DNA of 64,000 nt from Formivibrio citricus. Lineage in GTDB: Bacteria; Pseudomonadota; Gammaproteobacteria; Burkholderiales; Chitinibacteraceae. Below are positions 1-64,000 of this stretch, piece by piece. Each line of letters starts with the position of its first letter. The first letter of the stretch is position 1. The notes beneath the pieces were generated by a model that did no database searches, was not told the origin of the DNA, and saw only the letters and a program-made list of their open reading frames with translations. Both the position numbers and the translations under genes were made by a program. The stretch is taken from assembly GCF_900115065.1 (NCBI RefSeq), contig NZ_FOVE01000019.1, positions 1 to 64,000 on the forward strand. The letters are read 5' to 3'.

Positions 1-187
<187 letters not shown>

Positions 188-354
188 CTAGTAGTCAGTC
201 ACACAGATTCTGCTATGTTCGTCACGCCCTGCATCCCCATGCGCTTTGTCGCTCATCCTCGCCATAGCCCTGCTATGGCTGCGGTTCACTTCGTGCGCAT
301 GGGGCGCAGATGCGCGTCTCGGCATCTACGCGAACCTGCGTGACTGACTACTAG
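188..354. repeat. Large imperfect palindrome (hairpin repeat, 167 bp)
   Basis: The outer arms CTAGTAGTCAGTCAC (188-202) and its exact reverse complement (340-354) enclose further paired segments: CCCCATGCGC (235-244) with GCGCATGGGG (295-304), and GCCATAG (261-267) with CTATGGC (273-279) around a short loop. The whole segment can fold back on itself. It lies in the gap upstream of gmk. The structure suggests a REP/MITE-like element; no transposase is encoded. Confidence 0.8.
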
Positions 355-427
355 TTCTCAGAATGTCTTTATTTTAACGGCTCGCTGGGCGGGCCATGCA
401 TTTTTCTTGGCTGGGCGTTTGTGGGCG

Positions 428-796
428 CTACAAGCCGGCCCCTGCTCCATGTTGCCGCAGCCAGCTCACCGCGCGTTCATAATCCGGCAATGCCCGCTCC
501 ACCGCATCCCAGAAATGGCGGCTGTGTGTCGGTTCGAGCCGGTGGGCGAGTTCATGCACCACGATGTAGTCGAGCACCTTCAGGGGCAGCAGCATCGTGC
601 GCCAGTGAAAATTCAGCGTGCCGTCCGCCGAGCACGATCCCCAACGGTGGCCGAGCTCCATGACCCGAATGCCGGGTACTTGGACTCCCAGCATGGGCTG
701 ATAGCGGCGCAAGCGCTCGGGGATGCGTTCTTGGCCTTTCTGGCGATAGAACGCCTTGAACTGCTCACGGGCATCAGAGAGCTTGTGCGCGGCCAT
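428..796 (-). CDS. YgjP-like zinc metallopeptidase domain protein (short form)
   Basis: This 122-residue protein carries the C-terminal half of the YgjP/DUF45 (M48-like) family: WGSC at residues 52-55, then HELAH at 81-85, where the two His would bind zinc and the Glu would be catalytic, and a third conserved region ending HSRHFW. Family members are usually about 230-250 residues. Here an in-frame TGA lies a few codons upstream of the start, so the N-terminal beta-rich half is absent. It is therefore either a truncated gene or a naturally short form. It lies between yicC and gmk on their strand. A TATAAT-like hexamer lies about 30 nt upstream of the start. Confidence 0.7.
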   Translation of the reverse strand: MAAHKLSDAREQFKAFYRQKGQERIPERLRRYQPMLGVQVPGIRVMELGHRWGSCSADGTLNFHWRTMLLPLKVLDYIVVHELAHRLEPTHSRHFWDAVERALPDYERAVSWLRQHGAGAGL

Positions 797-856
797 GATG
801 ATCCGTGATCAAAACAATGGGCGGATTATAGCGCCGCTTGCGGCATAGTCTGCCAA

Positions 857-891
857 TGAAAAACCCGCAAAGCCTTGAGCGATGCGGGTTT
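857..891 (-). terminator. Rho-independent terminator after yicC
   Basis: On the minus strand a hairpin with CCCGCA pairing to TGCGGG and a loop of about 13 nt is followed by a run of T. It sits just downstream of the yicC stop codon. Confidence 0.75.
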
Positions 892-919
892 GTGGCGCCG
901 GATGGAACGGTATGAAACG

Positions 920-1789
920 CTATTCGATGTTTTGCACCTGCTCCCGCATCTGCTCAATGAGCACCTTCAACTCCATCGAAACCCGGCTGGAATCGACGGC
1001 GACGGATTTGGAGCCGAGCGTGTTGGCTTCGCGGTTGAGTTCCTGCATCAGGAAATCGAGGCGTTTGCCGACCACGCCGCCTTTTTTCAGGATGTGGCGC
1101 AGTTCGTCAAGGTGCGTGACCAGCCGGTCGAGCTCTTCGGCGACATCGATGCGCTGGGCGAAGAGGACGATTTCCTGGCGGATGCGTTCTTCGTCGTGGC
1201 TGCCGAGCGCGTCCTGCAGGCGCTGGGTGAGGCGGGCTTCGTAGTCTGCAACGATCTGCGGCAGGCGCGGCTTGATGCCTTCGACCAGCGTTTGCATCTG
1301 CGTGGCGCGGTCGGTGAGCAGCGCGGCGAGCTTTTCGCCTTCGCGGCCACGGTTGGCGATGAAATCGACGAGCGCGGCATCGAGCAGCTCCAGCGCGGCG
1401 GCTTGCAGGGTTTCCGGGGGCAGCGCGTCCGTGGCCAGTACGCCGGGCCAGCGCAGCACTTCACCGATACTCAAGGGGCGGGCTTCGGGCGCAAAGCTGG
1501 ACAGTTCCTGACCCAGTTGCAGCAGGGATTCGGCGAGCTTGCGGTTGAGCTGCAGCGAAGCCGAATCGGCGCCCTGTTGGGCGTTGAAGGCAATGCGGCA
1601 TTCCACCTTGCCGCGCGACAGCTTGGCGGCGATCTTTTCGCGGATGGCGCTTTCCAGCGGGCGGAATTCCTCGGGCAGGCGCAGCGAGGCATCAAGGAAG
1701 CGGTGGTTGACGGCGCGCAGTTCCACGAGGAGTACGCCTTGCGGCCATTCGCGTTGGGCGCTGGCGTAGCCGGTCATGCTGTAGATCAT
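920..1789 (-). CDS. yicC: YicC family endoribonuclease-like protein
   Basis: This 289-residue protein begins MIYSMTGYASA, the conserved N-terminus of the YicC family, and ends with the DUF1732-type helix region (ELNREANTLGSKS...). Length matches the family (about 290). E. coli YicC is linked to RNA turnover; the family role in betaproteobacteria is inferred from homology. It is divergent from the protein kinase gene at 1896 and has its own terminator. Normally yicC is directly followed by gmk; here a short metallopeptidase gene intervenes. Confidence 0.93.
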   Translation of the reverse strand: MIYSMTGYASAQREWPQGVLLVELRAVNHRFLDASLRLPEEFRPLESAIREKIAAKLSRGKVECRIAFNAQQGADSASLQLNRKLAESLLQLGQELSSFAPEARPLSIGEVLRWPGVLATDALPPETLQAAALELLDAALVDFIANRGREGEKLAALLTDRATQMQTLVEGIKPRLPQIVADYEARLTQRLQDALGSHDEERIRQEIVLFAQRIDVAEELDRLVTHLDELRHILKKGGVVGKRLDFLMQELNREANTLGSKSVAVDSSRVSMELKVLIEQMREQVQNIE

Positions 1790-1895
1790 GTCGAATCCTG
1801 TTCAAGGGGTGGTTTGTCCGGGTGATGCGGCGCAGCTTTACTTTCGCCGATCCAAAACCCAGAATGTGATAGCGAGAGTATAACCAATCCAGAGA

Positions 1896-2870
1896 ATGCC
1901 GACCCCAAACGTCCCGCCGCTGGCCCGCGGTTACCAATTGCAGAATTACACCATTGCGAAGCTGCTTTCTGCGGGCGGGTTCAGTATCGTCTATCTGGCG
2001 CACGACGAAAACGATTACCCGGTCGCGATCAAGGAATACCTGCCCAACTCGCTGGAGCTGCGGCGCGAGAACAATGCGCTGGTGCAGGCCACGAACGAAA
2101 ACAACTCGATCATGTTCAAGCATGGTCTCAAGTGTTTCTTCGAGGAAGGCAAGACGCTGGCGCGCATCCGCCATCCCAACATTGTGCGCGTGATCAATTT
2201 CTTCCGCGCCAACGAAACCGTCTACATGGTGATGGAATACGAGCGCGGACGCACCTTGCAGAAGGAAATCCAGCTCAAGCGCGACCGCGAAGGGGTCAGC
2301 GAGAAACTGATCCGCCACGTGTTTCTGCAGGTGCTCAACGGCCTGCGCGAAGTCCACCTGCACAAGCTGCTGCACCTTGACGTCAAGCCGGCCAACATCT
2401 ACATCCGCAAGGACATGACGCCGCTACTGCTGGATTTCGGCTCGGCGCGTCAGGCGCTCACCGGCGAGCATAGCCGTCTTGCGCCGATGTACACGCCGGG
2501 TTTTGCCGCGCCCGAGCAGTATCGCCGTCAGGAGCCGCTGGGGCCGTGGACCGACATCTACGGGATCGGCGCTTCAATGTATGCCTGCATTGCCGGATGT
2601 TCGCCGCCTTCGGCCGAGCAGCGGGAAAAAGACCCCCAGCCCCTCAACTTGCACAGCCTGTTTGGCGACCGGTATTCGCCTGAGCTGCTCGACATCATCG
2701 AATATTGTCTGCAGCTTGAGCACGAAAAGCGTCCGCAGAGCGTGCACCAGTTGCAGAAAGCGCTGCAGGAACCGGCATCGCCGCCAAGGAAGAAAGGATC
2801 GGTGCTGCATGCGATCAAGCGCAAGTGGTTTGGCTTCACTCGCATGAGCAACCAACAACAAACCGAATGA
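1896..2870 (+). CDS. Serine/threonine protein kinase, non-RD type
   Basis: This 324-residue protein has a single Hanks-type kinase domain: a Gly-rich loop near 24-33, ATP-anchoring Lys in VAIKEY (K46), a catalytic loop HLDVKPAN with Asp162, DFGSA at 180-184 and an APEQ segment. The usual HRD Arg is Leu, which makes it a non-RD kinase, a class that normally does not need activation-loop phosphorylation. No transmembrane segment or PASTA repeat is visible; the C-terminus is a short basic tail. The stop codon overlaps the start of the PP2C phosphatase gene (ATGA), so the two are translationally coupled and probably act on the same targets, which I cannot identify. The family pairs with secretion systems in some bacteria, but no such genes are nearby. 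Confidence 0.92.
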   Translation: MPTPNVPPLARGYQLQNYTIAKLLSAGGFSIVYLAHDENDYPVAIKEYLPNSLELRRENNALVQATNENNSIMFKHGLKCFFEEGKTLARIRHPNIVRVINFFRANETVYMVMEYERGRTLQKEIQLKRDREGVSEKLIRHVFLQVLNGLREVHLHKLLHLDVKPANIYIRKDMTPLLLDFGSARQALTGEHSRLAPMYTPGFAAPEQYRRQEPLGPWTDIYGIGASMYACIAGCSPPSAEQREKDPQPLNLHSLFGDRYSPELLDIIEYCLQLEHEKRPQSVHQLQKALQEPASPPRKKGSVLHAIKRKWFGFTRMSNQQQTE

Positions 2871-3784
2871 AATTCACCGTCTACCAGGATAGCCGCAAGG
2901 GCGGCCGCAAATACAATCAGGACCGGGTGGGGTATTCCTACAGCCGGGATGCGTTGCTGCTGGTCGTCGCCGACGGCATGGGCGGCCATCTGCATGGCGA
3001 AGTGGCGGCGCAGATCACGGTCGAACTGATCTGCGACCAGTTCCAGAAAAAAGCCAAGCCGGTGCTGGCGCGTCCGGCGCAGTTCCTGACCGATACGTTC
3101 AATCTGTGCCACGATGCGATCTTCAGCTATGCCGCCAACCATCACATGGTCGAGGTGCCGCGTACAACCTGTGTGGCCTGCGTGGTGCAGGACGGCATCG
3201 CCTATTGGGCGCACGTCGGTGATTCGCGCCTCTACCTCGTGCGCGGTGACAAGGTCGTCGCGCGCACGCGCGATCATTCCAAGGTGCGCAAGATGGTCGA
3301 TGCCGGTCTGATTACGCCGGAAGAGGCCAGGAACCACTCGGAAAAGAACAAGATCTACACCTGCCTGGGCGGTTTCTATCCGCCGGAAATCGAATCGGGC
3401 GGCAAGGTGGCGCTGGTCAACGGCGATAGCCTGCTGCTCTGCACGGACGGCTTCTGGGGCGAGCTCGCCGAGCACGAAATCACGCACTTTATGTCTTCAT
3501 TTCCGGTGCTTTTCGCAGTGCCGCAGCTCATGGATCGTGCCGAGATCCGCGGCGGCAAGGATGGCGACAATCTCTCGGCGCTGGCGGTCAACTGGCACGA
3601 GGACGAGAGTCCGGTCAGCAGCGAGCAGGACTTCATCTCGACGATGCGGCTCGATGCCAATACGATCAGCACGCACATCAGCCAGATGAAGTCCGGAGGC
3701 AAGCAGGAAGACGAAGTGACCGAGGACGATATCGAGAAGGCGATTGCCGAGATTCAGGCGGCGATCAGGAAATATTCGAAGTAG
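2867..3784 (+). CDS. PP2C-type protein phosphatase
   Basis: This 305-residue cytoplasmic protein has the PPM signature blocks: NQDR near residue 17, DGMGG with metal-binding Asp36, and GDSRLY. The start is placed at the ATG overlapping the kinase stop codon (ATGA); a longer in-frame reading from 2825 would lie inside the kinase gene and lacks family similarity. It would remove phosphates placed by the upstream kinase. The last ~60 residues are acidic and Lys-rich, beyond the usual PP2C core. Confidence 0.92.
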   Translation: MKFTVYQDSRKGGRKYNQDRVGYSYSRDALLLVVADGMGGHLHGEVAAQITVELICDQFQKKAKPVLARPAQFLTDTFNLCHDAIFSYAANHHMVEVPRTTCVACVVQDGIAYWAHVGDSRLYLVRGDKVVARTRDHSKVRKMVDAGLITPEEARNHSEKNKIYTCLGGFYPPEIESGGKVALVNGDSLLLCTDGFWGELAEHEITHFMSSFPVLFAVPQLMDRAEIRGGKDGDNLSALAVNWHEDESPVSSEQDFISTMRLDANTISTHISQMKSGGKQEDEVTEDDIEKAIAEIQAAIRKYSK

Positions 3785-3807
3785 GCTTAACCTGGAAACC
3801 TCAGTTG

Positions 3808-3936
3808 AACCACAGAGGTACAGAGAACACCGAGGAAAAACAAGTCGTTATGCCTTGAGATTGCTTCACCCCATGGCTAAGCAATGCCACAACGCACAAG
3901 GGACTGATTTTTCGTTTTTCTCCCCGTCTCTGTGGT
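3808..3936. repeat. Dispersed ACCACAGAG-type inverted repeat
   Basis: The arm starting AACCACAGAGG at 3808 with its GGAAAAAC extension is mirrored by GTTTTTC...TCTCTGTGGT ending at 3936. A related element lies at 7868-7945 and a divergent one at 48620-48679. It fills most of the 301-bp gap between the phosphatase and wbaP; nothing else was recognised in 3785-4085. Confidence 0.65.
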
Positions 3937-4085
3937 GAGAGATTTAGGTCTAATCAGTCCACAATAGGCGAACGAACCAAAGCAGGTTGCGGGAGGCCGG
4001 AGCGCAGAAACCGGAATGTACATGCGAGTACATGAGGATTTCGAGCACCGCCCGACCGCAAGATGCGAAGACGCAGCCGCCTGTT

Positions 4086-5543
4086 TCAATAGGCACCTTT
4101 ACCGGTCAGCACCGTACGCACGGTCTTGCACAGGATCGCGATGTCGTACCACAGGTTCCAGTTCTTCACGTACCACGCATCCAGTGCCACGCGCTCGTCA
4201 TAGGTGGTTTCGTTGCGGCCGGAAACCTGCCACAGGCCCGTGAGACCCGGTCGGGCTTCGAGGTAGAAGTCCACGCGCTCGGCGTAGCGCTCCAGTTCCG
4301 CTTCGATGATCGGGCGCGGGCCGACGAGGCTCATTTCGCCCTTCAACACGTTCCACAGTTGCGGAATCTCGTCGAGGCTGGTTTTGCGCAGGAAGGCGCC
4401 GATCCGGGTGATGCGCGGGTCGTTCTTGAGCTTGAAATCCTTGTCCCACTCGGCGCGAGCTTCGGCGCTGGTGGCGAGCAGGTGTTCGAGCACTTCCTTC
4501 GAGTTGTGCACCATGGTGCGGAATTTCCAGCACTTGAACGGCTTGCCGTTCATGCCGACGCGCACGTGGCCGAAAAAGACTTCGCCCGGCCCACCCTGGC
4601 GCTTGATCTGCCAGGCCACGTAGGCGAACAGCGGGGAGAGCATCAGCAGTCCGCAGAAAGCGCCACAGAAATCGAACACGCGTTTGAGCAACATCAGCGA
4701 CGGCGAGGCCAGATTGTTGCGCACCCGCAGCAGCAGTACTTCGTGGCTGAAGAAGTGGTTGGCGGTTACGCCGAACAGCGGCAGGCCGGCCAGCGGCGGG
4801 ATGACGTGCATGTCTTTGTAGCGCAGGCTCAGAAGCTCGATCTCGCTCTGTGCGTTGCGCAGTTCGTCTTCGTTCACGGCGATGGTGACGTGCGGGTGGT
4901 TTTGCTGCTCCAGCCAGGGCAGCAATTCGCCCGCGGAAAGCCGCACCACGGGCAAGGTCTTGCCCTCTTCAACCTCAAGCCGATCCGGCGCGTCGCTGTC
5001 CACGGAAACGAAGCAGCGCACCTCGAAGCCCAGCAGCCGTTCGCTGCGCATTGCGCGCCAGGCTTCCACTGCATTCTGCCCGCAACCGATGATCACGGTC
5101 GGCAATTGCCAGCGCTGCATTGTCAGCAGCCAGGACTTCATGCGCGAGCGCAGCAGCGGCACCAGCACGAGTGCCAACCCCCAAGATACCGGCCACAGGA
5201 AGCGCGAGATCGGCCATTTGGCGAACAGCACGACCATGCCGTTGAGCAGCGCTGCGAGCACCAGGCTGCGCAGGATCTCCAGCAGCTCGTCCCAGAACGG
5301 CAGGCGCAGGCTGTAGTGGCCTCGCCACCAGAAGGTGCCGACCGTCAGCACGGCCAGAATCAGGAAAGCCAGCGCCTGCTGGCTGCCTTCGGCCGACCAC
5401 CAGTAGAAGATGTCCGGGCGGATGCGGTGGCTGCGCAGCAGCACCAGCAGGATCGATGCGCCGGCGAAGGCCAGCAGCAAAGCAGCAAAATCGGCGAGCG
5501 CCAGCCAGGGTTTGGCGGTTTCCGCGCGTTGGTGAATGGCCAT
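4086..5543 (-). CDS. wbaP: Undecaprenyl-phosphate sugar phosphotransferase (WbaP-like)
   Basis: This 485-residue membrane protein would start polysaccharide repeat-unit synthesis by moving a hexose-1-phosphate from a UDP-sugar to undecaprenyl phosphate. The N-terminal ~130 residues hold several hydrophobic helices, the middle is a CoA-binding-like domain, and the C-terminal ~200 residues are the bacterial sugar transferase domain with KRVFDF, the WKFRTM motif, DEIPQLWNVLKG, LVGPRP and PGLTGLWQVSGR. Length and layout match WbaP-type enzymes. It is the last gene of the minus-strand polysaccharide locus; its start overlaps the stop of the preceding glycosyltransferase by 1 nt. Galactose specificity is by family analogy only. 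Confidence 0.9.
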   Translation of the reverse strand: MAIHQRAETAKPWLALADFAALLLAFAGASILLVLLRSHRIRPDIFYWWSAEGSQQALAFLILAVLTVGTFWWRGHYSLRLPFWDELLEILRSLVLAALLNGMVVLFAKWPISRFLWPVSWGLALVLVPLLRSRMKSWLLTMQRWQLPTVIIGCGQNAVEAWRAMRSERLLGFEVRCFVSVDSDAPDRLEVEEGKTLPVVRLSAGELLPWLEQQNHPHVTIAVNEDELRNAQSEIELLSLRYKDMHVIPPLAGLPLFGVTANHFFSHEVLLLRVRNNLASPSLMLLKRVFDFCGAFCGLLMLSPLFAYVAWQIKRQGGPGEVFFGHVRVGMNGKPFKCWKFRTMVHNSKEVLEHLLATSAEARAEWDKDFKLKNDPRITRIGAFLRKTSLDEIPQLWNVLKGEMSLVGPRPIIEAELERYAERVDFYLEARPGLTGLWQVSGRNETTYDERVALDAWYVKNWNLWYDIAILCKTVRTVLTGKGAY

Positions 5544-6619
5544 TATTTCTCCGTCAAACCATAAACCCGGTTCAAGTTTTCCATCATTGTATCGAGCGAA
5601 TAGTGCGCGCGGGCAAAAGCCTTGGCCTGCGCGCCCAGCCGCTGGCGTTCGCCCCGGCTTTCGATCAATGGCACGAGGCGGGCGAGGAAGTCGTCGCGGT
5701 CATTCGCCAGCCAGCCGTTCTCGCCGTCTTTGACCAGATCGCGGTTGCCGACCACGTTGGTCGCGACCACGGGCAAGCCCGCCGCCATGGCCTCGATCAC
5801 CGCGACCGGTAGCCCTTCCCAGCGCGAGGTCTGGATGTAGATGTCGAGCGTGGCAAGCTGTTTGAGCGCTTCGGCGCGGTCCACCCAGCCGGTCAGTTGC
5901 ACGCCGGCGTTTTTCAGCGCGGTTTCGCCCGATTCGTCGCCGCCGCCGATCCAGACGAATTCCACGCCCGCGCCGCGCAGGGCCTCGGCGATACTGGCAA
6001 AGAGCTCCGGGTTGCGCGCCAGCGCCACGCGGCCGACGGTGCCGATGCGCACGATATTTTCATTGCCGGGGGCTGCCGGTATTGCATCCAGATCGACCCC
6101 GTTGCAGACCACCTCTACCCGGTTGGTCAGGTTGGCGCGGATCTGCTCAGCTTCCGAGGGCGAGCAGGCGATGAACGTGACCGGGATGCGCGCGAGCAGT
6201 TTCTCGATCAGCAGGAAGACGGTGTTCTTCAGCCGCCCTTCGGCGCGTTGCAGGAAAGACAGGCCGTGCGGCGAGAAGAACCAGCGCGGCCCGCGATGGA
6301 ACACGCTGGTCAGCCGCCCCAAGGCCCCTGCCTTGGACGAATGCAGATGCACCACGTCCGGCCGGATGCGGCGCAGCTCCTGGGTCAGCATCCGCCCGGC
6401 GTGCCAGTCCGCTCCGGGCTTGATCGCGCGCACCATCGGCAACTGGATGAATTCGATGCGGGCATCGAACAGCGCACGCCAGTTGGCCGGTGTTTCCTCG
6501 CGTAGCGAATGGATCACCGTAACCGCCTGACCAACCTGTGCCTGGCGGTTGGCGATGGCGCTGACCATCGACAGCGTACCGGCGCCGAAGGATTCGACGA
6601 CGTGGACGATTTTGGCCAT
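5543..6619 (-). CDS. Glycosyltransferase family 4
   Basis: This 358-residue GT-B enzyme has an N-terminal acceptor-side Rossmann domain (MAKIVHVVESFGAGTLS, later VVHLHSSKAG) and a C-terminal nucleotide-sugar domain with the EX7E pattern in WEGLPVAVIEA. It likely adds a sugar to the lipid-linked repeat unit in the cytoplasm. It overlaps wbaP by 1 nt. A GGAGAGGG palindrome and the DUF559 gene separate it from the next glycosyltransferase upstream. Sugar specificity cannot be read from sequence. Confidence 0.88.
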   Translation of the reverse strand: MAKIVHVVESFGAGTLSMVSAIANRQAQVGQAVTVIHSLREETPANWRALFDARIEFIQLPMVRAIKPGADWHAGRMLTQELRRIRPDVVHLHSSKAGALGRLTSVFHRGPRWFFSPHGLSFLQRAEGRLKNTVFLLIEKLLARIPVTFIACSPSEAEQIRANLTNRVEVVCNGVDLDAIPAAPGNENIVRIGTVGRVALARNPELFASIAEALRGAGVEFVWIGGGDESGETALKNAGVQLTGWVDRAEALKQLATLDIYIQTSRWEGLPVAVIEAMAAGLPVVATNVVGNRDLVKDGENGWLANDRDDFLARLVPLIESRGERQRLGAQAKAFARAHYSLDTMMENLNRVYGLTEK

Positions 6620-6624
6620 TTATT

Positions 6625-7011
6625 TCAAATTTTCCTGTGTTCACTCCCCTCTCCCCTTGTGGGAGAGGGGTTGGGGGAGAGGGGGCAACCCAACTCTGTC
6701 CAGATACGTTCCAGTACCTCATCGGTACAGGCCAAAATTTCGTTATTCCAGAATCGCAAAATCCGGAATCCCTGCGTTTTCAACCATGCATCGCGGATTA
6801 AGTCAGTCGCTGATTCGTTGTGTTGCCCGCCATCGGCTTCAACAATCAGCCGCGCACCGAAATCCACAAAATCCACTATATAGGGACCGATGGGTTGCTG
6901 GCGCTTGAACTTTGCGCCGCCAAGCCTGTGAGCGCGCAAATGTTGCCAAAGCAATTGTTCGGCGTCAGTCATGTTTTGCCGCAAATGTTTGGCGAATCCG
7001 CGCGGCCCCAT
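6625..7011 (-). CDS. DUF559 / Vsr-like endonuclease-domain protein
   Basis: This 128-residue protein begins MGPRGFAKHLRQNMTDAEQ and contains LRAHRLGGAKFKRQ, YIVDFVDF and LIVEADGGQH, the PD-(D/E)xK-like core of DUF559 proteins related to very-short-patch-repair nucleases. Length fits the family. The start at 7011 is chosen because the upstream part of the open frame is palindrome sequence and the antisense of a glycosyltransferase. The C-terminal ~15 residues (SPNPSPTRGEG...) are encoded by the downstream palindrome. It breaks the polysaccharide operon and is bracketed by related palindromes at 6646-6686 and 7018-7053. The biological role of the family is not established; a mobile cargo or a palindrome-acting nuclease is conceivable. 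Confidence 0.8.
   Translation of the reverse strand: MGPRGFAKHLRQNMTDAEQLLWQHLRAHRLGGAKFKRQQPIGPYIVDFVDFGARLIVEADGGQHNESATDLIRDAWLKTQGFRILRFWNNEILACTDEVLERIWTELGCPLSPNPSPTRGEGSEHRKI
6646..6686. repeat. GGAGAGGG palindrome, downstream side of DUF559 gene
   Basis: CCCCTCTCCC and GGGAGAGGGG form a perfect 10-bp stem over a 5-nt loop at 6646-6670, followed by a further GGGGGAGAGGGGG tract. The same family occurs at 7018-7053 and twice at 9935-10042. It overlaps the 3' end of the DUF559 gene. Confidence 0.85.
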
Positions 7012-7017
7012 TGTTGC

Positions 7018-7053
7018 CCCCTCTCCCCGGCCCTCTCCCGCGAGGGGAGAGGG
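7018..7053. repeat. GGAGAGGG palindrome, upstream side of DUF559 gene
   Basis: CCCTCTCCC and GGGAGAGGG form a 9-bp stem over a GCGAG loop at 7031-7053, preceded by a CCCTCTCCCC half copy. It lies 6 nt upstream of the DUF559 start codon and just after the stop of the next glycosyltransferase gene. Confidence 0.85.
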
Positions 7054-7061
7054 AGTAAATA

Positions 7062-7856
7062 TCAGCCCCGCAACCAGCTCTTCAGCTTGAAGACCATCCC
7101 ATACGGTAGCAGTAGCATGGCCCGCGTGCGCAGCATGCCGATCCACGCGGCCAGCGAGCCGTCGTTGTGCCTCTGCTGTACCGCAAGGCGCGAGCACAGT
7201 TGCTGCCAGCGTTTGCCCAGCGAAATGCCGCCGGGGTCGAGCTCGTAGCGGATCAGCACGTCGGGCAGGTTGGCGACCTGGAAGCACTCGGCCAGCGTCC
7301 AGAACAGCGCGTAGTCTTCGGCGGCGCGCGCATCAAGCGGGTAGCCGCCGGCAGCCTCCACGGCGCTGCGGCGCATGACGACGGTGGGGTGGATGAAGGC
7401 CGAATTGTTCTTGAGCGCCCGGCAGATTTCCGCATGCCCGGTCGGGTGGCGCAAGACGAACTGTTCCGCGCCCTGCAGGTCGACGAAGCTTGCCGCGCCG
7501 CCGAGCAGGGCGATTTCCGGGTGTTGTTCAAGGAAGGCCGTTTGCCGGGCGAAACGGTCGGGCAGGTTTTCGTCGCCGCAATCGAGGCGCGCGATCAGCT
7601 CGTAGCCGCGCTCGGCAATCCACGCCAGCCCGGCGTTGAGCGCGTGTTCGATGCCCCGGTTTTGCGGCAGGCGCAGGAAGTGGAGTTCGCCCTGAGCGGC
7701 AAACGCGGCGCGCGCGGCTGCCTCGTCGAGCGGCTGCTTGATGCTGCCGTCGTCGACCACCAGTACGTCGCACTGCTCGTCGCTCCCGATTGAGGCAAGC
7801 GATTTCGCCAGCCCGTGCGGGTTGTTGTAGTGCGGAATCAGGCAGACCAGTTTCAT
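7062..7856 (-). CDS. Glycosyltransferase family 2 (copy 1 of a tandem pair)
   Basis: This 264-residue GT-A enzyme starts MKLVCLIPHYNNPHGLAKSL and has the nucleotide-binding VVDDGS, a metal-binding-type RLDCGDENLPDR and an AAEDYALFW acid region. It aligns over its whole length with the product of 7956-8762 (shared LIPHYNNP, NRGIEHALN, RLDCGD, NLPDVL/NLPEVL), so the two arose by duplication. It is soluble and cytoplasmic and probably extends the lipid-linked oligosaccharide. Donor and acceptor are unknown. Confidence 0.88.
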   Translation of the reverse strand: MKLVCLIPHYNNPHGLAKSLASIGSDEQCDVLVVDDGSIKQPLDEAAARAAFAAQGELHFLRLPQNRGIEHALNAGLAWIAERGYELIARLDCGDENLPDRFARQTAFLEQHPEIALLGGAASFVDLQGAEQFVLRHPTGHAEICRALKNNSAFIHPTVVMRRSAVEAAGGYPLDARAAEDYALFWTLAECFQVANLPDVLIRYELDPGGISLGKRWQQLCSRLAVQQRHNDGSLAAWIGMLRTRAMLLLPYGMVFKLKSWLRG

Positions 7857-7867
7857 TCAAAAGCCTT

Positions 7868-7945
7868 ACCACAGAGTCACAGAGCTTGGGAGAAAAGCAG
7901 AATCAGGTTCTGGTTTTTCTCTGTGTTCTCGGTACCTCTGTGGTT
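7868..7945. repeat. Dispersed ACCACAGAG-type inverted repeat
   Basis: ACCACAGAGTCACAGAG at 7868 faces CTCTGTGTTCTCGGTACCTCTGTGGT ending at 7945 in inverted orientation. It fills the gap between the two duplicated glycosyltransferases and resembles the element at 3808-3936. Confidence 0.7.
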
Positions 7946-7955
7946 CAAAAGAAGT

Positions 7956-8762
7956 TCACGACCACGATTTAATGCCAACCAGCCGCTTCACGCGCTGGGC
8001 GAAAGAAAACGGAATCACCTGCCACAGCAGCGGTTTCAGCAACAGCAATGCCGAGCGCGGCGACCAGTCGAAATGGCGCCAAAGGATTTTCAGCCGTGTG
8101 CGCTGCTGCAGCTTGCGTTTGGAAAGCGAAATGCCGCCTGCCGCGTATTCGGTCCGGACCAGCACTTCCGGCAGGTTCGCGGTCTGGTAGCGGGCGACGA
8201 ATTGCCAGAACCAGGCGAAATCCTCGGCGGCCTTGCAGTCGGTCGGGTAGAGGCCGACCTCCCTGACCGCTGCGATGCGGAACATCACCGCCGGATGGGT
8301 GAAGGCGTTGTCGTCGTGCATCTGGCGCACGATTTCGGCATGAGTTTGCGGCTGGCGCAGCGTGAAGCGGTCGCCGGTGGCGTCAAAAAACACCACGGAC
8401 GAGCCGAGCAGCGCGACCTCGGGATGCGCGTCCAGAAACGCGGCCTGCCTTGCGCAGCGGTCCGGCAGGTTCAGGTCGCCGCAATCGAGCCGCGCTGCGT
8501 AGTCGTAGCCGGCTTCGACAATCGCCGCGAGACCGGTGTTCAGCGCATGCTCAATACCGCGATTCTCGGGCAGGTAGAGGAACTTCACCTCGCCCCGCGC
8601 CCGCCATGCGGCCTGCGCCCGCGCTTCGTCGAGCGGCGCGCGCGTGCTGCCGTCGTCGACGACATAGGCATCGACGCACTCGTCCGCCCCGACCGAGGCC
8701 AGCGATTCGGCCAGCCCCTGCGGGTTGTTGTAGTGCGGGATCAGCAGCGCAATGCGGTTCAT
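7956..8762 (-). CDS. Glycosyltransferase family 2 (copy 2 of a tandem pair)
   Basis: This 268-residue GT-A enzyme opens MNRIALLIPHYNNPQGLAESL and has YVVDDGS, RLDCGDLNLPDR and KAAEDFAWFW at the same spacing as its neighbour at 7062-7856. The C-terminus ends with a hydrophobic and basic stretch (PLLWQVIPFSFAQRVKRL) that may touch the membrane. It follows the hypothetical secreted protein gene by 3 nt, so the two are probably co-transcribed. Confidence 0.88.
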   Translation of the reverse strand: MNRIALLIPHYNNPQGLAESLASVGADECVDAYVVDDGSTRAPLDEARAQAAWRARGEVKFLYLPENRGIEHALNTGLAAIVEAGYDYAARLDCGDLNLPDRCARQAAFLDAHPEVALLGSSVVFFDATGDRFTLRQPQTHAEIVRQMHDDNAFTHPAVMFRIAAVREVGLYPTDCKAAEDFAWFWQFVARYQTANLPEVLVRTEYAAGGISLSKRKLQQRTRLKILWRHFDWSPRSALLLLKPLLWQVIPFSFAQRVKRLVGIKSWS

Positions 8763-8765
8763 GAC

Positions 8766-9341
8766 TTACTTTTGCAGGGCTTTTCTCGCCAGCGCCGGCA
8801 ACTGACCCTTGGCCTGCTGCGTCTTCAGGGTTTCGAGTTCGGCGATCTTCACCTTGTTCTTTTTCTTGATGATGTCGTAGGACTTCAGCGCGAATTGCCA
8901 GCCGGCCAGCGGCGTGTCGACGGGTTTGCCTGCCGCGAGCTGGGCCTTGGTGTTGCCGGCCATGTAGGCGACGAGCAGCATATAGCGGAACTGTTCTTCT
9001 GCCTTGCTTGCTGCGGGCTTGTCGCCGAAAACCCAAGGCGCCGTCTTGGGGCTCAATTGCATGCTTACGTCCTTGCTGTACTGCACGAACTGCATGACGG
9101 TCTGCGCGGCGAGCGGTGCTTCGTCGCCGAGGAAGGTGTTTTCCAGCACGGCGATGGCCTTGGTTACTTCTGCCTTGCTCGGCACGACCGGTGCCTTGGC
9201 TGCGGCTGGTGCGGAAGCTGTTGCGGCAGCCGGAGCCGAGGCGGAAACGGCGGCAGGAGCGGATGCGTTTTCTTCCGCGGCTTGGGCCAGGGGGGCCAGA
9301 ATGCAGCCGGCCAGCAGGATGCGGGAAATCAAGGTGTTCAT
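8766..9341 (-). CDS. Secreted Ala-rich protein of unknown function
   Basis: This 191-residue protein has a signal peptide (MNTLISRILLAGCILAPLAQAA, cleavage predicted after AQA). Next comes a low-complexity Ala/Ser/Pro linker with three imperfect SAPAA(A/V) repeats to about residue 50, then a mainly helical domain ending in a Lys-rich tail. I do not recognise a family. If the Cys in LAGC were lipidated the protein would be a lipoprotein, but the following ILAPLAQA stretch fits ordinary signal cleavage better. It sits inside the polysaccharide locus between glycosyltransferase genes. Confidence 0.7.
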   Translation of the reverse strand: MNTLISRILLAGCILAPLAQAAEENASAPAAVSASAPAAATASAPAAAKAPVVPSKAEVTKAIAVLENTFLGDEAPLAAQTVMQFVQYSKDVSMQLSPKTAPWVFGDKPAASKAEEQFRYMLLVAYMAGNTKAQLAAGKPVDTPLAGWQFALKSYDIIKKKNKVKIAELETLKTQQAKGQLPALARKALQK

Positions 9342-9412
9342 GAGGGCTCCTGAATAAAGGACTCAAACAAAACAGCACATTCCCGTAGGAATGCGATACG
9401 GATAAAGGCGGG

Positions 9413-10588
9413 TCAGCGGTTGCTTAACAAGCGCGCCCATGTTTTCAGCAACACCGCCGGGGCATAGTTTTTGGCGCGCTCGCACAGCCAAGCCCCGATT
9501 TCGGCATGATGCGGCAATTGTTCGGCGATTTTAGCCGCGAGCGCCTGGCCTGTCGCCTCGTTTACGACAAATTCACTGACGCGCCCGGCAAAGAAGTCGT
9601 TTACGCCGCCCGAATCGGTGCTGACCACCGGCAGGCCAACCTGCATCGCTTCGAGCACGACCAGACCGAAACCTTCGAAGTTGGAAGTCAGCAGCAGCCA
9701 GTCGGCGCGGCGCATGAAATCTTCAACTCCGCCGACCTGCCCGTGGAAGTGTACGGCCAGACGGCGGCGGGCCGCTTCGTTTTTTACCCATTCTTGCATC
9801 GGCCCCGCGCCGAGGACGGTCAGCTCGGACGGCAAGCCGCGCGCGGCCAGTGCTTCGAGCGTATCGAGCCACAGGTGCGGCTGTTTTTCCTCGGCGATGC
9901 GGCCGACGAAGAGGAGTTGCAGGGGGTGTTCGCGCCCCTCTCCCCCATCCCCTCGCCCACGGAGGGGAGAGGGGGGCAGGTTGGCGGATGTGTCCACAAG
10001 GGCTCCCTCCCCCCTCGCGGGGGAGGGCTGGGGAGAGGGGGCTTCCCTTGGCTTGACCGATGGCTCAACAAAATTCGGCATCACCAACCAACCCGGCTGT
10101 ATCGGCATGCCGAGCCAGCGCGCGAGCGACTGGCGCGTGTGGTCGGAGACGCAGAGGGTTTCCGGCAGGCGGCGGTAAATGAATTGGCAGGCGGCGCGGT
10201 GGATCGGGTTCATGCGGGCGAAGGCATCGAGTTCGGCCATCGGGCCATGCACCCAGCCGATCAGACGCTTCTTCAAGCCGATGGTTGCGGCCCATGCCAT
10301 GTACAGCGGCATCAGGAAGGTCGCAGCGATGACGACATCGGCTTCCTTCGCCAGCCTCCGCGCCGCGCGCCAGCCTGCGAGCCAGGTCCACGGGCGCTTG
10401 CCGTGCCAGAGCGGGGAAAGATCGACCACGCGCACGTTGGCGGTGTTCTTCTCCCACAGGTTGCGGCTGCCGCCGAGCAGGGCGATGGTGACCTCGAAAC
10501 CGCTCGCGGCCAGCCCCTCGGCGACGAGCGAAACGCAGCGCTCGACACCGCCCAGGCCCAGATCGCGAACGAAGAACAGGATTTTCAT
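9413..10588 (-). CDS. Glycosyltransferase family 4 with repeat-encoded insert
   Basis: This 391-residue GT-B enzyme starts MKILFFVRDLGLGGVERC, with the typical GGxE loop, and has the C-terminal EX7E motif in NFEGFGLVVLEAMQ. The start ATG overlaps the stop of the upstream GT2 gene (ATGA). About 35 residues between the two Rossmann domains (from REAPSPQPSPARGEG to PLRGRGDGGEGRE) are encoded by two GGAGAGGG palindromes that keep the frame. The family has no such insert, so the linker has absorbed a repeat. The enzyme may still be active because both domains look complete. Confidence 0.87.
   Translation of the reverse strand: MKILFFVRDLGLGGVERCVSLVAEGLAASGFEVTIALLGGSRNLWEKNTANVRVVDLSPLWHGKRPWTWLAGWRAARRLAKEADVVIAATFLMPLYMAWAATIGLKKRLIGWVHGPMAELDAFARMNPIHRAACQFIYRRLPETLCVSDHTRQSLARWLGMPIQPGWLVMPNFVEPSVKPREAPSPQPSPARGEGALVDTSANLPPSPLRGRGDGGEGREHPLQLLFVGRIAEEKQPHLWLDTLEALAARGLPSELTVLGAGPMQEWVKNEAARRRLAVHFHGQVGGVEDFMRRADWLLLTSNFEGFGLVVLEAMQVGLPVVSTDSGGVNDFFAGRVSEFVVNEATGQALAAKIAEQLPHHAEIGAWLCERAKNYAPAVLLKTWARLLSNR
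9935..10042. repeat. Two GGAGAGGG palindromes inside a glycosyltransferase gene
   Basis: Palindrome A (about 9935-9976) pairs CCCCTCTCCC with GGGGAGAGGGG; palindrome B (about 10003-10040) pairs CTCCCTCCCCCCTC with GAGGGCTGGGGAGAGGGGG. They are the same family as those bracketing the DUF559 gene. Together with the spacer they are in frame with the host gene. Confidence 0.85.
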
Positions 10589-11586
10589 TTGCGCAGCCTG
10601 TCCCGCAACGACTTGCCCATCAGGCAGCGCACGATCAGCCGCCGGTAGCGGCGGATTTCGCTGCCCGGCAACGGGTAGTGGTGCTGCATCAGACGGGTCA
10701 GCAGCACGAGCTTCAAGCCCGCATCCGGCGTGCGTTGCAGGGCGTCGAGCCAGATCGTTCCCAGCCCGCCGATGGCCGGGGTTTCCTTGTGCAGCCGCAG
10801 CAGGAACACGAACAGCCAGTGGCATTCGTCCGCAGTCAGCACGCGGCCCGGCTCGGCGAGTTCGGTCAGGCGCGGCGCGACGGATTGCAGCGCGGGCGGC
10901 AGGGCGGCGGGGATGTAGCGGGCGCGGCTTTGCTGCGCGGCAGCGAGCAGGGCATCGGCGCGGCTTTGCGTGATCTGCCCGGCATGGGTGCGGTAATCGA
11001 GCAGCACTTCCGGTACGTTGGCGAACTTGGCGCCGGCCTGCGCCAGCGTGCACCACAGGCCGTAGTCCTCGGCATGCTGGTTGGCCGGGTCGTAGGGGTG
11101 TGCGCGCATCAGGCTGGTTTTGGCCAGCACCGTCGGATGGGCGAGCGGCGAGTTGAACATCAGGTAAACGCGGATGGCGCTGTCGTCCACCGGCATGCGC
11201 CATTCGCCCTGCCGGTCGCCGAAGAAGCGAATCCAGCAGCCGCAGATGTCGGCCCCGGTCTGCTCGACGTGCGCGAGCTGCTTTTCGAGCCGCGTCGGGT
11301 GCGCGATGTCGTCGGCATCCATGCGTGCGATCCACTCGCACTGGGCGGCGGCGATGCCCTCGTTGAGCGAGGCGATCAGCCCGCGGTTTTCGCGGCTGAT
11401 GATCTTGAAGCGCGGGTCGATGGCCGCGTGCGCTTCGAGAATGGCGCGGGTGGCATCGCTCGAACCGTCGTCGATGGCGATGCACTCGAAATCGCGCAAG
11501 GTCTGCATCGAGAGCGAATCCAGCGTTTCCTGCAGGTGCGCAGCGGCGTTGTAACAGGGCAGGACGATCGAAATACGGGGGGTCAT
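10585..11586 (-). CDS. Glycosyltransferase family 2
   Basis: This 333-residue protein has a GT-A domain starting MTPRISIVLPCYNAAAHLQ, AIDDGSSD, RMDADDIAHP (DxD metal site) and AEDYGLWC, followed by a ~100-residue helical extension. The start at 11586 overlaps the flippase stop (ATGA); an upstream in-frame extension would lie inside the flippase gene. It is part of a translationally coupled chain flippase-GT2-GT4. Substrate unknown. Confidence 0.9.
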   Translation of the reverse strand: MTPRISIVLPCYNAAAHLQETLDSLSMQTLRDFECIAIDDGSSDATRAILEAHAAIDPRFKIISRENRGLIASLNEGIAAAQCEWIARMDADDIAHPTRLEKQLAHVEQTGADICGCWIRFFGDRQGEWRMPVDDSAIRVYLMFNSPLAHPTVLAKTSLMRAHPYDPANQHAEDYGLWCTLAQAGAKFANVPEVLLDYRTHAGQITQSRADALLAAAQQSRARYIPAALPPALQSVAPRLTELAEPGRVLTADECHWLFVFLLRLHKETPAIGGLGTIWLDALQRTPDAGLKLVLLTRLMQHHYPLPGSEIRRYRRLIVRCLMGKSLRDRLRK

Positions 11587-12833
11587 GCGGCAATCTCCCG
11601 GTGAATGGCGCGCGCGCGCCACCAGAAAGCGGCAAGGATGAAGCCTTCGACCGCGACCACGACTTGCGCAGCAGTCACGGCGCTGTGGGCAAACGGCAGC
11701 AGCGCGCACAGCAAGGCGACGTTGAGAACACCGGCGACGACGAGAACGCGGCTGTAGTAGCGCTCCTCGCCGAACGGCAGCAGGGTTTGCAGGCCGTAAA
11801 CATAACTCAGCGCGCCGATCAGGATTACGGCGGCCAGCCACATCTGCGTGGCGACCGCACCGGCCATGCCCTGGCCCAGCAGCAGCGGAACGATCCACGG
11901 CGCCCCGGCGGCGAGCACCAGCGTCAGCCCCAGCCCCACCCCGCCCTGGAAAACGAACGATTTTCGGATCAACGCCAGTGCGCCCTTGCGGTCATGCGCG
12001 GCGAGCTGGGCAATGCGCGGGTAGGTGGCCTGCACCAGCGGCCCGATCAGCCCCTGGGCGGTGTAGGTCAGCTTGTTGGCGGCTGCAAAGAAGCCGACCT
12101 CGGCGGCAGGCGCGAAAAAGCCGAGCAGCACGGTGGTCGAAGTCGTGTAGAGGTTGGTCGCGACCGAAGAGAGGAACAGCGGCCAGCTCGCCTTGAGCGA
12201 AGTCGCGATTTCGGCGGCGGTGGGCTTCACCCACAGCGGGCGCGCCACGCCCCAGCCGCTGCTCCACCAGATCACCCCGGCGAGCATCTGCGGTGCGGCC
12301 TGCAGCAATACGGCCAGCACCACGTCCTGCGGCCCGTCCACCCAGAAGATCAGCAGGCCGAGCATCAACGCGCGCGAAACCACGGTCAGGAACGACGCGA
12401 GCCGCATTTCCTCAAAGCCCTGGAACCACCAGATCGGGAAGAACACCGAGCTGACGATGTACACCAAGGACGCGAGGAAAACCGGCGCCTGCGCCTGCCA
12501 TTGCGGAATCGCGAACGTGCAGGGAATCAGCGCCAGAAAGGAAGCCAGCATCAACCCGGTCTTGGCCCAGGTGGTGCGCCAGAACACCGCCGCCGCCGCG
12601 CGTGGATCGTCGCGCACCACGGCGACTTCGCGCGTGGCCGAAAGGTTGAAGCCGAAATCGGTAAACAGCACGCCGTACTGGATCGCCGCAAAGGCATAGT
12701 TCATCACCCCGAAGCCTTCCGCGCCGAGCGTGCGCGCCAGAAACGGAAAGGTGACGAACGAAACCAGATAATTCAGCCCTTGCACGAGATACAGCGAAAC
12801 AATGTTGGAGCGCAGGCGGGAATCGAGGGTCAT
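11583..12833 (-). CDS. Wzx-like polysaccharide flippase
   Basis: This 416-residue protein is strongly hydrophobic, with about 12 predicted membrane helices. The N-terminus (NIVSLYLVQGLNYLVSFVTFPFLARTLG) is typical of RfbX/Wzx-type O-unit translocases of the MOP superfamily. It would flip the lipid-linked repeat unit to the periplasmic face. It is the first gene of the minus-strand locus that ends with wbaP. No wzy polymerase or wzz is visible here, so those would have to be outside the window or the locus is incomplete. Confidence 0.88.
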   Translation of the reverse strand: MTLDSRLRSNIVSLYLVQGLNYLVSFVTFPFLARTLGAEGFGVMNYAFAAIQYGVLFTDFGFNLSATREVAVVRDDPRAAAAVFWRTTWAKTGLMLASFLALIPCTFAIPQWQAQAPVFLASLVYIVSSVFFPIWWFQGFEEMRLASFLTVVSRALMLGLLIFWVDGPQDVVLAVLLQAAPQMLAGVIWWSSGWGVARPLWVKPTAAEIATSLKASWPLFLSSVATNLYTTSTTVLLGFFAPAAEVGFFAAANKLTYTAQGLIGPLVQATYPRIAQLAAHDRKGALALIRKSFVFQGGVGLGLTLVLAAGAPWIVPLLLGQGMAGAVATQMWLAAVILIGALSYVYGLQTLLPFGEERYYSRVLVVAGVLNVALLCALLPFAHSAVTAAQVVVAVEGFILAAFWWRARAIHREIAA

Positions 12834-12882
12834 GGGGTGTGGCGGCAGTGGCAGGGTGCTGAATTTTAAACCTTATTGGCCA

Positions 12883-12975
12883 CGGCGGCACGGGGGAAAA
12901 GGGAAAGCGGCTATTCTCCCGGCGTCGAGGAGCCACGCAACAAGGCTTCAACGAAGAAAGGCCCAATGGTAGGGC
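12883..12975. repeat. Left part of tandem-repeat unit 1, cut by the IS element
   Basis: CGGCGGCACGGGGGAAA... through CAAGGCTTCAACGAAGAAAGG and CCCAATGGTAGGGC matches 15264-15352 almost base for base. The continuation (GGCCTCGCC...) is found only after the insertion, at 14404. This defines the left edge of the insertion at 12975/12976. Confidence 0.85.
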
Positions 12976-13063
12976 AATGGGATGGACTCCTCCCTCCCGA
13001 AACGGCATCTGAGTGCCAGACTGGAAGTGTCAGCCACCAGTCGAAAGAAGAAAGGAGTCCACC

Positions 13064-14116
13064 ATGAAGATTATGCGCATCGGTCTTGATTTGGCCAAGA
13101 ATGTTTTCCAGGTCTACGGCGTGGACACGCAGGGCAAGAAGGTTTTGAGCCGCCAGTTGAAGCGCCATCAGATGCGGGAGTTCTTCCAGAAGCTCTCGCC
13201 TTGTCTGATCGGCATGGAAGCCTGCGCCAGTGCGCACTACTGGGCGCGGACATTGGCCGCACTAGGCTATGAAGTGAAATTGATTGCCCCGCAGTTTGTA
13301 AAACCCTACGTGAAGGGCAACAAGAACGACGCCAACGATGCCGAAGCGATCTGCGAAGCGGTCAGTCGGCCGAACATGCGCTTTGTCCCGGTCAAAACCA
13401 TCGAGCAGCAGGATATTCAGGCGCTACACCGCATCCGGTCTGAGCTGGTGCGCCAGCGCACTGCCAAGGTGAACCAGATACGCGGCTTGTTGGGAGAATA
13501 CGGTATTACCGTGGAACAGCGGGTACCGGCTTTGCGCAAGAAACTGCCGGAGATACTGGAGGATGCCGAGAACGGCCTGAGCGCAGAATTTCGAGTACTG
13601 CTCGATGGTCTGCGAGAAGACTTGGTGAATCTGGATACGCGGATTGCCAGCATGGATCAGGCCCTCCAGAAGCTGGCGCAAGAACACGCGGGAGCCAAAC
13701 GCTTGCAGCAACTGCGCGGTATTGGCCCCGTTACCGCCACCGCACTGATCGCCGCCATCGGCGATGGCAGCATGTTTAAACGCGGACGCGATGCCGCAGC
13801 TTGGTGTGGTCTGACACCGGCACAACACAGCAGTGGCGGCAAAGACCGACTACTGGGCATCAGCAAACGCGGCGATGCCTACCTGCGCACCTTGCTGATT
13901 CACGGTGCGCGGGCGGTGCTCAAAACCGCCACCGGTAAGGAAGATCGACTGAGCCAATGGCTGCAAAGCTTGTGCAGCCGGCGAAACAAGAATATCGCTG
14001 CCGTCGCACTGGCCAACAAAACGATGCGAATGGCCTGGGCGCTGCTGACTAGCGAACAGGATTACGATCCTGAGTTTGGTATGGAAACAGAATCGGCTTG
14101 CGCCGAACCCGCCTGA
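13064..14116 (+). CDS. tnp: IS110-family transposase (DEDD recombinase)
   Basis: This 350-residue protein has the N-terminal RuvC-like DEDD domain (MRIGLDLAKNVFQVYG with the first Asp; KNDANDAEAICEA with further acidic residues) and the C-terminal transposase_20 domain with LRGIGPVTATALIAAIGD, AAWCGLTPAQHSSGGK and ISKRGDAYLRTLLIHGARA, which carries the Ser-type catalytic region. The start at 13064 has AAGGAG 8 nt upstream. Full length with no frameshift, so probably functional. IS110 enzymes act with a structured guide RNA from the element's noncoding end. Confidence 0.95.
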   Translation: MKIMRIGLDLAKNVFQVYGVDTQGKKVLSRQLKRHQMREFFQKLSPCLIGMEACASAHYWARTLAALGYEVKLIAPQFVKPYVKGNKNDANDAEAICEAVSRPNMRFVPVKTIEQQDIQALHRIRSELVRQRTAKVNQIRGLLGEYGITVEQRVPALRKKLPEILEDAENGLSAEFRVLLDGLREDLVNLDTRIASMDQALQKLAQEHAGAKRLQQLRGIGPVTATALIAAIGDGSMFKRGRDAAAWCGLTPAQHSSGGKDRLLGISKRGDAYLRTLLIHGARAVLKTATGKEDRLSQWLQSLCSRRNKNIAAVALANKTMRMAWALLTSEQDYDPEFGMETESACAEPA

Positions 14117-14403
14117 GAAGTGACCAGGCAAGCAGGCCCCGTCTCAGACGGGTTGATGAACAGAGCAACAGTCTTCACGATTGCGAAGCATGAAACGTTG
14201 ATGGCAAACAGGTCGAACCGGCGCCTGGAAAACCTTACGAGACCGATGTGCCTTTGAGCACGCTAGGGCGATCAGGACCGGACGCGCGAACAGCCCATTA
14301 TGGCCCGGGCAATTGAGCCCAACTCAGAGGCCGGATATACGTGTGCAGTCGAACCTACAGTCAAAAGCGTGAAATGCTTGCAAGCCGGGAGGAGTCCATA
14401 TAC
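14117..14403 (+). ncRNA. Candidate seekRNA/bridge RNA region of the IS element
   Basis: IS1111-type elements are known to encode their guide RNA downstream of the transposase. In this 287-nt stretch I find TAGGGCG (14264-14270), identical to the left target side; GAGGCCG (14327-14333), the reverse complement of the right target side CGGCCTC; ATATAC (14335-14340), identical to the element's right end; and CCCATT (14294-14299), the reverse complement of its left end AATGGG. This is the sense/antisense pattern expected of target and donor guides. The exact RNA ends are unknown. Confidence 0.65.
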
Positions 14404-15781
14404 GGCCTCGCCGCGCAGCGGCAGCCCGCCGGATCAACCGCCGAAGGCAAAACATCCGGCGGTTGATTTGTGCGTCGTACATGGGTTTATGCGCCTATCG
14501 GCGCGGGTGTTTTGAATGCGGGGTTCCGCCCCGCCTGCGGGAAAGGGGAATTGTCTCGCTCCGCTTCCTCGGCGCTGGCTGAGGGGGTAGGGAAACCATC
14601 TGCCATGGTGGCAGTACGGAATTGCGTAGCCTGGATTAGCCGCAAAGCGGCGTAATCCGGGTCGCCGCAGGCGATGTGAATCCATGAACGAAGAGGTGTT
14701 GTGGATTGTGTATTCGGCGCAAATCAGCCGATCTGTCCCAATTTGATTGTGGGCGAGGAGAAACCACTGCCCATGGTAGGGCGGCCTCGCCGCTCAGCGG
14801 CAGCCCGCCGGATCAACCGCCGAAGGCAAAACATCCGGCGGTTGATTTGTGCGTCGTACATGGGCTTATGCGCCTGTCGGCGCGGGTTTTTTGAATGCGG
14901 GGGCCGCCCCGCCTGCGGGAAAGGGGAATTGTCTCGTCGCCAAATCCCCCTTCACCCCCAAGGCGACCCCATCGCCCGCCCTCCGGGTTCCCTGTGCTTC
15001 TCACTTGTCGCGGCGGCTGCGGAACTCGGCCTGCGGCCTCAAACAGTCCTCGCCGAAACCCCCGCGCCAAGCTGCGATGCTCGGCGGGCTCAAGGGGATG
15101 AAAACCGTCTGCCATGGTGGCAGTGCGGAATTGCGTAGCCTGGATTAGCCGTGAAGCGGCGTAATCCGGGTCGCCGCAGGCGATGTGAATCCATGAACGA
15201 AGAGATGTTGTGGATTGTGTATTCGGCGCAAATCAATCGAGTCTGACCCCATTGATTGTTGCGGCGGCACGGGGGAAAGGGAAAGAGGTTATTTCGCCGG
15301 CGCGAGTGGGCATGCAACAAGGCTTCAACGAAGAAAGGCCCAATGGTAGGGCGGCCTCGCCGCGCAGCGGCAGCCCGCCGAACCAATTGCCGAAGGCAAA
15401 ACAGCCTACGGTCGATTTGTGCGGCGTACATGGGGTTATGCGCCTGTCGGCGCGGGTGTTTTGAATGCGGGGTTCCGCCCCGCTTGCGGGAAAGGGGAAT
15501 TGTCTCGCCAATTCCCCTTTCATCCCCAAGGCGACCCCGCCCTGCGGCCCTCCGGGCTGCCCTCGGTCGGTCGCGAGCCAGGGTCTCGCTCCGCTTCCTC
15601 GGCGCTGGCTGAGGGGATAGGGAAACCATCTGCCATGGTGGCAGTGCGGAATTGCGTAGCCTGGATTAGCCGTGAAGCGGCGTAATCCGGGTCGCCGCAG
15701 GCGATGTGAATCCGTGAAGCGAAGAGGTATTGTGGGTTGTGTATTCGGCGCAAATCAATCGAGTCTGACCCTATTGATTTT
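14404..15781. repeat. Three-unit tandem repeat (about 350-525 bp each), IS target
   Basis: Unit 1 (rest, 14404-14755), unit 2 (14756-15255) and unit 3 (15256-15781) share, in order: GGCCTCGCCGC.CAGCGGCAGC, a GTCGTACATGGG block, GGCGCGGGT, CGCCTGCGGGAAAGGGG, a variable middle, CTGCCATGGTGGCAGT, GCGTAGCCTGGATTAGCC, GGCGTAATCCGGGTCGCC and GATTGTGTATTCGGCGCAAA. Units 2 and 3 keep the intact target GGTAGGGCGGCCTCGCC (14775-14791 and 15345-15361). Short open frames on both strands recur in each unit but look spurious. No gene is supported between 14117 and 15811. Confidence 0.85.
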
Positions 15782-15811
15782 CTATTGTTCCTGTTGTTCA
15801 CACCAGCAATA

Positions 15812-16270
15812 TTATGATTTGCGGATAAGCCGAACATGGAAAAGGAGTGCCCCAGACAAAGTTAATAACGCAATTATGACTAATGTTTCTTTTATATCAT
15901 CCAGTGAAAATATTTCTTTCCCATTCTTCCAAATTCTATGGGCCTGATTTCCGTCGTGGGTTATGTGAAATAACCCAGTTGCTGAACGCCACGCGTTAAA
16001 TTGATCGGTCGGGCAAGATTTATGAAATGCAACGTGCCTTACCAATTTGCCATTTGTAAGTTCGAATGTGATAACTAGATCAGCGTTTGGTGTCGTTTTG
16101 TGTTCTCGGCATTCAACGTGCTTAATTGTTCCAGTATCGGTCGACATATCCGATTCATATGGAAACCATGGTGACCATATCATCAGGCCACAAAAGGCTG
16201 CGGTGGCCAAAAGTATGGTGCGCATTTTTCGAAGATCGCTGGTTGGCATAGCTGTGGGCGATGTATGCAA
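15812..16270 (-). CDS. AT-rich two-helix membrane protein of unknown function
   Basis: This 152-residue protein has a hydrophobic segment near residues 17-33 (TILLATAAFCGLMIWSPW) and one near 128-146 (TLVIIALLTLSGALLFHV), with a polar ~90-residue domain between, containing three Cys and likely extracytoplasmic. The start is TTG at 16270 with GAGGGAG 7 nt upstream, directly behind galE, so the two may be co-transcribed. Base composition is clearly more AT-rich than its surroundings and it borders the repeat array, both signs of transfer. No family recognised. Confidence 0.6.
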   Translation of the reverse strand: MHTSPTAMPTSDLRKMRTILLATAAFCGLMIWSPWFPYESDMSTDTGTIKHVECREHKTTPNADLVITFELTNGKLVRHVAFHKSCPTDQFNAWRSATGLFHITHDGNQAHRIWKNGKEIFSLDDIKETLVIIALLTLSGALLFHVRLIRKS

Positions 16271-16282
16271 TACGCAACTCCC

Positions 16283-17299
16283 TCAATCCCCAAACCCATC
16301 CGGATTCCCGCTCTGCCAGCGCCATGAATCGGCGCACATGTCGTCGAGCGTTTTTTCCGCTTTCCAGCCCAGCACTTCGAATGCCATGGCTGGGTCGGCG
16401 TAGCAGGCGGCGATGTCGCCGGGGCGGCGGGCGACGATCTGGTAGGGGATCGGCTTGCCGCAGGCTTTGGCAAAGGCGGAAACCATGTCGAGTACCGAAT
16501 AGCCTTGCCCGGTGCCGAGGTTGACGGTGACGAGGCCCGGATTGCCGGCGAGTTTCTGCAATGCCTTGACGTGCCCCTTGGCCAGATCGACGACGTGGAT
16601 GTAGTCGCGCACGCCGGTGCCGTCGGGGGTCGGGTAGTCGTTGCCGAATACCGAAAGCTGTTCGCGTTTGCCCACTGCCACCTGGGCGATGAAGGGCATC
16701 AGGTTGTTGGGGATGCCTTGCGGGTCTTCGCCGATCAGGCCGGATTCGTGCGCGCCGACCGGGTTGAAGTAGCGCAGCAGTGCCAAGTCCCAGCTTGGGT
16801 CGGATTTGTACAGGTCGCGCAGGATGTCTTCGACCATCAGCTTGGAGCGCCCGTAGGGGTTTGTCGCGGAGAGCGGGAAATCTTCCTTGATCGGCACCGC
16901 GTGCGGATCGCCATAGACGGTGGCGGACGATGAGAACACGAGCTTTTTCACGCCTGCGGCCTGCATGGCTTCGAGCAGTTTCAGCGTGCCGGTGACGTTG
17001 TTGTCGTAGTACATCAGCGGCTTGGCGACCGATTCGCCGACGGCTTTCAGTCCGGCAAAGTGCACCACGGCGCTGAAACTCCACTTGGCGAAAACGGCGT
17101 CGAGCGCGGCGCGGTCGCGCACGTCGGCTTCGGCGAATTCGACCGGCTGGCCGGTGATGGTTTCCAGCCGCTTCAGCACTTCGGGTTTGGCGTTGTAGTA
17201 GTTGTCGAGGATGACCGGCTTGAAGCCGGCGCTGACGAGTTCGATCCAGGTGTGGGAGCCGATGTAGCCGGCGCCGCCGGTGAGCAGGATGTGTTTCAT
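16283..17299 (-). CDS. galE: UDP-glucose 4-epimerase
   Basis: This 338-residue enzyme interconverts UDP-glucose and UDP-galactose with bound NAD. It starts [17 protein letters not shown], the GxxGxxG NAD site, and has SSSATVYG and the catalytic YxxxK in [23 protein letters not shown] is a GalE hallmark. The start at 17299 is chosen over an upstream in-frame one because it gives the family N-terminus. It supplies UDP-galactose for surface glycans, fitting the nearby polysaccharide locus and the Lpt genes upstream. Confidence 0.95.
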
Positions 17300-17312
17300 G
17301 AAGCGCGTCCTT

Positions 17313-18398
17313 TTATTGTTTTTCCTGTCGCCACAGCACAACGGCGGCGAGCGAGATCAATAGCAGCGTGGGTAGTCCCGCAGCCAGTGGCGGCGGCAGG
17401 CGGTAGAGCGCGCCCAGGTGGCCCATGACCTGGCTGAGGAAGTTGAAGCCGACGCCGAGCAGGATGCCGAGGAAGACGCGGATGCCGACATTGCCGCTGC
17501 GCCGCTGCAAGAGGGCGAAAGGCAGGGCGATCAGCATCATCGAGATGCAGGCGACGGGGTAGAAGATCTTGGTCCACAGCGCGAGTTCGTAGCGCGCGGT
17601 GTCCTGCGCGTTGTCGCGCAGGTGGCCGATGTAGCGCGCCAGCGCGCGCATCGACATGTCCTGCGGCTTGACCATCAGCACGGCCAGCATGTCCGGGTTG
17701 ACCGAGGTTTTCCAGTGCAGTTCGTCCACGGCGCTGACCGCAACGCGCGTCTGGTCGGCGGGGAAATCGGTTACGGTGCTGCCGCGCAGCGCCCAGTCGC
17801 GGCGGGCTTCGTCGAACTGCGCGCCGCGGGCGTCGATGATGCGCGCCAGCCGCTGGCTCTCGGCAAATTCGTAGATGCGCAGCTTGTCGAGCGTCATGTC
17901 CGGATTCATCGCCGAGATGTTGGCGATCTGCTTGCCGTCCTTGACCCAGATCCCGGACTGGAAATCACCGACGAGCACTTCCTTGGTGGCCTGCACGCGG
18001 TAGCGGTTGCCCGCCTTGGATGCGGCCGGGCCGATGTATTCGCCGATCACGGCGGTCAGCAGCGCGAAGACCACGCCGATGCTGGCCAGCCAGCCGGTCA
18101 GGCGCAGGATCGACACGCCGGAGGCGCGCATCACGGTGAGTTCGGAGTTAGCCGCGAGCGTGGAAATCGCGAAGATGCCGCCGATCAGCGTGGCGACGGG
18201 CAGCAGTTCGTAAACGTGGCCGGGCATTGAGAACAGCACGTAGATCACCACGTCGATGAAGCGGTAAGCGCCCTTGCCGATGTTGCCGAGGTCGCCCAGG
18301 AGATCGAAGAAGACAAAGAGGCCGGTGAAGGCCAGCAGGGCGAAGCCGGTGCAGAGCGCGATTTCCGCGGCGAGGTAGCGTAGCAGGAGCTTGATCAT
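17313..18398 (-). CDS. lptG: LPS export ABC transporter permease LptG
   Basis: This 361-residue inner-membrane protein belongs to the YjgP/YjgQ family. It has three N-terminal membrane helices, a periplasmic beta-jellyroll (about residues 130-270) and three C-terminal helices ([24 protein letters not shown] ... [18 protein letters not shown]). With LptF and LptB it pulls LPS from the inner membrane to the Lpt bridge. The start ATG overlaps the lptF stop (ATGA). The lptF-lptG pair divergent from pepA is a conserved order in proteobacteria. Confidence 0.93.
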
Positions 18399-19462
18399 CG
18401 CTTCGCTCCCATCTGCGCGCGCCGGTGCATCAGGAAGGCGGCCAGCCCGGCAAAAGCGGCATGCAGCGGCCACATGCCGATGAGCGCGGGCAGCTTGCCG
18501 GCGCCGATCCAGGCCTGGGCGATGTTGATGCAGTTGTAATAGAGGAAGGCCAGCGCCAGCGCGAACAGCAGGTTGAAGGTGCGCCCGCCGCGTACGTTGT
18601 AGAACGCGAGCGGCAGCGCGAGGATGCTCAGGATCAGCGCGGAAACCGGCAGCGCGATGCGCCAGGCGAGTTCGGCTTGGTGGTGCGGTTTGTCGCTTTT
18701 CAGCAGCGTGAGCGTCGGCAGCGCCTGCGTGGCGGGGTCAACGGCGGCTTTCTGCGGCGAATCCAGCCGTACACGGCCCTTGGCGAATTCCATCGTGTCG
18801 TAGGCGGCCGATCCGGGCGTGCCTTCGACGGCGCGCCCGCCGTCGAGCGAAAGCCAGCGCGCGCCGGTCTCGTCGACGATCATGCCGCCGCGTTTGGCGG
18901 TGATGACGGCGATCTTGTCGTTGCGGCGGATCTGCACGAAGACGTTGTTGCCTTCCTGGGTGTCGGTGGAAAAATTCTCGACGAAATACACGCGGTCCGC
19001 GCCTTTGGTTTCGCGGAACACGCCGGGGGCGATCTGGGTGGTTTCCTGCTGGCGCAGCATGTGTTCGCGGTATTCGCGGCTTTTCTGCATCGACCACGGC
19101 GAAACGAACAGCGACAGGATCGCGGTAAAAATGACCACCGGCACGGCAAAGCGCAGCACCGGATCGAGAAAGTCGTGGATCGAGCGCCCGCTGGCGAACC
19201 AGATCACCATTTCCGAATCGCGCCACAGGCGGGTGATCGTGGTCAGCACGGTGATGAACAGCATCAGGCAGAACAGGATGGGCAGGTAGCGCACGGCGGC
19301 AAAACCCATGACGGTCCAGACCGCGCCGGAAGCCAGCGCGCCGATGGCCGCTTCGCCCAGCAGGCGCACGATCTGCGAAGTCATGACGACCAGGAGCAGT
19401 ACCACGAACAGCCCGCTGGCGAACCAGTTCATTTCGTGGACGAGGCTTCTGCGGAAAATCAT
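18395..19462 (-). CDS. lptF: LPS export ABC transporter permease LptF
   Basis: This 355-residue inner-membrane protein has the same plan as LptG: N-terminal helices (MIFRRSLVHEMNWFASGLFVV... with RLWRDSEMVIWFASG, the conserved coupling region), a periplasmic domain and C-terminal helices (LAWRIALPVSALILSILALPLAFYNVR). It forms the LPS exporter LptB2FG. Transcribed with lptG, divergent from pepA with a 74-bp gap that must hold both promoters. Confidence 0.93.
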   Translation of the reverse strand: MIFRRSLVHEMNWFASGLFVVLLLVVMTSQIVRLLGEAAIGALASGAVWTVMGFAAVRYLPILFCLMLFITVLTTITRLWRDSEMVIWFASGRSIHDFLDPVLRFAVPVVIFTAILSLFVSPWSMQKSREYREHMLRQQETTQIAPGVFRETKGADRVYFVENFSTDTQEGNNVFVQIRRNDKIAVITAKRGGMIVDETGARWLSLDGGRAVEGTPGSAAYDTMEFAKGRVRLDSPQKAAVDPATQALPTLTLLKSDKPHHQAELAWRIALPVSALILSILALPLAFYNVRGGRTFNLLFALALAFLYYNCINIAQAWIGAGKLPALIGMWPLHAAFAGLAAFLMHRRAQMGAKR

Positions 19463-19536
19463 GTCGATGTTTGCTTTTGACTTGTGTCAGGGGCTGGGAA
19501 ATAATCGTTCGATCAAACGAGCCAGGAGTTCAAGAC

Positions 19537-21009
19537 GTGGAATTTACCATAAAACCGCTTTCCCCTTGCGATACCGGCGCTGAGTGCCTCGTTTTGCCGG
19601 TGGCAGGCGAGAAGCTGCCTGCAGCGACCGCCGAAGTGGATGCGGCGCTGGGCGGATTGATCGGACGGCTGGTTGCCGAGGGCGATCTCGCAGCGAAGGC
19701 CGGCAGCACCCTGCTGGTACCCGTGTCGGCGACGCTGGCCAAAAAGATTCTGCTGCTCCAGTTCGGCAAGGAAAAGGAATTCAAGGTCAAAACGGTGCGC
19801 GATACGCTGCGTGCAGCGGCCAAGGCTGCGCTTGGCGCCAATGCTGCGAGCGTTGCGCTGTGTCTGGACGGGCTGAAAAAGGTCGATGCCGAAGCCGCAG
19901 CGGGCGATTTTGCCCAAGCGCTGGTCACGGAAGGCTATCGTTTCGACCGGCTCAAGAAGAAGCCGGAACCTGCCTGCAAGCTTTTGCATGTCACGTTGGC
20001 CTTGGGCAAGAAGGACGACGTTGCCAAGGTCGAGGCCGCTCTGGCCAAGGGGCTGGCGGTCGGTCATGGCGTCAATTTCGCTCGCGATCTGGGCAACCTG
20101 CCGGGTAACCTGTGCACGCCGCTCCACCTCGCAGAAGCCGCCGAATCGATGGCGCGCGAATTCGGCTTCAAGTGCCAGGTGCTGGACGAACAGGCCATCG
20201 CCTCGCAAGGAATGACTTCGTTCCTGTCGGTCGCCAAGGGCAGCGACGTTCCGCCGCGCCTGATCGTTCTCGAATACAAGGGCGGCAAAGGCAAGCCGGT
20301 GGCGTTGGTCGGCAAGGGGCTGACCTTCGATGCCGGCGGCATTTCGCTCAAGCCGGGCGAAGGCATGGACGAGATGAAGTACGACATGTGCGGCGGTGCC
20401 GCCGTGCTCGGCACCTTCCGCGCCATCGCCGAGCTGGGCCTGCCGGTCAACGTGGTCGGCGTGATCCCGGCCTGCGAGAACATGCCGTCCGGTCGCGCCA
20501 ACAAACCGGGCGATGTGATTGCCACCATGGACGGCCAGACCGTCGAAATCCTCAATACCGATGCCGAAGGCCGGCTGATCCTGTGCGATGCGCTGACCTA
20601 TACCGCGCGCTTCGAACCGGAAGTGGTCGTTGACCTTGCCACGCTCACCGGTGCCTGCGTGATTGCGCTCGGCCACGTGACCAATGGCCTGTTCGCCAAC
20701 GACGACGAGCTGGCCGACGAGTTGCTCGCGGCTGCGGATAAATCCGGCGACTTGACCTGGCGCCTGCCGCTGTTCGAGGAATACCAGGAACAGCTCAAAT
20801 CGAACTTTGCCGACATGGCCAACATCGGCGGCCGCCCGGCCGGTGCGATCACTGCGGCGTGTTTCCTGTCGCGGTTCGCCGAAAAATATCGCTGGGCGCA
20901 TCTGGATATCGCGGGTACGGCTTGGAAATCCGGCGCAGCCAAGGGCGCGACGGGCCGCCCGGTGCCGCTGCTGGTCGAATTTCTGACCAAGCGTGCGAAG
21001 AAAAAGTGA
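19537..21009 (+). CDS. pepA: Leucyl aminopeptidase (cytosol aminopeptidase, M17)
   Basis: This 490-residue two-metal aminopeptidase removes N-terminal residues from peptides. It shows VGKGLTFDAGGISLKPG (active Lys and metal ligands), MKYDMCGGAAVLG and the M17 signature NTDAEGRL. The start is set at GTG 19537 because CCAGGAG lies 8 nt upstream and the family N-terminus follows; an upstream ATG gives a non-homologous extension. Followed by holC, as in E. coli (pepA-holC). Confidence 0.95.
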   Translation: MEFTIKPLSPCDTGAECLVLPVAGEKLPAATAEVDAALGGLIGRLVAEGDLAAKAGSTLLVPVSATLAKKILLLQFGKEKEFKVKTVRDTLRAAAKAALGANAASVALCLDGLKKVDAEAAAGDFAQALVTEGYRFDRLKKKPEPACKLLHVTLALGKKDDVAKVEAALAKGLAVGHGVNFARDLGNLPGNLCTPLHLAEAAESMAREFGFKCQVLDEQAIASQGMTSFLSVAKGSDVPPRLIVLEYKGGKGKPVALVGKGLTFDAGGISLKPGEGMDEMKYDMCGGAAVLGTFRAIAELGLPVNVVGVIPACENMPSGRANKPGDVIATMDGQTVEILNTDAEGRLILCDALTYTARFEPEVVVDLATLTGACVIALGHVTNGLFANDDELADELLAAADKSGDLTWRLPLFEEYQEQLKSNFADMANIGGRPAGAITAACFLSRFAEKYRWAHLDIAGTAWKSGAAKGATGRPVPLLVEFLTKRAKKK

Positions 21010-21078
21010 GGAATCAGGAGTGAGGAGCGAGGTGCGGGGATAACCCCTCACGCCTTACCCCTTCCTCCTCACACATAA

Positions 21079-21510
21079 ATGCAGATCACCTTCTATTTCA
21101 ACGTCAAAAACCGCGAGCAGGCGCTGTGCCAACTGGTCGGCAAGGCGCTCGCGCAAGGGCTGGAAATTGCGATCCTGACGGAAAGCGCCGCCGCCAGCAC
21201 GGTGCTGGACCGGCTGCTGTGGGAAATCCCGCAGCACGGTTTCATGCCGCATTGCGGCGCGGATGATCCGCGCGCCGCGCAGACTCCGGTTATCATCGAC
21301 CACCGACCGGAAAAGCTGCCGGCGCGATCCATCCTGTTCAACTGGACAGACCGGGTTGCCGGCGGCCTGGAGCGTTACGAGCGCTTGATCGAGATCGTCG
21401 ATACCGACGAAGAATTGCGAGCTGCCGCGCGTGAGCGCTGGCGGGCCTATCAGGCGCAGGGGCATGAGCCGCGCGCCATCGACATGCAGGAGTTGGCACG
21501 CAATGGCTGA
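21079..21510 (+). CDS. holC: DNA polymerase III chi subunit
   Basis: This 143-residue clamp-loader accessory subunit begins MQITFYFNVKNREQALCQLV and contains DRLLWEIPQHGFMPH and LFNWTDRV, typical of HolC. It links the clamp loader to single-strand-binding protein. Downstream of pepA as in other proteobacteria. Its stop overlaps the next gene, indicating translational coupling. Confidence 0.92.
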   Translation: MQITFYFNVKNREQALCQLVGKALAQGLEIAILTESAAASTVLDRLLWEIPQHGFMPHCGADDPRAAQTPVIIDHRPEKLPARSILFNWTDRVAGGLERYERLIEIVDTDEELRAAARERWRAYQAQGHEPRAIDMQELARNG

Positions 21511-22555
21511 AAGCAGAAATTCCGCGGCTACAGGCGCAAGCCCTTTGTTCGACAAGATGGATGCCCTGATGCGCAAGCACCGGGGTGGCTCCGACTCGGC
21601 CAACGGCATCCCCGTCCTGACCGAGGAGGCGATCGAATTCGATCTTGAAGTGGATCATATTCCGGTGCTGACGGAAGAGTTCTCACACGACGGATTGATG
21701 TTCGACCCAAGCGAATTTTGCTCCCCCCCGCCGCCCGCGCAACCTGCTCCCGCGCCTGTTGCGGCAACGCCTCCCCGCTCCGAGCCGCCTGCGGTGCAAT
21801 TTCTCGATCTGCCCCTGCTCGATCTGGACGTTGACGAACCGCCTCCCGCCGCCGCCCCGGCAGTCATTCCAGCCGTGGAAATTGAAGAGATCGAATTGCC
21901 GGCGTTTGAAGTGCTTGAAGGCGGAGACTGGCCGGATGAGGTGACTCCCCCCCTGCAAACAATCGCCGAACCAGCTGCCGAGCCGGCTTCTGCTGTCGAA
22001 GCGCCCTGCCCCGACGAGACGGTGCCGCAGGTGCCTTCGATTGGTTTTGCGCCTGAGCCGGTCACGGTCATGGAACTGGGCGAGGACAGCTTTGCAGCCC
22101 CCGAGCTTGAAATCAGCCTGCCCGCCGAACCGGCCGCCCGGTTGGAGGAGGTGGCGGAACGCCCGGCGATGACTTCGCTGCAGTCCGCAGAGCCTGCCGA
22201 AGAAGAGCTGACCTTGACCGAACTGCCGGAAGCACCAGCGCCGCAAATCCTGACGCTGGATGCCGCGGAGCCCGAACCCGTTGCCGCCGTCGCGCATGCC
22301 GCGCAGCCGCTGAAACTCGATGACGCAGCCGTGGCTGAAATCACGGCCAGCGTGGCGGCCCAGATCGCCGTGGACATCTCCACCGAAGTCGCCCAGCTCA
22401 CGCGTCAGCATTTCACCAGCATGATGAACAGCTTCTATGGCGAAGCGTTGCGCAAGGTCACCGAAGAAATCAGCCGCGACATGGAAATGTGCCTGGCGCC
22501 GCGTATCGCCGATCTGGTGCAGGATGAGTTGCGGCGGAAAGGGGTGGCGGAGTAG
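21503..22555 (+). CDS. Pro/Glu-rich acidic protein behind holC, unknown function
   Basis: This 350-residue protein starts MAESRNSAATGAS at an ATG that overlaps holC by 8 nt. Residues 35-270 are low-complexity and rich in Pro, Glu and Ala. The last ~80 residues form a compact helical domain (AVAEITASVAAQIAVDIS ... DLVQDELRRKG). The place behind holC and the layout recall the DUF2486-type proteins of betaproteobacteria, but I assign that only tentatively. No signal peptide or membrane helix. The usual next gene valS is absent. Confidence 0.7.
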   Translation: MAESRNSAATGASPLFDKMDALMRKHRGGSDSANGIPVLTEEAIEFDLEVDHIPVLTEEFSHDGLMFDPSEFCSPPPPAQPAPAPVAATPPRSEPPAVQFLDLPLLDLDVDEPPPAAAPAVIPAVEIEEIELPAFEVLEGGDWPDEVTPPLQTIAEPAAEPASAVEAPCPDETVPQVPSIGFAPEPVTVMELGEDSFAAPELEISLPAEPAARLEEVAERPAMTSLQSAEPAEEELTLTELPEAPAPQILTLDAAEPEPVAAVAHAAQPLKLDDAAVAEITASVAAQIAVDISTEVAQLTRQHFTSMMNSFYGEALRKVTEEISRDMEMCLAPRIADLVQDELRRKGVAE

Positions 22556-22678
22556 TCGTTCCGCAGCAGCCTCCCCTTCCGTATAACACAACTCCTGTGT
22601 CGTACCATTCTGCCATGGGTGGCGAAAGCGCTTCTAAGCGCGCTGTTTATGGCCTCTCCCCAAGGGCGGAGCCGAATC

Positions 22679-23848
22679 TCATCGCAATCCGAAAACCATC
22701 ATTTGGGCCAACTCCCGTCGTGCCGGGCCGATGAGGTCCAGCGCCAGCAGGCCGAGGCTGCGCGCATGCCTGAGTGGGGCGAAGTCGGGGCGGAACAGCT
22801 CGACAAGGCCGTCGGTGAAGCCGGTGACGAGGTCCGCATCGCGGTGGCGCAGGTGGGTGTAGCGGGCAAGCTGGGCCGGGGAGCCCAGTTCGGCGCGCGG
22901 GCTGTTCGCCAGCAACTGCGCGAGCGTGTCGGCATCGCGCAATCCCAGATTCAGTCCCTGTCCAGCAATCGGATGCAGTGTCTGCGCAGCGTTACCGATC
23001 ATGACCAGCCGTTTCCCCGTCACGTTGTCCACGGTTTTCAGCGCCAGTGCAAAGCTCGTACGCGGGCCCACCGCCGTCATTTTCGGCGTACGCTGGCCAA
23101 GCCGGGTATTGAGTTCGGAGAGGAAATCCGCGTCGCCGAGTGCCAGCCGGCGCTCGGCCTGCTCCGGCTCCTGCGCCCAGACCAGCGCCAGTTGCTCGCC
23201 GCAGGGCAGCAGCGCCAGCGGTCCGTCGGTGGCAAAGCGCTCCCACGCGGTGTTGCGATGGGCGGCTTCCGGAGTGAGCATCGCCAGCAGCGCGTGCTGG
23301 CGGTAGGGCTTGCAGCGGGGGGCAAGACCGGGAAGAGTCGCGGCCAGCCCGCCGCCATCGGCGAGCACCACGAGGCGGGCCGTGAGCGTATGCTCGAACT
23401 CCGCCTGCCGCAGCGTGGCGACGGCGTAACCGTCGAGCAAATCCAGCGCGGCGACTTCCGTTCCGGGTGCAAGCAGCCCCGGAGTCGTGGCCAGCCGCTC
23501 CCGCGCCAAACCAGCCAGCTTTGCATAGGGCACGACGCAGCCGAGTTCGGGCAAGCCGATTTCTTCGGCGGCGAGTTCGACCCGCCCCAGCGTGCCTTGC
23601 TGCGAGACATGCACGCGCTCGATGGCGGTAGGCTGCAGGCCGGCATCCCAAAGCCCGGCCTCGCCGAGGATCTGTCGGCTGCTCCACGAAAGCGCCAGCG
23701 CGCGCGGATCGTCGGCGGGTTCGGTGCGGGCTTCGGCGACCAGCACCGAGAGTTGCGTCTTTGCCAGTCGTTGGGCCAGCAAGGCGCCGACCGGGCCGCC
23801 GCCCACGATCAGCACGTCGACATGAAGGGGCAGGTTCGGTGTTCTCAT
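22679..23848 (-). CDS. ubiH: Ubiquinone biosynthesis FAD hydroxylase, UbiH family
   Basis: This 389-residue flavin monooxygenase has the dinucleotide site VDVLIVGGGPVGALLA at the N-terminus, a DG motif region (VVLADGGG) and the second FAD motif GNAAQTLHPIAGQGLNLGLRD, which is characteristic of UbiH/UbiI/UbiF. It would hydroxylate the ubiquinone ring. The start ATG overlaps the pepP stop (ATGA); pepP-ubiH is also adjacent in E. coli, which favours UbiH over its paralogues. Ring position specificity is not certain. Confidence 0.85.
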   Translation of the reverse strand: MRTPNLPLHVDVLIVGGGPVGALLAQRLAKTQLSVLVAEARTEPADDPRALALSWSSRQILGEAGLWDAGLQPTAIERVHVSQQGTLGRVELAAEEIGLPELGCVVPYAKLAGLARERLATTPGLLAPGTEVAALDLLDGYAVATLRQAEFEHTLTARLVVLADGGGLAATLPGLAPRCKPYRQHALLAMLTPEAAHRNTAWERFATDGPLALLPCGEQLALVWAQEPEQAERRLALGDADFLSELNTRLGQRTPKMTAVGPRTSFALALKTVDNVTGKRLVMIGNAAQTLHPIAGQGLNLGLRDADTLAQLLANSPRAELGSPAQLARYTHLRHRDADLVTGFTDGLVELFRPDFAPLRHARSLGLLALDLIGPARRELAQMMVFGLR

Positions 23849-25152
23849 TTGGCCGCCATCACGGTTTCGATATCCGCCACGCTGCGCGGGCACAGCGCGG
23901 TGAGGTTTTCGTGGCCGTCGGTGGTGACCAGCACGTCGTCCTCGATGCGGATGCCGATGTTCTCCAGATGCTTCGGCACATTCGCTGCCGGACGGATGTA
24001 GAAGCCCGGCTCGATGGTGAACACCATGCCCGGTTCCAGTTTGCGCCAGTCGTCGCCGACCTTGTATTCGCCCACGTCATGCACGTCGAGCCCCAGCCAG
24101 TGGCCGGTACGGTGCATGTAGAACTGCTTGTAGCTGCCCGATTCGAGCACCGCGTCGAGCGTGCCCTGCAACAACCCCAGATCGAGCATGCCCTGTGCCA
24201 GCACTTTCGTCGCCGCATCGTGGATTTCGTGCCAGGCCGTACCCGGCTTGGCGAGATCGAACGCAGCCTGATGCGCCGCGAGCGTGATTTCGTAGACGTC
24301 CCGTTGCGGGCTGCTGAACCGGCCGTTGACCGGGAAAGTGCGCGTGATGTCGCTGGCGTAGCCGTCGAGCTCGCAGCCGGCATCGATCAGCAACAGGTCG
24401 CCGTCCTGCATGCGGCGGTCGTTTTCCACGTAATGCAGCACGCAGGCGTTTGCGCCGGAAGCCACGATGCTGCCGTAGGCCGGAAAGCGGCTGCCGTGGC
24501 GGCAGAATTCGTGCAGGAATTCGGCTTCGATTTCGTATTCGACGAGACCCGGCCTGGCGGCGCGCATGGCGCGGATGTGTGCGGTGGCGTTGATGCGCCC
24601 GGCATGGCGCAGCAGTGCGATCTCGTGGGCATCCTTGTAAAGGCGCATCTCGTGCAGCGTGTTGCGGATGTCGACAATTTCGTTGGGGGCGCGGATGCCG
24701 TTGCGGACCTGGGCGCGCACGGCATCGAGCCAGCCCGCCAGTCGCCGATCCCAGCCCGCATCCTTGCCGAACGGGAAATAGATGCGCGGCTGGTTTTGCA
24801 GCAGTTCGGCGAGCTTCGCGTCGAGTTCATCAATCGGGAAAGCCGCATCGAAACCGAACTTTTCCGCCGCGGCGGCCGGCCCGTAGCGGTAGCCGTCCCA
24901 GATCTCGCGCTCCTCGTTCTTTTCGCGGCAGAACAGCAGGTTTTCCACCTTGCCCTCGCCGATTACCTGCACGAACACCGCTTCCGGTTCGCGAAAACCG
25001 GTCAGGTAGAAAAAACTGGAATCGAAACGGTAGGGATAGGAGGAATCCGCATTGCGCGCCATTTCCGGATTGGTCGGCAGGATCACCACGCCGGGGCGGA
25101 GCCGGCTGGCCAGTCGCTGGCGGCGCTCGGCGAATGAAGGGGGATGCGACAT
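23845..25152 (-). CDS. pepP: Xaa-Pro aminopeptidase (M24B)
   Basis: This 435-residue enzyme releases N-terminal residues preceding Pro. All five metal ligands of the pita-bread fold are visible: Asp in LLIDAGCEL, Asp in DITRTF, His in HRTGHWLGLDVHD, Glu in TIEPGFYI and Glu in GIRIEDDVLV. The start at 25152 (MSHPPSFAERR) has GGAAAG 5 nt upstream; an ATG four codons earlier lacks a binding site. Translationally coupled to ubiH. Confidence 0.93.
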   Translation of the reverse strand: MSHPPSFAERRQRLASRLRPGVVILPTNPEMARNADSSYPYRFDSSFFYLTGFREPEAVFVQVIGEGKVENLLFCREKNEEREIWDGYRYGPAAAAEKFGFDAAFPIDELDAKLAELLQNQPRIYFPFGKDAGWDRRLAGWLDAVRAQVRNGIRAPNEIVDIRNTLHEMRLYKDAHEIALLRHAGRINATAHIRAMRAARPGLVEYEIEAEFLHEFCRHGSRFPAYGSIVASGANACVLHYVENDRRMQDGDLLLIDAGCELDGYASDITRTFPVNGRFSSPQRDVYEITLAAHQAAFDLAKPGTAWHEIHDAATKVLAQGMLDLGLLQGTLDAVLESGSYKQFYMHRTGHWLGLDVHDVGEYKVGDDWRKLEPGMVFTIEPGFYIRPAANVPKHLENIGIRIEDDVLVTTDGHENLTALCPRSVADIETVMAAK

Positions 25153-25240
25153 ACGGCTTTCCATGAACGGTTTGCGGTGATTATACCTTCGCGGATTACA
25201 TCCGCTCCCACAACCCTTGCAATGACCGCGGGTTTACCTG

Positions 25241-25385
25241 CCCCTTGGCCAGCGCCGAGGAAGTGGAGCGAGACCAGAGGCTCGCGACCGACCGAGGGTA
25301 GCCCGGAGGGCCGCAAGGCGGGGGCGGCTTGGGGGTGTTGGGGGCTTTGCCGAGACAAAGTCCCCAACCTGCCTGCCGTGCGGAA
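25241..25385. repeat. Inverted diverged copy of part of the tandem-repeat unit
   Basis: CAGCGCCGAGGAAG, CTCGCGACCGACCGAGGG, AGCCCGGAGGGCCGCA and CCGAGACAAAG match, in reverse complement, the middle of unit 3 (15478-15618). It lies in the 316-bp gap between pepP and the M48 peptidase gene; nothing else was recognised in 25153-25468. Confidence 0.75.
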
Positions 25386-25468
25386 ACGGCACTTAAACAC
25401 TGCGCCGCAGGCGCTGAAGAAACTGGGTCGCGGCCTGTGCCTGCGTTTGCATGAAGCCGCGATATCGT

Positions 25469-26350
25469 TCAGCGCGCGTGAATACGCCGGAAAACCGGCG
25501 TGTTGTCCACCCCGTTGGCATACTGATCCAGCTTGTCGCCGACGCTTTCCTCTATCTTGTCCAGCCGTTCGCGCGGGCTGGGGTGGGTGCTGAACAAAAG
25601 CCCCACCGCATCATCCTTGGGATTGATGTTCCCGATGGTCGTCAGCACCGCAGGCAGGGCGAACGGGTTGTAGCCGGCGCGCGCGGCCAGCACCATGCCG
25701 TAGACGTCGGCCTCGAATTCGTCGTTCTTGTCCATGCCGCGCACAAAGATTTCCGTTCCCCCGGAGAAGGCATTGGCCGCGTAATTGGCTTCGCTGCGAC
25801 CGCGCGATTCGGCGACGATCTTGGCCGTGGTGGAAAGGAATTCGCCGCCCTTGGCTGATTTCATCGCGCGGATCTGGTGGCCTTTGACCACATGGGCGAT
25901 CTCGTGCGCCAACACGCTGGCAAGCTCGGCTTCCGAATGGAGCCGGTCGTAAAGCCCCCGGGTGATCAGGATGTAACCGCCCGGTGCGGCAAAACTGTTG
26001 ACATGCAAATCGTCGGTCACGCCGAAACGCCACGGCAGGTTGGGTCGTTCCGATTGCAGCGCCACCCATAAACCGATCTGGTTCACATAGCGCTGCATGC
26101 CGGGATTGTTGACGAGCGGTGCCGCACCTAGAAGATCGGCCATGACGCGCCGGCCGATGGCGTCTTCCTGTTCCGGGGTGTAGTCCTTCAGCGCTTCGCC
26201 GGCGCTGCTGACGGCTTTGACGACCTTGCCCAAGTCGAGCCCGCCGCCGCTGCCACTGCCGCCCCCGCCCAGCAGGTCGCCCAAGCCGAATGCCAGCGCC
26301 GGATTGCTGATACTTGCACCGAAGGCCAGTGCGATAAGGAATTTTTTCAT
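25469..26350 (-). CDS. Periplasmic M48-family metalloprotease
   Basis: This 293-residue protein has a signal peptide (MKKFLIALAFGASISNPALA), a Gly/Ser-rich linker (about 22-40) and an M48 protease domain with HEIAH at 149-153 and EFEAD as the third zinc ligand region. It ends with STHPSPRERLDKIEE, typical of LoiP/YcaL-like proteases. The start at 26350 has GGAGACG upstream and gives the signal peptide. It follows the SH3-like protein gene by 10 nt and the CHASE2 cyclase gene further upstream, so these three may form an operon. Confidence 0.88.
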   Translation of the reverse strand: MKKFLIALAFGASISNPALAFGLGDLLGGGGSGSGGGLDLGKVVKAVSSAGEALKDYTPEQEDAIGRRVMADLLGAAPLVNNPGMQRYVNQIGLWVALQSERPNLPWRFGVTDDLHVNSFAAPGGYILITRGLYDRLHSEAELASVLAHEIAHVVKGHQIRAMKSAKGGEFLSTTAKIVAESRGRSEANYAANAFSGGTEIFVRGMDKNDEFEADVYGMVLAARAGYNPFALPAVLTTIGNINPKDDAVGLLFSTHPSPRERLDKIEESVGDKLDQYANGVDNTPVFRRIHAR

Positions 26351-26360
26351 GGTCGTCTCC

Positions 26361-26879
26361 TCAATCACTGGTTTTTTGGGGTTGGGAGGTGCTGGCGGAG
26401 ACCTCGATTGCGGCGACTTTCTGCGGTTGCAGTTGGCTTGTCTTGGCAAAGCGTTGCGCCTCCTGCGCATTGACGCCATAACTCTTCAGCCGATCCACTT
26501 CCTGCGGGCTGGGGCGGGCATTCTTGATCTGTTCGGCAGACAGCCCCTTGACGCCGGTCGTGACGGTGCTGCCCGAGGACCCGGTGCGTGCCACGTTGAG
26601 CAGTTGGCCTACGCCGCCCAGCCCTGTGCCGTTACTGCTGGCCATGCTGCGCAAATTGAGTACCTTGAGCCATCCGGATTTCCCCTCTCCGGTCCGGACC
26701 TGCGCCCAAGCGCCCTGACGGGACTGGATGTCGACCTTGCTGTCGGCGGCGATTCTGGCGATGGTGGCCGAGTCCAGGAAAGGTTTTTCCTTGAGATCGG
26801 TGGCGCGGGTAACGCTGCCGGGTTCGGCCAGCGCGAGCGCGCTGGAAAAAAGCAACAAAGGCAAGAGCTTGTGCATCAT
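26361..26879 (-). CDS. Secreted SH3-like domain protein
   Basis: This 172-residue protein has a signal peptide (MMHKLLPLLLFSSALALA) and a bacterial SH3-like domain at about residues 22-75 (VTRATDLKEKPFLDSATIARI ... WAQVRTGEGKSGWLKVLNL). A Gly/Ser/Thr-rich linker and a conserved C-terminal helix region follow (SAEQIKNARPSPQEVDRLKSY). SH3-like domains often bind cell wall or protein partners. Adjacent to the secreted M48 protease gene, suggesting a joint periplasmic role. Ligand unknown. Confidence 0.8.
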   Translation of the reverse strand: MMHKLLPLLLFSSALALAEPGSVTRATDLKEKPFLDSATIARIAADSKVDIQSRQGAWAQVRTGEGKSGWLKVLNLRSMASSNGTGLGGVGQLLNVARTGSSGSTVTTGVKGLSAEQIKNARPSPQEVDRLKSYGVNAQEAQRFAKTSQLQPQKVAAIEVSASTSQPQKTSD

Positions 26880-26956
26880 GCATCCTCCTGGATTCGGGAA
26901 ACGCTGAACAATTGCTGCGAAGACGCATGGCTGCGTCGCGCCCTCTTGCGACTTGT

Positions 26957-28777
26957 TCAGTGCTTCCCTTGGGGTTCAAAAAGCGCCACGGCTTGCTCGC
27001 GGCCCTTGACCGTGTAGCTGCCGTGATCAATGAATTCGAAAGCGTTGGCAGAGGCCGCCCGGGTCGAATCGGATACCAGGATGCGCGAAACGCCCTTGGT
27101 CAGCCCCTCGATGCGGGAAGCGAGGTTCACCGTATCGCCGATTACAGTGTAGTCCAGACGTGCCTGCGAGCCGATGAATCCGACAACCGCCGGTCCGGTA
27201 TGGATGCCGATGCCGACGTCGAAATGCTCGCCCAATTCCGGAATTTCGCGGCGGAAGTCTTCGAGCACCTGCGCCATTTCCAGTGCTGCGGCCACGGCAT
27301 GACGGGCGTGGTCCGGGTCGTGCACCGGCGCGCCCCAGAAAGCCATGATCGCATCGCCGATGAATTTGTCGAGCGTGCCGCCGTGGCGGAATATTACTTC
27401 GACCTGCCGGGTGAAATAACGGTTCAGCAGGTTGACAATGTATTCCGGGGAATGCGTTTCCGACAGGGTGGTAAAACCGCGAATATCGGAAAACAGCACC
27501 GTGATTTCGCGCGATTCGGCGTGTTGCTCGGGATCGATTCGTCCGCTTTCCACCAGATCCTTGACCACGCGCGCATCGAGAAAGCGGCCGAACATGGCCA
27601 CGGCCTGCGCACCGCGCGCCTTTTCTTCGAGATAGGCGAGCAGCGCGCCCAGCCAGTAATAGCCCCAGGCCCAAGCCAGCGAACCAGCCAGCGGCCAGAA
27701 CTGGCGCAGGGCCAATCCCTGCCATTGCACGGCCAGCATGCCCGCCGAAACCAGCAGCAGCCCTCCGGCCAGCCACAGGGTGTTGATGCGGCGCCGGAAG
27801 CCCAGCCAGACCAGAAGCATCAGCGCAATGCCGAGCGGGGCGAAATGCCGGCGCGGCGGCGCTTCCAGCCAGTCGCCATGTTTCAGGTTGTCGATGGCGG
27901 TGGCCAGAATGTCAACGCCGGGGTAGAGCTTTGCGACCGGCGTGGGCCGCAAATCCCACAGTCCCGGCGCGGCAGCACCGATGATCACGATCTTGTCGGT
28001 AAATTCATTTTGCGGACGTTGCGGTTGTTGTTTGTTGAAATCCAGATACAGATCGGCATAACTGATGTGTTGGCGCTTGCTTTGCCAGTTGAGCATGAAG
28101 CGCCGTCCTTCCGGGGGCGGCCAGCCGAAATCATGCGCCAGCCGGGCGGGCAGCGAAGGCATGATCCAGCCGGACTTTTCAGCTCGCATCAGGTAATGGC
28201 GCCCCACGCCGTCGCTGTCCTTGTCGAAGTTGACGAGCCCGCCGCGCCAGGTTTCGGGCGGCAAAACCAGGGGAAGCAGCAAGGGCGCGCGCGCCTTGGG
28301 GTCGGCTCGGCCGGTTTTTTCCAGCTGCAGGATGGCAGGCAGATCGGCCAGCGGCGCGCCGAGGCCATCGCCGAGCAGGGCCATCGGCAAATAGACTTCG
28401 GGGTGCGCCTTCACCGCCTCGCGAAAAGCGGCTTCGCTGTCCAGGCGGAAGGTGTCGATCTCGTTAAAGAAGATGTCGAAAACGATGGCGCGCGGCTTCT
28501 GGCGGGCAATGCCTTCCACCAGTTCGGCATGGATCGCGCGCGGCCAGGGCCAGTTGCCGGCCACCTCGTTCAGGTTTTCCAGGCTTTTCTGGTCGATATC
28601 GATCACAACCACATCGGATGAGGCCGGGCGGTGTTGGGCATGAAGCTTCAGCAGGGCATCGCCTGCGCGCTGGTCGACGGCCTTGCCAAAACCCAGCCCG
28701 CCGTAATCCAGAGCCAGAAGGCCGGCCAACAGCAGGAACAGGGAGAAAAAGGACAGTTTGCGCAGCAGGGAGGTCAT
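26957..28777 (-). CDS. CHASE2-domain adenylate/guanylate cyclase
   Basis: This 606-residue membrane protein has one N-terminal membrane helix (about 8-25), an extracytoplasmic CHASE2 sensor (about 30-310, with DQRAGDALLKL and VVIDIDQKSLE), three further helices (about 325-400) and a class III cyclase domain (about 430-600). The metal-binding Asp residues are in LFSDIRGFT and DKFIGDAIMAFWG, and VIGDTVNLASR is the typical nucleotide loop. It should make cAMP (or cGMP) in response to an external cue. The downstream SH3 and M48 genes are on the same strand. Confidence 0.92.
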   Translation of the reverse strand: MTSLLRKLSFFSLFLLLAGLLALDYGGLGFGKAVDQRAGDALLKLHAQHRPASSDVVVIDIDQKSLENLNEVAGNWPWPRAIHAELVEGIARQKPRAIVFDIFFNEIDTFRLDSEAAFREAVKAHPEVYLPMALLGDGLGAPLADLPAILQLEKTGRADPKARAPLLLPLVLPPETWRGGLVNFDKDSDGVGRHYLMRAEKSGWIMPSLPARLAHDFGWPPPEGRRFMLNWQSKRQHISYADLYLDFNKQQPQRPQNEFTDKIVIIGAAAPGLWDLRPTPVAKLYPGVDILATAIDNLKHGDWLEAPPRRHFAPLGIALMLLVWLGFRRRINTLWLAGGLLLVSAGMLAVQWQGLALRQFWPLAGSLAWAWGYYWLGALLAYLEEKARGAQAVAMFGRFLDARVVKDLVESGRIDPEQHAESREITVLFSDIRGFTTLSETHSPEYIVNLLNRYFTRQVEVIFRHGGTLDKFIGDAIMAFWGAPVHDPDHARHAVAAALEMAQVLEDFRREIPELGEHFDVGIGIHTGPAVVGFIGSQARLDYTVIGDTVNLASRIEGLTKGVSRILVSDSTRAASANAFEFIDHGSYTVKGREQAVALFEPQGKH

Positions 28778-28847
28778 TTCATGGGGGGGCGGTATTCGTA
28801 TCGTTTCAATTTCGCGGTTTTGGCTGTTTTTGTCCAGTGTCCCAAAC

Positions 28848-28876
28848 TAAAACGACGCCGGACAAAGCCGGCGCCG
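28848..28876 (-). terminator. Possible terminator after the 99-residue protein gene
   Basis: CGCCGG (28856-28861) pairs with CCGGCG (28868-28873). On the minus strand the stem is followed by TCGTTTTAG, a short T run, so it is weak. It lies between the small gene at 28906 and the cyclase gene. Confidence 0.45.
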
Positions 28877-28905
28877 AAGTGGGCTATCCTAATATCGGTC
28901 AGCAA

Positions 28906-29205
28906 TCAGGCCGCGGCCTCGCAAGCGACATCACCCTGCACTTCCCCCAACGCTTCCATGGTCCGGATACGGGCGGCAATGTCATTTTCGACCGTTTGCA
29001 TGGCGGCATTGCACTTGTCTGCTTCAAGCTGTGCCGCATTTCTTTCCGACTCCCAGTGCCGATACAGTTTGAGCAGTGACTGAATTTCCTGCGACAGGTC
29101 CGCTACAGGATAAGTTTTTCCATCAATGATCAAATTCGGTTGCTCGGCAACCTGATGCCCCAAATTGGCAGCAGATGCTGCGTATTTTTTGTAGGTAGCT
29201 ACCAT
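28906..29205 (-). CDS. Small coiled-coil protein of unknown function
   Basis: This 99-residue protein starts MVATYKKYAASAANLGHQ at 29205 with GGAAG 5 nt upstream; an ATG four codons earlier has its binding site too close. The middle (DLSQEIQSLLKLYRHW) and end are heptad-like and probably coiled coil, with a short beta motif IIDGKTYPV before it. No signal peptide or metal site except isolated Cys. It is divergent from the PfkB kinase gene. Not recognised. Confidence 0.6.
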   Translation of the reverse strand: MVATYKKYAASAANLGHQVAEQPNLIIDGKTYPVADLSQEIQSLLKLYRHWESERNAAQLEADKCNAAMQTVENDIAARIRTMEALGEVQGDVACEAAA

Positions 29206-29429
29206 CGATACTTCCATCCCTGAAAAAGTTGCAAAACGCACCCGTCCCCGTTGTTCAAAAGGCCGCACAAAGCTTCCTTCCGCGCGCGGAGCGCCAAGGT
29301 ACAATTCACAGCTAGCAGAGGAAATGACCGGTTGCCGAAAGCAACTCACAATCCTTTGCCTTGCCTCAAAAGGGTGGAAAATCGGTATAGGCGTTATAAT
29401 CCGCCGCGTATACAATCAGTGAGTTAGCT

Positions 29430-30377
29430 ATGACCCCCTCCGTTCTGATCTGCGGTTCGATGGCCTACGACACCATCATGGTGTTCCACGACCGGTTCAA
29501 GTCTCACATTCTCCCCGAACAGATCCATACCTTGTCCGTGTCTTTCCTCGTTCCGGAAATGCGCCGCGAGTTTGGCGGCTGCGCGGGCAACATTGCTTAT
29601 TCTTTCCGTTTGCTGGGCGGCGATCCGCTCATCATGGCCACGGTCGGCAGCGATTTCGCACCCTATGCCACCCGTCTCGACGATCTTGGCATCAAGCGCG
29701 ACTACATCCGCGAGTTGCCGGAACACTTTACCGGTCAAGCCTTCATCACCACCGATCTGGACGACAACCAGATCACCGCCTTCCACCCCGGTGCGATGTC
29801 GTTTGCCCATTTCAACCAGGTTGCGGACGTGAAAGTGCCGGTGCAGCTTGCGATCGTGACGCCGGACGGCAAGCAGGGCATGCAGGACCACTGCGAACAG
29901 CTTGCCGCCGCCGGTATCCCGTTCATTTTCGATCCGGGTCAAGGCTTGCCGATGTTCTCGGGCGAGGAACTGCTGCACCTGATCAAGCTCGCGGATTACC
30001 TCACGGTCAACGATTACGAGGCGCAACTGATCCTCAGCCGCACCGGCCTGACGCTGGAACAACTGGCTGCTGAAGTTAAAGCACTGATTGTGACCCGTGG
30101 CGGCGATGGCGCCTCCATTTACGCCGACGGGGTTTGCCACGAGATTCCGGTCGTCAAGGTGGACGAGATCGTCGATCCGACCGGCTGTGGTGACACCTAT
30201 CGCGCCGGACTGCTGTACGGCATGGCACAGGGCTGGGACTGGCCGACCACCGGCCGGCTGGCCAGCTTGCTCGGCGCGATCAAGATCGGCTGCCGCGGCG
30301 GGCAGAACCACGCGTTTACCCGCGAAGAGCTGCAGGCCCAATATCAGGCGGCGTTTGGCGAGGCTTTGCCGCTCTGA
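29430..30377 (+). CDS. PfkB-family carbohydrate/nucleoside kinase (adenosine kinase-like)
   Basis: This 315-residue ribokinase-fold enzyme begins MTPSVLICGSMAYDTI. It has the N-terminal substrate motif EFGGCAGNIAYSFRLLGG and the C-terminal signature DPTGCGDTYRAG, where the second Asp is the catalytic base (GCGD replaces the common GAGD). It is close to bacterial adenosine-kinase-like proteins. An adenosine role would fit the ahcY/metK methylation cycle genes in this window, but the substrate cannot be read with certainty. A TATAAT hexamer at 29395-29400 is a likely -10 box; a terminator follows. Confidence 0.8.
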   Translation: MTPSVLICGSMAYDTIMVFHDRFKSHILPEQIHTLSVSFLVPEMRREFGGCAGNIAYSFRLLGGDPLIMATVGSDFAPYATRLDDLGIKRDYIRELPEHFTGQAFITTDLDDNQITAFHPGAMSFAHFNQVADVKVPVQLAIVTPDGKQGMQDHCEQLAAAGIPFIFDPGQGLPMFSGEELLHLIKLADYLTVNDYEAQLILSRTGLTLEQLAAEVKALIVTRGGDGASIYADGVCHEIPVVKVDEIVDPTGCGDTYRAGLLYGMAQGWDWPTTGRLASLLGAIKIGCRGGQNHAFTREELQAQYQAAFGEALPL

Positions 30378-30392
30378 TGGTTGTGTTGGCCA

Positions 30393-30428
30393 AAACAAAA
30401 TCCCCGGTTTGCAGGCCGGGGATTTTTG
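30393..30428. terminator. Bidirectional terminator between PfkB kinase gene and higA
   Basis: ATCCCCGG and CCGGGGAT form an 8-bp stem over an 8-nt loop, followed by TTTTTGTT on the plus strand and TTTTGTTTTGG on the minus strand. It serves both convergent genes. Confidence 0.9.
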
Positions 30429-30444
30429 TTGAGTACTGGGCGAG

Positions 30445-30720
30445 TTACGCCGCCAGTCGCTCCACATTCGGGCGCGGTTTTTGTTCGGCTTGCCACAGAT
30501 CGTAGGCTTGCTGCATTCCAAGCCACACTTCCGGGCTGGTTCCTAGGCAGGCGGCAAGGCGCAACGCCATATCCGCGCTGATGCCCGCATGCCCGTTCAG
30601 GATGCGAGACAGGTGCGCGCGGGTCACCCCCAGCTTGGCTGCCGCGTCTGTCACACTGACGCCTTCCAGCCATTCCTTCAATACTTCGCCCGGATGGGCA
30701 GGGTTGTGCATGCGGCTCAT
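30445..30720 (-). CDS. higA: HigA-type antitoxin (XRE family)
   Basis: This 91-residue DNA-binding antitoxin has a helix-turn-helix ([21 protein letters not shown], residues about 21-41) in the HigA/VapI pattern, beginning [15 protein letters not shown]. It should neutralise the upstream toxin and repress the operon. It overlaps higB by 4 nt. Toxin-first order is typical for higBA. Confidence 0.9.
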
Positions 30721-31010
30721 GATGCCCTCCTAGTGATATCCTGATAATCGACCAGTTCCACATTGCCATCGTCCAGAAACCGGAAGGTCAGTCGCCAATT
30801 GCCATTCACGGTGACCGACCAATGCCCGGCCAGATCGCCCTTGAGCGGATGCAGGCACCAGGCTGGCGCAGCCATGTCCTCCGGCCCAAGCGCGACATCC
30901 AGCTGGGTCAGCAGTATCCGCAACTTTCCCGCATGATCGGGCCGGATGCCCGCCTTGCTCCCGGTGCGGAAGAATGCTTCCAAGCCTTTGTGAGAGAACT
31001 TCTTGATCAT
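30717..31010 (-). CDS. higB: HigB-type toxin (RelE superfamily mRNA interferase)
   Basis: This 97-residue protein starts [22 protein letters not shown] and contains [23 protein letters not shown]... and NWRLTFRF, the HigB pattern with the basic residues used for ribosome-dependent mRNA cutting. The start at 31010 is inside a palindromic operator. Genes in this family act as growth-arresting toxins controlled by HigA. Confidence 0.9.
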
Positions 31011-31032
31011 GTGTATAGTGTATAGACACATG
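31008..31032. promoter_or_regulatory. Palindromic operator over the higB start
   Basis: CATGTGT (31008-31014) and ACACATG (31026-31032) are perfect inverted arms around TATAG direct repeats. The site covers the higB start codon and the likely -10 region, which suits autoregulation by HigA. Confidence 0.65.
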
Positions 31033-31071
31033 TAGCACATGACAATGGTCGTGGAATGCGCATCTCCGATG

Positions 31072-31106
31072 ACAAAACGGGCCAGCATCTGCCGGCCCGT
31101 TTTGTT
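31072..31106. terminator. Terminator after the radical SAM gene
   Basis: AAAACGGGCC (31074-31083) pairs perfectly with GGCCCGTTTT (31094-31103). T-rich sequence follows on both strands; on the minus strand it closes the radical SAM transcript. Confidence 0.85.
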
Positions 31107-31146
31107 TTGGTGTTGCCCGATCAAGCCCGTGTTTCAGAACCTGTTC

Positions 31147-32316
31147 TCAGGGCATGATTTCCACGTACTCGTACACCGGGCACGACTCGATTTCCGCTCG
31201 CACGGTTTCGCTGGCCTTGGCGTACCACTCGGCCGGGTTGTGGCGGTCGATTTCCTCGCCGAGGAAGCGCACCAGCTCGCAGATCGGCTCGACCACGTTG
31301 ACGCGGTAGTCGTTGTCGCCGTGAATGTAGCCGCGGTACAGGTTCTTCATGCAGTTGTAGCGGCAGAAGCCGAAGGCGCTGCAATCGTGGCAGGGCATTT
31401 CCGGGCGCGGTTGCAGCGGGCTCTTGGTCAACCAGTTGCCGCGCAGGTCGCCCTGTTGCAGCTCCGGTGCCCAGGCCATGTCCGGGCAGGGGAAGATGCG
31501 GCCGTCCGGCAATACGTTGATGATGTGCGTGGAGACGCGGCACTGGCTGTAGCCGCCGTGTTCGCGTTCCAGGATGTCCGGACGCACCTTGTTGCGCACG
31601 ATGCCCATCAGCGGAATGACGGGATACAACTCGTCGGTACTCTGGAAGAAACGGGCCACGAGTTGGCGCAGGACAGCTTTCTTCTTCTCCATGCCTTCGG
31701 GGTCGTAGCCGCCTTCGGCCTGCATGAACTGCCAGTAGATGTAGTCGAAGTTTTCCAGCAGGCTGTCGATTTCCTCGAAAGTGGTATCCGGGCTGCTCCA
31801 GGTCATGCGCGCGGTGGTGCTGCCGCCGAGCGAGCCGCGAACCTTGCCGAGGTTCTTCACCACCTGCCTGTACACGCCCCTGCCGCGGAAATGGTCGGTG
31901 ATGTGTTCTCCGCCATCGACCGAGATCAGCACGTTGGAGAGCTTGCCCAGCACCGGTTCCGGCAGGTTGTCGATCAGCGTGCCGTTGGTCTGCAACTGGA
32001 AGCGGAACTGCGGATGGCGCTGCATCACTTCCTGCATGAACTCGCGGTTCATGACCGGCTCGCCACCGTAGAAGGTGACGTAAACGTCGTAATCCTTGAG
32101 GTGGGTTTCAATGAAGCGGTCGAGGTCTTCCAGCGAGTATTCGACATGCCCCTGCGAATGCAGCACGTCGCCGACGGCGGCAGAGCAGTAGGTGCATTTC
32201 AGGTTGCAGTTGAGCGTGGTGAAGAGCTGCAGCTCGACCTTGTTGTGGCCGGGGATGACCGGCGCAAATGGTTCACCGCGCGGTACTGCACGGTGAAGGG
32301 TGATGACTTCCGCCAT
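31147..32316 (-). CDS. Radical SAM/SPASM-type enzyme, likely peptide- or protein-modifying
   Basis: This 389-residue enzyme binds a 4Fe-4S cluster through CNLKCTYC (Cys37, 41, 44), and has the SAM-binding GGEP in FYGGEPVMN and the ISVDGG beta-strand region. A Cys-rich C-terminal part (CRVSTH, FPCPDM, CHDCSAFGFCRYNC) matches a SPASM domain that holds auxiliary clusters. Such enzymes usually modify ribosomal peptides or act as maturases. It is transcribed alone between terminators and no small precursor gene is visible within 150 bp on either side. CbpB-like peptide enzymes are one possible family; I cannot confirm it. Confidence 0.85.
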   Translation of the reverse strand: MAEVITLHRAVPRGEPFAPVIPGHNKVELQLFTTLNCNLKCTYCSAAVGDVLHSQGHVEYSLEDLDRFIETHLKDYDVYVTFYGGEPVMNREFMQEVMQRHPQFRFQLQTNGTLIDNLPEPVLGKLSNVLISVDGGEHITDHFRGRGVYRQVVKNLGKVRGSLGGSTTARMTWSSPDTTFEEIDSLLENFDYIYWQFMQAEGGYDPEGMEKKKAVLRQLVARFFQSTDELYPVIPLMGIVRNKVRPDILEREHGGYSQCRVSTHIINVLPDGRIFPCPDMAWAPELQQGDLRGNWLTKSPLQPRPEMPCHDCSAFGFCRYNCMKNLYRGYIHGDNDYRVNVVEPICELVRFLGEEIDRHNPAEWYAKASETVRAEIESCPVYEYVEIMP

Positions 32317-32355
32317 GATGGCCAGAATCCTCCACTAAACCCAGGAAATTGAATT

Positions 32356-32383
32356 GAAAAGGCCCCTTCGCTGGAAGGGGCGC
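32356..32383 (-). terminator. Terminator after the pseudouridine synthase gene
   Basis: GCCCCTTC (32363-32370) pairs perfectly with GAAGGGGC (32375-32382); on the minus strand TTTTCAATTC follows. It separates the radical SAM gene from rsuA. Confidence 0.8.
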
Positions 32384-32412
32384 ACATTATACCCGCAAGC
32401 GTTTTTTTGGGG

Positions 32413-33129
32413 TTATTCCCAGCCCAGCAATGCCAACTCTTCGGTGGTCAGATAGCGCCATTCGCCTTCTTCGAGATTCAGGTCCGCGAGTTGCACCGGG
32501 CCGATCGCGCTGCGGGTCAGCGCGGCGCAGTGGTTCCCGGCGGCGGCGAGCATGCGTTTGACCTGGTGGTATTTGCCCTGGTCGAGCACGATCTCGATCC
32601 GGTTGTCGTCGAGTTTGCGGCAGGCCAGCGCGGCGAGCGGAGCGGGTTCGTCGTGCAGCTTCACGCCAGCCAGCAGCGCGGCAACGAGCTTGTCGCTGAC
32701 CGGTTCGGCGGTGGTCGCAACATAGGTCTTGGGCTGGTGGCGCTTGGGCGAGGATTGGGCGTGGATGAACGCGCCATCGTCGGAGAGCAGCAACAGACCG
32801 GTGGTGTCGTGGTCGAGCCGGCCCACGGTTTGCACGTCGCGCCACTCGAAATTTTCCGGGAACAGAGACAGCACTCCGGGATGGCTCGAAGGCTTGCGCG
32901 AGCATTCGTAGCCGGCCGGCTTGTTGAGCACGAGGTAGACGTGTTCGCGGAATTCCCATTCTTCATCAAACACGGTGAAGGTCAGCCCTTCCGGATCGAA
33001 CTCGGTTCGCCAGTTGGTCACGACCTCGCCGCCGACACTGACTTCGCCCTCCTCGATCAGTTCGCGACAGCCCTTGCGGCTGCCAAAACCCTGCGATTGG
33101 AGAATGCGATCTAAACTGGTTTTTTTCAC
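32413..33129 (-). CDS. rsuA: Ribosomal small subunit pseudouridine synthase, RsuA family
   Basis: This 238-residue enzyme has an N-terminal S4 RNA-binding domain (SLDRILQSQGFGSRKGCRELIEEGEV) and the catalytic GRLDHDTTGLLLL, where Asp is the nucleophile. The C-terminal QGKYHQVKRMLAA is typical of the RsuA/RluB/E/F group. Length and sequence favour RsuA (16S rRNA U516), but RluE-like specificity cannot be ruled out. Confidence 0.87.
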   Translation of the reverse strand: MKKTSLDRILQSQGFGSRKGCRELIEEGEVSVGGEVVTNWRTEFDPEGLTFTVFDEEWEFREHVYLVLNKPAGYECSRKPSSHPGVLSLFPENFEWRDVQTVGRLDHDTTGLLLLSDDGAFIHAQSSPKRHQPKTYVATTAEPVSDKLVAALLAGVKLHDEPAPLAALACRKLDDNRIEIVLDQGKYHQVKRMLAAAGNHCAALTRSAIGPVQLADLNLEEGEWRYLTTEELALLGWE

Positions 33130-33192
33130 AAAACTGTATCCTGCATAATGGCGGGTAACTTGTTACGATGAGTCCCCTCGAGGAGAAAACCC

Positions 33193-33996
33193 ATGCATTC
33201 TCATGATTTTACCCCGCTTTATGCCTCCGCACCGCCCCTGGATGCACCGCTGGTTTTTGCGTTCGTCGGCGACGACCTGATCCTGACGGAGGCCGATGCC
33301 CTGCCCGGAGCCTCCGATCTGGCGGGGTTGCCCGCAGCGGACACGGATTGCCTGATCGGCGAGCTGGCCGGGGAGCAATGCCGGCTGGTGGCATGGCCGG
33401 CCACGGTGGAGTTGCCGCAGGGGCTGAGTCGGGTCAATCTGCGCCTCGTTTGGGGACGGATCAGCGAAGCGCAGTTTGCCGTGGCTTCCCGTGCGCGGGT
33501 GCTGCTGGCCTGGGATCGCCAGCATCGTTTCTGCGGCGTCTGCGGAACGCCGACCGTGCCGGCAGCCCACAATGCCTCGCGGGTGTGTCCGAACTGCAAG
33601 CAAAGCGCGCGCCCGCGGCTTTCTCCCTCGATCATGGTGCTGGTGCATCGCGGCGACGAAGTGCTGCTCGCACGTTCGCCGCATTTCAAGCCGGGCATGT
33701 ACACCGCGCTGGCGGGGTTCGTCGAGCCGGGCGAGAGCCTCGAAGACTGCATCCATCGCGAAGTGATGGAAGAAGTCGGGATTCGCGTCAACAACCTGCG
33801 CTGGTTCGGCAGCCAGACCTGGCCGTTCCCGAATTCGTTGATGCTGGCATTCCATGCCGATTACGTCGATGGCGAAGTCACGCCGCAGCCGGGCGAGATC
33901 GAGGACGTGCGCTGGTTCCGCAAGGGCGAGCGGCCCGAGGAATGGCCGCATCCGGGCAGCATCAGCTACCATCTGATCCGCTCGTTCCTGGGATAA
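33193..33996 (+). CDS. nudC: NAD+ diphosphatase / NADH pyrophosphatase
   Basis: This 267-residue Nudix enzyme splits NAD(H) and can remove NAD caps from RNA. It has a four-Cys zinc ribbon (FCGVCG ... RVCPNCKQ), the Nudix box GFVEPGESLEDCIHREVMEE with G at its end, and the NudC-specific SQTWPFPNS just after. AGGAGAAAA lies 8-9 nt upstream of the start. A small membrane protein gene follows closely. Confidence 0.94.
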   Translation: MHSHDFTPLYASAPPLDAPLVFAFVGDDLILTEADALPGASDLAGLPAADTDCLIGELAGEQCRLVAWPATVELPQGLSRVNLRLVWGRISEAQFAVASRARVLLAWDRQHRFCGVCGTPTVPAAHNASRVCPNCKQSARPRLSPSIMVLVHRGDEVLLARSPHFKPGMYTALAGFVEPGESLEDCIHREVMEEVGIRVNNLRWFGSQTWPFPNSLMLAFHADYVDGEVTPQPGEIEDVRWFRKGERPEEWPHPGSISYHLIRSFLG

Positions 33997-34013
33997 AAAA
34001 GGGGGAAAACAAC

Positions 34014-34172
34014 ATGATGATTCAACTGAAATTTTACATGTGGCAAGGCATTGTTTCGGCGCTGGTAGGCGCTGCTGCGTTCTATATGGATCGGGGCGAT
34101 GTCGCTGCGCTGGGCATTCTGACGACGCTGTTGATGTTCGTCCTCCAAAACAAGCTGCGCGAGCGGTATTGA
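34014..34172 (+). CDS. Small membrane protein, 52 residues
   Basis: The protein begins MMIQLKFYMWQGIVSALVGAA and has two hydrophobic stretches (about 10-25 and 32-45) separated by the polar turn MDRGDVA. GGGGG lies 7-8 nt upstream of the start, and the gene is fitted between nudC (17 nt) and the PatB gene (2 nt), so it is probably translated in the same transcript. No family recognised. Confidence 0.65.
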   Translation: MMIQLKFYMWQGIVSALVGAAAFYMDRGDVAALGILTTLLMFVLQNKLRERY

Positions 34173-34174
34173 AC

Positions 34175-35317
34175 ATGTTTTTTGATTTTGATGCCGTAAT
34201 TCCCCGGCAGGGCACGTCGAGCCTGAAATGGGAAAAATACGCCGGCCGCGACGTGCTGCCGCTCTGGGTCGCGGACATGGATTTTGCTGCGCCGCCCGCC
34301 GTGATCGAGGCGCTGCATGCACGCATCGACCATGGCATCTTCGGCTACACGCGCTCGCCGGCCAGCGCCAATGCGGCGGTCGTCGAGTATTTGCAGGCGC
34401 GCTACGGCTGGGCGATTCAACCGGAATGGATTGTCTGGCTGCCGGGGCTGGTGCCGGGGATCAACCTCGCCTGCCGCGCAGTTGGCGAACCCGGCGATGC
34501 GGCGCTGACCTGTACCCCGGTCTATCCGCCGTTTCTGTTCGCGCCGGGACTGAACCAGCTTGAACTGGTCGCGGTGCCGCTGTGCGAGCAAGCCGGCGAA
34601 TGGCAGTTCGACTTTGCAGCCATGAAAGCGGCGATCACGCCGCGTACCCGCCTGCTGATCCTTTGCCATCCGCATAATCCGGTCGGGCGCATCTGGCGGC
34701 GCGAAGAGCTGACGCAACTGGCCGACTTCGCCCGGCAGTACGACCTTACCGTGGTCAGCGACGAAATCCACTGCGACCTGCTGCTCGACGAGGGGGCGCG
34801 GCATCTGCCTTTTGCCTGTGTTTCCGAGGATGCCGGCCGGCGGGCCATCACCCTGATGGCACCGTCCAAGACCTACAACCTGCCGGGGCTTTCGTGCTCG
34901 TTGGCCGTGATTCCGGATGCCGCGTTGCGCCAGGCTTTCCAGCGCGCCATGCGCGGGATCATGCCGGAGGTCAACGCGCTGGGTTACACCGCCACCGAAG
35001 CGGCGTTCCGCCATGGCGGCGAGTGGCTGGAAGCCTTGCTTGCCTACCTGCGCGGCAACTGCGACCGCGTCGTGGCAGCACTCGACGGCGTGGCCGGCCT
35101 CAGGGTCACGCGCCCGCAGGCGACGTATCTCGCCTGGATCGATTGCCGCGAGAGCAGCATCGAATCGCCGCAACGCTTTTTCGAAGAAGCCGGTGTCGGC
35201 TTGTCCGACGGCGCCGATTTCGGCCTGCCGGGTTTCGTACGCCTGAATTTCGGGTGCCCGCGCGCTACGCTGGACCAAGCGCTGAAAAGGATGAGGACTG
35301 CTCTGTTGTCCAGATAA
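34175..35317 (+). CDS. patB: PLP-dependent C-S lyase, PatB/MalY family
   Basis: This 380-residue fold-type I aminotransferase-like enzyme has PLWVADMDFAAPPAV near the N-terminus, CHPHNPVGR, SDEIHCDLL and the PLP Lys in APSKTYNLPGL, all signatures of MalY/PatB cystathionine beta-lyases. It likely cleaves cystathionine or cysteine to pyruvate, ammonia and a thiol. The start at 34175 follows the small membrane protein stop by 2 nt; earlier in-frame starts lie inside that gene. Connects to the methionine genes functionally, not by position. Confidence 0.88.
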   Translation: MFFDFDAVIPRQGTSSLKWEKYAGRDVLPLWVADMDFAAPPAVIEALHARIDHGIFGYTRSPASANAAVVEYLQARYGWAIQPEWIVWLPGLVPGINLACRAVGEPGDAALTCTPVYPPFLFAPGLNQLELVAVPLCEQAGEWQFDFAAMKAAITPRTRLLILCHPHNPVGRIWRREELTQLADFARQYDLTVVSDEIHCDLLLDEGARHLPFACVSEDAGRRAITLMAPSKTYNLPGLSCSLAVIPDAALRQAFQRAMRGIMPEVNALGYTATEAAFRHGGEWLEALLAYLRGNCDRVVAALDGVAGLRVTRPQATYLAWIDCRESSIESPQRFFEEAGVGLSDGADFGLPGFVRLNFGCPRATLDQALKRMRTALLSR

Positions 35318-35374
35318 AAACGGGTGCCAAGCGCCTGTCTGCCCGACTTTGCGTTAACGCAATAGCCGGGCAAA

Positions 35375-36397
35375 ATGCTGTCAGGATTGAATGAAAGGAT
35401 GGCGGCGCCCATGTGGCAATTCTTGCAGCGACTGTGGAAAAGTGAACCAAACGCATCTCAGTCGGTCGATCCGGAATTCATCGATCAATTGGTGGAAATC
35501 GCCAGTCCGCGCATCCGCATGGTCAGCGGTTACCGGGACAAGCTGGGGCCGGTCGTTGCCCATGCCGGCGAAGCCGTACATGCGTTGGAGGAAAAGCTGC
35601 CGCGTCCGGTGGTGCTGACCACCGAAAACTGGCGCGCTGATCCGCTGCTTGGCATCGCGTTCGCGAACCCGACGCGCATGGCGGAGATCGTGTCCGCGAG
35701 CGAAGCGGTGCGCCAGTGGTTTGTCCAGAACCCGCTGGCCGAACGCGCGTTTGCCGTGCTGGCCATGACGCGCGAGATCCATTCCCGCTACGGAATGGAA
35801 GAGAAAGACGGTTTCGTGCGCCAGGATGTATTGCAGCAAGTACTGGTTTTGCGTGAGCACCGCTTGGGCGAGCCGGTTGCCACCGAGGGCGAACTGGCCC
35901 GGCAGGCGCGGATGCGCGCCATGGAAGAACTGGCGCACCATGCGGCGCGACGCATCCAGAGCCTGGAGGCGGAGCGGGCGCTGATCGAAAGCGAGATCAA
36001 CACCTTGCGCATCGCCTTGCGCCTGGGCGGCAGCACCGATCCGATTTCGGCCTCGGCCATGCAGCGCCAGCGCCAAAAACGCCTGGATGTGCTGACCGGC
36101 GATCTGGCCGTGACGCGCGATGCGTTGCAGGCCGAAAAGCAGCTGGCCATCCTGAGCGGGGCATTGCGCGATCCCGCCGGGCAGTTGCGGTTCTGCGAAA
36201 CCGAGCTTGATGTCGACTCGCTGGGCGTGTTGCGACCGGGGGATGCGCGTGCGCGCCGGGTGCGTCTGGTTGAAATCGAGATGATCACCGATGCGCCCGT
36301 GCAGCGGGTTTTGCTGCCGGTGGAAATCCCCCGCGCGCTGGTCCGGACGGAAGAAGACCGGGCGGAGCCCAGCATTTTCAGTGTGACAGCGTTTTGA
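35375..36397 (+). CDS. Helical/coiled-coil protein upstream of citX, unknown function
   Basis: This protein of up to 340 residues has no signal peptide or membrane helix. Residues about 165-230 form long charged helices (ARRIQSLEAERALIESEINTL), probably coiled coil; the N-terminal part includes IDQLVEIASPRIRMVSGYRDKL. Starts at 35375, 35399 and 35411 are possible and none has a clear binding site. It is followed 33 nt later by citX. Not a known citrate lyase component; no family recognised. Confidence 0.65.
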   Translation: MLSGLNERMAAPMWQFLQRLWKSEPNASQSVDPEFIDQLVEIASPRIRMVSGYRDKLGPVVAHAGEAVHALEEKLPRPVVLTTENWRADPLLGIAFANPTRMAEIVSASEAVRQWFVQNPLAERAFAVLAMTREIHSRYGMEEKDGFVRQDVLQQVLVLREHRLGEPVATEGELARQARMRAMEELAHHAARRIQSLEAERALIESEINTLRIALRLGGSTDPISASAMQRQRQKRLDVLTGDLAVTRDALQAEKQLAILSGALRDPAGQLRFCETELDVDSLGVLRPGDARARRVRLVEIEMITDAPVQRVLLPVEIPRALVRTEEDRAEPSIFSVTAF

Positions 36398-36430
36398 TGC
36401 GCTGTTCGTATAAACGAGAACAATGTTTTG

Positions 36431-36961
36431 ATGAAAACAAAAGAAGTCAGTCTGGAGGAAATCCTCGCCGCGCGGGACAGTCGGGTGGAGCGCCAGCAGG
36501 CCGCGCTGGCCCGGTGGCGCTTGCCGCTGGTATCCCTGACGCTCGTGATGCCCGGTCCTCTGAAGGATTCGGATACGGCCCGCTTCTTGCTGGATGAGGC
36601 CATTGCCGAAGTCGATGCCCTGTGCCGCGACCGGGGTTGGGTGGTGAGATCGTTCGAAGCCATTCGCCAGCCGACCGGGCCGGAAGCGCTGTATGCGGTC
36701 GATACCGATGCGCAAACGCTGAAGCGAGCGCTGACCGGGCTCGAAGAGCAACATGCACTGGGGCGCCTGTGGGATATGGATGTGATCGATCCGGTCGAGG
36801 GGAGCCTCTCGCGGCGCAGCCTGGGGCTGGAGAGCCGCCGCTGCCTGGTCTGTGATGAGCCGGGACATGCCTGCGCACGTTCGCGCGCACACCCGCTGCC
36901 CGAGCTGATGGCTGCGATCAAGGAGAGAGTGGATGGATACCGGCATCGCCGTGCCGCTTAG
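36431..36961 (+). CDS. citX: Holo-citrate lyase synthase (CitX)
   Basis: This 176-residue transferase attaches the triphosphoribosyl-dephospho-CoA prosthetic group to the acyl carrier subunit (CitD) of citrate lyase. It shows SLEEILAARDSRVERQQ, LVMPGPLKDS, WDMDVIDP and RRCLVCDEPGHACARSR, all conserved in CitX. The ATG at 36431 is preferred over the TTG one codon earlier. It overlaps citG by 29 nt, so the two are coupled. No citCDEF genes are present in the window. Confidence 0.93.
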   Translation: MKTKEVSLEEILAARDSRVERQQAALARWRLPLVSLTLVMPGPLKDSDTARFLLDEAIAEVDALCRDRGWVVRSFEAIRQPTGPEALYAVDTDAQTLKRALTGLEEQHALGRLWDMDVIDPVEGSLSRRSLGLESRRCLVCDEPGHACARSRAHPLPELMAAIKERVDGYRHRRAA

Positions 36962-37844
36962 CGTTTGCCTCGGACAACAGTTCGTGGCCACTGAGCGCTC
37001 GGAGGAAATGGCTACCAGAATTGGTGCCCTGGCACATGAGGCGCTCATCCGCGAGGTGGAACTTACCCCCAAGCCCGGATTGGTCGACCGCCGCAATGCC
37101 GGATCGCACCGGGACATGGATTTGCAGACTTTCCATGCCAGCGCCGCGGCGATCGCCGAATGGTTCCCGGTGTTTTTCCGGCGTGGTTTGGTGGATTGCG
37201 ACGTTCCGGCAAACCGCTTCCTGCCGTTGTTGCGACCGGAGGGGGTCGCCTGTGAAAACGCCATGTTCCGGGCTACCGATGGCGTCAATACCCACAAGGG
37301 CGGAATCTTTTCCATGGGCTTGCTTTGTGCTGCGGCAGGACGTCTGCACGGGCGGGGAGAGCCGCTTGGCCAGACAGCGTTGTGCGATGAGGTCGCGCAA
37401 ATCTGCGCGGCGCTGGTAGAGCAAGAACTGGAAGGGCGCGCCGAAGCGACGACTGCGGGCGAGTACCTTTTCCGCAAGCATGGCTTGACCGGTGCGCGTG
37501 GTGAAGTGGCTGCCGGATTCGCGACGGTGCGCGAACAATCGCTGCCGGTTTTCGAGCGAACAAGGGAACGCCATGGCTGCGAGGAACGGGCGCTGCATGC
37601 GGCCCTGCTGCAACTGCTGGCATTCAACCGGGATACCAATGTCGTTTCGCGTGGGGGAATGGACGGGTTGCATTTCGTCCAGGCCGAAGCGCGACGCCTG
37701 CTGGACGACGGGGGGATCGATCTTCCCGACTACCTTGAACGACTTGCTAGCCTGGACGATGCGCTGATTGTCCGCAATCTGAGCCCGGGCGGAAGCGCCG
37801 ATCTGCTGGCCGTGACGTGGTTCCTGGCGGACTTTCCGGCCTGA
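36933..37844 (+). CDS. citG: Triphosphoribosyl-dephospho-CoA synthase (CitG)
   Basis: This 303-residue enzyme makes the citrate lyase prosthetic group precursor from dephospho-CoA and ATP. It has TPKPGLVDRRNAGSHRDMD, GVNTHKGGIFSMG and SPGGSADLLAVTWF, the CitG signature blocks. The start overlaps citX; the upstream ~25 residues before EMATRIGALA are longer than usual. The same product can serve malonate decarboxylase in some bacteria (MdcB), but the citX partner argues for citrate lyase. Confidence 0.92.
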   Translation: MDTGIAVPLSVCLGQQFVATERSEEMATRIGALAHEALIREVELTPKPGLVDRRNAGSHRDMDLQTFHASAAAIAEWFPVFFRRGLVDCDVPANRFLPLLRPEGVACENAMFRATDGVNTHKGGIFSMGLLCAAAGRLHGRGEPLGQTALCDEVAQICAALVEQELEGRAEATTAGEYLFRKHGLTGARGEVAAGFATVREQSLPVFERTRERHGCEERALHAALLQLLAFNRDTNVVSRGGMDGLHFVQAEARRLLDDGGIDLPDYLERLASLDDALIVRNLSPGGSADLLAVTWFLADFPA

Positions 37845-37864
37845 GCGGGATAAATTACCGATGG

Positions 37865-39532
37865 ATGTTTGACGAAAAAATGCCAGATACGGGAATTCAT
37901 GAAACCAGGTGGAAGCGTTTCGCACGCTCCTTGACGTTCGAGGTGCGCCTGTTTTTGCTGCTGCTGGCAGTGACACTGGTGCTGCTGCTGACCGTCGGGC
38001 TGGCAGTTTCCTGGGCGATGGAAGATCTGCTTTATGAGCAGATCGGCTTGCGGGCCGAGGTCCAGGCCAAACAGATCTCCAGTGATCCAGAACTCGTTGC
38101 GGCGGTTCAGACCAGGAATCTGCCAGAAATTGCTGCGGTAGCCTCGCGATTGGAAACAGCCACCGATGCCGATTTCATCGTGATCGGCGACAAGAATACG
38201 AAGCATCTTTACCATCCCGACCCGAAGGTGAAGCCGGGCAGCCAGATGCAAGGCGGGGACAACGCCGAAGTGCTGGAAGGGCGAACCTCCGTAACGCTTA
38301 GAAGAGGGACGCTGGGAGTGTCCTTGCGCAGCAAGGCCCCGATCCGTTCGCAGGCGGGTGACATCATCGGCATCGTTTCGGTCGGCTATCTGCAAAAGGA
38401 AATTTTCGAGAGCCATTCCTCGCATCGCGGCCAGATCGTACTTTTCCTTGTCGCACTGATGGTGGGGCTTTTCTGGAGCGCCTGGCGCTTCTCCCTGCAT
38501 ATCAAGCGGCAGATGCTGGGGCTTGAACCTGTCGATATCAGCCGGTTGGTCCAGCAACAGGAAGCAGTGTTCGAATCGATCCACGAGGGCGTGGTCGCCA
38601 TCGGTGAGAGTGGGCGGGTGACCGCAATCAACCGGGCCGCGCGGGAGATTCTTGGCGATATCCGTCCGCATTCGCAAATCGTTGGCGAGTTTTTCAGCGA
38701 GCTGGTCGGCTTGCCCGGCTTTGGCCTGGCCGACAGTGCCCCCATGGAGGCCAAGGATGAAATCTATTTCTTCCGTGGTGTACAAGTCATCGCCAACATC
38801 GTTCCGGTCAGGATCAACGACATCCTGCAAGGCTGGGTCATCAGCTTCAGGCGCAAGGATGAAATCAGCACGCTTTCAATGCAGTTGAGCCAGATCCAGC
38901 GCTATGTCGATAATCTACGGGTTCTGCGCCATGAGCACATGAACTGGGTGGCGACCATTTCGGGTCTGCTGCAGATGCGGCATTACGATGAGGCGTTACG
39001 GCTGGCAAAGATGCAATCGGTGACGCAGCAGCAAGTCCTGGATTACATTTCCGGCGCATTTCTTGATCCGCGTATCTGTGGTCTGCTGATCGGCAAGTAT
39101 TATCGCGCCAAGGAACTGGGTCTGGAGTTGGCGTTTGACTCGGGCTGTCGCTTGAATCGGCTTCCGGATGTACTGGCTGAAGCGGAATGGATGTCGATTT
39201 TGGGCAATCTGTTGGATAATGCGTTCGATGCCGCGCTGACCGAAGGCGCGCAAGGCAACAAGGTTACGCTTTACATGGCCGAAACCGAAAAGGAACTGAT
39301 TATCGAAGTCGCTGACAATGGCTGCGGGATCGATGAATCGGTGCGGGGCCGGATTTTTGAGCGCGGAGTGAGCAGCAAAGGCAAAACCGCCGGCGAGCGT
39401 GGGATCGGGCTTTACCTGGTCAAGACTTACGTTGAGCAGGCGGGCGGCGTGATTACAGTCGATGACAACGAGCCATGCGGAACGGTGTTTTCGGTATTTA
39501 TTCCCAAGGGAGTCAATCGTGCAAACGTATGA
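37865..39532 (+). CDS. CitA/DcuS-type sensor histidine kinase
   Basis: This protein of about 555 residues has a first membrane helix (about 28-50), a periplasmic PAS-like sensor (about 55-195, with DFIVIGD..., HP and GTLGVSLRSKAPI), a second helix (about 200-220) and a cytoplasmic PAS. Then come the phosphoacceptor LRHEHMNWVATISGLLQ (His356) and an HATPase domain with LLDNAFDAAL and GERGIGLYLVK. This is the citrate/C4-dicarboxylate sensor family, and the position behind citXG favours citrate. The start is uncertain (37865 or 37880). It overlaps the response regulator gene. Confidence 0.88.
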   Translation: MFDEKMPDTGIHETRWKRFARSLTFEVRLFLLLLAVTLVLLLTVGLAVSWAMEDLLYEQIGLRAEVQAKQISSDPELVAAVQTRNLPEIAAVASRLETATDADFIVIGDKNTKHLYHPDPKVKPGSQMQGGDNAEVLEGRTSVTLRRGTLGVSLRSKAPIRSQAGDIIGIVSVGYLQKEIFESHSSHRGQIVLFLVALMVGLFWSAWRFSLHIKRQMLGLEPVDISRLVQQQEAVFESIHEGVVAIGESGRVTAINRAAREILGDIRPHSQIVGEFFSELVGLPGFGLADSAPMEAKDEIYFFRGVQVIANIVPVRINDILQGWVISFRRKDEISTLSMQLSQIQRYVDNLRVLRHEHMNWVATISGLLQMRHYDEALRLAKMQSVTQQQVLDYISGAFLDPRICGLLIGKYYRAKELGLELAFDSGCRLNRLPDVLAEAEWMSILGNLLDNAFDAALTEGAQGNKVTLYMAETEKELIIEVADNGCGIDESVRGRIFERGVSSKGKTAGERGIGLYLVKTYVEQAGGVITVDDNEPCGTVFSVFIPKGVNRANV

Positions 39533-40205
39533 TGTTTTGATTGTCGAAGACGAGGTGCGTCTGGCGGAACTGCATGCCGATTTTATTCGGGGTCTGGGCC
39601 GTTTCAATGTGACCGGCATTGCGGGAACGCTGGCCGATGCGCGCCGGATGATCGAAGCTTCCAAACCCAGGCTGGTTCTGCTGGACAATTACCTGCCGGA
39701 CGGCAATGGTATTGATTTGCTTGAATATCTGGTGGCCCAGGGCGGAGAGGTTCGCGTTATTTTCGTCACGGCAGCCAGTGAGATGGAGACCTGCAGCAAA
39801 GCGATTGCCTGCGGTGCCTTTGACTACATCATCAAGCCGGTTTCCTACGACCGCCTGAAGGCGGCTTTGGAGCGCTTCTGCCGTTTCGTCGATTCGCAGC
39901 AAGGCAGCGAAAAGGTGGATCAGCGACTGGTTGACCAACTCTACAACCTGCAATCCAAACCGGCCAGTGAAGAGCGGCGAACCAAGGGCATCGAGGAATT
40001 CACGCTGGGGCGTGTGAAAGAAGTTTTCCTGTCGGGCTCACAGAGCGAAACGACCGACAGCGTGGCGCGAATTCTCGGGATCAGCAAGACCACTGCCCGG
40101 CGCTACCTGGAATTCTGTGTGGAAATCCAGTTTCTGACGGCTGAGATCGTTTACGGCAAGGTCGGCCGTCCGGAGCGGGTTTATCGGCGCTTTGGCGCTG
40201 AGTAA
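39519..40205 (+). CDS. CitB/DcuR-type response regulator
   Basis: This 228-residue protein has a receiver domain with phosphoacceptor Asp56 (LVLLDNYLPDG) and conserved Lys in IIKPVSYDRL, then a C-terminal helix-turn-helix (TDSVARILGISKTTARRYLEF) of the CitB/DcuR type. The start is GTG at 39519, with AAGGGA 8 nt upstream, inside the 3' end of the sensor gene. It should control citrate-use genes, including probably citXG and the unseen lyase and transporter genes. Confidence 0.88.
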   Translation: MQTYDVLIVEDEVRLAELHADFIRGLGRFNVTGIAGTLADARRMIEASKPRLVLLDNYLPDGNGIDLLEYLVAQGGEVRVIFVTAASEMETCSKAIACGAFDYIIKPVSYDRLKAALERFCRFVDSQQGSEKVDQRLVDQLYNLQSKPASEERRTKGIEEFTLGRVKEVFLSGSQSETTDSVARILGISKTTARRYLEFCVEIQFLTAEIVYGKVGRPERVYRRFGAE

Positions 40206-40241
40206 AAATAGTTTTTCATGGGCCGGCGCAACCGGCAAACG

Positions 40242-40273
40242 GGCGGACCGGTTTTTGCCAGTCCGCCTTTTTT
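40242..40273 (+). terminator. Terminator after the response regulator gene
   Basis: GGCGGAC (40242-40248) pairs with GTCCGCC (40261-40267) over a 12-nt loop, followed by TTTTTT. Confidence 0.88.
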
Positions 40274-40577
40274 GTGACCTTTCTCCTTCCTGGGGCGTAT
40301 TTCGCCCCAGTCCCGCGCGATAGTCCTCGCTCGACTTGCCGTTCGTCGGCGCGCCTGGTTGGCTATTTCCCGCGCGCAAACCGAGTCGCGGCCCCTTCTC
40401 TGCTTATTATTGTAAAGCGCCCTTGAAATATGGCATGGCTCGCCCCTGCGTGTTGCCATCACCTTTTTCGTTCTTCTGGGGCTGCAGGCAGGTAAAAATC
40501 CCGTTTGCTGTTTTTTTTAATATGTTGCACAATATGAACTCATATAAAAAACATATAAAGAGACTTGGGGAAAGGTG
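40274..40577. other. Gene-free stretch with AT-rich segment
   Basis: The first ~230 bases carry nothing I can support. From 40500 the sequence is T- and A-rich (run of eight T, TTGCAC at 40525, TATAAA at 40543 and 40554) and could hold a promoter for the structured leader that follows, but hexamer spacing (12 or 23 nt) is poor. Confidence 0.4.
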
Positions 40578-40660
40578 GATCAAGCCGGGACTCCAGGTCA
40601 ACAAGAACGATTCGGGGCTTTGCCCCGTCCGTGGAGGCGGAGAGATTGGGTGACTTGATC
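40578..40660 (+). ncRNA. Candidate structured leader or small RNA before a hydrolase gene
   Basis: GATCAAG (40578-40584) pairs with CTTGATC (40654-40660); inside, CTCCA (40591-40595) pairs with TGGAG (40632-40636) and GGGGC (40614-40618) with GCCCC (40622-40626). The nested stems give a compact fold about 95 nt upstream of the hydrolase start. I could not match it to a known riboswitch class. Confidence 0.4.
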
Positions 40661-40753
40661 GGGATCTGCTGGCAGCCAGGGATGGCTCAATGCGAGAGCG
40701 GATTCTGTTTCGTATCGATGGATGCCTGTTTCTTTTTATAGTGAGTCGCGGCC

Positions 40754-41371
40754 ATGAAATTTTGCCATATCCACCAAGTTGATCATGCTCTGACGGCAGC
40801 GGCGGAGCACTATGACTTCGTTCTCGTTCCCGGGCTGTATGACAGCGGTCCCGATCATTGGCAAACGGTCTGGCAGCAGCGTTTCCCTTTCTGGAAGCGG
40901 GTCACGCAGCGCAAATGGGATGATCCCTACATCGAACTGTGGATCAGTGCCACCAGTCGCCTGGTGCAGCAGTGCTCGCGCCCCGTCATCCTGGTTGGGC
41001 ACAGCTTCGGTGCGCTGGCCTCCACCTGCGTTGCGCAGGAAATGCCGGAAAAAGTGGGTGGATTGATGCTGGTCGCGCCGGCCGAACCATCGCTTTTCGG
41101 CGTGGATTACATCGTTCCGGAATGCGATCTCGAAGTGCCAAGCGTGGTAGTCGCCAGCCATGACGACCGGGTGATGCAGTTTTCGCGAGCCATCCACTGG
41201 TCTTCCGTGTGGGGCTCGGAGCTGGTTGATCTTGGTAATGCCGGCCATATCAATGCCGAAGCCGGTTTTGGCTCGTGGCTGTACGGGCTGGAAGTGCTGC
41301 GCAGTCTGGCATCAAGGGTCGATGAGCAGCGCCAGGAGAAGTCCGAGCTGGTGCTGTCTGCGGATTGCTGA
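40754..41371 (+). CDS. RBBP9/YdeN-family alpha/beta hydrolase
   Basis: This 205-residue serine hydrolase begins MKFCHIHQVDHALT and has the strand-turn VLVPGLYDSGPDHWQ, the nucleophile elbow GHSFG (Ser84), the acid in VVASHDDRVM and the His in GNAGHINAEAGFGSW, all typical of the RBBP9 (DUF1749-like) family. Cytoplasmic, no lid domain. Substrate unknown. It stands alone with an unusual leader upstream and a terminator downstream. Confidence 0.88.
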   Translation: MKFCHIHQVDHALTAAAEHYDFVLVPGLYDSGPDHWQTVWQQRFPFWKRVTQRKWDDPYIELWISATSRLVQQCSRPVILVGHSFGALASTCVAQEMPEKVGGLMLVAPAEPSLFGVDYIVPECDLEVPSVVVASHDDRVMQFSRAIHWSSVWGSELVDLGNAGHINAEAGFGSWLYGLEVLRSLASRVDEQRQEKSELVLSADC

Positions 41372-41403
41372 TCTGCATAATCGGGGTCGCAGCACCACAA
41401 AAG

Positions 41404-41435
41404 AAAACGCCGCCTTTTAATGGCGGCGTTTTTCG
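41404..41435. terminator. Bidirectional terminator between hydrolase gene and pckG
   Basis: AACGCCGCC (41406-41414) and GGCGGCGTT (41422-41430) form a perfect 9-bp stem followed by TTTCGTT; A-rich on the other side, so it also serves pckG. Confidence 0.88.
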
Positions 41436-41451
41436 TTGCAGAAGACCCGGT

Positions 41452-43308
41452 TTATTCGCCAAGCGAGAGCTTGAACATTTCGTGTTTGAGCATGAGCTGG
41501 CGGGGTAGCTTGTCGCCCAGTTTGTCGAACCAGTCCTTGTGACTTGCCAGTTCCTGATCCCAGGCATCGGCATCGATCTTGATCAGGGCCTCAAATTCTT
41601 CCTGGGTGATATCGCTGCCGGTCCAGTCGAGCGTGCCATAGCGCGGCATCCAGCCCAGCGAGGTTTCCTGGGCGCCGATCCGGCCGCGGCAGCGATCGAC
41701 GATCCATCTCAGGACGCGCATGTTTTCGCCGAATCCCGGCCACATGAATTTGCCGTGCTCATTCATGCGGAACCAGTTGACGCAGAAAATTTTCGGCGAT
41801 TCTTCGACGGTTCGGCCCATCTTCAGCCAATGGTTGAAATAGTCGCCCATGTGGTAGCCACAGAAGGGCAGCATGGCAAACGGATCTCGGCGTACCACGC
41901 CTTGTTCGCCAAAGGCAGCTGCCGTGGTCTCCGAGCCGAGCGTGGCGGCCATGTACACGCCGTAGCTCCAGTTGAATGCCTGGTAGACCAGCGGTACTGT
42001 GGTGGCACGCCGTCCGCCGAAGATGAATGCCGAAATGGGAACGCCGTCGGGGTTTTCCCAGTCAGGATCGATGGACGGGCATTGTGCGGCCGGTGCAGTG
42101 AAACGCGAATTCGGATGTGCCGCCTTGCGGCCCGTAGCCTTGCCTATTTCCGGAGTCCAGTCGTTGCCTTGCCAGTCCAGGCAATGTGCCGGCGGTTCCT
42201 TGGACATGCCTTCCCACCATACGTCGCCATCATCAGTCAGCGCCACGTTGGTGAAGATGATGTTCTCCTTCAACGTGGCCATGGCGTTGAAGTTGGTCTT
42301 TTCGCTGGTGCCGGGCGCCACGCCGAAATAGCCGGCTTCAGGGTTGATGGCGTAGAAGCGGGTGATGCCGTCTGCATCCTTGCGAGGCTTGATCCAGGCG
42401 ATGTCGTCGCCAACCGTGTATACCTTCCAGCCGTTGAACGAGGCTGGCGGGATCAGCATGGCAAAGTTGGTCTTGCCGCAGGCCGACGGGAATGCGGCTG
42501 CAACGTAGGTTTTTTCTCCAGTGGGAGCTTCGACGCCCAGGATCAGCATGTGCTCGGCCAGCCAGCCTTCTTCGCGCGCCATGTTGGAGGCGATGCGCAA
42601 GGCGAAGCATTTCTTGCCCAGTAGCGCGTTGCCGCCGTAGCCGGAGCCGTAGGACCAGATTTCCCGGGTTTCCGGGAAATGGACGATGTATTTCGTCTTG
42701 GGGTTGCAGGGCCAGCGGGAATCCTTTTCGCCGTTGCTCAGCGGTGCGCCAACACTGTGGATGCAGGGCACATAGGCGCCGTCGGTGCCCAGGATGTCAT
42801 AAACCGCCTTGCCCATGCGCGTCATGATGCGCATGTTGGCGACCACGTACGGGCTGTCGGTAATTTCCACGCCGATATGTGCGATCGGGGAGCCGAGCGG
42901 CCCCATCGAAAAAGGGACGACATACATGGTGCGCCCGTGCATGCTGCCCTTGAACAGACCGTTCAGCTTTTCGCGCATGCGGGCGGGGTCTTCCCAGTTG
43001 TTGGTGGGGCCGGCGTCTTCTTCTTTTTGCGAACAGATGAAGGTGCGGTCTTCCACCCGGGCAACGTCGCTGGGGTCGGACAGGGCCAGGTAGGAATTGG
43101 GGCGTTTTTGCTCGTTGAGCTTGACCAGCATCCCGGCCTCGACCATCTCGGCGCACAAGCGGTCGTATTCTTCCTGGGAGCCATCCACCCAGACCACACG
43201 ATCCGGCTCGGTCAGTTCGGCAAGCGAGGCGACCCATTCTTTAAGGCCGTCGTGGCGAACATAGGAAGGCGCGGCATTCAGAGCGGCCTCTGCAAAGCGT
43301 TGAGTCAT
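41452..43308 (-). CDS. pckG: Phosphoenolpyruvate carboxykinase (GTP)
   Basis: This 618-residue enzyme converts oxaloacetate and GTP to PEP, CO2 and GDP. It has the kinase-1a loop [13 protein letters not shown], the active-site [15 protein letters not shown] region and FIFGGRR, and matches the GTP-dependent family in length (about 610-620), not the shorter ATP-type. The start codon at 43308 follows a 312-bp divergent gap. It would serve gluconeogenesis from organic acids such as the citrate handled by the nearby module. Confidence 0.96.
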
Positions 43309-43473
43309 GAGTGCAATCCCTTGTATTCCCAGACGGATTCATCCAGAATCCGCCGCTAGCGCATATTCGTCACCCCGGGATTCTTCATGCGCCCCGAGTG
43401 TGGAGAACGGGATTATACAATGGCTCTTGTAATATTAGTTTCAAAAATAAGCCGGGCATCGGTTTGTAAATAG

Positions 43474-43501
43474 GCGCTTTCACCAAGAAGGCGCTTTTTT
43501 T
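43474..43501 (+). terminator. Orphan plus-strand terminator between divergent genes
   Basis: GCGCTTTC (43474-43481) pairs with GAAGGCGC (43487-43494) with one G-U pair, followed by seven T. No plus-strand gene precedes it: pckG runs away and the QueD-like gene starts later. TATACA at about 43415 could be a -10 box for a short transcript. Otherwise 43309-43620 holds nothing I recognise. Confidence 0.7.
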
Positions 43502-43620
43502 ACGGCAAAAAAGAGGCGGGGGCACAACGCCTGAACGGGCTGGCCCGGAATATCGCAGGCTTGTCTTGCGCGGCAGCCCGCATATCTGTTAAAACCGGAC
43601 TCAATTTATCGGGTTCCGGC

Positions 43621-44214
43621 ATGCTGATTCGCAAACTTTTCCGTTTTGAAAGCGCGCATATCGTGCGCAATTGCTCTTCGTTGCGCTGCAGTACTTCCAT
43701 TCATGGGCATAGCTACAAGGTGGAGGTGTTGCTGGAGGCGCATGCGCTGGATCACGGGCAGATGGTGTACGACTTCGGCCTGATGAAAGGCAACATCCGC
43801 GATGTGATCGATGCGTTCGATCATGCCATCTGTTTCTGGGACAAGGACGATCCGGAGTACATCCGCCTGTGCAAGCAGTTTTCTGCGCGCTGGATTTCCA
43901 TGCCGGTTTCGCCGTCGGCCGAGCAGTTTGCCCGGCTTTTCTTCGTCATCATCGAAGCCATTTTGCGACAGACCATCATGGGCAACGGCGAAGGCGTGGT
44001 GCGCCTGCATTCAGTCATCGCCCATGAAACGGAAACCGGTTACGCCCAAGCGTTCCCCGAGGATGCGCACAACGAGCGCATGGGGCCGATCCGCTTGGAG
44101 GAGATTGAATTTTCCGAGCAATGCCGCAAGGAATGGAGAGACCCGCAGATGTACGAAAAACTGCAGGCGGGAGAGCCCTTCATCAATTCTGCGCCGCCGC
44201 TGCAGGTCAAATAA
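43621..44214 (+). CDS. 6-pyruvoyl-tetrahydropterin synthase / QueD-like protein
   Basis: This 197-residue protein starts MLIRKLFRFESAHIVRN and has the zinc His residues (H13, H28, H30) and the catalytic Cys region in RCSTSIHGHSYKVEV, MVYDFGLMKG and a later HETETGYA Glu/His region. The family (QueD, PTPS) converts dihydroneopterin triphosphate to 6-carboxytetrahydropterin for queuosine. It is about 60-70 residues longer than classical QueD, mainly in the middle and the C-terminus, so it may be a separate subfamily. The start at 43621 matches the family N-terminus. Confidence 0.82.
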   Translation: MLIRKLFRFESAHIVRNCSSLRCSTSIHGHSYKVEVLLEAHALDHGQMVYDFGLMKGNIRDVIDAFDHAICFWDKDDPEYIRLCKQFSARWISMPVSPSAEQFARLFFVIIEAILRQTIMGNGEGVVRLHSVIAHETETGYAQAFPEDAHNERMGPIRLEEIEFSEQCRKEWRDPQMYEKLQAGEPFINSAPPLQVK

Positions 44215-44232
44215 CGCCCCCTCCCAAAAAGA

Positions 44233-47067
44233 TCACCCGTTGGACAACAGCCTGGCTTCCAGCATTTGCGGGGGGACCGGGCGTCCATAGAAGTAACCCT
44301 GAAGCTCATGGCAATTGAGTGTTCGCAGGCATTCTGCCTGCTGTTCCGTCTCCACGCCTTCGGCGATGGTGGTCATTCCCAATGAGCTGGCCAGCGTAAT
44401 GATGGCCTGGACGATTGCCGCATCGGTTGAGCCAAGGGCGATGTTGCGCACGAACGATTGATCAATCTTGATCCGGTCGATAGGGAAACGCTTCAGGTAA
44501 CTGAGACTGGAATACCCGGTGCCGAAATCGTCGATCGAAAGCCGCACGCCCAGAGCTTTCAATTCTTCAATCAACTGCATCGTGGAAGCCACGTCCCGCA
44601 AGAGCGCGCTTTCGGTGAACTCCAGTTCAAGATGATGCGGGTTCAGGTTGTTCTGGCCGATCGTCGAAAGAATCGAGGCTTGCAGGTTCGGGTCGCGCAG
44701 TTGTTTGGGTGAGAGGTTGATGGCCATGACCAGTTCACCCAATCCTCTTGTTTGCCATTCGCGCAATTGCCGGCAGGCTTCGCGCATGATCCACTCGCCC
44801 AGTGGAATGATCATTCCCGTTTCTTCTGCGATGGGAATAAAGTCTGCCGGGGAAATCAGCCCTTTTCCCGGGTGGTTGAGTCGAACCAGTGCTTCCACGC
44901 CGGAAATCTTGCCGCTCTGCGCACAAACCTGAGGCTGGTAGTACAGCGTAAACCAGCCGGAATCCAGCGCCTGCCGCAGTTCCGCCATCAAACCCAGCGA
45001 CAGCCCCGCCCGCTCGTTGAGATCGCCGGTATAGAACTGGCAGGTATTCCCGCCGTCGCTGCGTGCCCTGACCAGTGCGGCATCGGAATTTTTCAGTAGT
45101 CCGTCAAAATCTTCGCCGTCCCCGGGGTAGAGCGCGACGCCGATGCTCGCAGTGAGGCTGATCTGGGTCTCTCCGACCTCATGGATTTCCGAGGCGGCCT
45201 GCAGCAGGCCTTCCGCAACCGGGATCGCTTCGGAAGGCTTGGCCATGTCCGGGATGAGCACCACAAAATTGTCGCCGGACAGGCGCGAAACGGTGGCTGC
45301 TTCTCCGGCCAACCGGGCAAAACGCTCGGCGACCCCTTTCAGCACCTTGTCCCCGGCAGGATGCCCCAGTGACTCGTTCACATAGTGGAAACGGTTGAGA
45401 TTGATGCACAGCAGTGCCACATGACGGCCATATTGGCGGGCATGAGCAATGGCCTCGTTGGCGCGGTCTTCCAGCAAGAGGCGGTTGGGCAAACCGGTCA
45501 AGACATCGAAACGTTTGAGCCAGTCGAGTTCTTCCTGGGCTTTTCGTCCCGACAAATCGGAGAAATTGGCAAAGTAGTTGCTTATCCTTCCGTCAGAACC
45601 CCGAATGGTGTTGATCGAGAGCCATTCGAGATAAACCTCGCCGTCCTTGCGCCGGTTCCAGATTTCCCCTTGCCAGGCACCCACGCTATCCAGTGCGGCC
45701 CACATTTGCGCGTAGAAGCCCCGGTCATGACGCCCGGAACTCAGAATATTCGGATTCTGGCCGATGATTTCTTCGGTGGAATACCCGGTTTGTTCGGTGA
45801 GGGCCCGGTTGGCCATGATGATGCGGTTATGGGCGTCGGTAATGACCATGCCGTCGCGGGTGTTTTCGAATACCTGGGCGTGCAGCCGTATCTGGGCCTC
45901 GGCACGCTCCTGTTCTTCCTTTTCGTAGATTTTGTTCAGGGCAAACGAAACGCTGTCGGCGACTTCCAGAAGCAGCAGGATGACTTCGACGTTGAAGTAA
46001 TTGGCCTCGCCCGAAAAGAAACTGATCGCACCGCGGAACCCCCCGCCCTCCACCGGAATCGACATGGCCGAGCGCAAGCCGTAAGTCGAAACAGCTCGCT
46101 CCAGCAGCACCAGTTTCCCGTCATGCTCGATATCATCGATCACGACGTAATGCCGGTCCTTTGCCGCTTCAAGTGCTGGCGAGCGTTTGCCCGGTTCGGC
46201 GTCATGCGGACGGCCGAGCACCTCGGCGACGAATTCCTTTGCTTCTCCTCGTGCCGACACGGCAAACAGGCAGTGCGGCTGGATGCGCTCGTCAACGAGT
46301 TGTGCCACCCAAGCCAGGCGGAACCCGGTCATTTGCAGGGCAACGGAGCACACGGAGTCGAACAGGGTCTGGCGATCCCGAACCTCAAGCATCGCCTTGT
46401 TGACCCCGCTCAGTACCGCGTGGATCGCATTCTTGCGCTGCAGCGCCTGTTCGGTGCGCTTGCGTTCTTCAATGTCCTGTACCGATACGAGCAGGACCTC
46501 GGTCTCTCCCAGCAAGGCTTTCGTGAGCGATGCGCCGATCCAGAACGAATGGCCGCGCTTGTGCCGGACCATGCAGTCGACATGCTGCGGCCCTTCACGC
46601 ATCGCCTTGCCCATGACGAGCTCGGCCTCCTTGAGGCCGACCGGGCCGGCACTCGATAAAAATCCGGCTACGCCTGAGCGACAAAATTCGTCCCGCGAAT
46701 AGCCCAACAAGTCCGAGGCGCGCTGATTGGCATCGATGATGGCAAAGTCGCCCAGGCGGTGGATGAAGATGGCTTCTGTGACAGAGTTGAAAATTCCGCG
46801 AAACCTGGCTTCGCTTTCAAGTAACTTTGCGTGTTCCGAGTCGAGTTGCTCCAGGTAAACATGCAGTTGCATGTACAAGAGCGTGGCCGTTACCGCGACG
46901 AAAAGCCAGCCTTTGACGGTGCTGGCAAACGACATGGTCTCCGGATCGGAGAACAGGAACAGCACCAGCCTGTCGGATAGCAAAATCCACGTTGCGGCCA
47001 AAACAACGTAAGTCAATGCAACCTTGGCGGCAATGGGGTGCTTGAACGGGTTTAGCGAGATCGGCAT
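44233..47067 (-). CDS. Membrane-bound PAS-GAF-PAS-GGDEF-EAL protein (c-di-GMP phosphodiesterase)
   Basis: This 944-residue protein has two N-terminal membrane helices (about 12-70), then PAS (about 85-200), GAF (about 225-385), PAS (about 395-515), GGDEF (about 525-680) and EAL (about 690-940). The cyclase site reads SGDNF instead of GGDEF, so synthesis is unlikely. The EAL side is intact: EALVRL, NLSPKQL, FTESAL, DDFGTGYSS, IKIDQSF, EGVE. It probably hydrolyses c-di-GMP under control of membrane or redox/light-type signals. No partner gene is obvious. Confidence 0.92.
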   Translation of the reverse strand: MPISLNPFKHPIAAKVALTYVVLAATWILLSDRLVLFLFSDPETMSFASTVKGWLFVAVTATLLYMQLHVYLEQLDSEHAKLLESEARFRGIFNSVTEAIFIHRLGDFAIIDANQRASDLLGYSRDEFCRSGVAGFLSSAGPVGLKEAELVMGKAMREGPQHVDCMVRHKRGHSFWIGASLTKALLGETEVLLVSVQDIEERKRTEQALQRKNAIHAVLSGVNKAMLEVRDRQTLFDSVCSVALQMTGFRLAWVAQLVDERIQPHCLFAVSARGEAKEFVAEVLGRPHDAEPGKRSPALEAAKDRHYVVIDDIEHDGKLVLLERAVSTYGLRSAMSIPVEGGGFRGAISFFSGEANYFNVEVILLLLEVADSVSFALNKIYEKEEQERAEAQIRLHAQVFENTRDGMVITDAHNRIIMANRALTEQTGYSTEEIIGQNPNILSSGRHDRGFYAQMWAALDSVGAWQGEIWNRRKDGEVYLEWLSINTIRGSDGRISNYFANFSDLSGRKAQEELDWLKRFDVLTGLPNRLLLEDRANEAIAHARQYGRHVALLCINLNRFHYVNESLGHPAGDKVLKGVAERFARLAGEAATVSRLSGDNFVVLIPDMAKPSEAIPVAEGLLQAASEIHEVGETQISLTASIGVALYPGDGEDFDGLLKNSDAALVRARSDGGNTCQFYTGDLNERAGLSLGLMAELRQALDSGWFTLYYQPQVCAQSGKISGVEALVRLNHPGKGLISPADFIPIAEETGMIIPLGEWIMREACRQLREWQTRGLGELVMAINLSPKQLRDPNLQASILSTIGQNNLNPHHLELEFTESALLRDVASTMQLIEELKALGVRLSIDDFGTGYSSLSYLKRFPIDRIKIDQSFVRNIALGSTDAAIVQAIITLASSLGMTTIAEGVETEQQAECLRTLNCHELQGYFYGRPVPPQMLEARLLSNG

Positions 47068-47196
47068 GACGCGCGTGTTTCCGCAAGTCGGGAAAAAAGT
47101 TGGAACTTTTCCATTCTAGCCTGCTCCTTACCAGAATGAAGTGCCTAATATAAGGTTATGTAGCTTGGCCGGCGTTACCGGCAGAAGGAGATGACC

Positions 47197-47685
47197 ATGT
47201 TGATCCGAAAAAGTGCGGTTGCAGCCACCGTCGCCCTGACCCTGGCTGTCGCCGGGTGTACTACCCCTGATTCCGCAAACGTTTACAGCAAGAGCGAGTT
47301 GCGCCGCCCGGCCAAGGTTCGAAGTGGTGTGATCGAGCAGATCCGGCCGGTCAAGATGGAAGATGCGATGGGTATTGGTGCCGTGACCGGTGCGGCCATC
47401 GGTGGTATCGCAGCGGGCAGTAATATCGGCGACGGTCGAGGCAGCCTGGTTGCCGGCATCGTCGGAGCGTTGCTGGGCGGACTCTTGGGCGACAAGATCG
47501 AGCGTGGCATCGTGCGCAAGGATGTGCTGGAAATCACCGTGCGCATGGAAAACGGCGAGCGGCTGGTCATTGTGGAGGACGCAGACATCAATCTGCAGCC
47601 TGGCCAGACTGTGGATGTGATTGACGACGGGAAAACCGCCCGAGTGGTCCCCGCCGCCAGGATGAGTCCTGCCGGACAACCGTAG
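47197..47685 (+). CDS. Glycine-zipper outer-membrane lipoprotein (SlyB/Pcp-like)
   Basis: This 162-residue protein has a lipoprotein signal with lipobox LAVAGC (lipidated Cys21), then a glycine-zipper region (about 60-105: GIGAVTGAAIGGIAAG ... AGIVGALLGGLLGDKI) and a C-terminal beta domain ending DDGKTARVVP. This is the SlyB/Pcp plan. The start at 47197 has AAGGAG 6 nt upstream, better than the ATG directly adjoining it. Probably stabilises the outer membrane. Confidence 0.88.
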   Translation: MLIRKSAVAATVALTLAVAGCTTPDSANVYSKSELRRPAKVRSGVIEQIRPVKMEDAMGIGAVTGAAIGGIAAGSNIGDGRGSLVAGIVGALLGGLLGDKIERGIVRKDVLEITVRMENGERLVIVEDADINLQPGQTVDVIDDGKTARVVPAARMSPAGQP

Positions 47686-47705
47686 AAGCAGTAGTTATTT
47701 TCTGG

Positions 47706-47745
47706 AAAAAACAAGGCCGGACATCGCTGTCCAGCCTTGTTTTTA
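47706..47745. terminator. Bidirectional terminator between lipoprotein gene and metF
   Basis: AACAAGGC (47710-47717) with GCCTTGTT (47734-47741) and the inner GGACA/TGTCC make a long stem, flanked by A run and T run on the two sides. Confidence 0.9.
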
Positions 47746-47765
47746 TGGCACCGGTTTACCGAAAA

Positions 47766-48590
47766 TCAGTAACCCAGTCGCTGGCAAATCGTCGAAACCG
47801 CGCCCGCAGCGTTCAGCGTGTAGAAATGCAGCGCCGGCGCGCCACCACCGAGCAGTCGGTCGGAAAGATCGGTCACGAAGTCCAGTCCGAAAGCGCGGAT
47901 CGAGGCCGAATCGTCTCCCATGGCCTGTAGACGCAGGCGCAACCAGCGCGGAATTTCCGCTCCGCACATTTCCGAGAAACGCGCCAACTGGCTGAAGTTC
48001 TGGATCGGCATGATGCCGGGAACGATCGGAATCGTGACCCCGCGCGCCATCACTTCGTCGACAAAACGGAAATAGGCATCCGCATTGAAGAAATATTGCG
48101 TGATGGCCGTATCGGCACCGGCCTTGACCTTGTTCACGAAATTGCGGATATCGGCCTCGGCAGACGGCGCCTGCGGGTGGAATTCCGGATAGGCCCCGAC
48201 CTCTATGTGGAACCAGTCGCCGTACTCTTCGCGCAGGAAGGAAACCAGCTCGTTGGCATAGCGGAACTCGCCGAAATCGCCCATGCCGGACGGAATGTCG
48301 CCGCGCAGCGCGACAATCTGGCGGATGCCGTTGGCCTTGTATTGATCGACAATGGCCCGGATGCTTTCGCGGGTCGAGCCGATGCAGGACAGATGCGGCG
48401 CGGCATTCAGTCCTTCCTTCTGGATTTCCAGCACCGTATTGAGCGTGCCTTCCTGCGTGGTGCCGCCGGCACCGAAGGTCACGGAAAAATACTCCGGATG
48501 GAATTGCGCCAGTTGCTTGCGCGTATTGCGCAGCTTTTCCACACCTTCTTCGGTCTTGGGCGGAAAGAATTCGAAACTGATCGGTTTCAT
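47766..48590 (-). CDS. metF: 5,10-methylenetetrahydrofolate reductase
   Basis: This 274-residue FAD enzyme reduces methylene-THF to methyl-THF for methionine synthesis. It begins MKPISFEFFPPKTEEG, with FEFFPPK as the catalytic Glu region, and has TFGAGGTTQEGTL and CIGSTRESI, typical of MetF. Slightly shorter than E. coli MetF (296). It lies directly downstream of ahcY on the same strand, so both may be under the SAH riboswitch. Confidence 0.95.
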   Translation of the reverse strand: MKPISFEFFPPKTEEGVEKLRNTRKQLAQFHPEYFSVTFGAGGTTQEGTLNTVLEIQKEGLNAAPHLSCIGSTRESIRAIVDQYKANGIRQIVALRGDIPSGMGDFGEFRYANELVSFLREEYGDWFHIEVGAYPEFHPQAPSAEADIRNFVNKVKAGADTAITQYFFNADAYFRFVDEVMARGVTIPIVPGIMPIQNFSQLARFSEMCGAEIPRWLRLRLQAMGDDSASIRAFGLDFVTDLSDRLLGGGAPALHFYTLNAAGAVSTICQRLGY

Positions 48591-48619
48591 TGAAAAACCT
48601 TCAAATCAAAAGGCTTTCA

Positions 48620-48679
48620 CCACAAAGCACACCAAGATCATGAAAGCGCATTTCCTGCGATCTTGGCGTGCTTTCTGGC
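48620..48679. repeat. Hairpin repeat between ahcY and metF
   Basis: CCACAAAGCACACCAAGATC is followed by its near-perfect reverse complement (18 of 20 bases) ending at 48679. It resembles the ACCACAGAG elements at 3808 and 7868 and sits in the 97-nt gap of an operon, where it could affect transcript stability. The stem lacks a T run, so it is not a terminator. Confidence 0.7.
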
Positions 48680-48687
48680 AATAGCGC

Positions 48688-50103
48688 TTAGTAGCGATAA
48701 TGGGTCGGCTTGTACGGGCCTTCCTTCGGTACGCCGATGTAGGCGGCCTGCGCATCGGAAAGCTCGGTCAGTTCCGCGCCGATCTTCTTCAGGTGCAGGC
48801 GGGCAACCATTTCGTCGAGTTTCTTCGGCAGTACATATACACCGATCGGGTATTCCTCCGTCTTGGCAAACAGTTCGATCTGCGCCAGTACCTGGTTGGT
48901 GAAGGAGTTGGACATCACGAAACTCGGGTGGCCGGTCGCGCAGCCGAGGTTCACGAGACGGCCTTCTGCCAGAATGATGATGCGCTTGCCATCGGGGAAG
49001 ATCACGTGGTCGACCTGCGGCTTGATGTTTTCCCACTGGTACTGGCGCAGGGACGCGATCTCGATTTCACTGTCGAAGTGGCCGATGTTGCAGACGATGG
49101 CGTTGTTGCGCATCTTGGCCATATGGTCATGCGTGATCACGCCGACGTTGCCGGTGGTGGTCACGAAGATGTCGCCCTTGTCGCAAGCATTGTCCATGGT
49201 CACGACGCGGTAGCCTTCCATCGCGGCCTGCAGGGCGCAAATCGGGTCGATTTCAGTCACCCACACGGTGGCGCCCAGACCGCGCAGGGATTGCGCGCAG
49301 CCCTTGCCCACGTCGCCGTAACCGAGCACCACGGCGACCTTGCCGGCGATCATCACGTCGGTGGCGCGCTTGATGCCGTCCACCAGCGATTCGCGGCAGC
49401 CGTAGAGGTTGTCGAACTTGGACTTGGTCACCGAGTCGTTGACGTTGATCGCCGGGAATGCGAGCTTGCCCTGTTCGAACATCTGGTACAGACGATGTAC
49501 GCCGGTGGTGGTTTCCTCAGTCACGCCCTTGATAGCTGCCAGGCGGGTCGAGTACCAAGTCGGATCCTGGGCGATCTTGGCCTTGATCGCGGCGAACAGG
49601 ACGGTTTCCTCTTCGCAGGTCGGCTTGGCGACCACCGAAAGATCCTTCTCGGCGCGCGCGCCCAGATGCAGCAGCAGGGTCGCATCGCCACCATCGTCGA
49701 GGATCATGTTGGCGAGCAGACCGTTCGGCCACTCAAAGGCCTTGTGAGTGTATTCCCAGTACTCTTCCAGGGTTTCTCCCTTGTAGGCGAAGACCGGGAT
49801 GCCTTCCGCGGCAATGGCGGCGGCTGCATGATCCTGGGTCGAGAAGATGTTGCACGACACCCAGCGCACTTCGGCTCCGAGTGCCACCAGTGTTTCGATC
49901 AGCACGGCGGTCTGGATGGTCATGTGCAGCGAACCCATGATGCGTGCGCCCTTGAGCGGCTGCGTCCTGGCGAACTCTTCGCGCACGGCCATCAGGCCCG
50001 GCATCTCGGTTTCGGCAATGCGGATTTCCTTGCGGCCCCAGTCGGCCAGTGCAAGGTCTGCAACATGGAAATCGGTAAATTTGGAATCGACCGCTGCGTT
50101 CAT
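48688..50103 (-). CDS. ahcY: S-adenosylhomocysteine hydrolase
   Basis: This 471-residue NAD-dependent enzyme splits S-adenosylhomocysteine to adenosine and homocysteine. It has [17 protein letters not shown], the NAD site [10 protein letters not shown] and ends KPTHYRY with the NAD-contacting Tyr. Length matches proteobacterial AhcY. AAGGAG lies 6 nt before the start. The leader is an SAH riboswitch, and metF follows. Adenosine produced could feed the PfkB-type kinase elsewhere in the window. Confidence 0.96.
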
Positions 50104-50143
50104 TGAATTCTCCTTGAACGAAGGGCCGGGAGGGGATCGGTCT

Positions 50144-50242
50144 GCTCACCTGATCCACCGTGCCCGGCACGGGGTTTATAGTCAGGTGAGCGCCGTTATT
50201 GTTGCCGAGCCTCGGGCAAAACTACCCTGCAGCGCTCCTCGG
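50144..50242 (-). promoter_or_regulatory. SAH riboswitch of ahcY with predicted expression platform
   Basis: On the minus strand the RNA reads CCGAGGAGCGCUGCA ... CCCGAGGCUCGGC ... AAUAACGGCGCUCACC, matching the known SAH aptamer: CCGAG/CUCGG and GAGCGC/GCGCUC helices and the AACGGCGCUCAC 3' strand (core 50184-50242). GCUCACCUGA (50191-50182) can instead pair perfectly over 10 bp with UCAGGUGAGC (50153-50144), which would open the aptamer helix. The alternative hairpin has no T run, so control may be translational or by another route. A -10-like TAAAAT lies at 50253-50258. Confidence 0.92.
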
Positions 50243-50284
50243 AATGAACCGTATTTTACGCCGGAATGCGCTCTTCACGCCAGA

Positions 50285-52090
50285 TCAGAAGCGCCGGGTT
50301 AGCGACGCGCCTGCTGTCGTGCCGCGATAGCCGCCCGATCCCTGCCGGGAGTTGTGCAGCAGCGAAACGTAACCGCGCAGATACCAGTCATCGTAAATGC
50401 CATGGAACACCTCAAGCACGGCATCGCCGCCTGGCTTGAAGCTGCTCATGGTGTTGTCCTTGTGCGCCCCAGCCGACAAGGCCAGGCTTGCCCCGCTGTT
50501 ATCGCTGATTTTCCAGTAGGTAAAGGCCGTTAACGCATAGCGCTGGTAATTCTGCGGGTCGTAGTAGCCATTGTTGAGGTCCTTCTGGAAGCCGAACCAT
50601 CTGGCGCTCAGCCCAAGATCGATGTTGACCAATTGGGTACGCCACATTGCACGCCGGGGGGCCAGGCTGACTTCCCAGCGGTTGTTGCTGTCCGAAAAAT
50701 GGTCATACGATGCAAAACCATCCACGGTATAACGGGAATCGGGGGTCCAGCGTGTGTAGAGACGATTGCTGTCACGCTTGACCGGCAGCGATGCGGCTCT
50801 GGGCGATACGGCAAACAGGTCACGCTCGACTTCGGGGCGTACCCACCATTCGTCATTCGGCCGCAGATCAAACCCTACCTTGTAAGTCAAAAACTGGTTA
50901 TGCCCTGCAGCCGAGGCACCGCCCACCCGCATATCGCCTGCCGCCATGCGTGAAAACCGCCGCTTAATGCCCAGCCAGGCCCCGCGATAGTTGACATCGT
51001 TGTCCCCATTGATGTTTTCCAGGCCGCTGCCGGTGTCGGCGCGCAACCTTTGCCACTCACCGCCAGCCAGGAAACGCGTTTCAGGATTGAGCACATATTC
51101 GCCCGTGAGACTGGTGCGGCCGATCCGGACATCATCGGAATCCTTGCCATAGTTGTAGGCCAGCGTGACCGAGGAGCGTTGGGGGGTGAGCAGGTAACGG
51201 GACAGATCAGCCGTTTCCTTTGTATCCGGTCGCAGGCGCTTGATGGTTTGCAAATCGGCCAGCGCTTCCCGGTGGCGGTTGGCTGCGTGACGGGCGATGG
51301 CGCGTGTGGTCAGCAGATCGACATCCTGAGGCGTTTCACCCAGCAGTTTTTCCACGATTTCCAGCGCCGGTTTGGTTTTTCCCAGCCAGGCGAGCGCGCG
51401 CGCACGTTGCTCCAGGTAGGAGCGGTCCTCCCCGAAGCGAAGCAGATATTCGTCGAGCTCATCCAGTGCGTCAGGGTAATTGCCGCGCCATCCTTCGGTT
51501 TTTACGAGATCCAGCCAGACCTGCTTGTCGTCCGGGCGTTGTTTCAGGTATGCCTTGTAGCCAGCTACTGCCGAGTCTGTCCGTCCACTCCAGGCATCGA
51601 GGCGGGCCAATCCCAGTTGCGCCTTGGCGTCATTGGCTGCGAGCCTGGAGATGCGCTGATAAGCTTCTGTGGCGGCCTGCCTGTTGTCGACCCAAGTGGC
51701 CAGTTCCGCTCGGGCATGCAGGAATTCGATGTTGTCCGGCTGCAGTTTCAGCGCTTCTCCGCTGGCGGCGAACGCGCCTTGCCCGTCTCCTGCCATGGAT
51801 CTTGCGCGGGAGAGTTTCATCCACAGGCCGGCGTCTTCTGGATTCAGCCTGACCGCCTGTTCAAGGGCTTTGGCCGCCTGATCATGCTGCTTCAGGCGGG
51901 AGTGGATGTCGGAGAGCCTTAGCCACAAATCGCCGCGGGCCGGGCTGGCTTCCAGCGTTTGCCGGTAAATTTTGGCGGCATCTTCCCAGCGGTTCTCCAT
52001 TTCGGCGCGAAGCCCGTTTTCAGGCAGGGTGCCGGCGGCGATGAGCTGCTGCGCGGAAAACATCATGCAAACCAAAAGAGACCGTTTCAT
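50285..52090 (-). CDS. TPR-beta-barrel outer-membrane protein, putative polysaccharide exporter
   Basis: This 601-residue protein has a signal peptide (MKRSLLVCMMFSAQQLIAA), about eight TPR-like repeats (about 28-300, e.g. GDLWLRLSDIHSRLKQHDQA, AGLWMKLSRARS) and a C-terminal ~300-residue beta-barrel with alternating aromatic strands and a terminal Phe (SLTRRF), the usual Bam signal. This is the PgaA/YaiO-like plan of synthase-dependent exopolysaccharide export. Translationally coupled (ATGA) to the glycosyltransferase gene upstream, the last gene of the operon. Confidence 0.82.
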   Translation of the reverse strand: MKRSLLVCMMFSAQQLIAAGTLPENGLRAEMENRWEDAAKIYRQTLEASPARGDLWLRLSDIHSRLKQHDQAAKALEQAVRLNPEDAGLWMKLSRARSMAGDGQGAFAASGEALKLQPDNIEFLHARAELATWVDNRQAATEAYQRISRLAANDAKAQLGLARLDAWSGRTDSAVAGYKAYLKQRPDDKQVWLDLVKTEGWRGNYPDALDELDEYLLRFGEDRSYLEQRARALAWLGKTKPALEIVEKLLGETPQDVDLLTTRAIARHAANRHREALADLQTIKRLRPDTKETADLSRYLLTPQRSSVTLAYNYGKDSDDVRIGRTSLTGEYVLNPETRFLAGGEWQRLRADTGSGLENINGDNDVNYRGAWLGIKRRFSRMAAGDMRVGGASAAGHNQFLTYKVGFDLRPNDEWWVRPEVERDLFAVSPRAASLPVKRDSNRLYTRWTPDSRYTVDGFASYDHFSDSNNRWEVSLAPRRAMWRTQLVNIDLGLSARWFGFQKDLNNGYYDPQNYQRYALTAFTYWKISDNSGASLALSAGAHKDNTMSSFKPGGDAVLEVFHGIYDDWYLRGYVSLLHNSRQGSGGYRGTTAGASLTRRF

Positions 52091-53466
52091 TTACGCCACC
52101 GTTTGTTCTTGAAGATCCAGATGTCCGCAGCAAAGCGCAGCATCGTCACGAAGTCGAAGAGGATTACCAAATAACGGACCGGCGTCAAGGCAATGCCTTT
52201 GAGCAGGAATTCAAGCCGGTACCCTTTGGCCGAAATCGCCAGTGCAATCAATGCGACCACACTTTCCACTGCCAGGGTAATTCCCAAGGGCTCCCATCTC
52301 TGGAGTAGCAGCATGACGATGACAATTACGGGGAAGAAGATTTTCTCCAGTGCCGACATGAACATGACCCAGCCGATGGGGCGCCCGTATTCCCGGGTGT
52401 AGGCGTCGCCGAAGGGCTGGCGGTACTGTTCATGGATCTTGCGCTTGTCCAGGATATCCTGGGGGATGGAGCGTTCCTTGCGGAATCGCTTGAACGCCTT
52501 GAATGGGCTGCGCATCAATCCATCGAAGTAATAGCAGGTTTGCAGGAACGAGGACGACCACATGTAAAGCTGATGCGGCAGCCGTGAGGCTTCCGGCTCC
52601 TGCGAGCGGGCGATGACATCATCCAGCTGAATGTTGCGGAACCCCTGGTCCAGCATGGCGAAGCCGATGAAAATGTCTTCCGAGTTGGTGAGGTTGTCGC
52701 CAAGGATCGGTTCGTATTTGTCGAACAGGTTTTTCACATAGCTGCGGCGATAAGCAACGGCGCATCCGACCGGGTTGAGAATGCTGCCAAAAAAGGTTAA
52801 TTGTCCGCGGTAGATGAAACGTTGCAGCAGCATGTACAGCACTTCCCGGTAGAGATTGCTGATGCCGCGCTGGATGTGGTGTTCCCAGTTGACTTTCGGG
52901 AACATCGGTGCATCGGGGGCTTCAGCCATGAATTTCTGCAGGCTGGCGGTATTGTCCAGCAAATGATTGCGGTCCCGGTCGCGCAGGGGGAGGATGGTGC
53001 CGCAAGCCGAGGCGATGCCTTTGCCCTTGTAGAGTTCCTCGACCACCCGCTCGATGTAATTATCGGATTCCAGCACGGTGTCTCCGTCGAGGATGAACTC
53101 CACGTCCGCCTCGAATTCACGTGCCTGGCGCTTGATGGTCGGGGTTTTGCCGATGGGATGGTCGCGCTGGATGATCAGCACATCCAACCCGTTTAACTGA
53201 CTGAATTTTTCGGCGAACTCCACCGTGCGGTCGTTGCTGCCGTCATCCACCAGGATGATCTTCTGCGGTTTTTTGGTTTGTTTGGCAATGGACGACAAAC
53301 ACAAGGCGATATTGGCCTCTTCATTGAGGGCCGGGATGACCACGTTGACCGTGGCCTCGCGCCAGTCTTCTGCCGGATTCGGCACAGTTTTGTCCGGTCC
53401 ATGGAGAAAACCGACAAGGCTGAGGACGGTGTTCGGGCTCAGGAAAAATGTGGAAACGGTAGCCAT
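52087..53466 (-). CDS. Membrane glycosyltransferase family 2, putative exopolysaccharide synthase
   Basis: This 459-residue protein has a GT-A domain (VNVVIPALNEEANIA, LVDDGSNDRT, ILDGDTVLE with DxD, NSEDIFIGF as the acid region) and three C-terminal membrane helices (about 355-435). It resembles NodC/PgaC-type processive synthases, but I do not see the QxxRW motif expected of them, so it may be non-processive or divergent. It lies 6 nt behind the epimerase gene and overlaps the exporter gene. Donor is inferred to be the UDP-amino-sugar uronate made by the two upstream genes. Confidence 0.8.
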   Translation of the reverse strand: MATVSTFFLSPNTVLSLVGFLHGPDKTVPNPAEDWREATVNVVIPALNEEANIALCLSSIAKQTKKPQKIILVDDGSNDRTVEFAEKFSQLNGLDVLIIQRDHPIGKTPTIKRQAREFEADVEFILDGDTVLESDNYIERVVEELYKGKGIASACGTILPLRDRDRNHLLDNTASLQKFMAEAPDAPMFPKVNWEHHIQRGISNLYREVLYMLLQRFIYRGQLTFFGSILNPVGCAVAYRRSYVKNLFDKYEPILGDNLTNSEDIFIGFAMLDQGFRNIQLDDVIARSQEPEASRLPHQLYMWSSSFLQTCYYFDGLMRSPFKAFKRFRKERSIPQDILDKRKIHEQYRQPFGDAYTREYGRPIGWVMFMSALEKIFFPVIVIVMLLLQRWEPLGITLAVESVVALIALAISAKGYRLEFLLKGIALTPVRYLVILFDFVTMLRFAADIWIFKNKRWRK

Positions 53467-53472
53467 TTTTTT

Positions 53473-54450
53473 CTACCCTGCCTTTCTTTTTCGGTATTGG
53501 GCGATCAGATCATCCAGGGTTTCTTCCAGCCGCCACTGATGTGTGAAGCCAGTCAGACGGACCAGTTTTTCCAGGGAGGGCTTGCGCCGAAGGATGTCGT
53601 CATACTGCTGCCCGTACGCTTCAACATAGCTTAAATGTTGTCTCTCAACATTCATTTTTGCGCGCGCACATACCAAGTCGGCAAGCGCACTGATGGAAAT
53701 TTCCCGGTCGTTGCCCACGTTGACGATTTCCCCGCTTGCTGCGGGGGTGTCGGCGAGCAAATCCAGCGCAACAACGGTATCTCGTACATCACAGAACGAG
53801 CGCGTCTGTGTGCCGCCGCCGTAAATGGTGATTGGTCCCCCGGACAGCGCTTGCTCGACAAACCGGGGAAGTACCATGCCATAGCGTCCGGTCTGGCGGG
53901 GGCCGACCGTGTTGAACAGACGCACCACACAGATGGGGATGTTGTATTGCCGGGCGTAAGACAAGCCCTGCGCTTCGTCTGCCAATTTGCTGAGGGCATA
54001 ATTCCAGCGGGATTTGCCGGCAGACTGCACATACAGCATGGCGTCTTCGCGCAGAAGTTCTGCCGGTGTCGGCCCGTAGACCTCGGATGAGGACGCAATG
54101 ACAATCTGTGGTTTCCATCTTCCGGCCGAAGCGAAACGCAAAAGACGCTCAGTGCCTGCGATGTTGGTGGCCAACACCCGAATGGGGTCTTCCAGCACCC
54201 GGAATACGCCTACGACGGCGGCCATGTGATAGATGCGGTCTGCCCATGTCGCGGCTTTTTCCAGTCCGGCCCAAGTCAGAATGTCAGCTTCATCAAAATG
54301 GAACCTGGGGTTGTCGAGAAACGGTTCGATATTTTCAAACCGGCCGGTGCTGAGATTGTCTACCACATGCACGGCATCGCCCTTGGCCAGGTGATGCTCA
54401 ACCAGATGTGAGCCGATAAAGCCGGCTCCGCCAGTCACCAGAATATGCAT
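53473..54450 (-). CDS. NAD-dependent nucleotide-sugar epimerase
   Basis: This 325-residue extended SDR enzyme starts MHILVTGGAGFIGSHLVEHHL (NAD site) and has the catalytic SSSEVYG Ser/Thr region and YALSK (YxxxK), with FNTVGPRQTGRYGMVLPRFV. It belongs to the UDP-glucuronate/UDP-N-acetyl-uronate epimerase group (TviC/WbpP-like) or a related decarboxylase branch. Next to the UDP-sugar dehydrogenase it would epimerise the dehydrogenase product. Confidence 0.83.
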   Translation of the reverse strand: MHILVTGGAGFIGSHLVEHHLAKGDAVHVVDNLSTGRFENIEPFLDNPRFHFDEADILTWAGLEKAATWADRIYHMAAVVGVFRVLEDPIRVLATNIAGTERLLRFASAGRWKPQIVIASSSEVYGPTPAELLREDAMLYVQSAGKSRWNYALSKLADEAQGLSYARQYNIPICVVRLFNTVGPRQTGRYGMVLPRFVEQALSGGPITIYGGGTQTRSFCDVRDTVVALDLLADTPAASGEIVNVGNDREISISALADLVCARAKMNVERQHLSYVEAYGQQYDDILRRKPSLEKLVRLTGFTHQWRLEETLDDLIAQYRKRKAG

Positions 54451-54467
54451 GATGCCCCTCCTCCGCC

Positions 54468-55751
54468 CTACAGGCGCCAGACCCGATAGCCCCAGGCTTG
54501 CAGGCTGGCCGCGTCATGGCTGCTCTTCACGTCCATGAAAACGCCGCCTGCAGCCAGCTTGGCCCGATAGTCTTCCAGGGGGCGTTGTAACAACGACCGG
54601 TGAGCGACTGCGGCAATCAGCCCTTGTGCCTGAGGCAGCGCATCCCATGCGGTCAATTCGATGCCGTATTCCGTCCGGGCTTCTTCGACATCAGCGACGG
54701 GATCGTGGACATGAACCTCAATGCCGTAGCTTTTCAATTCCTTGACGATATCTACCACGCGGGTATTTCGCAGGTCGGGACAGTTTTCCTTGAAGGTCAG
54801 CCCCAGCACGTTTACGACCGCCCCCTGGATTGGCAAGCCGGTCTGGATGATGTTTTTAACCGTCTGTTCGGCGACGAACTTGCCCATGTGGTCGTTGATG
54901 CGCCGCCCGGCCAGGATGACTTCGGGGAAGTACCCCAGCGTTTCTGCTTTGTAGGTCAGGTAATAGGGGTCGACACCGATGCAGTGTCCGCCGACCAGGC
55001 CAGGGCGGAAGGGCAGGAAATTCCACTTGGTACCGGCGGCTTCCAGAACCTCTGCGGTATCGATGCCGACTTGGTGGAAGATGATCGCCAGCTCGTTCAT
55101 CAACGCAATGTTCAGGTCGCGCTGTGTGTTTTCGATGACTTTGGCCGCTTCGGCTACTTTGATCGAAGAGGCGCGGTACACCCCTTTTGCAAGAATGGAT
55201 TCGTAGAGCGTGGCAATGCGGTCGAGGGTTTTCGCGTCGTCTCCGGACACGATCTTGGTGACTTCGGTCAGCGTGTGCAGCGTATCGCCCGGGTTGATGC
55301 GCTCCGGCGAATAGCCGACATGGAAATCGCGACGCCAGACCATCCCGGATGCGCGTTCCAGCTCGGGGATGCAGATTTCTTCCGTGGCGCCGGGGTAGAC
55401 GGTCGATTCGTAAATCACCACGGCCCCCTGTTTCATATACCGCCCCGCCTCTTGGCTGGCTGCGATCAACGGCCCGAAATCGGGCTGGTGGGCAATGTTG
55501 ACCGGGGTGGGAACGGCCACGATCAGGTAGTCGGCCTCCCGCAGCGGTTCGGGCGAACAGGTGAATTCCAGCTTCGTGGCTTGCTTCAGGTCGGAAGAGG
55601 GCAGGTTGCCGTGGGGGTCGATGCCTTCACGGTACTCGTTGACCAATTTTTTTGAGGTATCGAATCCGATAGTCGGGAAACGTTTACCAAATTCGACCGC
55701 CAGGGGGAGTCCAACGTATCCCAAGCCGATGACAGCAATTGTCTGATCCAT
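54468..55751 (-). CDS. UDP-N-acetylhexosamine / UDP-sugar 6-dehydrogenase (TviB-like)
   Basis: This 427-residue enzyme oxidises C6 of a UDP-sugar with two NAD. It begins MDQTIAVIGLGYVGLPLA, has ESTVYPGATEE, GYSPERINPGD and the active Cys in LVGGHCIGVDPYYL, and NCPDLRNTRVVDI. These blocks are of the TviB/WbpA/WbpO type (UDP-GlcNAc or UDP-GalNAc dehydrogenases) more than of UDP-glucose dehydrogenase. It is the first gene of a four-gene operon ending with the exporter. Confidence 0.87.
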   Translation of the reverse strand: MDQTIAVIGLGYVGLPLAVEFGKRFPTIGFDTSKKLVNEYREGIDPHGNLPSSDLKQATKLEFTCSPEPLREADYLIVAVPTPVNIAHQPDFGPLIAASQEAGRYMKQGAVVIYESTVYPGATEEICIPELERASGMVWRRDFHVGYSPERINPGDTLHTLTEVTKIVSGDDAKTLDRIATLYESILAKGVYRASSIKVAEAAKVIENTQRDLNIALMNELAIIFHQVGIDTAEVLEAAGTKWNFLPFRPGLVGGHCIGVDPYYLTYKAETLGYFPEVILAGRRINDHMGKFVAEQTVKNIIQTGLPIQGAVVNVLGLTFKENCPDLRNTRVVDIVKELKSYGIEVHVHDPVADVEEARTEYGIELTAWDALPQAQGLIAAVAHRSLLQRPLEDYRAKLAAGGVFMDVKSSHDAASLQAWGYRVWRL

Positions 55752-55879
55752 GTTGCGCCCCCTCTCCGCCGTGAAGGCGGGCCGATCGCGGGATTGATCT
55801 CGTATTGCGATTCATTTTCATTGTGGCAGCTTCCCCCCCGAGTGCAATGACAAGTGCATGCATGGCCTGTGCGCAGGCA

Positions 55880-55911
55880 ACAAAAAAGGGAGCAGAACGC
55901 TCCCTTTTTTA
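55880..55911. terminator. Bidirectional terminator after metK
   Basis: GGGAGC (55888-55893) pairs with GCTCCC (55899-55904) with A and T runs on the two sides. It closes the metK transcript on the minus strand and lies ahead of the exopolysaccharide operon. Confidence 0.85.
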
Positions 55912-55930
55912 TAGAGACGGCTTGCCTGGT

Positions 55931-57097
55931 TTACAAACCGGCATCGGCCCTCAGTTGTTCCACCTTGTCGGTGCGTTCCCAGCTGAAATCCGGTTCTTCG
56001 CGGCCGAAGTGGCCGTAAGCTGCAGTGCGCGAGTAGATCGGGCGCAACAGGTCGAGCTCCTGGATGATGCCCTTCGGGCGCAGGTCAAAGTTACGGCGGA
56101 TAAGTTCGACGATCTGGTCGTTGGTGAATTTGCTGGTGCCCCAGGTGTCGACCATGATCGATACCGGCTTGGCGACGCCGATCGCGTAGGCGACCTGCAC
56201 CTCGCACTGCTTGGCGATACCGGCCGCGACGATGTTCTTGGCCACGTAACGGCCGGCGTAGGCTGCGGAGCGGTCGACCTTGGACGGATCCTTGCCGGAG
56301 AACGCGCCGCCGCCGTGCGGGGCTGCGCCGCCGTAGGTGTCGACGATGATCTTGCGCCCGGTCAGACCGCAATCGCCCATTGGGCCGCCGATGACGAAAC
56401 GACCGGTCGGGTTGACGAGGAAGCGCGGATTCTTCATCCACTCTTTCGGCATCACCGGCTTGATGATCTCTTCGATCACGGCTTCGGAAAGCTGGGCGTG
56501 GCTGATGTCCGGATGATGCTGGGTCGAGAGCACAATGGTATCGACTTCCAGAATCTTGCCGGTTTCGGCGTCATAGCGCAGTGTGACCTGCGACTTGGCG
56601 TCTGGGCGCAGCCATGGCAGTCGGCCATCCTTGCGCAGTTCGGACTGGCGCTGCATCAGGCGGTGGGCATAGTAGATCGGAGCCGGCATCAGCTGCGGGG
56701 TTTCGTCGCAGGCGTAACCGAACATCAATCCCTGGTCGCCTGCGCCCATGTCCAGATCCAGCCCCTGGCCTTCATTCACGCCTTGGGCGATATCCGGCGA
56801 TTGCTTGTCGTAAGCCACCAGAACGGCGCAGGTTTTGTAATCGAACCCGATGTCGGAGCTGTCATAGCCGATGCGCTTGACGGTATCGCGCGCGATCTGG
56901 ATGTAGTCGATATTGGCTGTCGTGGTGATTTCGCCGGCCAGGACAACCAGCCCGGTATTGACCAGCGTTTCGGCTGCGACGCGGCCATGCTTGTCCTGAG
57001 CCAGAATGGCATCGAGAATGGCATCGGAGATCTGGTCCGCAACTTTGTCCGGATGGCCTTCGGAGACCGATTCGGAGGTAAAGAGAAAATCTTTCAT
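55931..57097 (-). CDS. metK: S-adenosylmethionine synthase
   Basis: This 388-residue enzyme makes SAM from methionine and ATP. It has [21 protein letters not shown] at its start (residues 5-25), [12 protein letters not shown] and [16 protein letters not shown], all invariant in MetK. Length is typical. Its leader carries an SAH-type riboswitch aptamer about 170 nt upstream. Together with ahcY and metF it covers most of the activated methyl cycle. Confidence 0.97.
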
Positions 57098-57266
57098 GGG
57101 TACGCTTCCTTGTTCCTTGTCTGGCGCAGAATTGGGCTGCGCGGTATTTACGCTCGTTCATCTCTGCCGGCAACTGCGCGGCGAGAGAGTCTGACAGGGG
57201 GAGGTGACGAAATGGTGGCACGCATCACGCCCTGCTTTCTTTGTTCAAAGCAAAAGAAATCAAAGA

Positions 57267-57330
57267 CGTGAGCGCCGTTATTGGATGAAGCCAAGCCTGG
57301 CGGGAAGTCCCGTCGCAGCGCCCCTTGGCT
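57267..57330 (-). promoter_or_regulatory. SAH-type riboswitch aptamer upstream of metK
   Basis: The minus-strand RNA reads AGCCAAGGGGCGCUGCGA ... GCCAGGCUUGGCUUCAU ... AAUAACGGCGCUCACG. It aligns with the ahcY riboswitch: CCAAG/CUUGG replaces CCGAG/CUCGG (a compensatory G-C to A-U change), GGGCGC pairs with GCGCUC using G-U, and the strings GCGCUGC and AAUAACGGCGCUCAC are identical. UCACG at its 3' end could also pair with CGUGA (57229-57225), a possible expression platform. The class is firm by sequence; the ligand (SAH, SAM or both) is inferred. Confidence 0.85.
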
Positions 57331-57450
57331 GGCGGCGATTATACCCCGCTTTTTTTGCGACATACAGACTGGAGCAACCGGTCAAATCCCGTTTGTCGGT
57401 CGGAGGCGCTTCTGATGTACATCGCCCGGCGATGCATATGCCCCGTCAAT

Positions 57451-57478
57451 TTGCGGCATTTTCGGGCTGGGTTATGAT
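57451..57478 (+). promoter_or_regulatory. Likely sigma-70 promoter of yihY
   Basis: TTGCGG (57451-57456) and TATGAT (57473-57478) are separated by 16 nt, and lie about 30 nt before the start codon of the YihY gene. Confidence 0.6.
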
Positions 57479-57506
57479 AGGGGCCGCCCGTTTACCGGAA
57501 AGCCTC

Positions 57507-58766
57507 ATGCCGTTTCGCCTGCCCTCAATTCAGTCCTGTCGACGCACAGCCGGTTTTGGCCGCTTTGTCTGGGGGCGACTCATCGCCGATCGTTGCCTGC
57601 AGACCGCAGGCAGCCTGACTTACACTTCGCTGCTGGCGATCGTTCCGTTGTTCACCATCGCCTTGACCCTGTTTTCCGCTTTTCCGATGTTTGGCAACTA
57701 TAGCGTCAAGTTCAGGTCTTTCGTGATTGCCAATCTGGTGCCCGATGCTTCGGGGAAAGTCATCGGCATCTACATGCGGCAGTTTTCGGAGAATGCCGAG
57801 AATCTGACTGCCATGGGCATGGTCGGCTTGGCGGCCACTGCTTTTCTGATGATGTTCACCATCGAAAAAACCCTGAACCAGATTTGGGGGGTGCCGCGTA
57901 CCCGCAACCCGCTTGCCCGTACCATGATGTACTGGGCGGCGCTTACGCTGGGGCCCCTGCTGATCGGATTAAGTTTTTCCCTCACGTCCATGCTGCCCCG
58001 CGGATTTGCCGCGCAGCTTTCCGGCATGGGAGTGCCACTGCTGAACATGGGGCCGTGGCTGCTGGTTTTCCTGATGCTGTTCATGTTGTTTGTCGCGGTT
58101 CCCAACTGTTACGTTCCCCGTAACCACGCACTTATTGCCGCCCTGGTCACGGCTACGCTTCTCAGCCTGATGAAGTCGCTGTTTGGTCTGTACATCAAGA
58201 ATTTCGGTACTTTCAAACTGGTTTACGGCACTTTTTCAAGCTTGCCCATTTTCCTGATCTGGTTATATGTCAGTTGGGTAATTGTCCTGGCGGGCGCAGT
58301 TCTCTCCGCGTGCCTGTCCTACTGGCATAACGATGCTTGGCGCTGGCCGCGTGGCCACAATACCCGCTTCGAGCAGGCCATGCTGCTGCTGCTCGCCCTG
58401 TCCAGGGCCCATCATGACGGAGAGGTGCTTCACATCAATACCCTGCGCCGGCGCGCCGGGATCGGCATCGATGTCGCCAATCAGTTGCTGGAATGCATGG
58501 CGCAGAAGAAGTGGGTGGAAGCCAGCCGGGACGGAAACTGGCTTTTGGCCGTGGATCTGGGGCAGATTCGCCTCATCGAAGTCTTCGAGCAGGTGGTGAC
58601 CCCGCTGCAAACCGGCAAGGAGCAAGCGCTGGCACCCCTCATGCTTCAAATGCGTGAGCCGCTGGAATTGACCATGGCGGAGTATGCGCGACAGGTTTCG
58701 CTGCTGCGCTCTCCGGAGCGCGGCGAGCCCCCCACAGCAGAGCCCGCCTCGCCTGAAAGCGCCTGA
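57507..58766 (+). CDS. YihY family inner-membrane protein
   Basis: This 419-residue protein has six predicted membrane helices (about 30-270) of the YihY/BrkB (UPF0761) family, with QTAGSLTYTSLLAIVPLFTI and YGTFSSLPIFLIWLYVSW as conserved blocks. A ~150-residue cytoplasmic C-terminal part resembles a winged helix (INTLRRRAGIGIDVANQLLE). The start at 57507 has GGAAAG upstream. An upstream in-frame reading runs into the metK leader and is rejected. Function of the family is not established; it was once mislabelled ribonuclease BN. Its 3' end nearly meets the convergent HD-GYP gene. Confidence 0.88.
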   Translation: MPFRLPSIQSCRRTAGFGRFVWGRLIADRCLQTAGSLTYTSLLAIVPLFTIALTLFSAFPMFGNYSVKFRSFVIANLVPDASGKVIGIYMRQFSENAENLTAMGMVGLAATAFLMMFTIEKTLNQIWGVPRTRNPLARTMMYWAALTLGPLLIGLSFSLTSMLPRGFAAQLSGMGVPLLNMGPWLLVFLMLFMLFVAVPNCYVPRNHALIAALVTATLLSLMKSLFGLYIKNFGTFKLVYGTFSSLPIFLIWLYVSWVIVLAGAVLSACLSYWHNDAWRWPRGHNTRFEQAMLLLLALSRAHHDGEVLHINTLRRRAGIGIDVANQLLECMAQKKWVEASRDGNWLLAVDLGQIRLIEVFEQVVTPLQTGKEQALAPLMLQMREPLELTMAEYARQVSLLRSPERGEPPTAEPASPESA

Positions 58767-58769
58767 TTT

Positions 58770-60359
58770 TTAACCGGTCGTCGAGGTGTCGCCGTCCGGG
58801 AAACGGCTGCGGATCTCGTCGATCTTCGGCAAGGCACGGAAAAAGGCATCCACCACCTTGGGGTCAAAGTGGTGGCCGCGCCCGGCCCTGATGGTTTGCA
58901 GAACTTCTTCTTGCGGCCAGGCGTCCTTGTAACACCTTGATTGCGAGAGTGCATCGTAGACGTCTGCCAATGCCACGATTCGCGCCGCCAGCGAGATGGA
59001 CTCGCCCGACAGCCCTTGCGGATAGCCACTGCCATCCCATTTTTCATGGTGTTCCTTGGCGATGGTCGCGGCCAGCTTGAGAATGCGCGGGCGGGATTCC
59101 TTGAAGATTTCGTAGCCGATTTCCGCGTGCTCCGTAATGATGTTGCGCTCGTCGGGGGTCAGCGGCCCCGGCTTGTTGAGAACGGCATCCGGTATGGCCA
59201 CTTTGCCAGCATCATGCAGGGGGCTGGCTGCACGAATGATTTCCGCATCTTCGTCTTCCAGTCCCATTTCCTTGGCCAGTAGCCAGCAATACTCAGCCAT
59301 GCGCCGAATGTGGTTGCCTGCGCTTGCCGAACGATGTTCGACGACTTCAGACAGGTTGTAGATGACTGTTCGCTGCGTGTCTTCCACCTCTTGCGACAGC
59401 ATGAGGTTTTCGTATGCGATGGCTACGTTGCGGCAATAGAGTTCGACCAGACCCTCGTCCGGCTTGGATAGCGCCACCGGGCCATCAATGATCAGCAGGT
59501 TGGCCGGTCCATGCGGGGAGCGGAAAAAGCCTACAAAGTGGTCCTGGGCGTAGATGCTGCGTCCTTCGCGAACCGCTTGTTCGATGGACGGGCGAAAGTG
59601 CTCCAGCTCGCCATTGTCCAGCGCGCTGCCGCACAGGCGCTGGTAATTGCCGGTGGCATACATGACCTTGATGTCGCCATCCTGCCCGGCCAGTGCTGCC
59701 AGGCCGCCTTGCACGACCACGTAAAGCGCTTCCTGTTCGAAAAAAAGCAGGGATTGCAGTTGTTCCAATACCCCTTGGGCAAACTGGCGTAGCGACTGCT
59801 GGCGGAAAATTGCGCGCGAAGCCTCAATGACCTTCAACAGCCCGCGCCGGTTCGCATCCAGCATCTGCCGCTGGTGGTCGATGGTTACGATGTCGTTGTA
59901 GGAGCGCAGCGAACCCAATACGGCGGTATACAGCTTGTCACGGGTGAGCTCGATCTTCGATTTGTAGTCGTTGATGTCGTAGGTTTCGATTACCTGCCGT
60001 TCGGGGGCGACGCCCGGTTGCCCGGTGCGCAGGATGATGCGCACAGTGTGGTTTTCCAGTTCGTCGCGAATCACGCGAGCCACTTTTAACCCGGCATTTT
60101 CCGATTCCATGACGACATCCAGCAGGATCAGCGCAATGTCGGAACGGCTCTTGAGCAGACTGATCGCCTCGGCGCCGGTATAGCAGCTGATGATATTGAG
60201 GGGGCGCCCCAGAAAATCGATATTGGACAGCGCCAGTCGGGTGACATGATGGACATCCGGCTCGTCGTCCACTACCAGCACGTTCCATGGCGGACACTCT
60301 GCCGCATTGGTATCTGTGCCGGTGTCATCTTCAAGCCAGTTTTCCCCTTCCGTGCTCAT
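58770..60359 (-). CDS. Response regulator with DUF3369 and HD-GYP domain
   Basis: This 529-residue protein has a receiver domain (about 27-150, VLVVDDEPD, phosphoacceptor in LILLDVVME), a DUF3369 region (about 170-330) and an HD-GYP c-di-GMP phosphodiesterase domain (about 335-520). The HD-GYP motifs are intact: SPLHDAGKVAIPD, HHEKWDGSGYPQGL. It should lower c-di-GMP when phosphorylated. The start at 60359 has AAGGAAG upstream; a longer frame to 60491 lacks similarity. No cognate kinase is adjacent, so it is an orphan. Confidence 0.92.
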   Translation of the reverse strand: MSTEGENWLEDDTGTDTNAAECPPWNVLVVDDEPDVHHVTRLALSNIDFLGRPLNIISCYTGAEAISLLKSRSDIALILLDVVMESENAGLKVARVIRDELENHTVRIILRTGQPGVAPERQVIETYDINDYKSKIELTRDKLYTAVLGSLRSYNDIVTIDHQRQMLDANRRGLLKVIEASRAIFRQQSLRQFAQGVLEQLQSLLFFEQEALYVVVQGGLAALAGQDGDIKVMYATGNYQRLCGSALDNGELEHFRPSIEQAVREGRSIYAQDHFVGFFRSPHGPANLLIIDGPVALSKPDEGLVELYCRNVAIAYENLMLSQEVEDTQRTVIYNLSEVVEHRSASAGNHIRRMAEYCWLLAKEMGLEDEDAEIIRAASPLHDAGKVAIPDAVLNKPGPLTPDERNIITEHAEIGYEIFKESRPRILKLAATIAKEHHEKWDGSGYPQGLSGESISLAARIVALADVYDALSQSRCYKDAWPQEEVLQTIRAGRGHHFDPKVVDAFFRALPKIDEIRSRFPDGDTSTTG

Positions 60360-60585
60360 CGCGCTTCCTTTTTTCGCAATCCGGTTTTGTTGCCAATGTA
60401 CTCCGATACGACCAAGTGTAAGTGCAATATTCACGAGTGACAAACTCCGTGCGCCAATCCGGTTTTTTGCCCATTTTTTGCGCAAGAACATCCTGCGCTC
60501 AAAGCGTTCGCCCGTCCTGCAACAAGTCCCTGTTGATAATTTCTGGGGATAATATGAGGGTGTTTTGGGGGCGTTCAGTCAGTAT
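60360..60585. other. Divergent intergenic region, upstream part
   Basis: This gap lies between the divergent HD-GYP and nrdD genes. I see no gene or structured element in this part; the regulatory sites are in 60586-60649. Confidence 0.4.
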
Positions 60586-60599
60586 TTGACAACCATCAA
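60586..60599 (+). promoter_or_regulatory. FNR/ANR-type site upstream of nrdD
   Basis: TTGACAACCATCAA differs from the FNR consensus TTGAT-N4-ATCAA at one base. It lies upstream of an anaerobic reductase operon, fitting activation without oxygen. Confidence 0.7.
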
Positions 60600-60601
60600 G
60601 C

Positions 60602-60649
60602 GCACTCTATTTTGTGTCTCGTCATGGGCGAAGGCACAAGATATAGTGC
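60602..60649 (+). promoter_or_regulatory. Pair of NrdR boxes upstream of nrdD
   Basis: GCACTCTATTTTGTGT (60602-60617) and GCACAAGATATAGTGC (60634-60649) both resemble the NrdR box (ACACWATATATWGTGT). They are 32 bp apart start to start, close to the about 31 bp (three turns) typical for paired NrdR boxes, just downstream of the FNR site. NrdR would repress in the presence of (d)ATP. Confidence 0.75.
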
Positions 60650-60690
60650 CGATCTAGTAAATTTCAGATTTCAACGGTCGAGGAGAAGCA

Positions 60691-62691
60691 ATGAACGGAC
60701 ACCCGCAGTATGTACTCAAGCGCGACGGCCGCGTTGTTCCATTTGACATCAAGAAGATCGCGTCAGCGCTTGCCCAAGCGGGTGCGGTGACAGGCGAGTT
60801 TGATGCCACCAAGGCCGATCGCCTGGCGCTTCTGGTCGTTGAACAATTGCCGCGGGACATTACCCCCGCCATCGAAACCATCCAGGACGTCGTCGAAGAA
60901 ACACTGCTGGGCCTGCATCACATCAAGACCGCCCGCGCCTACATCGCCTACCGCAGTCAACACACGCGCCTGCGCAACGACGTACGCACCGTGGTCGATG
61001 TCGAATCGAGCATCAACGAATACCTCGACCAATCCGACTGGCGCGTGAACGCCAACGCCAACCAGGGCTGGAGCCTGGGCGGCATGATTCTGAACACGTC
61101 GGGCAAGGTGATCGCCAACTACTGGCTGAACCACGTCTACCCGCCCGAAGTCGGCAACGCCCACCGCTGCGGCGCCGTACATATCCACGATCTCGACATG
61201 CTGTCCGGCTACTGCGCCGGCTGGTCGCTGCGCCGCCTGCTGCATGAAGGCTTCAACGGCGTGCCGGGCAAGGTCGAAGCCAAGGCGCCGAAGCACTTCT
61301 CCGCCGCCATCGGCCAGATCGTCAACTTCCTCGGTACCCTGCAGAACGAATGGGCCGGTGCGCAGGCGTTCAGCTCGTTCGATACCTACATGGCGCCGTT
61401 CGTCCGCACGGATAACCTGCAATACCATCAGGTGAAGCAGTTCATTCAGGAACTGATCTACAACCTGAATGTGCCGAGCCGCTGGGGTACCCAGACGCCG
61501 TTCACCAACCTGACTTTCGACTGGGTCTGCCCGGAAGACCTGCGCGAACAGATTCCGTATGTCGGGGGCAAGGAAATGCCGTTCACCTACGGCGACCTGC
61601 AGGCCGAAATGGACATGATCAACAAGGCCTACATCGAAGTGATGATGGAAGGCGATGCCAAGGGCCGCGTGTTCACGTTCCCGATCCCGACCTACAACAT
61701 CACCAACGATTTCCCGTGGGATCACCCGAACACCGATTTGCTGTTCGAAATGACCGCGAAATACGGCCTGCCGTACTTCCAGAACTTCCTGAATTCCGAT
61801 CTGGAACCGCAGATGGTGCGCTCGATGTGCTGCCGCCTGCAGCTTGACCTGCGCGAATTGCTGAAGCGCGGCAACGGCCTGTTCGGTTCAGCCGAACAAA
61901 CCGGGTCGCTGGGCGTGGTTACGATCAACTGCGCCCGGATTGGCTTTGAATTCAAGGGCAATGAAGCCGGCGTCTATGCCCGCATCGACGAATTGCTCGA
62001 TCTGGCGAAGCAATCGCTGGAAATCAAGCGCAAGATCGTCGAGCGCCTGATCCAGTCCGGTCTGTATCCGTATACCAAGCGTTATCTGGGGACGCTGCGC
62101 AATCACTTCTCCACGATCGGCATCAACGGCGTGAACGAGATGATCCGCAATTTCACGGACGATGCACATGACATCACCACGCCGGAAGGTCACGCGTTTG
62201 CCGTGAAGCTGCTCGACCACATTCGTGCCAAGATGACCGAATTCCAGGAAGAAACCGGCCATCTGTACAACCTGGAAGCGACCCCGGCCGAGGGCACCAC
62301 TTACCGCTTCGCCAAGGAAGACAAGAAGCGCTATCCGACCATCCTGCAAGCCGGGACTGAAGAGGCTCCGTACTACACCAACTCGTCGCAACTGCCGGTC
62401 GGCTTTAGTGACGATCCGTTTGAAGTACTGGCCAAGCAGGAAGAATTGCAGCGCAAATACACCGGCGGCACCGTGCAGCATTTGTACATGAACGAGGCCG
62501 TATCGAGCGCCGCAGCCTGCAAGCAATTGGTCAAGCGCTCGCTGGAGAAATTCCGCCTGCCGTACATCACGGTTTCGCCGACGTTCTCGATCTGCCCGAA
62601 GCACGGCTACATCTCCGGACATCACGAGTTCTGTCCGAAGTGCGACGAAGAACTGATCGCCAAGAAGAATCCGGCATCTTGCTGCAACTAA
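60691..62691 (+). CDS. nrdD: Anaerobic ribonucleoside-triphosphate reductase, catalytic subunit without glycyl-radical domain
   Basis: This 666-residue class III reductase makes dNTPs without oxygen. It begins with an ATP cone (about 5-95, YVLKRDGRVVPFDIKKI) and has the ten-stranded barrel typical of NrdD. The C-terminus has zinc ligands (ICPKHGYI, FCPKCDEE at about 635-651) and ends KKNPASCCN. The normal C-terminal glycyl-radical segment (GY...RP..FN.GK..E...R) is missing from this chain. That segment is encoded by the separate 62-residue gene 77 nt downstream, so the enzyme is split. Confidence 0.93.
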   Translation: MNGHPQYVLKRDGRVVPFDIKKIASALAQAGAVTGEFDATKADRLALLVVEQLPRDITPAIETIQDVVEETLLGLHHIKTARAYIAYRSQHTRLRNDVRTVVDVESSINEYLDQSDWRVNANANQGWSLGGMILNTSGKVIANYWLNHVYPPEVGNAHRCGAVHIHDLDMLSGYCAGWSLRRLLHEGFNGVPGKVEAKAPKHFSAAIGQIVNFLGTLQNEWAGAQAFSSFDTYMAPFVRTDNLQYHQVKQFIQELIYNLNVPSRWGTQTPFTNLTFDWVCPEDLREQIPYVGGKEMPFTYGDLQAEMDMINKAYIEVMMEGDAKGRVFTFPIPTYNITNDFPWDHPNTDLLFEMTAKYGLPYFQNFLNSDLEPQMVRSMCCRLQLDLRELLKRGNGLFGSAEQTGSLGVVTINCARIGFEFKGNEAGVYARIDELLDLAKQSLEIKRKIVERLIQSGLYPYTKRYLGTLRNHFSTIGINGVNEMIRNFTDDAHDITTPEGHAFAVKLLDHIRAKMTEFQEETGHLYNLEATPAEGTTYRFAKEDKKRYPTILQAGTEEAPYYTNSSQLPVGFSDDPFEVLAKQEELQRKYTGGTVQHLYMNEAVSSAAACKQLVKRSLEKFRLPYITVSPTFSICPKHGYISGHHEFCPKCDEELIAKKNPASCCN

Positions 62692-62768
62692 TACCAACGC
62701 AACAAATCGGGCGGAGGGGAACTTCCGCTCACGACTGGAATACCAATCAATCGACAGGAGAAATTGAA

Positions 62769-62957
62769 ATGACTGCCGTTTCCGTACAAGAAAAACCGCA
62801 AACAGCCGGCCAGACCATCCTGAAGGACGAAGAGCGTACCCGCTGTGAAGTGTGGACCCGCGTCATGGGCTACCACCGCCCGGTTTCCGCCTTCAATGTG
62901 GGTAAAAAATCCGAGTTTGCCGAGCGCAAATTCTTCAACGAGCCATGCTGCAAGTAA
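62769..62957 (+). CDS. Free-standing glycyl-radical domain of the anaerobic reductase
   Basis: This 62-residue protein carries TRCEVWTRVMGYHRPVSAF and then NVGKKSEFAERKFF, the glycyl-radical segment normally fused at the end of NrdD; Gly34 in VMGY is the predicted radical site. AGGAG lies 9 nt upstream, and the frame differs from nrdD, so it is its own gene and not a readthrough product. It ends NEPCCK, echoing the CC at the end of NrdD. It overlaps the start of nrdG by 13 nt. By analogy with GrcA (YfiD) it would dock on NrdD as a radical subunit. Confidence 0.85.
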   Translation: MTAVSVQEKPQTAGQTILKDEERTRCEVWTRVMGYHRPVSAFNVGKKSEFAERKFFNEPCCK

Positions 62958-63709
62958 GCCCCGCCTCGACTGGTCCTGACGCCACTGAGGTCCATCCCGC
63001 AAGCCCCCGCGCGCCCAAGCTCGGGGGCTTTGTGCGCTTTTCCAGTTGTGACTGGCCCGGCAAGCTCGCGGCCGTGGTCTTCATCTCCGGTTGCCCGTGG
63101 CGTTGCCGCTATTGCCACAACCCGCACCTGCAAACCCGCAGCAAGGAGCCCGGCTCTCCTTCGTGGGAGGAAGTCGTTGCCTGGCTGGAATCGCGCAAGG
63201 GTTTGCTGGACGGTCTGGTGTTCTGTGGCGGCGAGCCGCTGGCTGAGCCGCAACTGCCCGCCATGATGCAACAGGTCAACGCCATGGGCTTTGGCGTGGC
63301 GCTGCATACCGGCGGTGGCTACCCCAACCGCTTGCGCGAGTGCCTGCCTTGGGTCGATTGGGTCGGTTTCGACGTCAAGGCTCCGTTCCCGGAATACCTG
63401 CGCGTCACTTGTGCCAAGGGCAGCGGCGAAGCCGCCATCCAGTCGTTGCAGCAGGTCATCGACAGCGGGGTCGATTTCGAGTGCCGCACCACTGTCCACC
63501 CGGACTTGCTCTCCGACGCCGACCTGCTGGAAATCGGCCGGATACTGGCCGCTGCCGGCATCCACCACTATGCCCTGCAAAAATTCCGACCCCACGGCTG
63601 CGATGATGCCCAATTGCTTGCGCAAGGCATATCAAGCGATTACCCGGCAGAAAAAACGCTCGAAACGCTCCGGCAAGCCTTTGAGCATTTCACATTGCGC
63701 GCCGCCTGA
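62945..63709 (+). CDS. nrdG: Anaerobic ribonucleotide reductase activase (radical SAM)
   Basis: This 254-residue radical SAM enzyme puts the glycyl radical on the reductase. The cluster motif is CPWRCRYC (Cys50, 54, 57) with GGEP in VFCGGEPLAEP. It resembles the longer NrdG2-type activases (about 230-250 residues). The start at 62945 overlaps the glycyl-radical gene, so activase and substrate are translationally coupled. Confidence 0.93.
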   Translation: MLQVSPASTGPDATEVHPASPRAPKLGGFVRFSSCDWPGKLAAVVFISGCPWRCRYCHNPHLQTRSKEPGSPSWEEVVAWLESRKGLLDGLVFCGGEPLAEPQLPAMMQQVNAMGFGVALHTGGGYPNRLRECLPWVDWVGFDVKAPFPEYLRVTCAKGSGEAAIQSLQQVIDSGVDFECRTTVHPDLLSDADLLEIGRILAAAGIHHYALQKFRPHGCDDAQLLAQGISSDYPAEKTLETLRQAFEHFTLRAA

Positions 63710-63824
63710 TTTCGTCGACCCGCCAAGACAATACTTTGATAATCCTGTAACCTTGTTCGTTTCGGCGTCATCCGTGGTATGGGGCCGCCGCTTGTTGTTG
63801 CCAGTCAATTTGAAGGGTTTTTTC

Positions 63825-64000
63825 ATGATCGCTCACAGCCTTCCTTCTCTCATCATCAAAGGCAAGTCGCTCCTGCCGGTTGTTCAAGGCGGTATGGGCG
63901 TCGGTATCTCTGCGCACCGGCTTGCCGGCGCGGTCGCCAGGGAAGGTGCAGTGGGTACGATTGCGAGCGTGGACTTGCGGCATCACCACGAGGATTTGGT
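63825..64000 (+). CDS. Nitronate monooxygenase-like FMN enzyme, 5' part
   Basis: The first 58 codons read MIAHSLPSLIIKGKSLLPV, then VVQGGMGVGISAHRLAGAVAREGAVG, the FMN-binding start of the nitronate monooxygenase/2-nitropropane dioxygenase (and FabK-like) family. GAAGGGT lies 7 nt before the start. The gene runs off the window, so the exact branch cannot be decided. Confidence 0.82.
   Translation, partial: MIAHSLPSLIIKGKSLLPVVQGGMGVGISAHRLAGAVAREGAVGTIASVDLRHHHEDL

Follow-up and report, generated by a model that had tools for sequence, protein, structure and literature searches.

The nrdD gene in a 64,000-nt stretch of Formivibrio citricus DNA, which we call the window, raises a simple question: where is the glycyl radical of a class III ribonucleotide reductase (RNR) whose catalytic chain stops short of the radical loop? 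In the excerpts of the literature on which we drew, class III RNRs are described as having a catalytic chain whose C-terminus holds the glycyl radical domain (PMC9669993, PMC9531940). The original prediction placed the missing motif on a separate 62-residue gene with its own AGGAG, in another reading frame, 77 nt further on and overlapping nrdG. Each of these features was confirmed from the sequence, and the coordinates then given (62635-62960) were right to within a few bases (Table 1). As detailed below, the locus very probably encodes a two-chain class III RNR with a separate 62-aa radical subunit, which would act as an exchangeable cartridge that viruses also carry.

Table 1. Features of the nrdD locus, in positions of the window.
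Feature	Positions	Strand	Description	Basis
FNR/ANR/DNR-like box	60586..60599	+	TTGACAACCATCAA, upstream of nrdD	match to consensus
NrdR-like box 1	60602..60617	+	GCACTCTATTTTGTGT	13/16 positions of consensus
NrdR-like box 2	60634..60649	+	GCACAAGATATAGTGC, 32 bp from box 1	
nrdD, large chain	60691..62691	+	666 aa, TAA stop	ORF, profile, sequence alignment; finger loop and ribbon by motif
Ribosome-binding site of peptide gene	62756..62760	+	AGGAG, 8 nt 5' of ATG	sequence
Free glycyl-radical peptide gene	62769..62957	+	62 aa, ATG 62769	ORF, profiles, homologues, alignment
Codon of Gly34 (VMGY)	62868..62870	+	presumed radical glycine	sequence; alignment with Gly621 in NrdD of T. maritima
nrdG, activase	62945..63709	+	NrdG2 type (TIGR02495)	ORF, profile

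The large chain terminates in ...CPKHGYISGHHEFCPKCDEELIAKKNPASCCN, with its stop just past the zinc ribbon. The ORF end and the profile matches agree with the prediction that no glycyl loop is present in this 666-aa protein. It matched positions 3-656 of the 684 in NF006126 (PRK08270) and positions 2-529 of PF13597, the NRDD barrel domain (E 2.9e-176), and its alignment to T. maritima NrdD (4coi) spanned residues 104-610. In addition to the ATP-cone and barrel, an SMCCR finger loop (Cys380, Cys381) and a zinc ribbon (Cys635, His638, Cys648, Cys651) were assigned by motif. SMCCR (residues 378-382) and the four residues of the predicted zinc ribbon were invariant in the 8 rows of our alignment A4. 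SMCCR was also retained in 183 of 184 recognised large chains, a count for which the script demanded [CG]CR and in which overlapping loci appear more than once; the exception is the organism's own one-chain NrdD. A double-cysteine finger loop of this kind is a trait of the thioredoxin-type NrdD2, and the Met preceding it is shared with most double-cysteine finger loops, according to an excerpt of PMC9669993.

The remainder of the enzyme was found on the small gene, which follows nrdD after a gap of 77 nt, in a different reading frame, and overlaps the nrdG ATG (62945) by 13 nt. Its product matched positions 649-682 of the 684 in NF006126, and this partition of the profile (3-656 and 649-682) means that the C-terminus of the family sits on the second gene. 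The peptide also matched positions 532-562 of PF13597 (E 2.9e-8, over the cut-off) and aligned to residues 612-645 of T. maritima NrdD, a match that is weak for the peptide alone (E 0.82). Profiles and alignments place a single dividing point of the NrdD profile between the two chains, at residues 610/612 in T. maritima numbering, between the zinc ribbon and the radical loop. Gly34, proposed earlier as the radical position, falls on Gly621 of T. maritima NrdD and is by this alignment the putative radical residue; Gly621 is the radical glycine of the T. maritima enzyme in an excerpt of PMC4493059. Of 61 genomes, 31 (counting that of the window) contained homologues of the peptide, and a chance ORF was excluded for this reason.

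Among 127 distinct loci picked by likeness, with two unrecognised loci (L134, L137) merged, 118 were split, the window's own included. The six unclassified entries among the 127 were G043 (genes apart), G025 (an orphan copy), G835 (on another contig), G836 (an orphan), G269 (split) and G173 (fused). In a census of the class (369 genomes), this NrdD type occurred in 33, of which 28 had the split form, 4 the fused form and 1 an unclear one. A peptide that is fused everywhere else, with a lone mutant here, is thus the opposite of what was found. Nevertheless, 4 of the 33 genomes keep the fused form, which shows that splitting is not obligatory. The Cys-Cys pair noted earlier at both termini is present here (CCN and CCK) but is not general, as it occurs on the large chain of 23 and on the small chain of 4 of the 118 split loci. 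A quick tree was built from 42 of the 117 split rows (partly hand-picked, partly chosen for diversity) together with 4 of 7 outgroup-like rows and every one of the 6 fused rows of this type; its support was weak, with 10 of 49 branches starred.

The peptide gene is also separable from nrdD. In one genome (G025) an additional peptide-nrdG pair occurs with no nrdD, and another (G704) has an extra peptide copy adjoining genes for SSB, RecT and an RNR large subunit. Against a two-chain enzyme, a metagenome-assembled genome (G836) contains the peptide while a PF13597 search of it finds no large chain.

Viruses carry the peptide as well. In the best-scoring 80 of 144 IMG/VR loci, neither NrdD nor NrdG was found near the free viral peptide (80/80), while the same neighbourhood search detected NrdD in 89 and NrdG in 91 of 93 cellular loci. 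When 35 IMG/VR records, which may be fragments, were searched whole, no large NrdD, no NrdG2 and no class I or II RNR was found. Within the 38-residue core, the first Arg, Glu and Arg were invariant in 66 distinct viral cores from those best-scoring 80 of 144 loci; these three outer residues are required by no search pattern, while the core counts and the cysteine extension come from patterns that demand part of the motif. In 16 of the 20 other viral loci that encode this type of large chain, the peptide lies alongside, so viruses are not limited to the lone peptide. Four tblastn queries of 50,697 reference phage records reached a single free form, a 144-aa match of another NrdD lineage in the published archaeal virus ANMV-1 (KP703175), whose whole record contained no large NrdD. 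These queries yielded no free peptide of the present lineage from a named phage; MT835493 and PQ006092 have the fused form, and weak matches in Providencia phage PSTCR7lys (E 0.6) and Gordonia phage Gmala1 (E 0.8) stand outside the free/fused count.

Could a normal nrdD simply have been broken in one genome, by a frameshift, an assembly error or pseudogene decay? The peptide does correspond to the C-terminus of the family, as the end of a broken gene would, and one genome (G589) has an apparent remnant at a contig end. However, there are 117 other distinct split loci, nearly all with their own starts, which bears out the earlier judgement that the split is genuine and a frameshift unlikely. 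Complete plasmid records contain the same split, and the peptide is under purifying selection (pN/pS 0.176 for 66 cell pairs and 0.225 for 28 viral pairs). A lone frameshift or pseudogene is refuted by these homologues, and we regard breakage in one genome as extremely improbable. The nrdD of plasmid pHG1 of C. necator H16 is also of the split form, and an excerpt of the genome paper (PMC2864759) was counted as support for activity in life. Another possibility is that programmed frameshifting, bypassing or readthrough joins the two parts into one chain, as might be suggested by the closeness and order of the genes at most loci. On the other hand, the gap varies freely across the 118 distinct split loci (-20 to 549 nt, median 41) and so does the frame, all three offsets being represented (0, 1 and 2 in 32, 48 and 36 loci). 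The genes may even be separated by a 99-aa ORF, as in the nearest relative, also a Formivibrio (L041), or by 8-9 kb, as for the peptide-nrdG pair of L168. At the present locus the peptide gene starts at its own ATG behind its own ribosome-binding site, and the start is ATG in 115 of the 116 peptide genes for which one was assigned by a script that preferred starts with a ribosome-binding site. Folding of the 77-nt gap was no better than that of shuffles (z -0.96), which gives no sign of an RNA element. We therefore rejected recoding, which is very unlikely. Splicing of parts once divided by an intron or intein has a precedent in phages, as six split nrdD genes, some with an intron or intein, are reported in the excerpt of PMC3653736 that we used. 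Here, however, an intein or self-splicing intron would not fit into a gap of 77 nt, none of these nor an endonuclease gene lies in it, and the peptide begins at its own start codon; this explanation was rejected and has almost no probability.

A fourth alternative concerns the phage peptide only, which might tie up host NrdD or waste NrdG, acting as an inhibitor or decoy without supporting catalysis. Phages often disturb host nucleotide metabolism, and interference of this kind would fit a decoy; moreover, the absence of any other RNR gene from the 35 records searched whole leaves a need for dNTPs unproved. Two observations speak against a decoy: the invariant Arg, Glu and Arg residues, although these come from the best-scoring 80 of 144 loci, and the pairing of large chain and peptide in 16 of 20 other viral loci. 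We consider the decoy unlikely.

We favor instead a two-chain enzyme. NrdD would supply the cone for allosteric control, the barrel for catalysis, the cysteines of the finger loop and the zinc ribbon, and the 62-aa peptide would supply the glycyl-radical loop that forms the C-terminus of an ordinary NrdD. The peptide would dock into the open barrel, where NrdG, encoded in the same operon, would activate it and place the radical on Gly34, and the complex would then reduce nucleotides as the one-chain enzyme does. Oxygen cuts such an enzyme at its radical strand; if this strand is a separate chain, it could be replaced without remaking the large chain and would serve as a built-in cartridge. Orphan cellular copies and free phage peptides would then be extra cartridges for host NrdD, from which a phage might benefit.

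Compared by sequence only, the one-chain NrdDs of T. maritima (4coi/4u3e) and phage T4 (1h78) have the same parts as the operon described here, namely ATP-cone, barrel, finger-loop cysteines, zinc ribbon, glycyl loop and NrdG; the difference is that a gene of its own encodes the glycyl loop here. GrcA/YfiD of E. coli and Y06I of phage T4 are likewise small free proteins with a glycyl-radical loop, and phage-borne in the latter case. They are spare parts of pyruvate formate-lyase (PFL), and by analogy the peptide may also replace an oxygen-cut strand. The likeness to GrcA that had been drawn therefore holds for the working principle but not for descent or partner. The sequence of the peptide is of NrdD type and not of PFL type (IPR011140), with PF13597 as its only Pfam-A match at E<=1. 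PFL has a radical glycine of its own while the large chain here has no glycyl loop, so the peptide, as the only glycyl strand of the operon's NrdD, would be more than a spare, namely a constitutive subunit. According to a title cited in PMC9669993, the catalytic chain of a class II reductase of P. aeruginosa (NrdJab) is likewise encoded in two parts; it differs in class and in break point and has no glycyl radical. In cultured phages nrdD occurs in pieces too, through mobile elements or unexplained breakage, and the excerpt of PMC3653736 mentions no free radical peptide.

GrcA/YfiD and Y06I are the only validated glycyl spare parts, both for PFL, in an excerpt of PMC8683613, where others are considered possible; the present locus bears on this open question. 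A broader reading would make the radical strand of class III RNR a mobile, interchangeable cartridge: a separate subunit in bacteria, it would be carried alone by many phages that are unrelated to one another and by one or more viruses of archaea, often as the sole reductase gene, and would serve to activate, repair or take over host NrdD. We judge this evenly balanced between right and wrong; it would be the first glycyl-radical spare-part family outside PFL, with phrog_4132 (function unknown) in its phage arm, and would suggest a function for viral proteins that have none assigned. In the open literature, which did not extend to the 1999 C. necator nrdDG paper, we found neither a description of a free NrdD radical peptide nor biochemistry on it. 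With two chains, the radical strand could be supplied, withheld, labelled or mutated independently of the barrel, and NrdG activation and radical transfer would become directly testable. The small gene is annotated with the name of the whole enzyme or as hypothetical, and studies of "nrdDG" may consequently miss a 60-residue subunit.

A PADLOC search with three proteins gave no match, and a defence-gene role was dropped. NrdG scored 190 bits against TIGR02495 (cut-off 131). The FNR/ANR/DNR-like box is the sole match in the window to the consensus TTGA[CT]N4[AG]TCAA, and the only two NrdR-like sites in the window that reach 13 of 16 consensus positions both lie upstream of nrdD.

The nrdD of the window had been predicted to be genuinely split, with its glycyl-radical motif on a separate small gene. 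The window sequence bears this out: the small gene lies in a different reading frame, 77 nt beyond nrdD, has its own AGGAG 8 nt upstream of the ATG, and overlaps nrdG.

Features of the split nrdD locus
Feature	Position	Remark
nrdD large chain, 666 aa	60691-62691	ends shortly past the zinc ribbon; read from sequence
Peptide gene, 62 aa	62769-62957	carries ERTRCEVWTRVMGYHRPVSAFNVGKKSEFAERKFF; read from sequence
nrdG	62945-63709	start overlapped 13 nt by the end of the peptide gene

The large chain matched positions 3-656 of the NrdD profile NF006126 (684 positions) and the peptide 649-682; for PF13597 the ranges were 2-529 and 532-562. Against solved structures, the large chain aligned with residues 104-610 of T. 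maritima NrdD (E 1.3e-30) and the peptide with 612-645 (E 0.82, weak alone), placing Gly34 of the peptide on Gly621, the radical site according to PMC4493059. Because the profile and T. maritima alignments both divide there, the break point lies between the zinc ribbon and the radical loop. The NCBI annotation already names the small gene nrdD, without comment. In the open full-text literature, where most subscription papers are absent, we found no account of an NrdD whose glycyl loop is split off, and a prior mention is possible.

The split nrdD is no isolated mutant: the peptide was present in 31 of 61 genomes, its own included. Loci were drawn from this genome search, 7 of 29 plasmid-search records, a GTDB scan (at least 589 stretches matched, at least 574 of them encoding a relative; best 80 kept) and one further search. 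Among the matches listed, a script sorted 127 distinct loci into 118 split (own counted), 3 fused and 6 unclassified, in which the large chain was outside the stretch or its motif differed. These counts contradict the idea that the locus is a solitary lesion or that the peptide is always fused elsewhere. Sampling was by peptide likeness, and the split type is therefore over-represented among the 127. For the split loci among the matches listed, the gap had a median of 41 nt and extremes of -20 and 549 nt, frame offsets of 0, 1 and 2 occurred in 32, 48 and 36 of 116, and 115 of 116 peptide genes started with ATG; 2 further loci had no recognised start codon. Beyond Pseudomonadota, the matches listed include 5 loci of Omnitrophota, 1 contig titled Chloroflexota and 1 Campylobacterota plasmid. 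One 0.9-Mb genome carries a split form with an altered loop, SRSMGFIRPV (L171:2160-2345, minus strand).

Counts by phylum (Pseudomonadota) and class (Gammaproteobacteria) give a less biased sample than loci chosen by peptide likeness. NrdD of the split type's family exceeded the cut-off in 16 of 398 genomes of the phylum sample, and profile match ranges assigned 13 as split and 3 as fused, G269 being settled by a separate look. In the class sample the family occurred in 33 of 369 genomes: the peptide lay outside the large ORF in 28, one open frame spanned the profile in 4 (G660, G762, G087, G173), and in G771, where the large match was partial, a search for the peptide found none. The large chain was fragmented in a few of these (G725, G748). 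In a quick tree of 52 rows that excluded the radical segment, with 10 of 49 branches well supported, the fused rows were not one clade (4 changes for 6 fused rows).

nrdD and the peptide gene are independent genes. In the nearest relative, another Formivibrio (L041), a 99-aa cysteine-containing ORF separates them (3188-3487). The peptide accompanies the activase, not the barrel, in three genomes: G043 has peptide and nrdG 8-9 kb away from nrdD, G025 has one complete operon and an additional peptide-nrdG pair without adjoining nrdD, and a Holosporaceae MAG (G835) has nrdD and peptide on separate contigs, with nrdG close to the peptide. G704 holds nrdD and a second peptide elsewhere in the genome, as well as an orphan extra peptide (L222:3803-3991, minus strand) in a prophage-like neighbourhood of SSB, a WGR-like protein (match just under cut-off), RecT and an RNR large-subunit gene; a search for nrdG nearby found none. 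In a Succinivibrio MAG (L120) the peptide is present and a PF13597 search of the MAG found no large NrdD; a viral origin of the stretch or incompleteness of the MAG may account for this. An Azospira plasmid (L039) has the gene order class I alpha, nrdD, peptide, nrdG, class I beta, and in L226 RNR-like ORFs precede an nrdD remnant at the contig end, placing class III genes within or next to a class I operon.

Several signs point to use of the locus. The 38-codon peptide core had a pN/pS of 0.176 (66 independent cell pairs). The sole FNR-type box of the 64-kb window stands upstream of nrdD, as do the only two NrdR-type sites in the window that reach 13/16, 32 bp apart; we take the boxes to be of these types from their likeness to consensus sites. 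The megaplasmid nrdD-nrdG of C. necator is of the split form, and the C. metallidurans genome paper describes NrdDG as essential for complete denitrification in C. necator (PMC2864759). The same paper lists nrdDG of C. metallidurans as Rmet_5137 and Rmet_5139, skipping the number between; in the C. metallidurans DNA, the peptide gene sits between nrdD and nrdG.

Free peptides also occur in phages. Scanning IMG/VR with the peptide alignment yielded 144 relatives, and the best 80 of these were taken as loci (67 distinct proteins). Within at most 6 kb, less at contig ends, none of these 80 had a large NrdD, and none had NrdG near the peptide save for one match of E 0.25 (L300). As a control, the same search recovered large NrdD in 89 and NrdG in 91 of 93 cellular loci, the misses being loci without the gene. 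When 35 of the 80 viral records were searched whole (mostly longer ones; records may be fragments), PF13597 matched the radical end only, with no large NrdD, and neither NrdG2 nor class I/II RNR was found in any of the 35. Ten neighbours picked in 7 loci matched phage families (tail protein or fibre, tape measure, integrase, virion protein (weak), helicase, replication initiation, endolysin, head-tail or portal, an ATPase), and the peptide gene of L298 overlaps an integrase gene at the latter's end. Viral cores had a pN/pS of 0.225 (28 pairs), and viral peptides matched the C-terminal part of phrog_4132, of unknown function.

Six viral peptides (L272, L278, L283, L303, L304, L309; two alike) have an added N-terminal four-cysteine stretch, in which three cysteines were demanded by the search pattern and the fourth was invariant in the five aligned. 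These proteins may each form their own zinc site; they look like zinc ribbons that moved together with the radical loop. Scans by other patterns gave 20 viral loci with a large chain; the peptide was alongside in 16, and nrdG was absent from the stretch in 13 of the 16. The IMG/VR loci L324-L334 and L341 carry large chain and peptide with no nrdG in the stretch, and in L338 the genes run nrdD, nrdG, peptide.

Searches of 50,697 reference phage records yielded few matches. The published ANMV-1 virus of an uncultured archaeon (KP703175) encodes a free 144-aa radical domain (L343:2180-2614), with CHDC and CPKC pairs upstream of YSRIVGYLRPVNQWNKGK, annotated as anaerobic ribonucleoside triphosphate reductase, i.e. 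the whole enzyme. Across all 38,465 bases of this record PF13597 matched only at positions 519-562, in the 144-aa protein, and no large NrdD was found. The free ANMV-1 form belongs to another NrdD lineage, which brings the lineages with a free radical domain to two at least. MT835493 and PQ006092 are full-length, fused forms; the 810-aa open frame of MT835493 (L342:1000-3432) continues past the glycyl loop into a CPNC stretch that, judged by eye, resembles a glutaredoxin or thioredoxin.

Judged from sequence, NrdD would present an open barrel that the peptide would fill like the C-terminal strand of an ordinary NrdD; NrdG would place the radical on Gly34, from which it would pass to the finger-loop cysteine. 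We liken the peptide to YfiD and T4 Y06I, which replace the oxygen-cut strand in PFL; by this analogy, a separate radical strand may be replaceable after oxygen cleavage. PMC8683613 names these two as the only validated spare parts and leaves room for more. The viral copies are consistent with a replaceable strand; alternatively, they may work against the NrdD or NrdG of the host.

Formivibrio citricus itself (L001) also encodes a second, ordinary one-chain class III NrdD (contig 29:73713-75485, minus strand), with an nrdG-like gene, named by eye from sequence, downstream. Its finger loop is single-cysteine MGCR, whereas that of the split NrdD is MCCR. PMC9669993 describes these as the two dominant class III motifs, linking MGCR to formate and MCCR possibly to formate or thioredoxin. 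Upstream of the one-chain nrdD on contig 29 stands an NrdR-like box (14/16 to the consensus).
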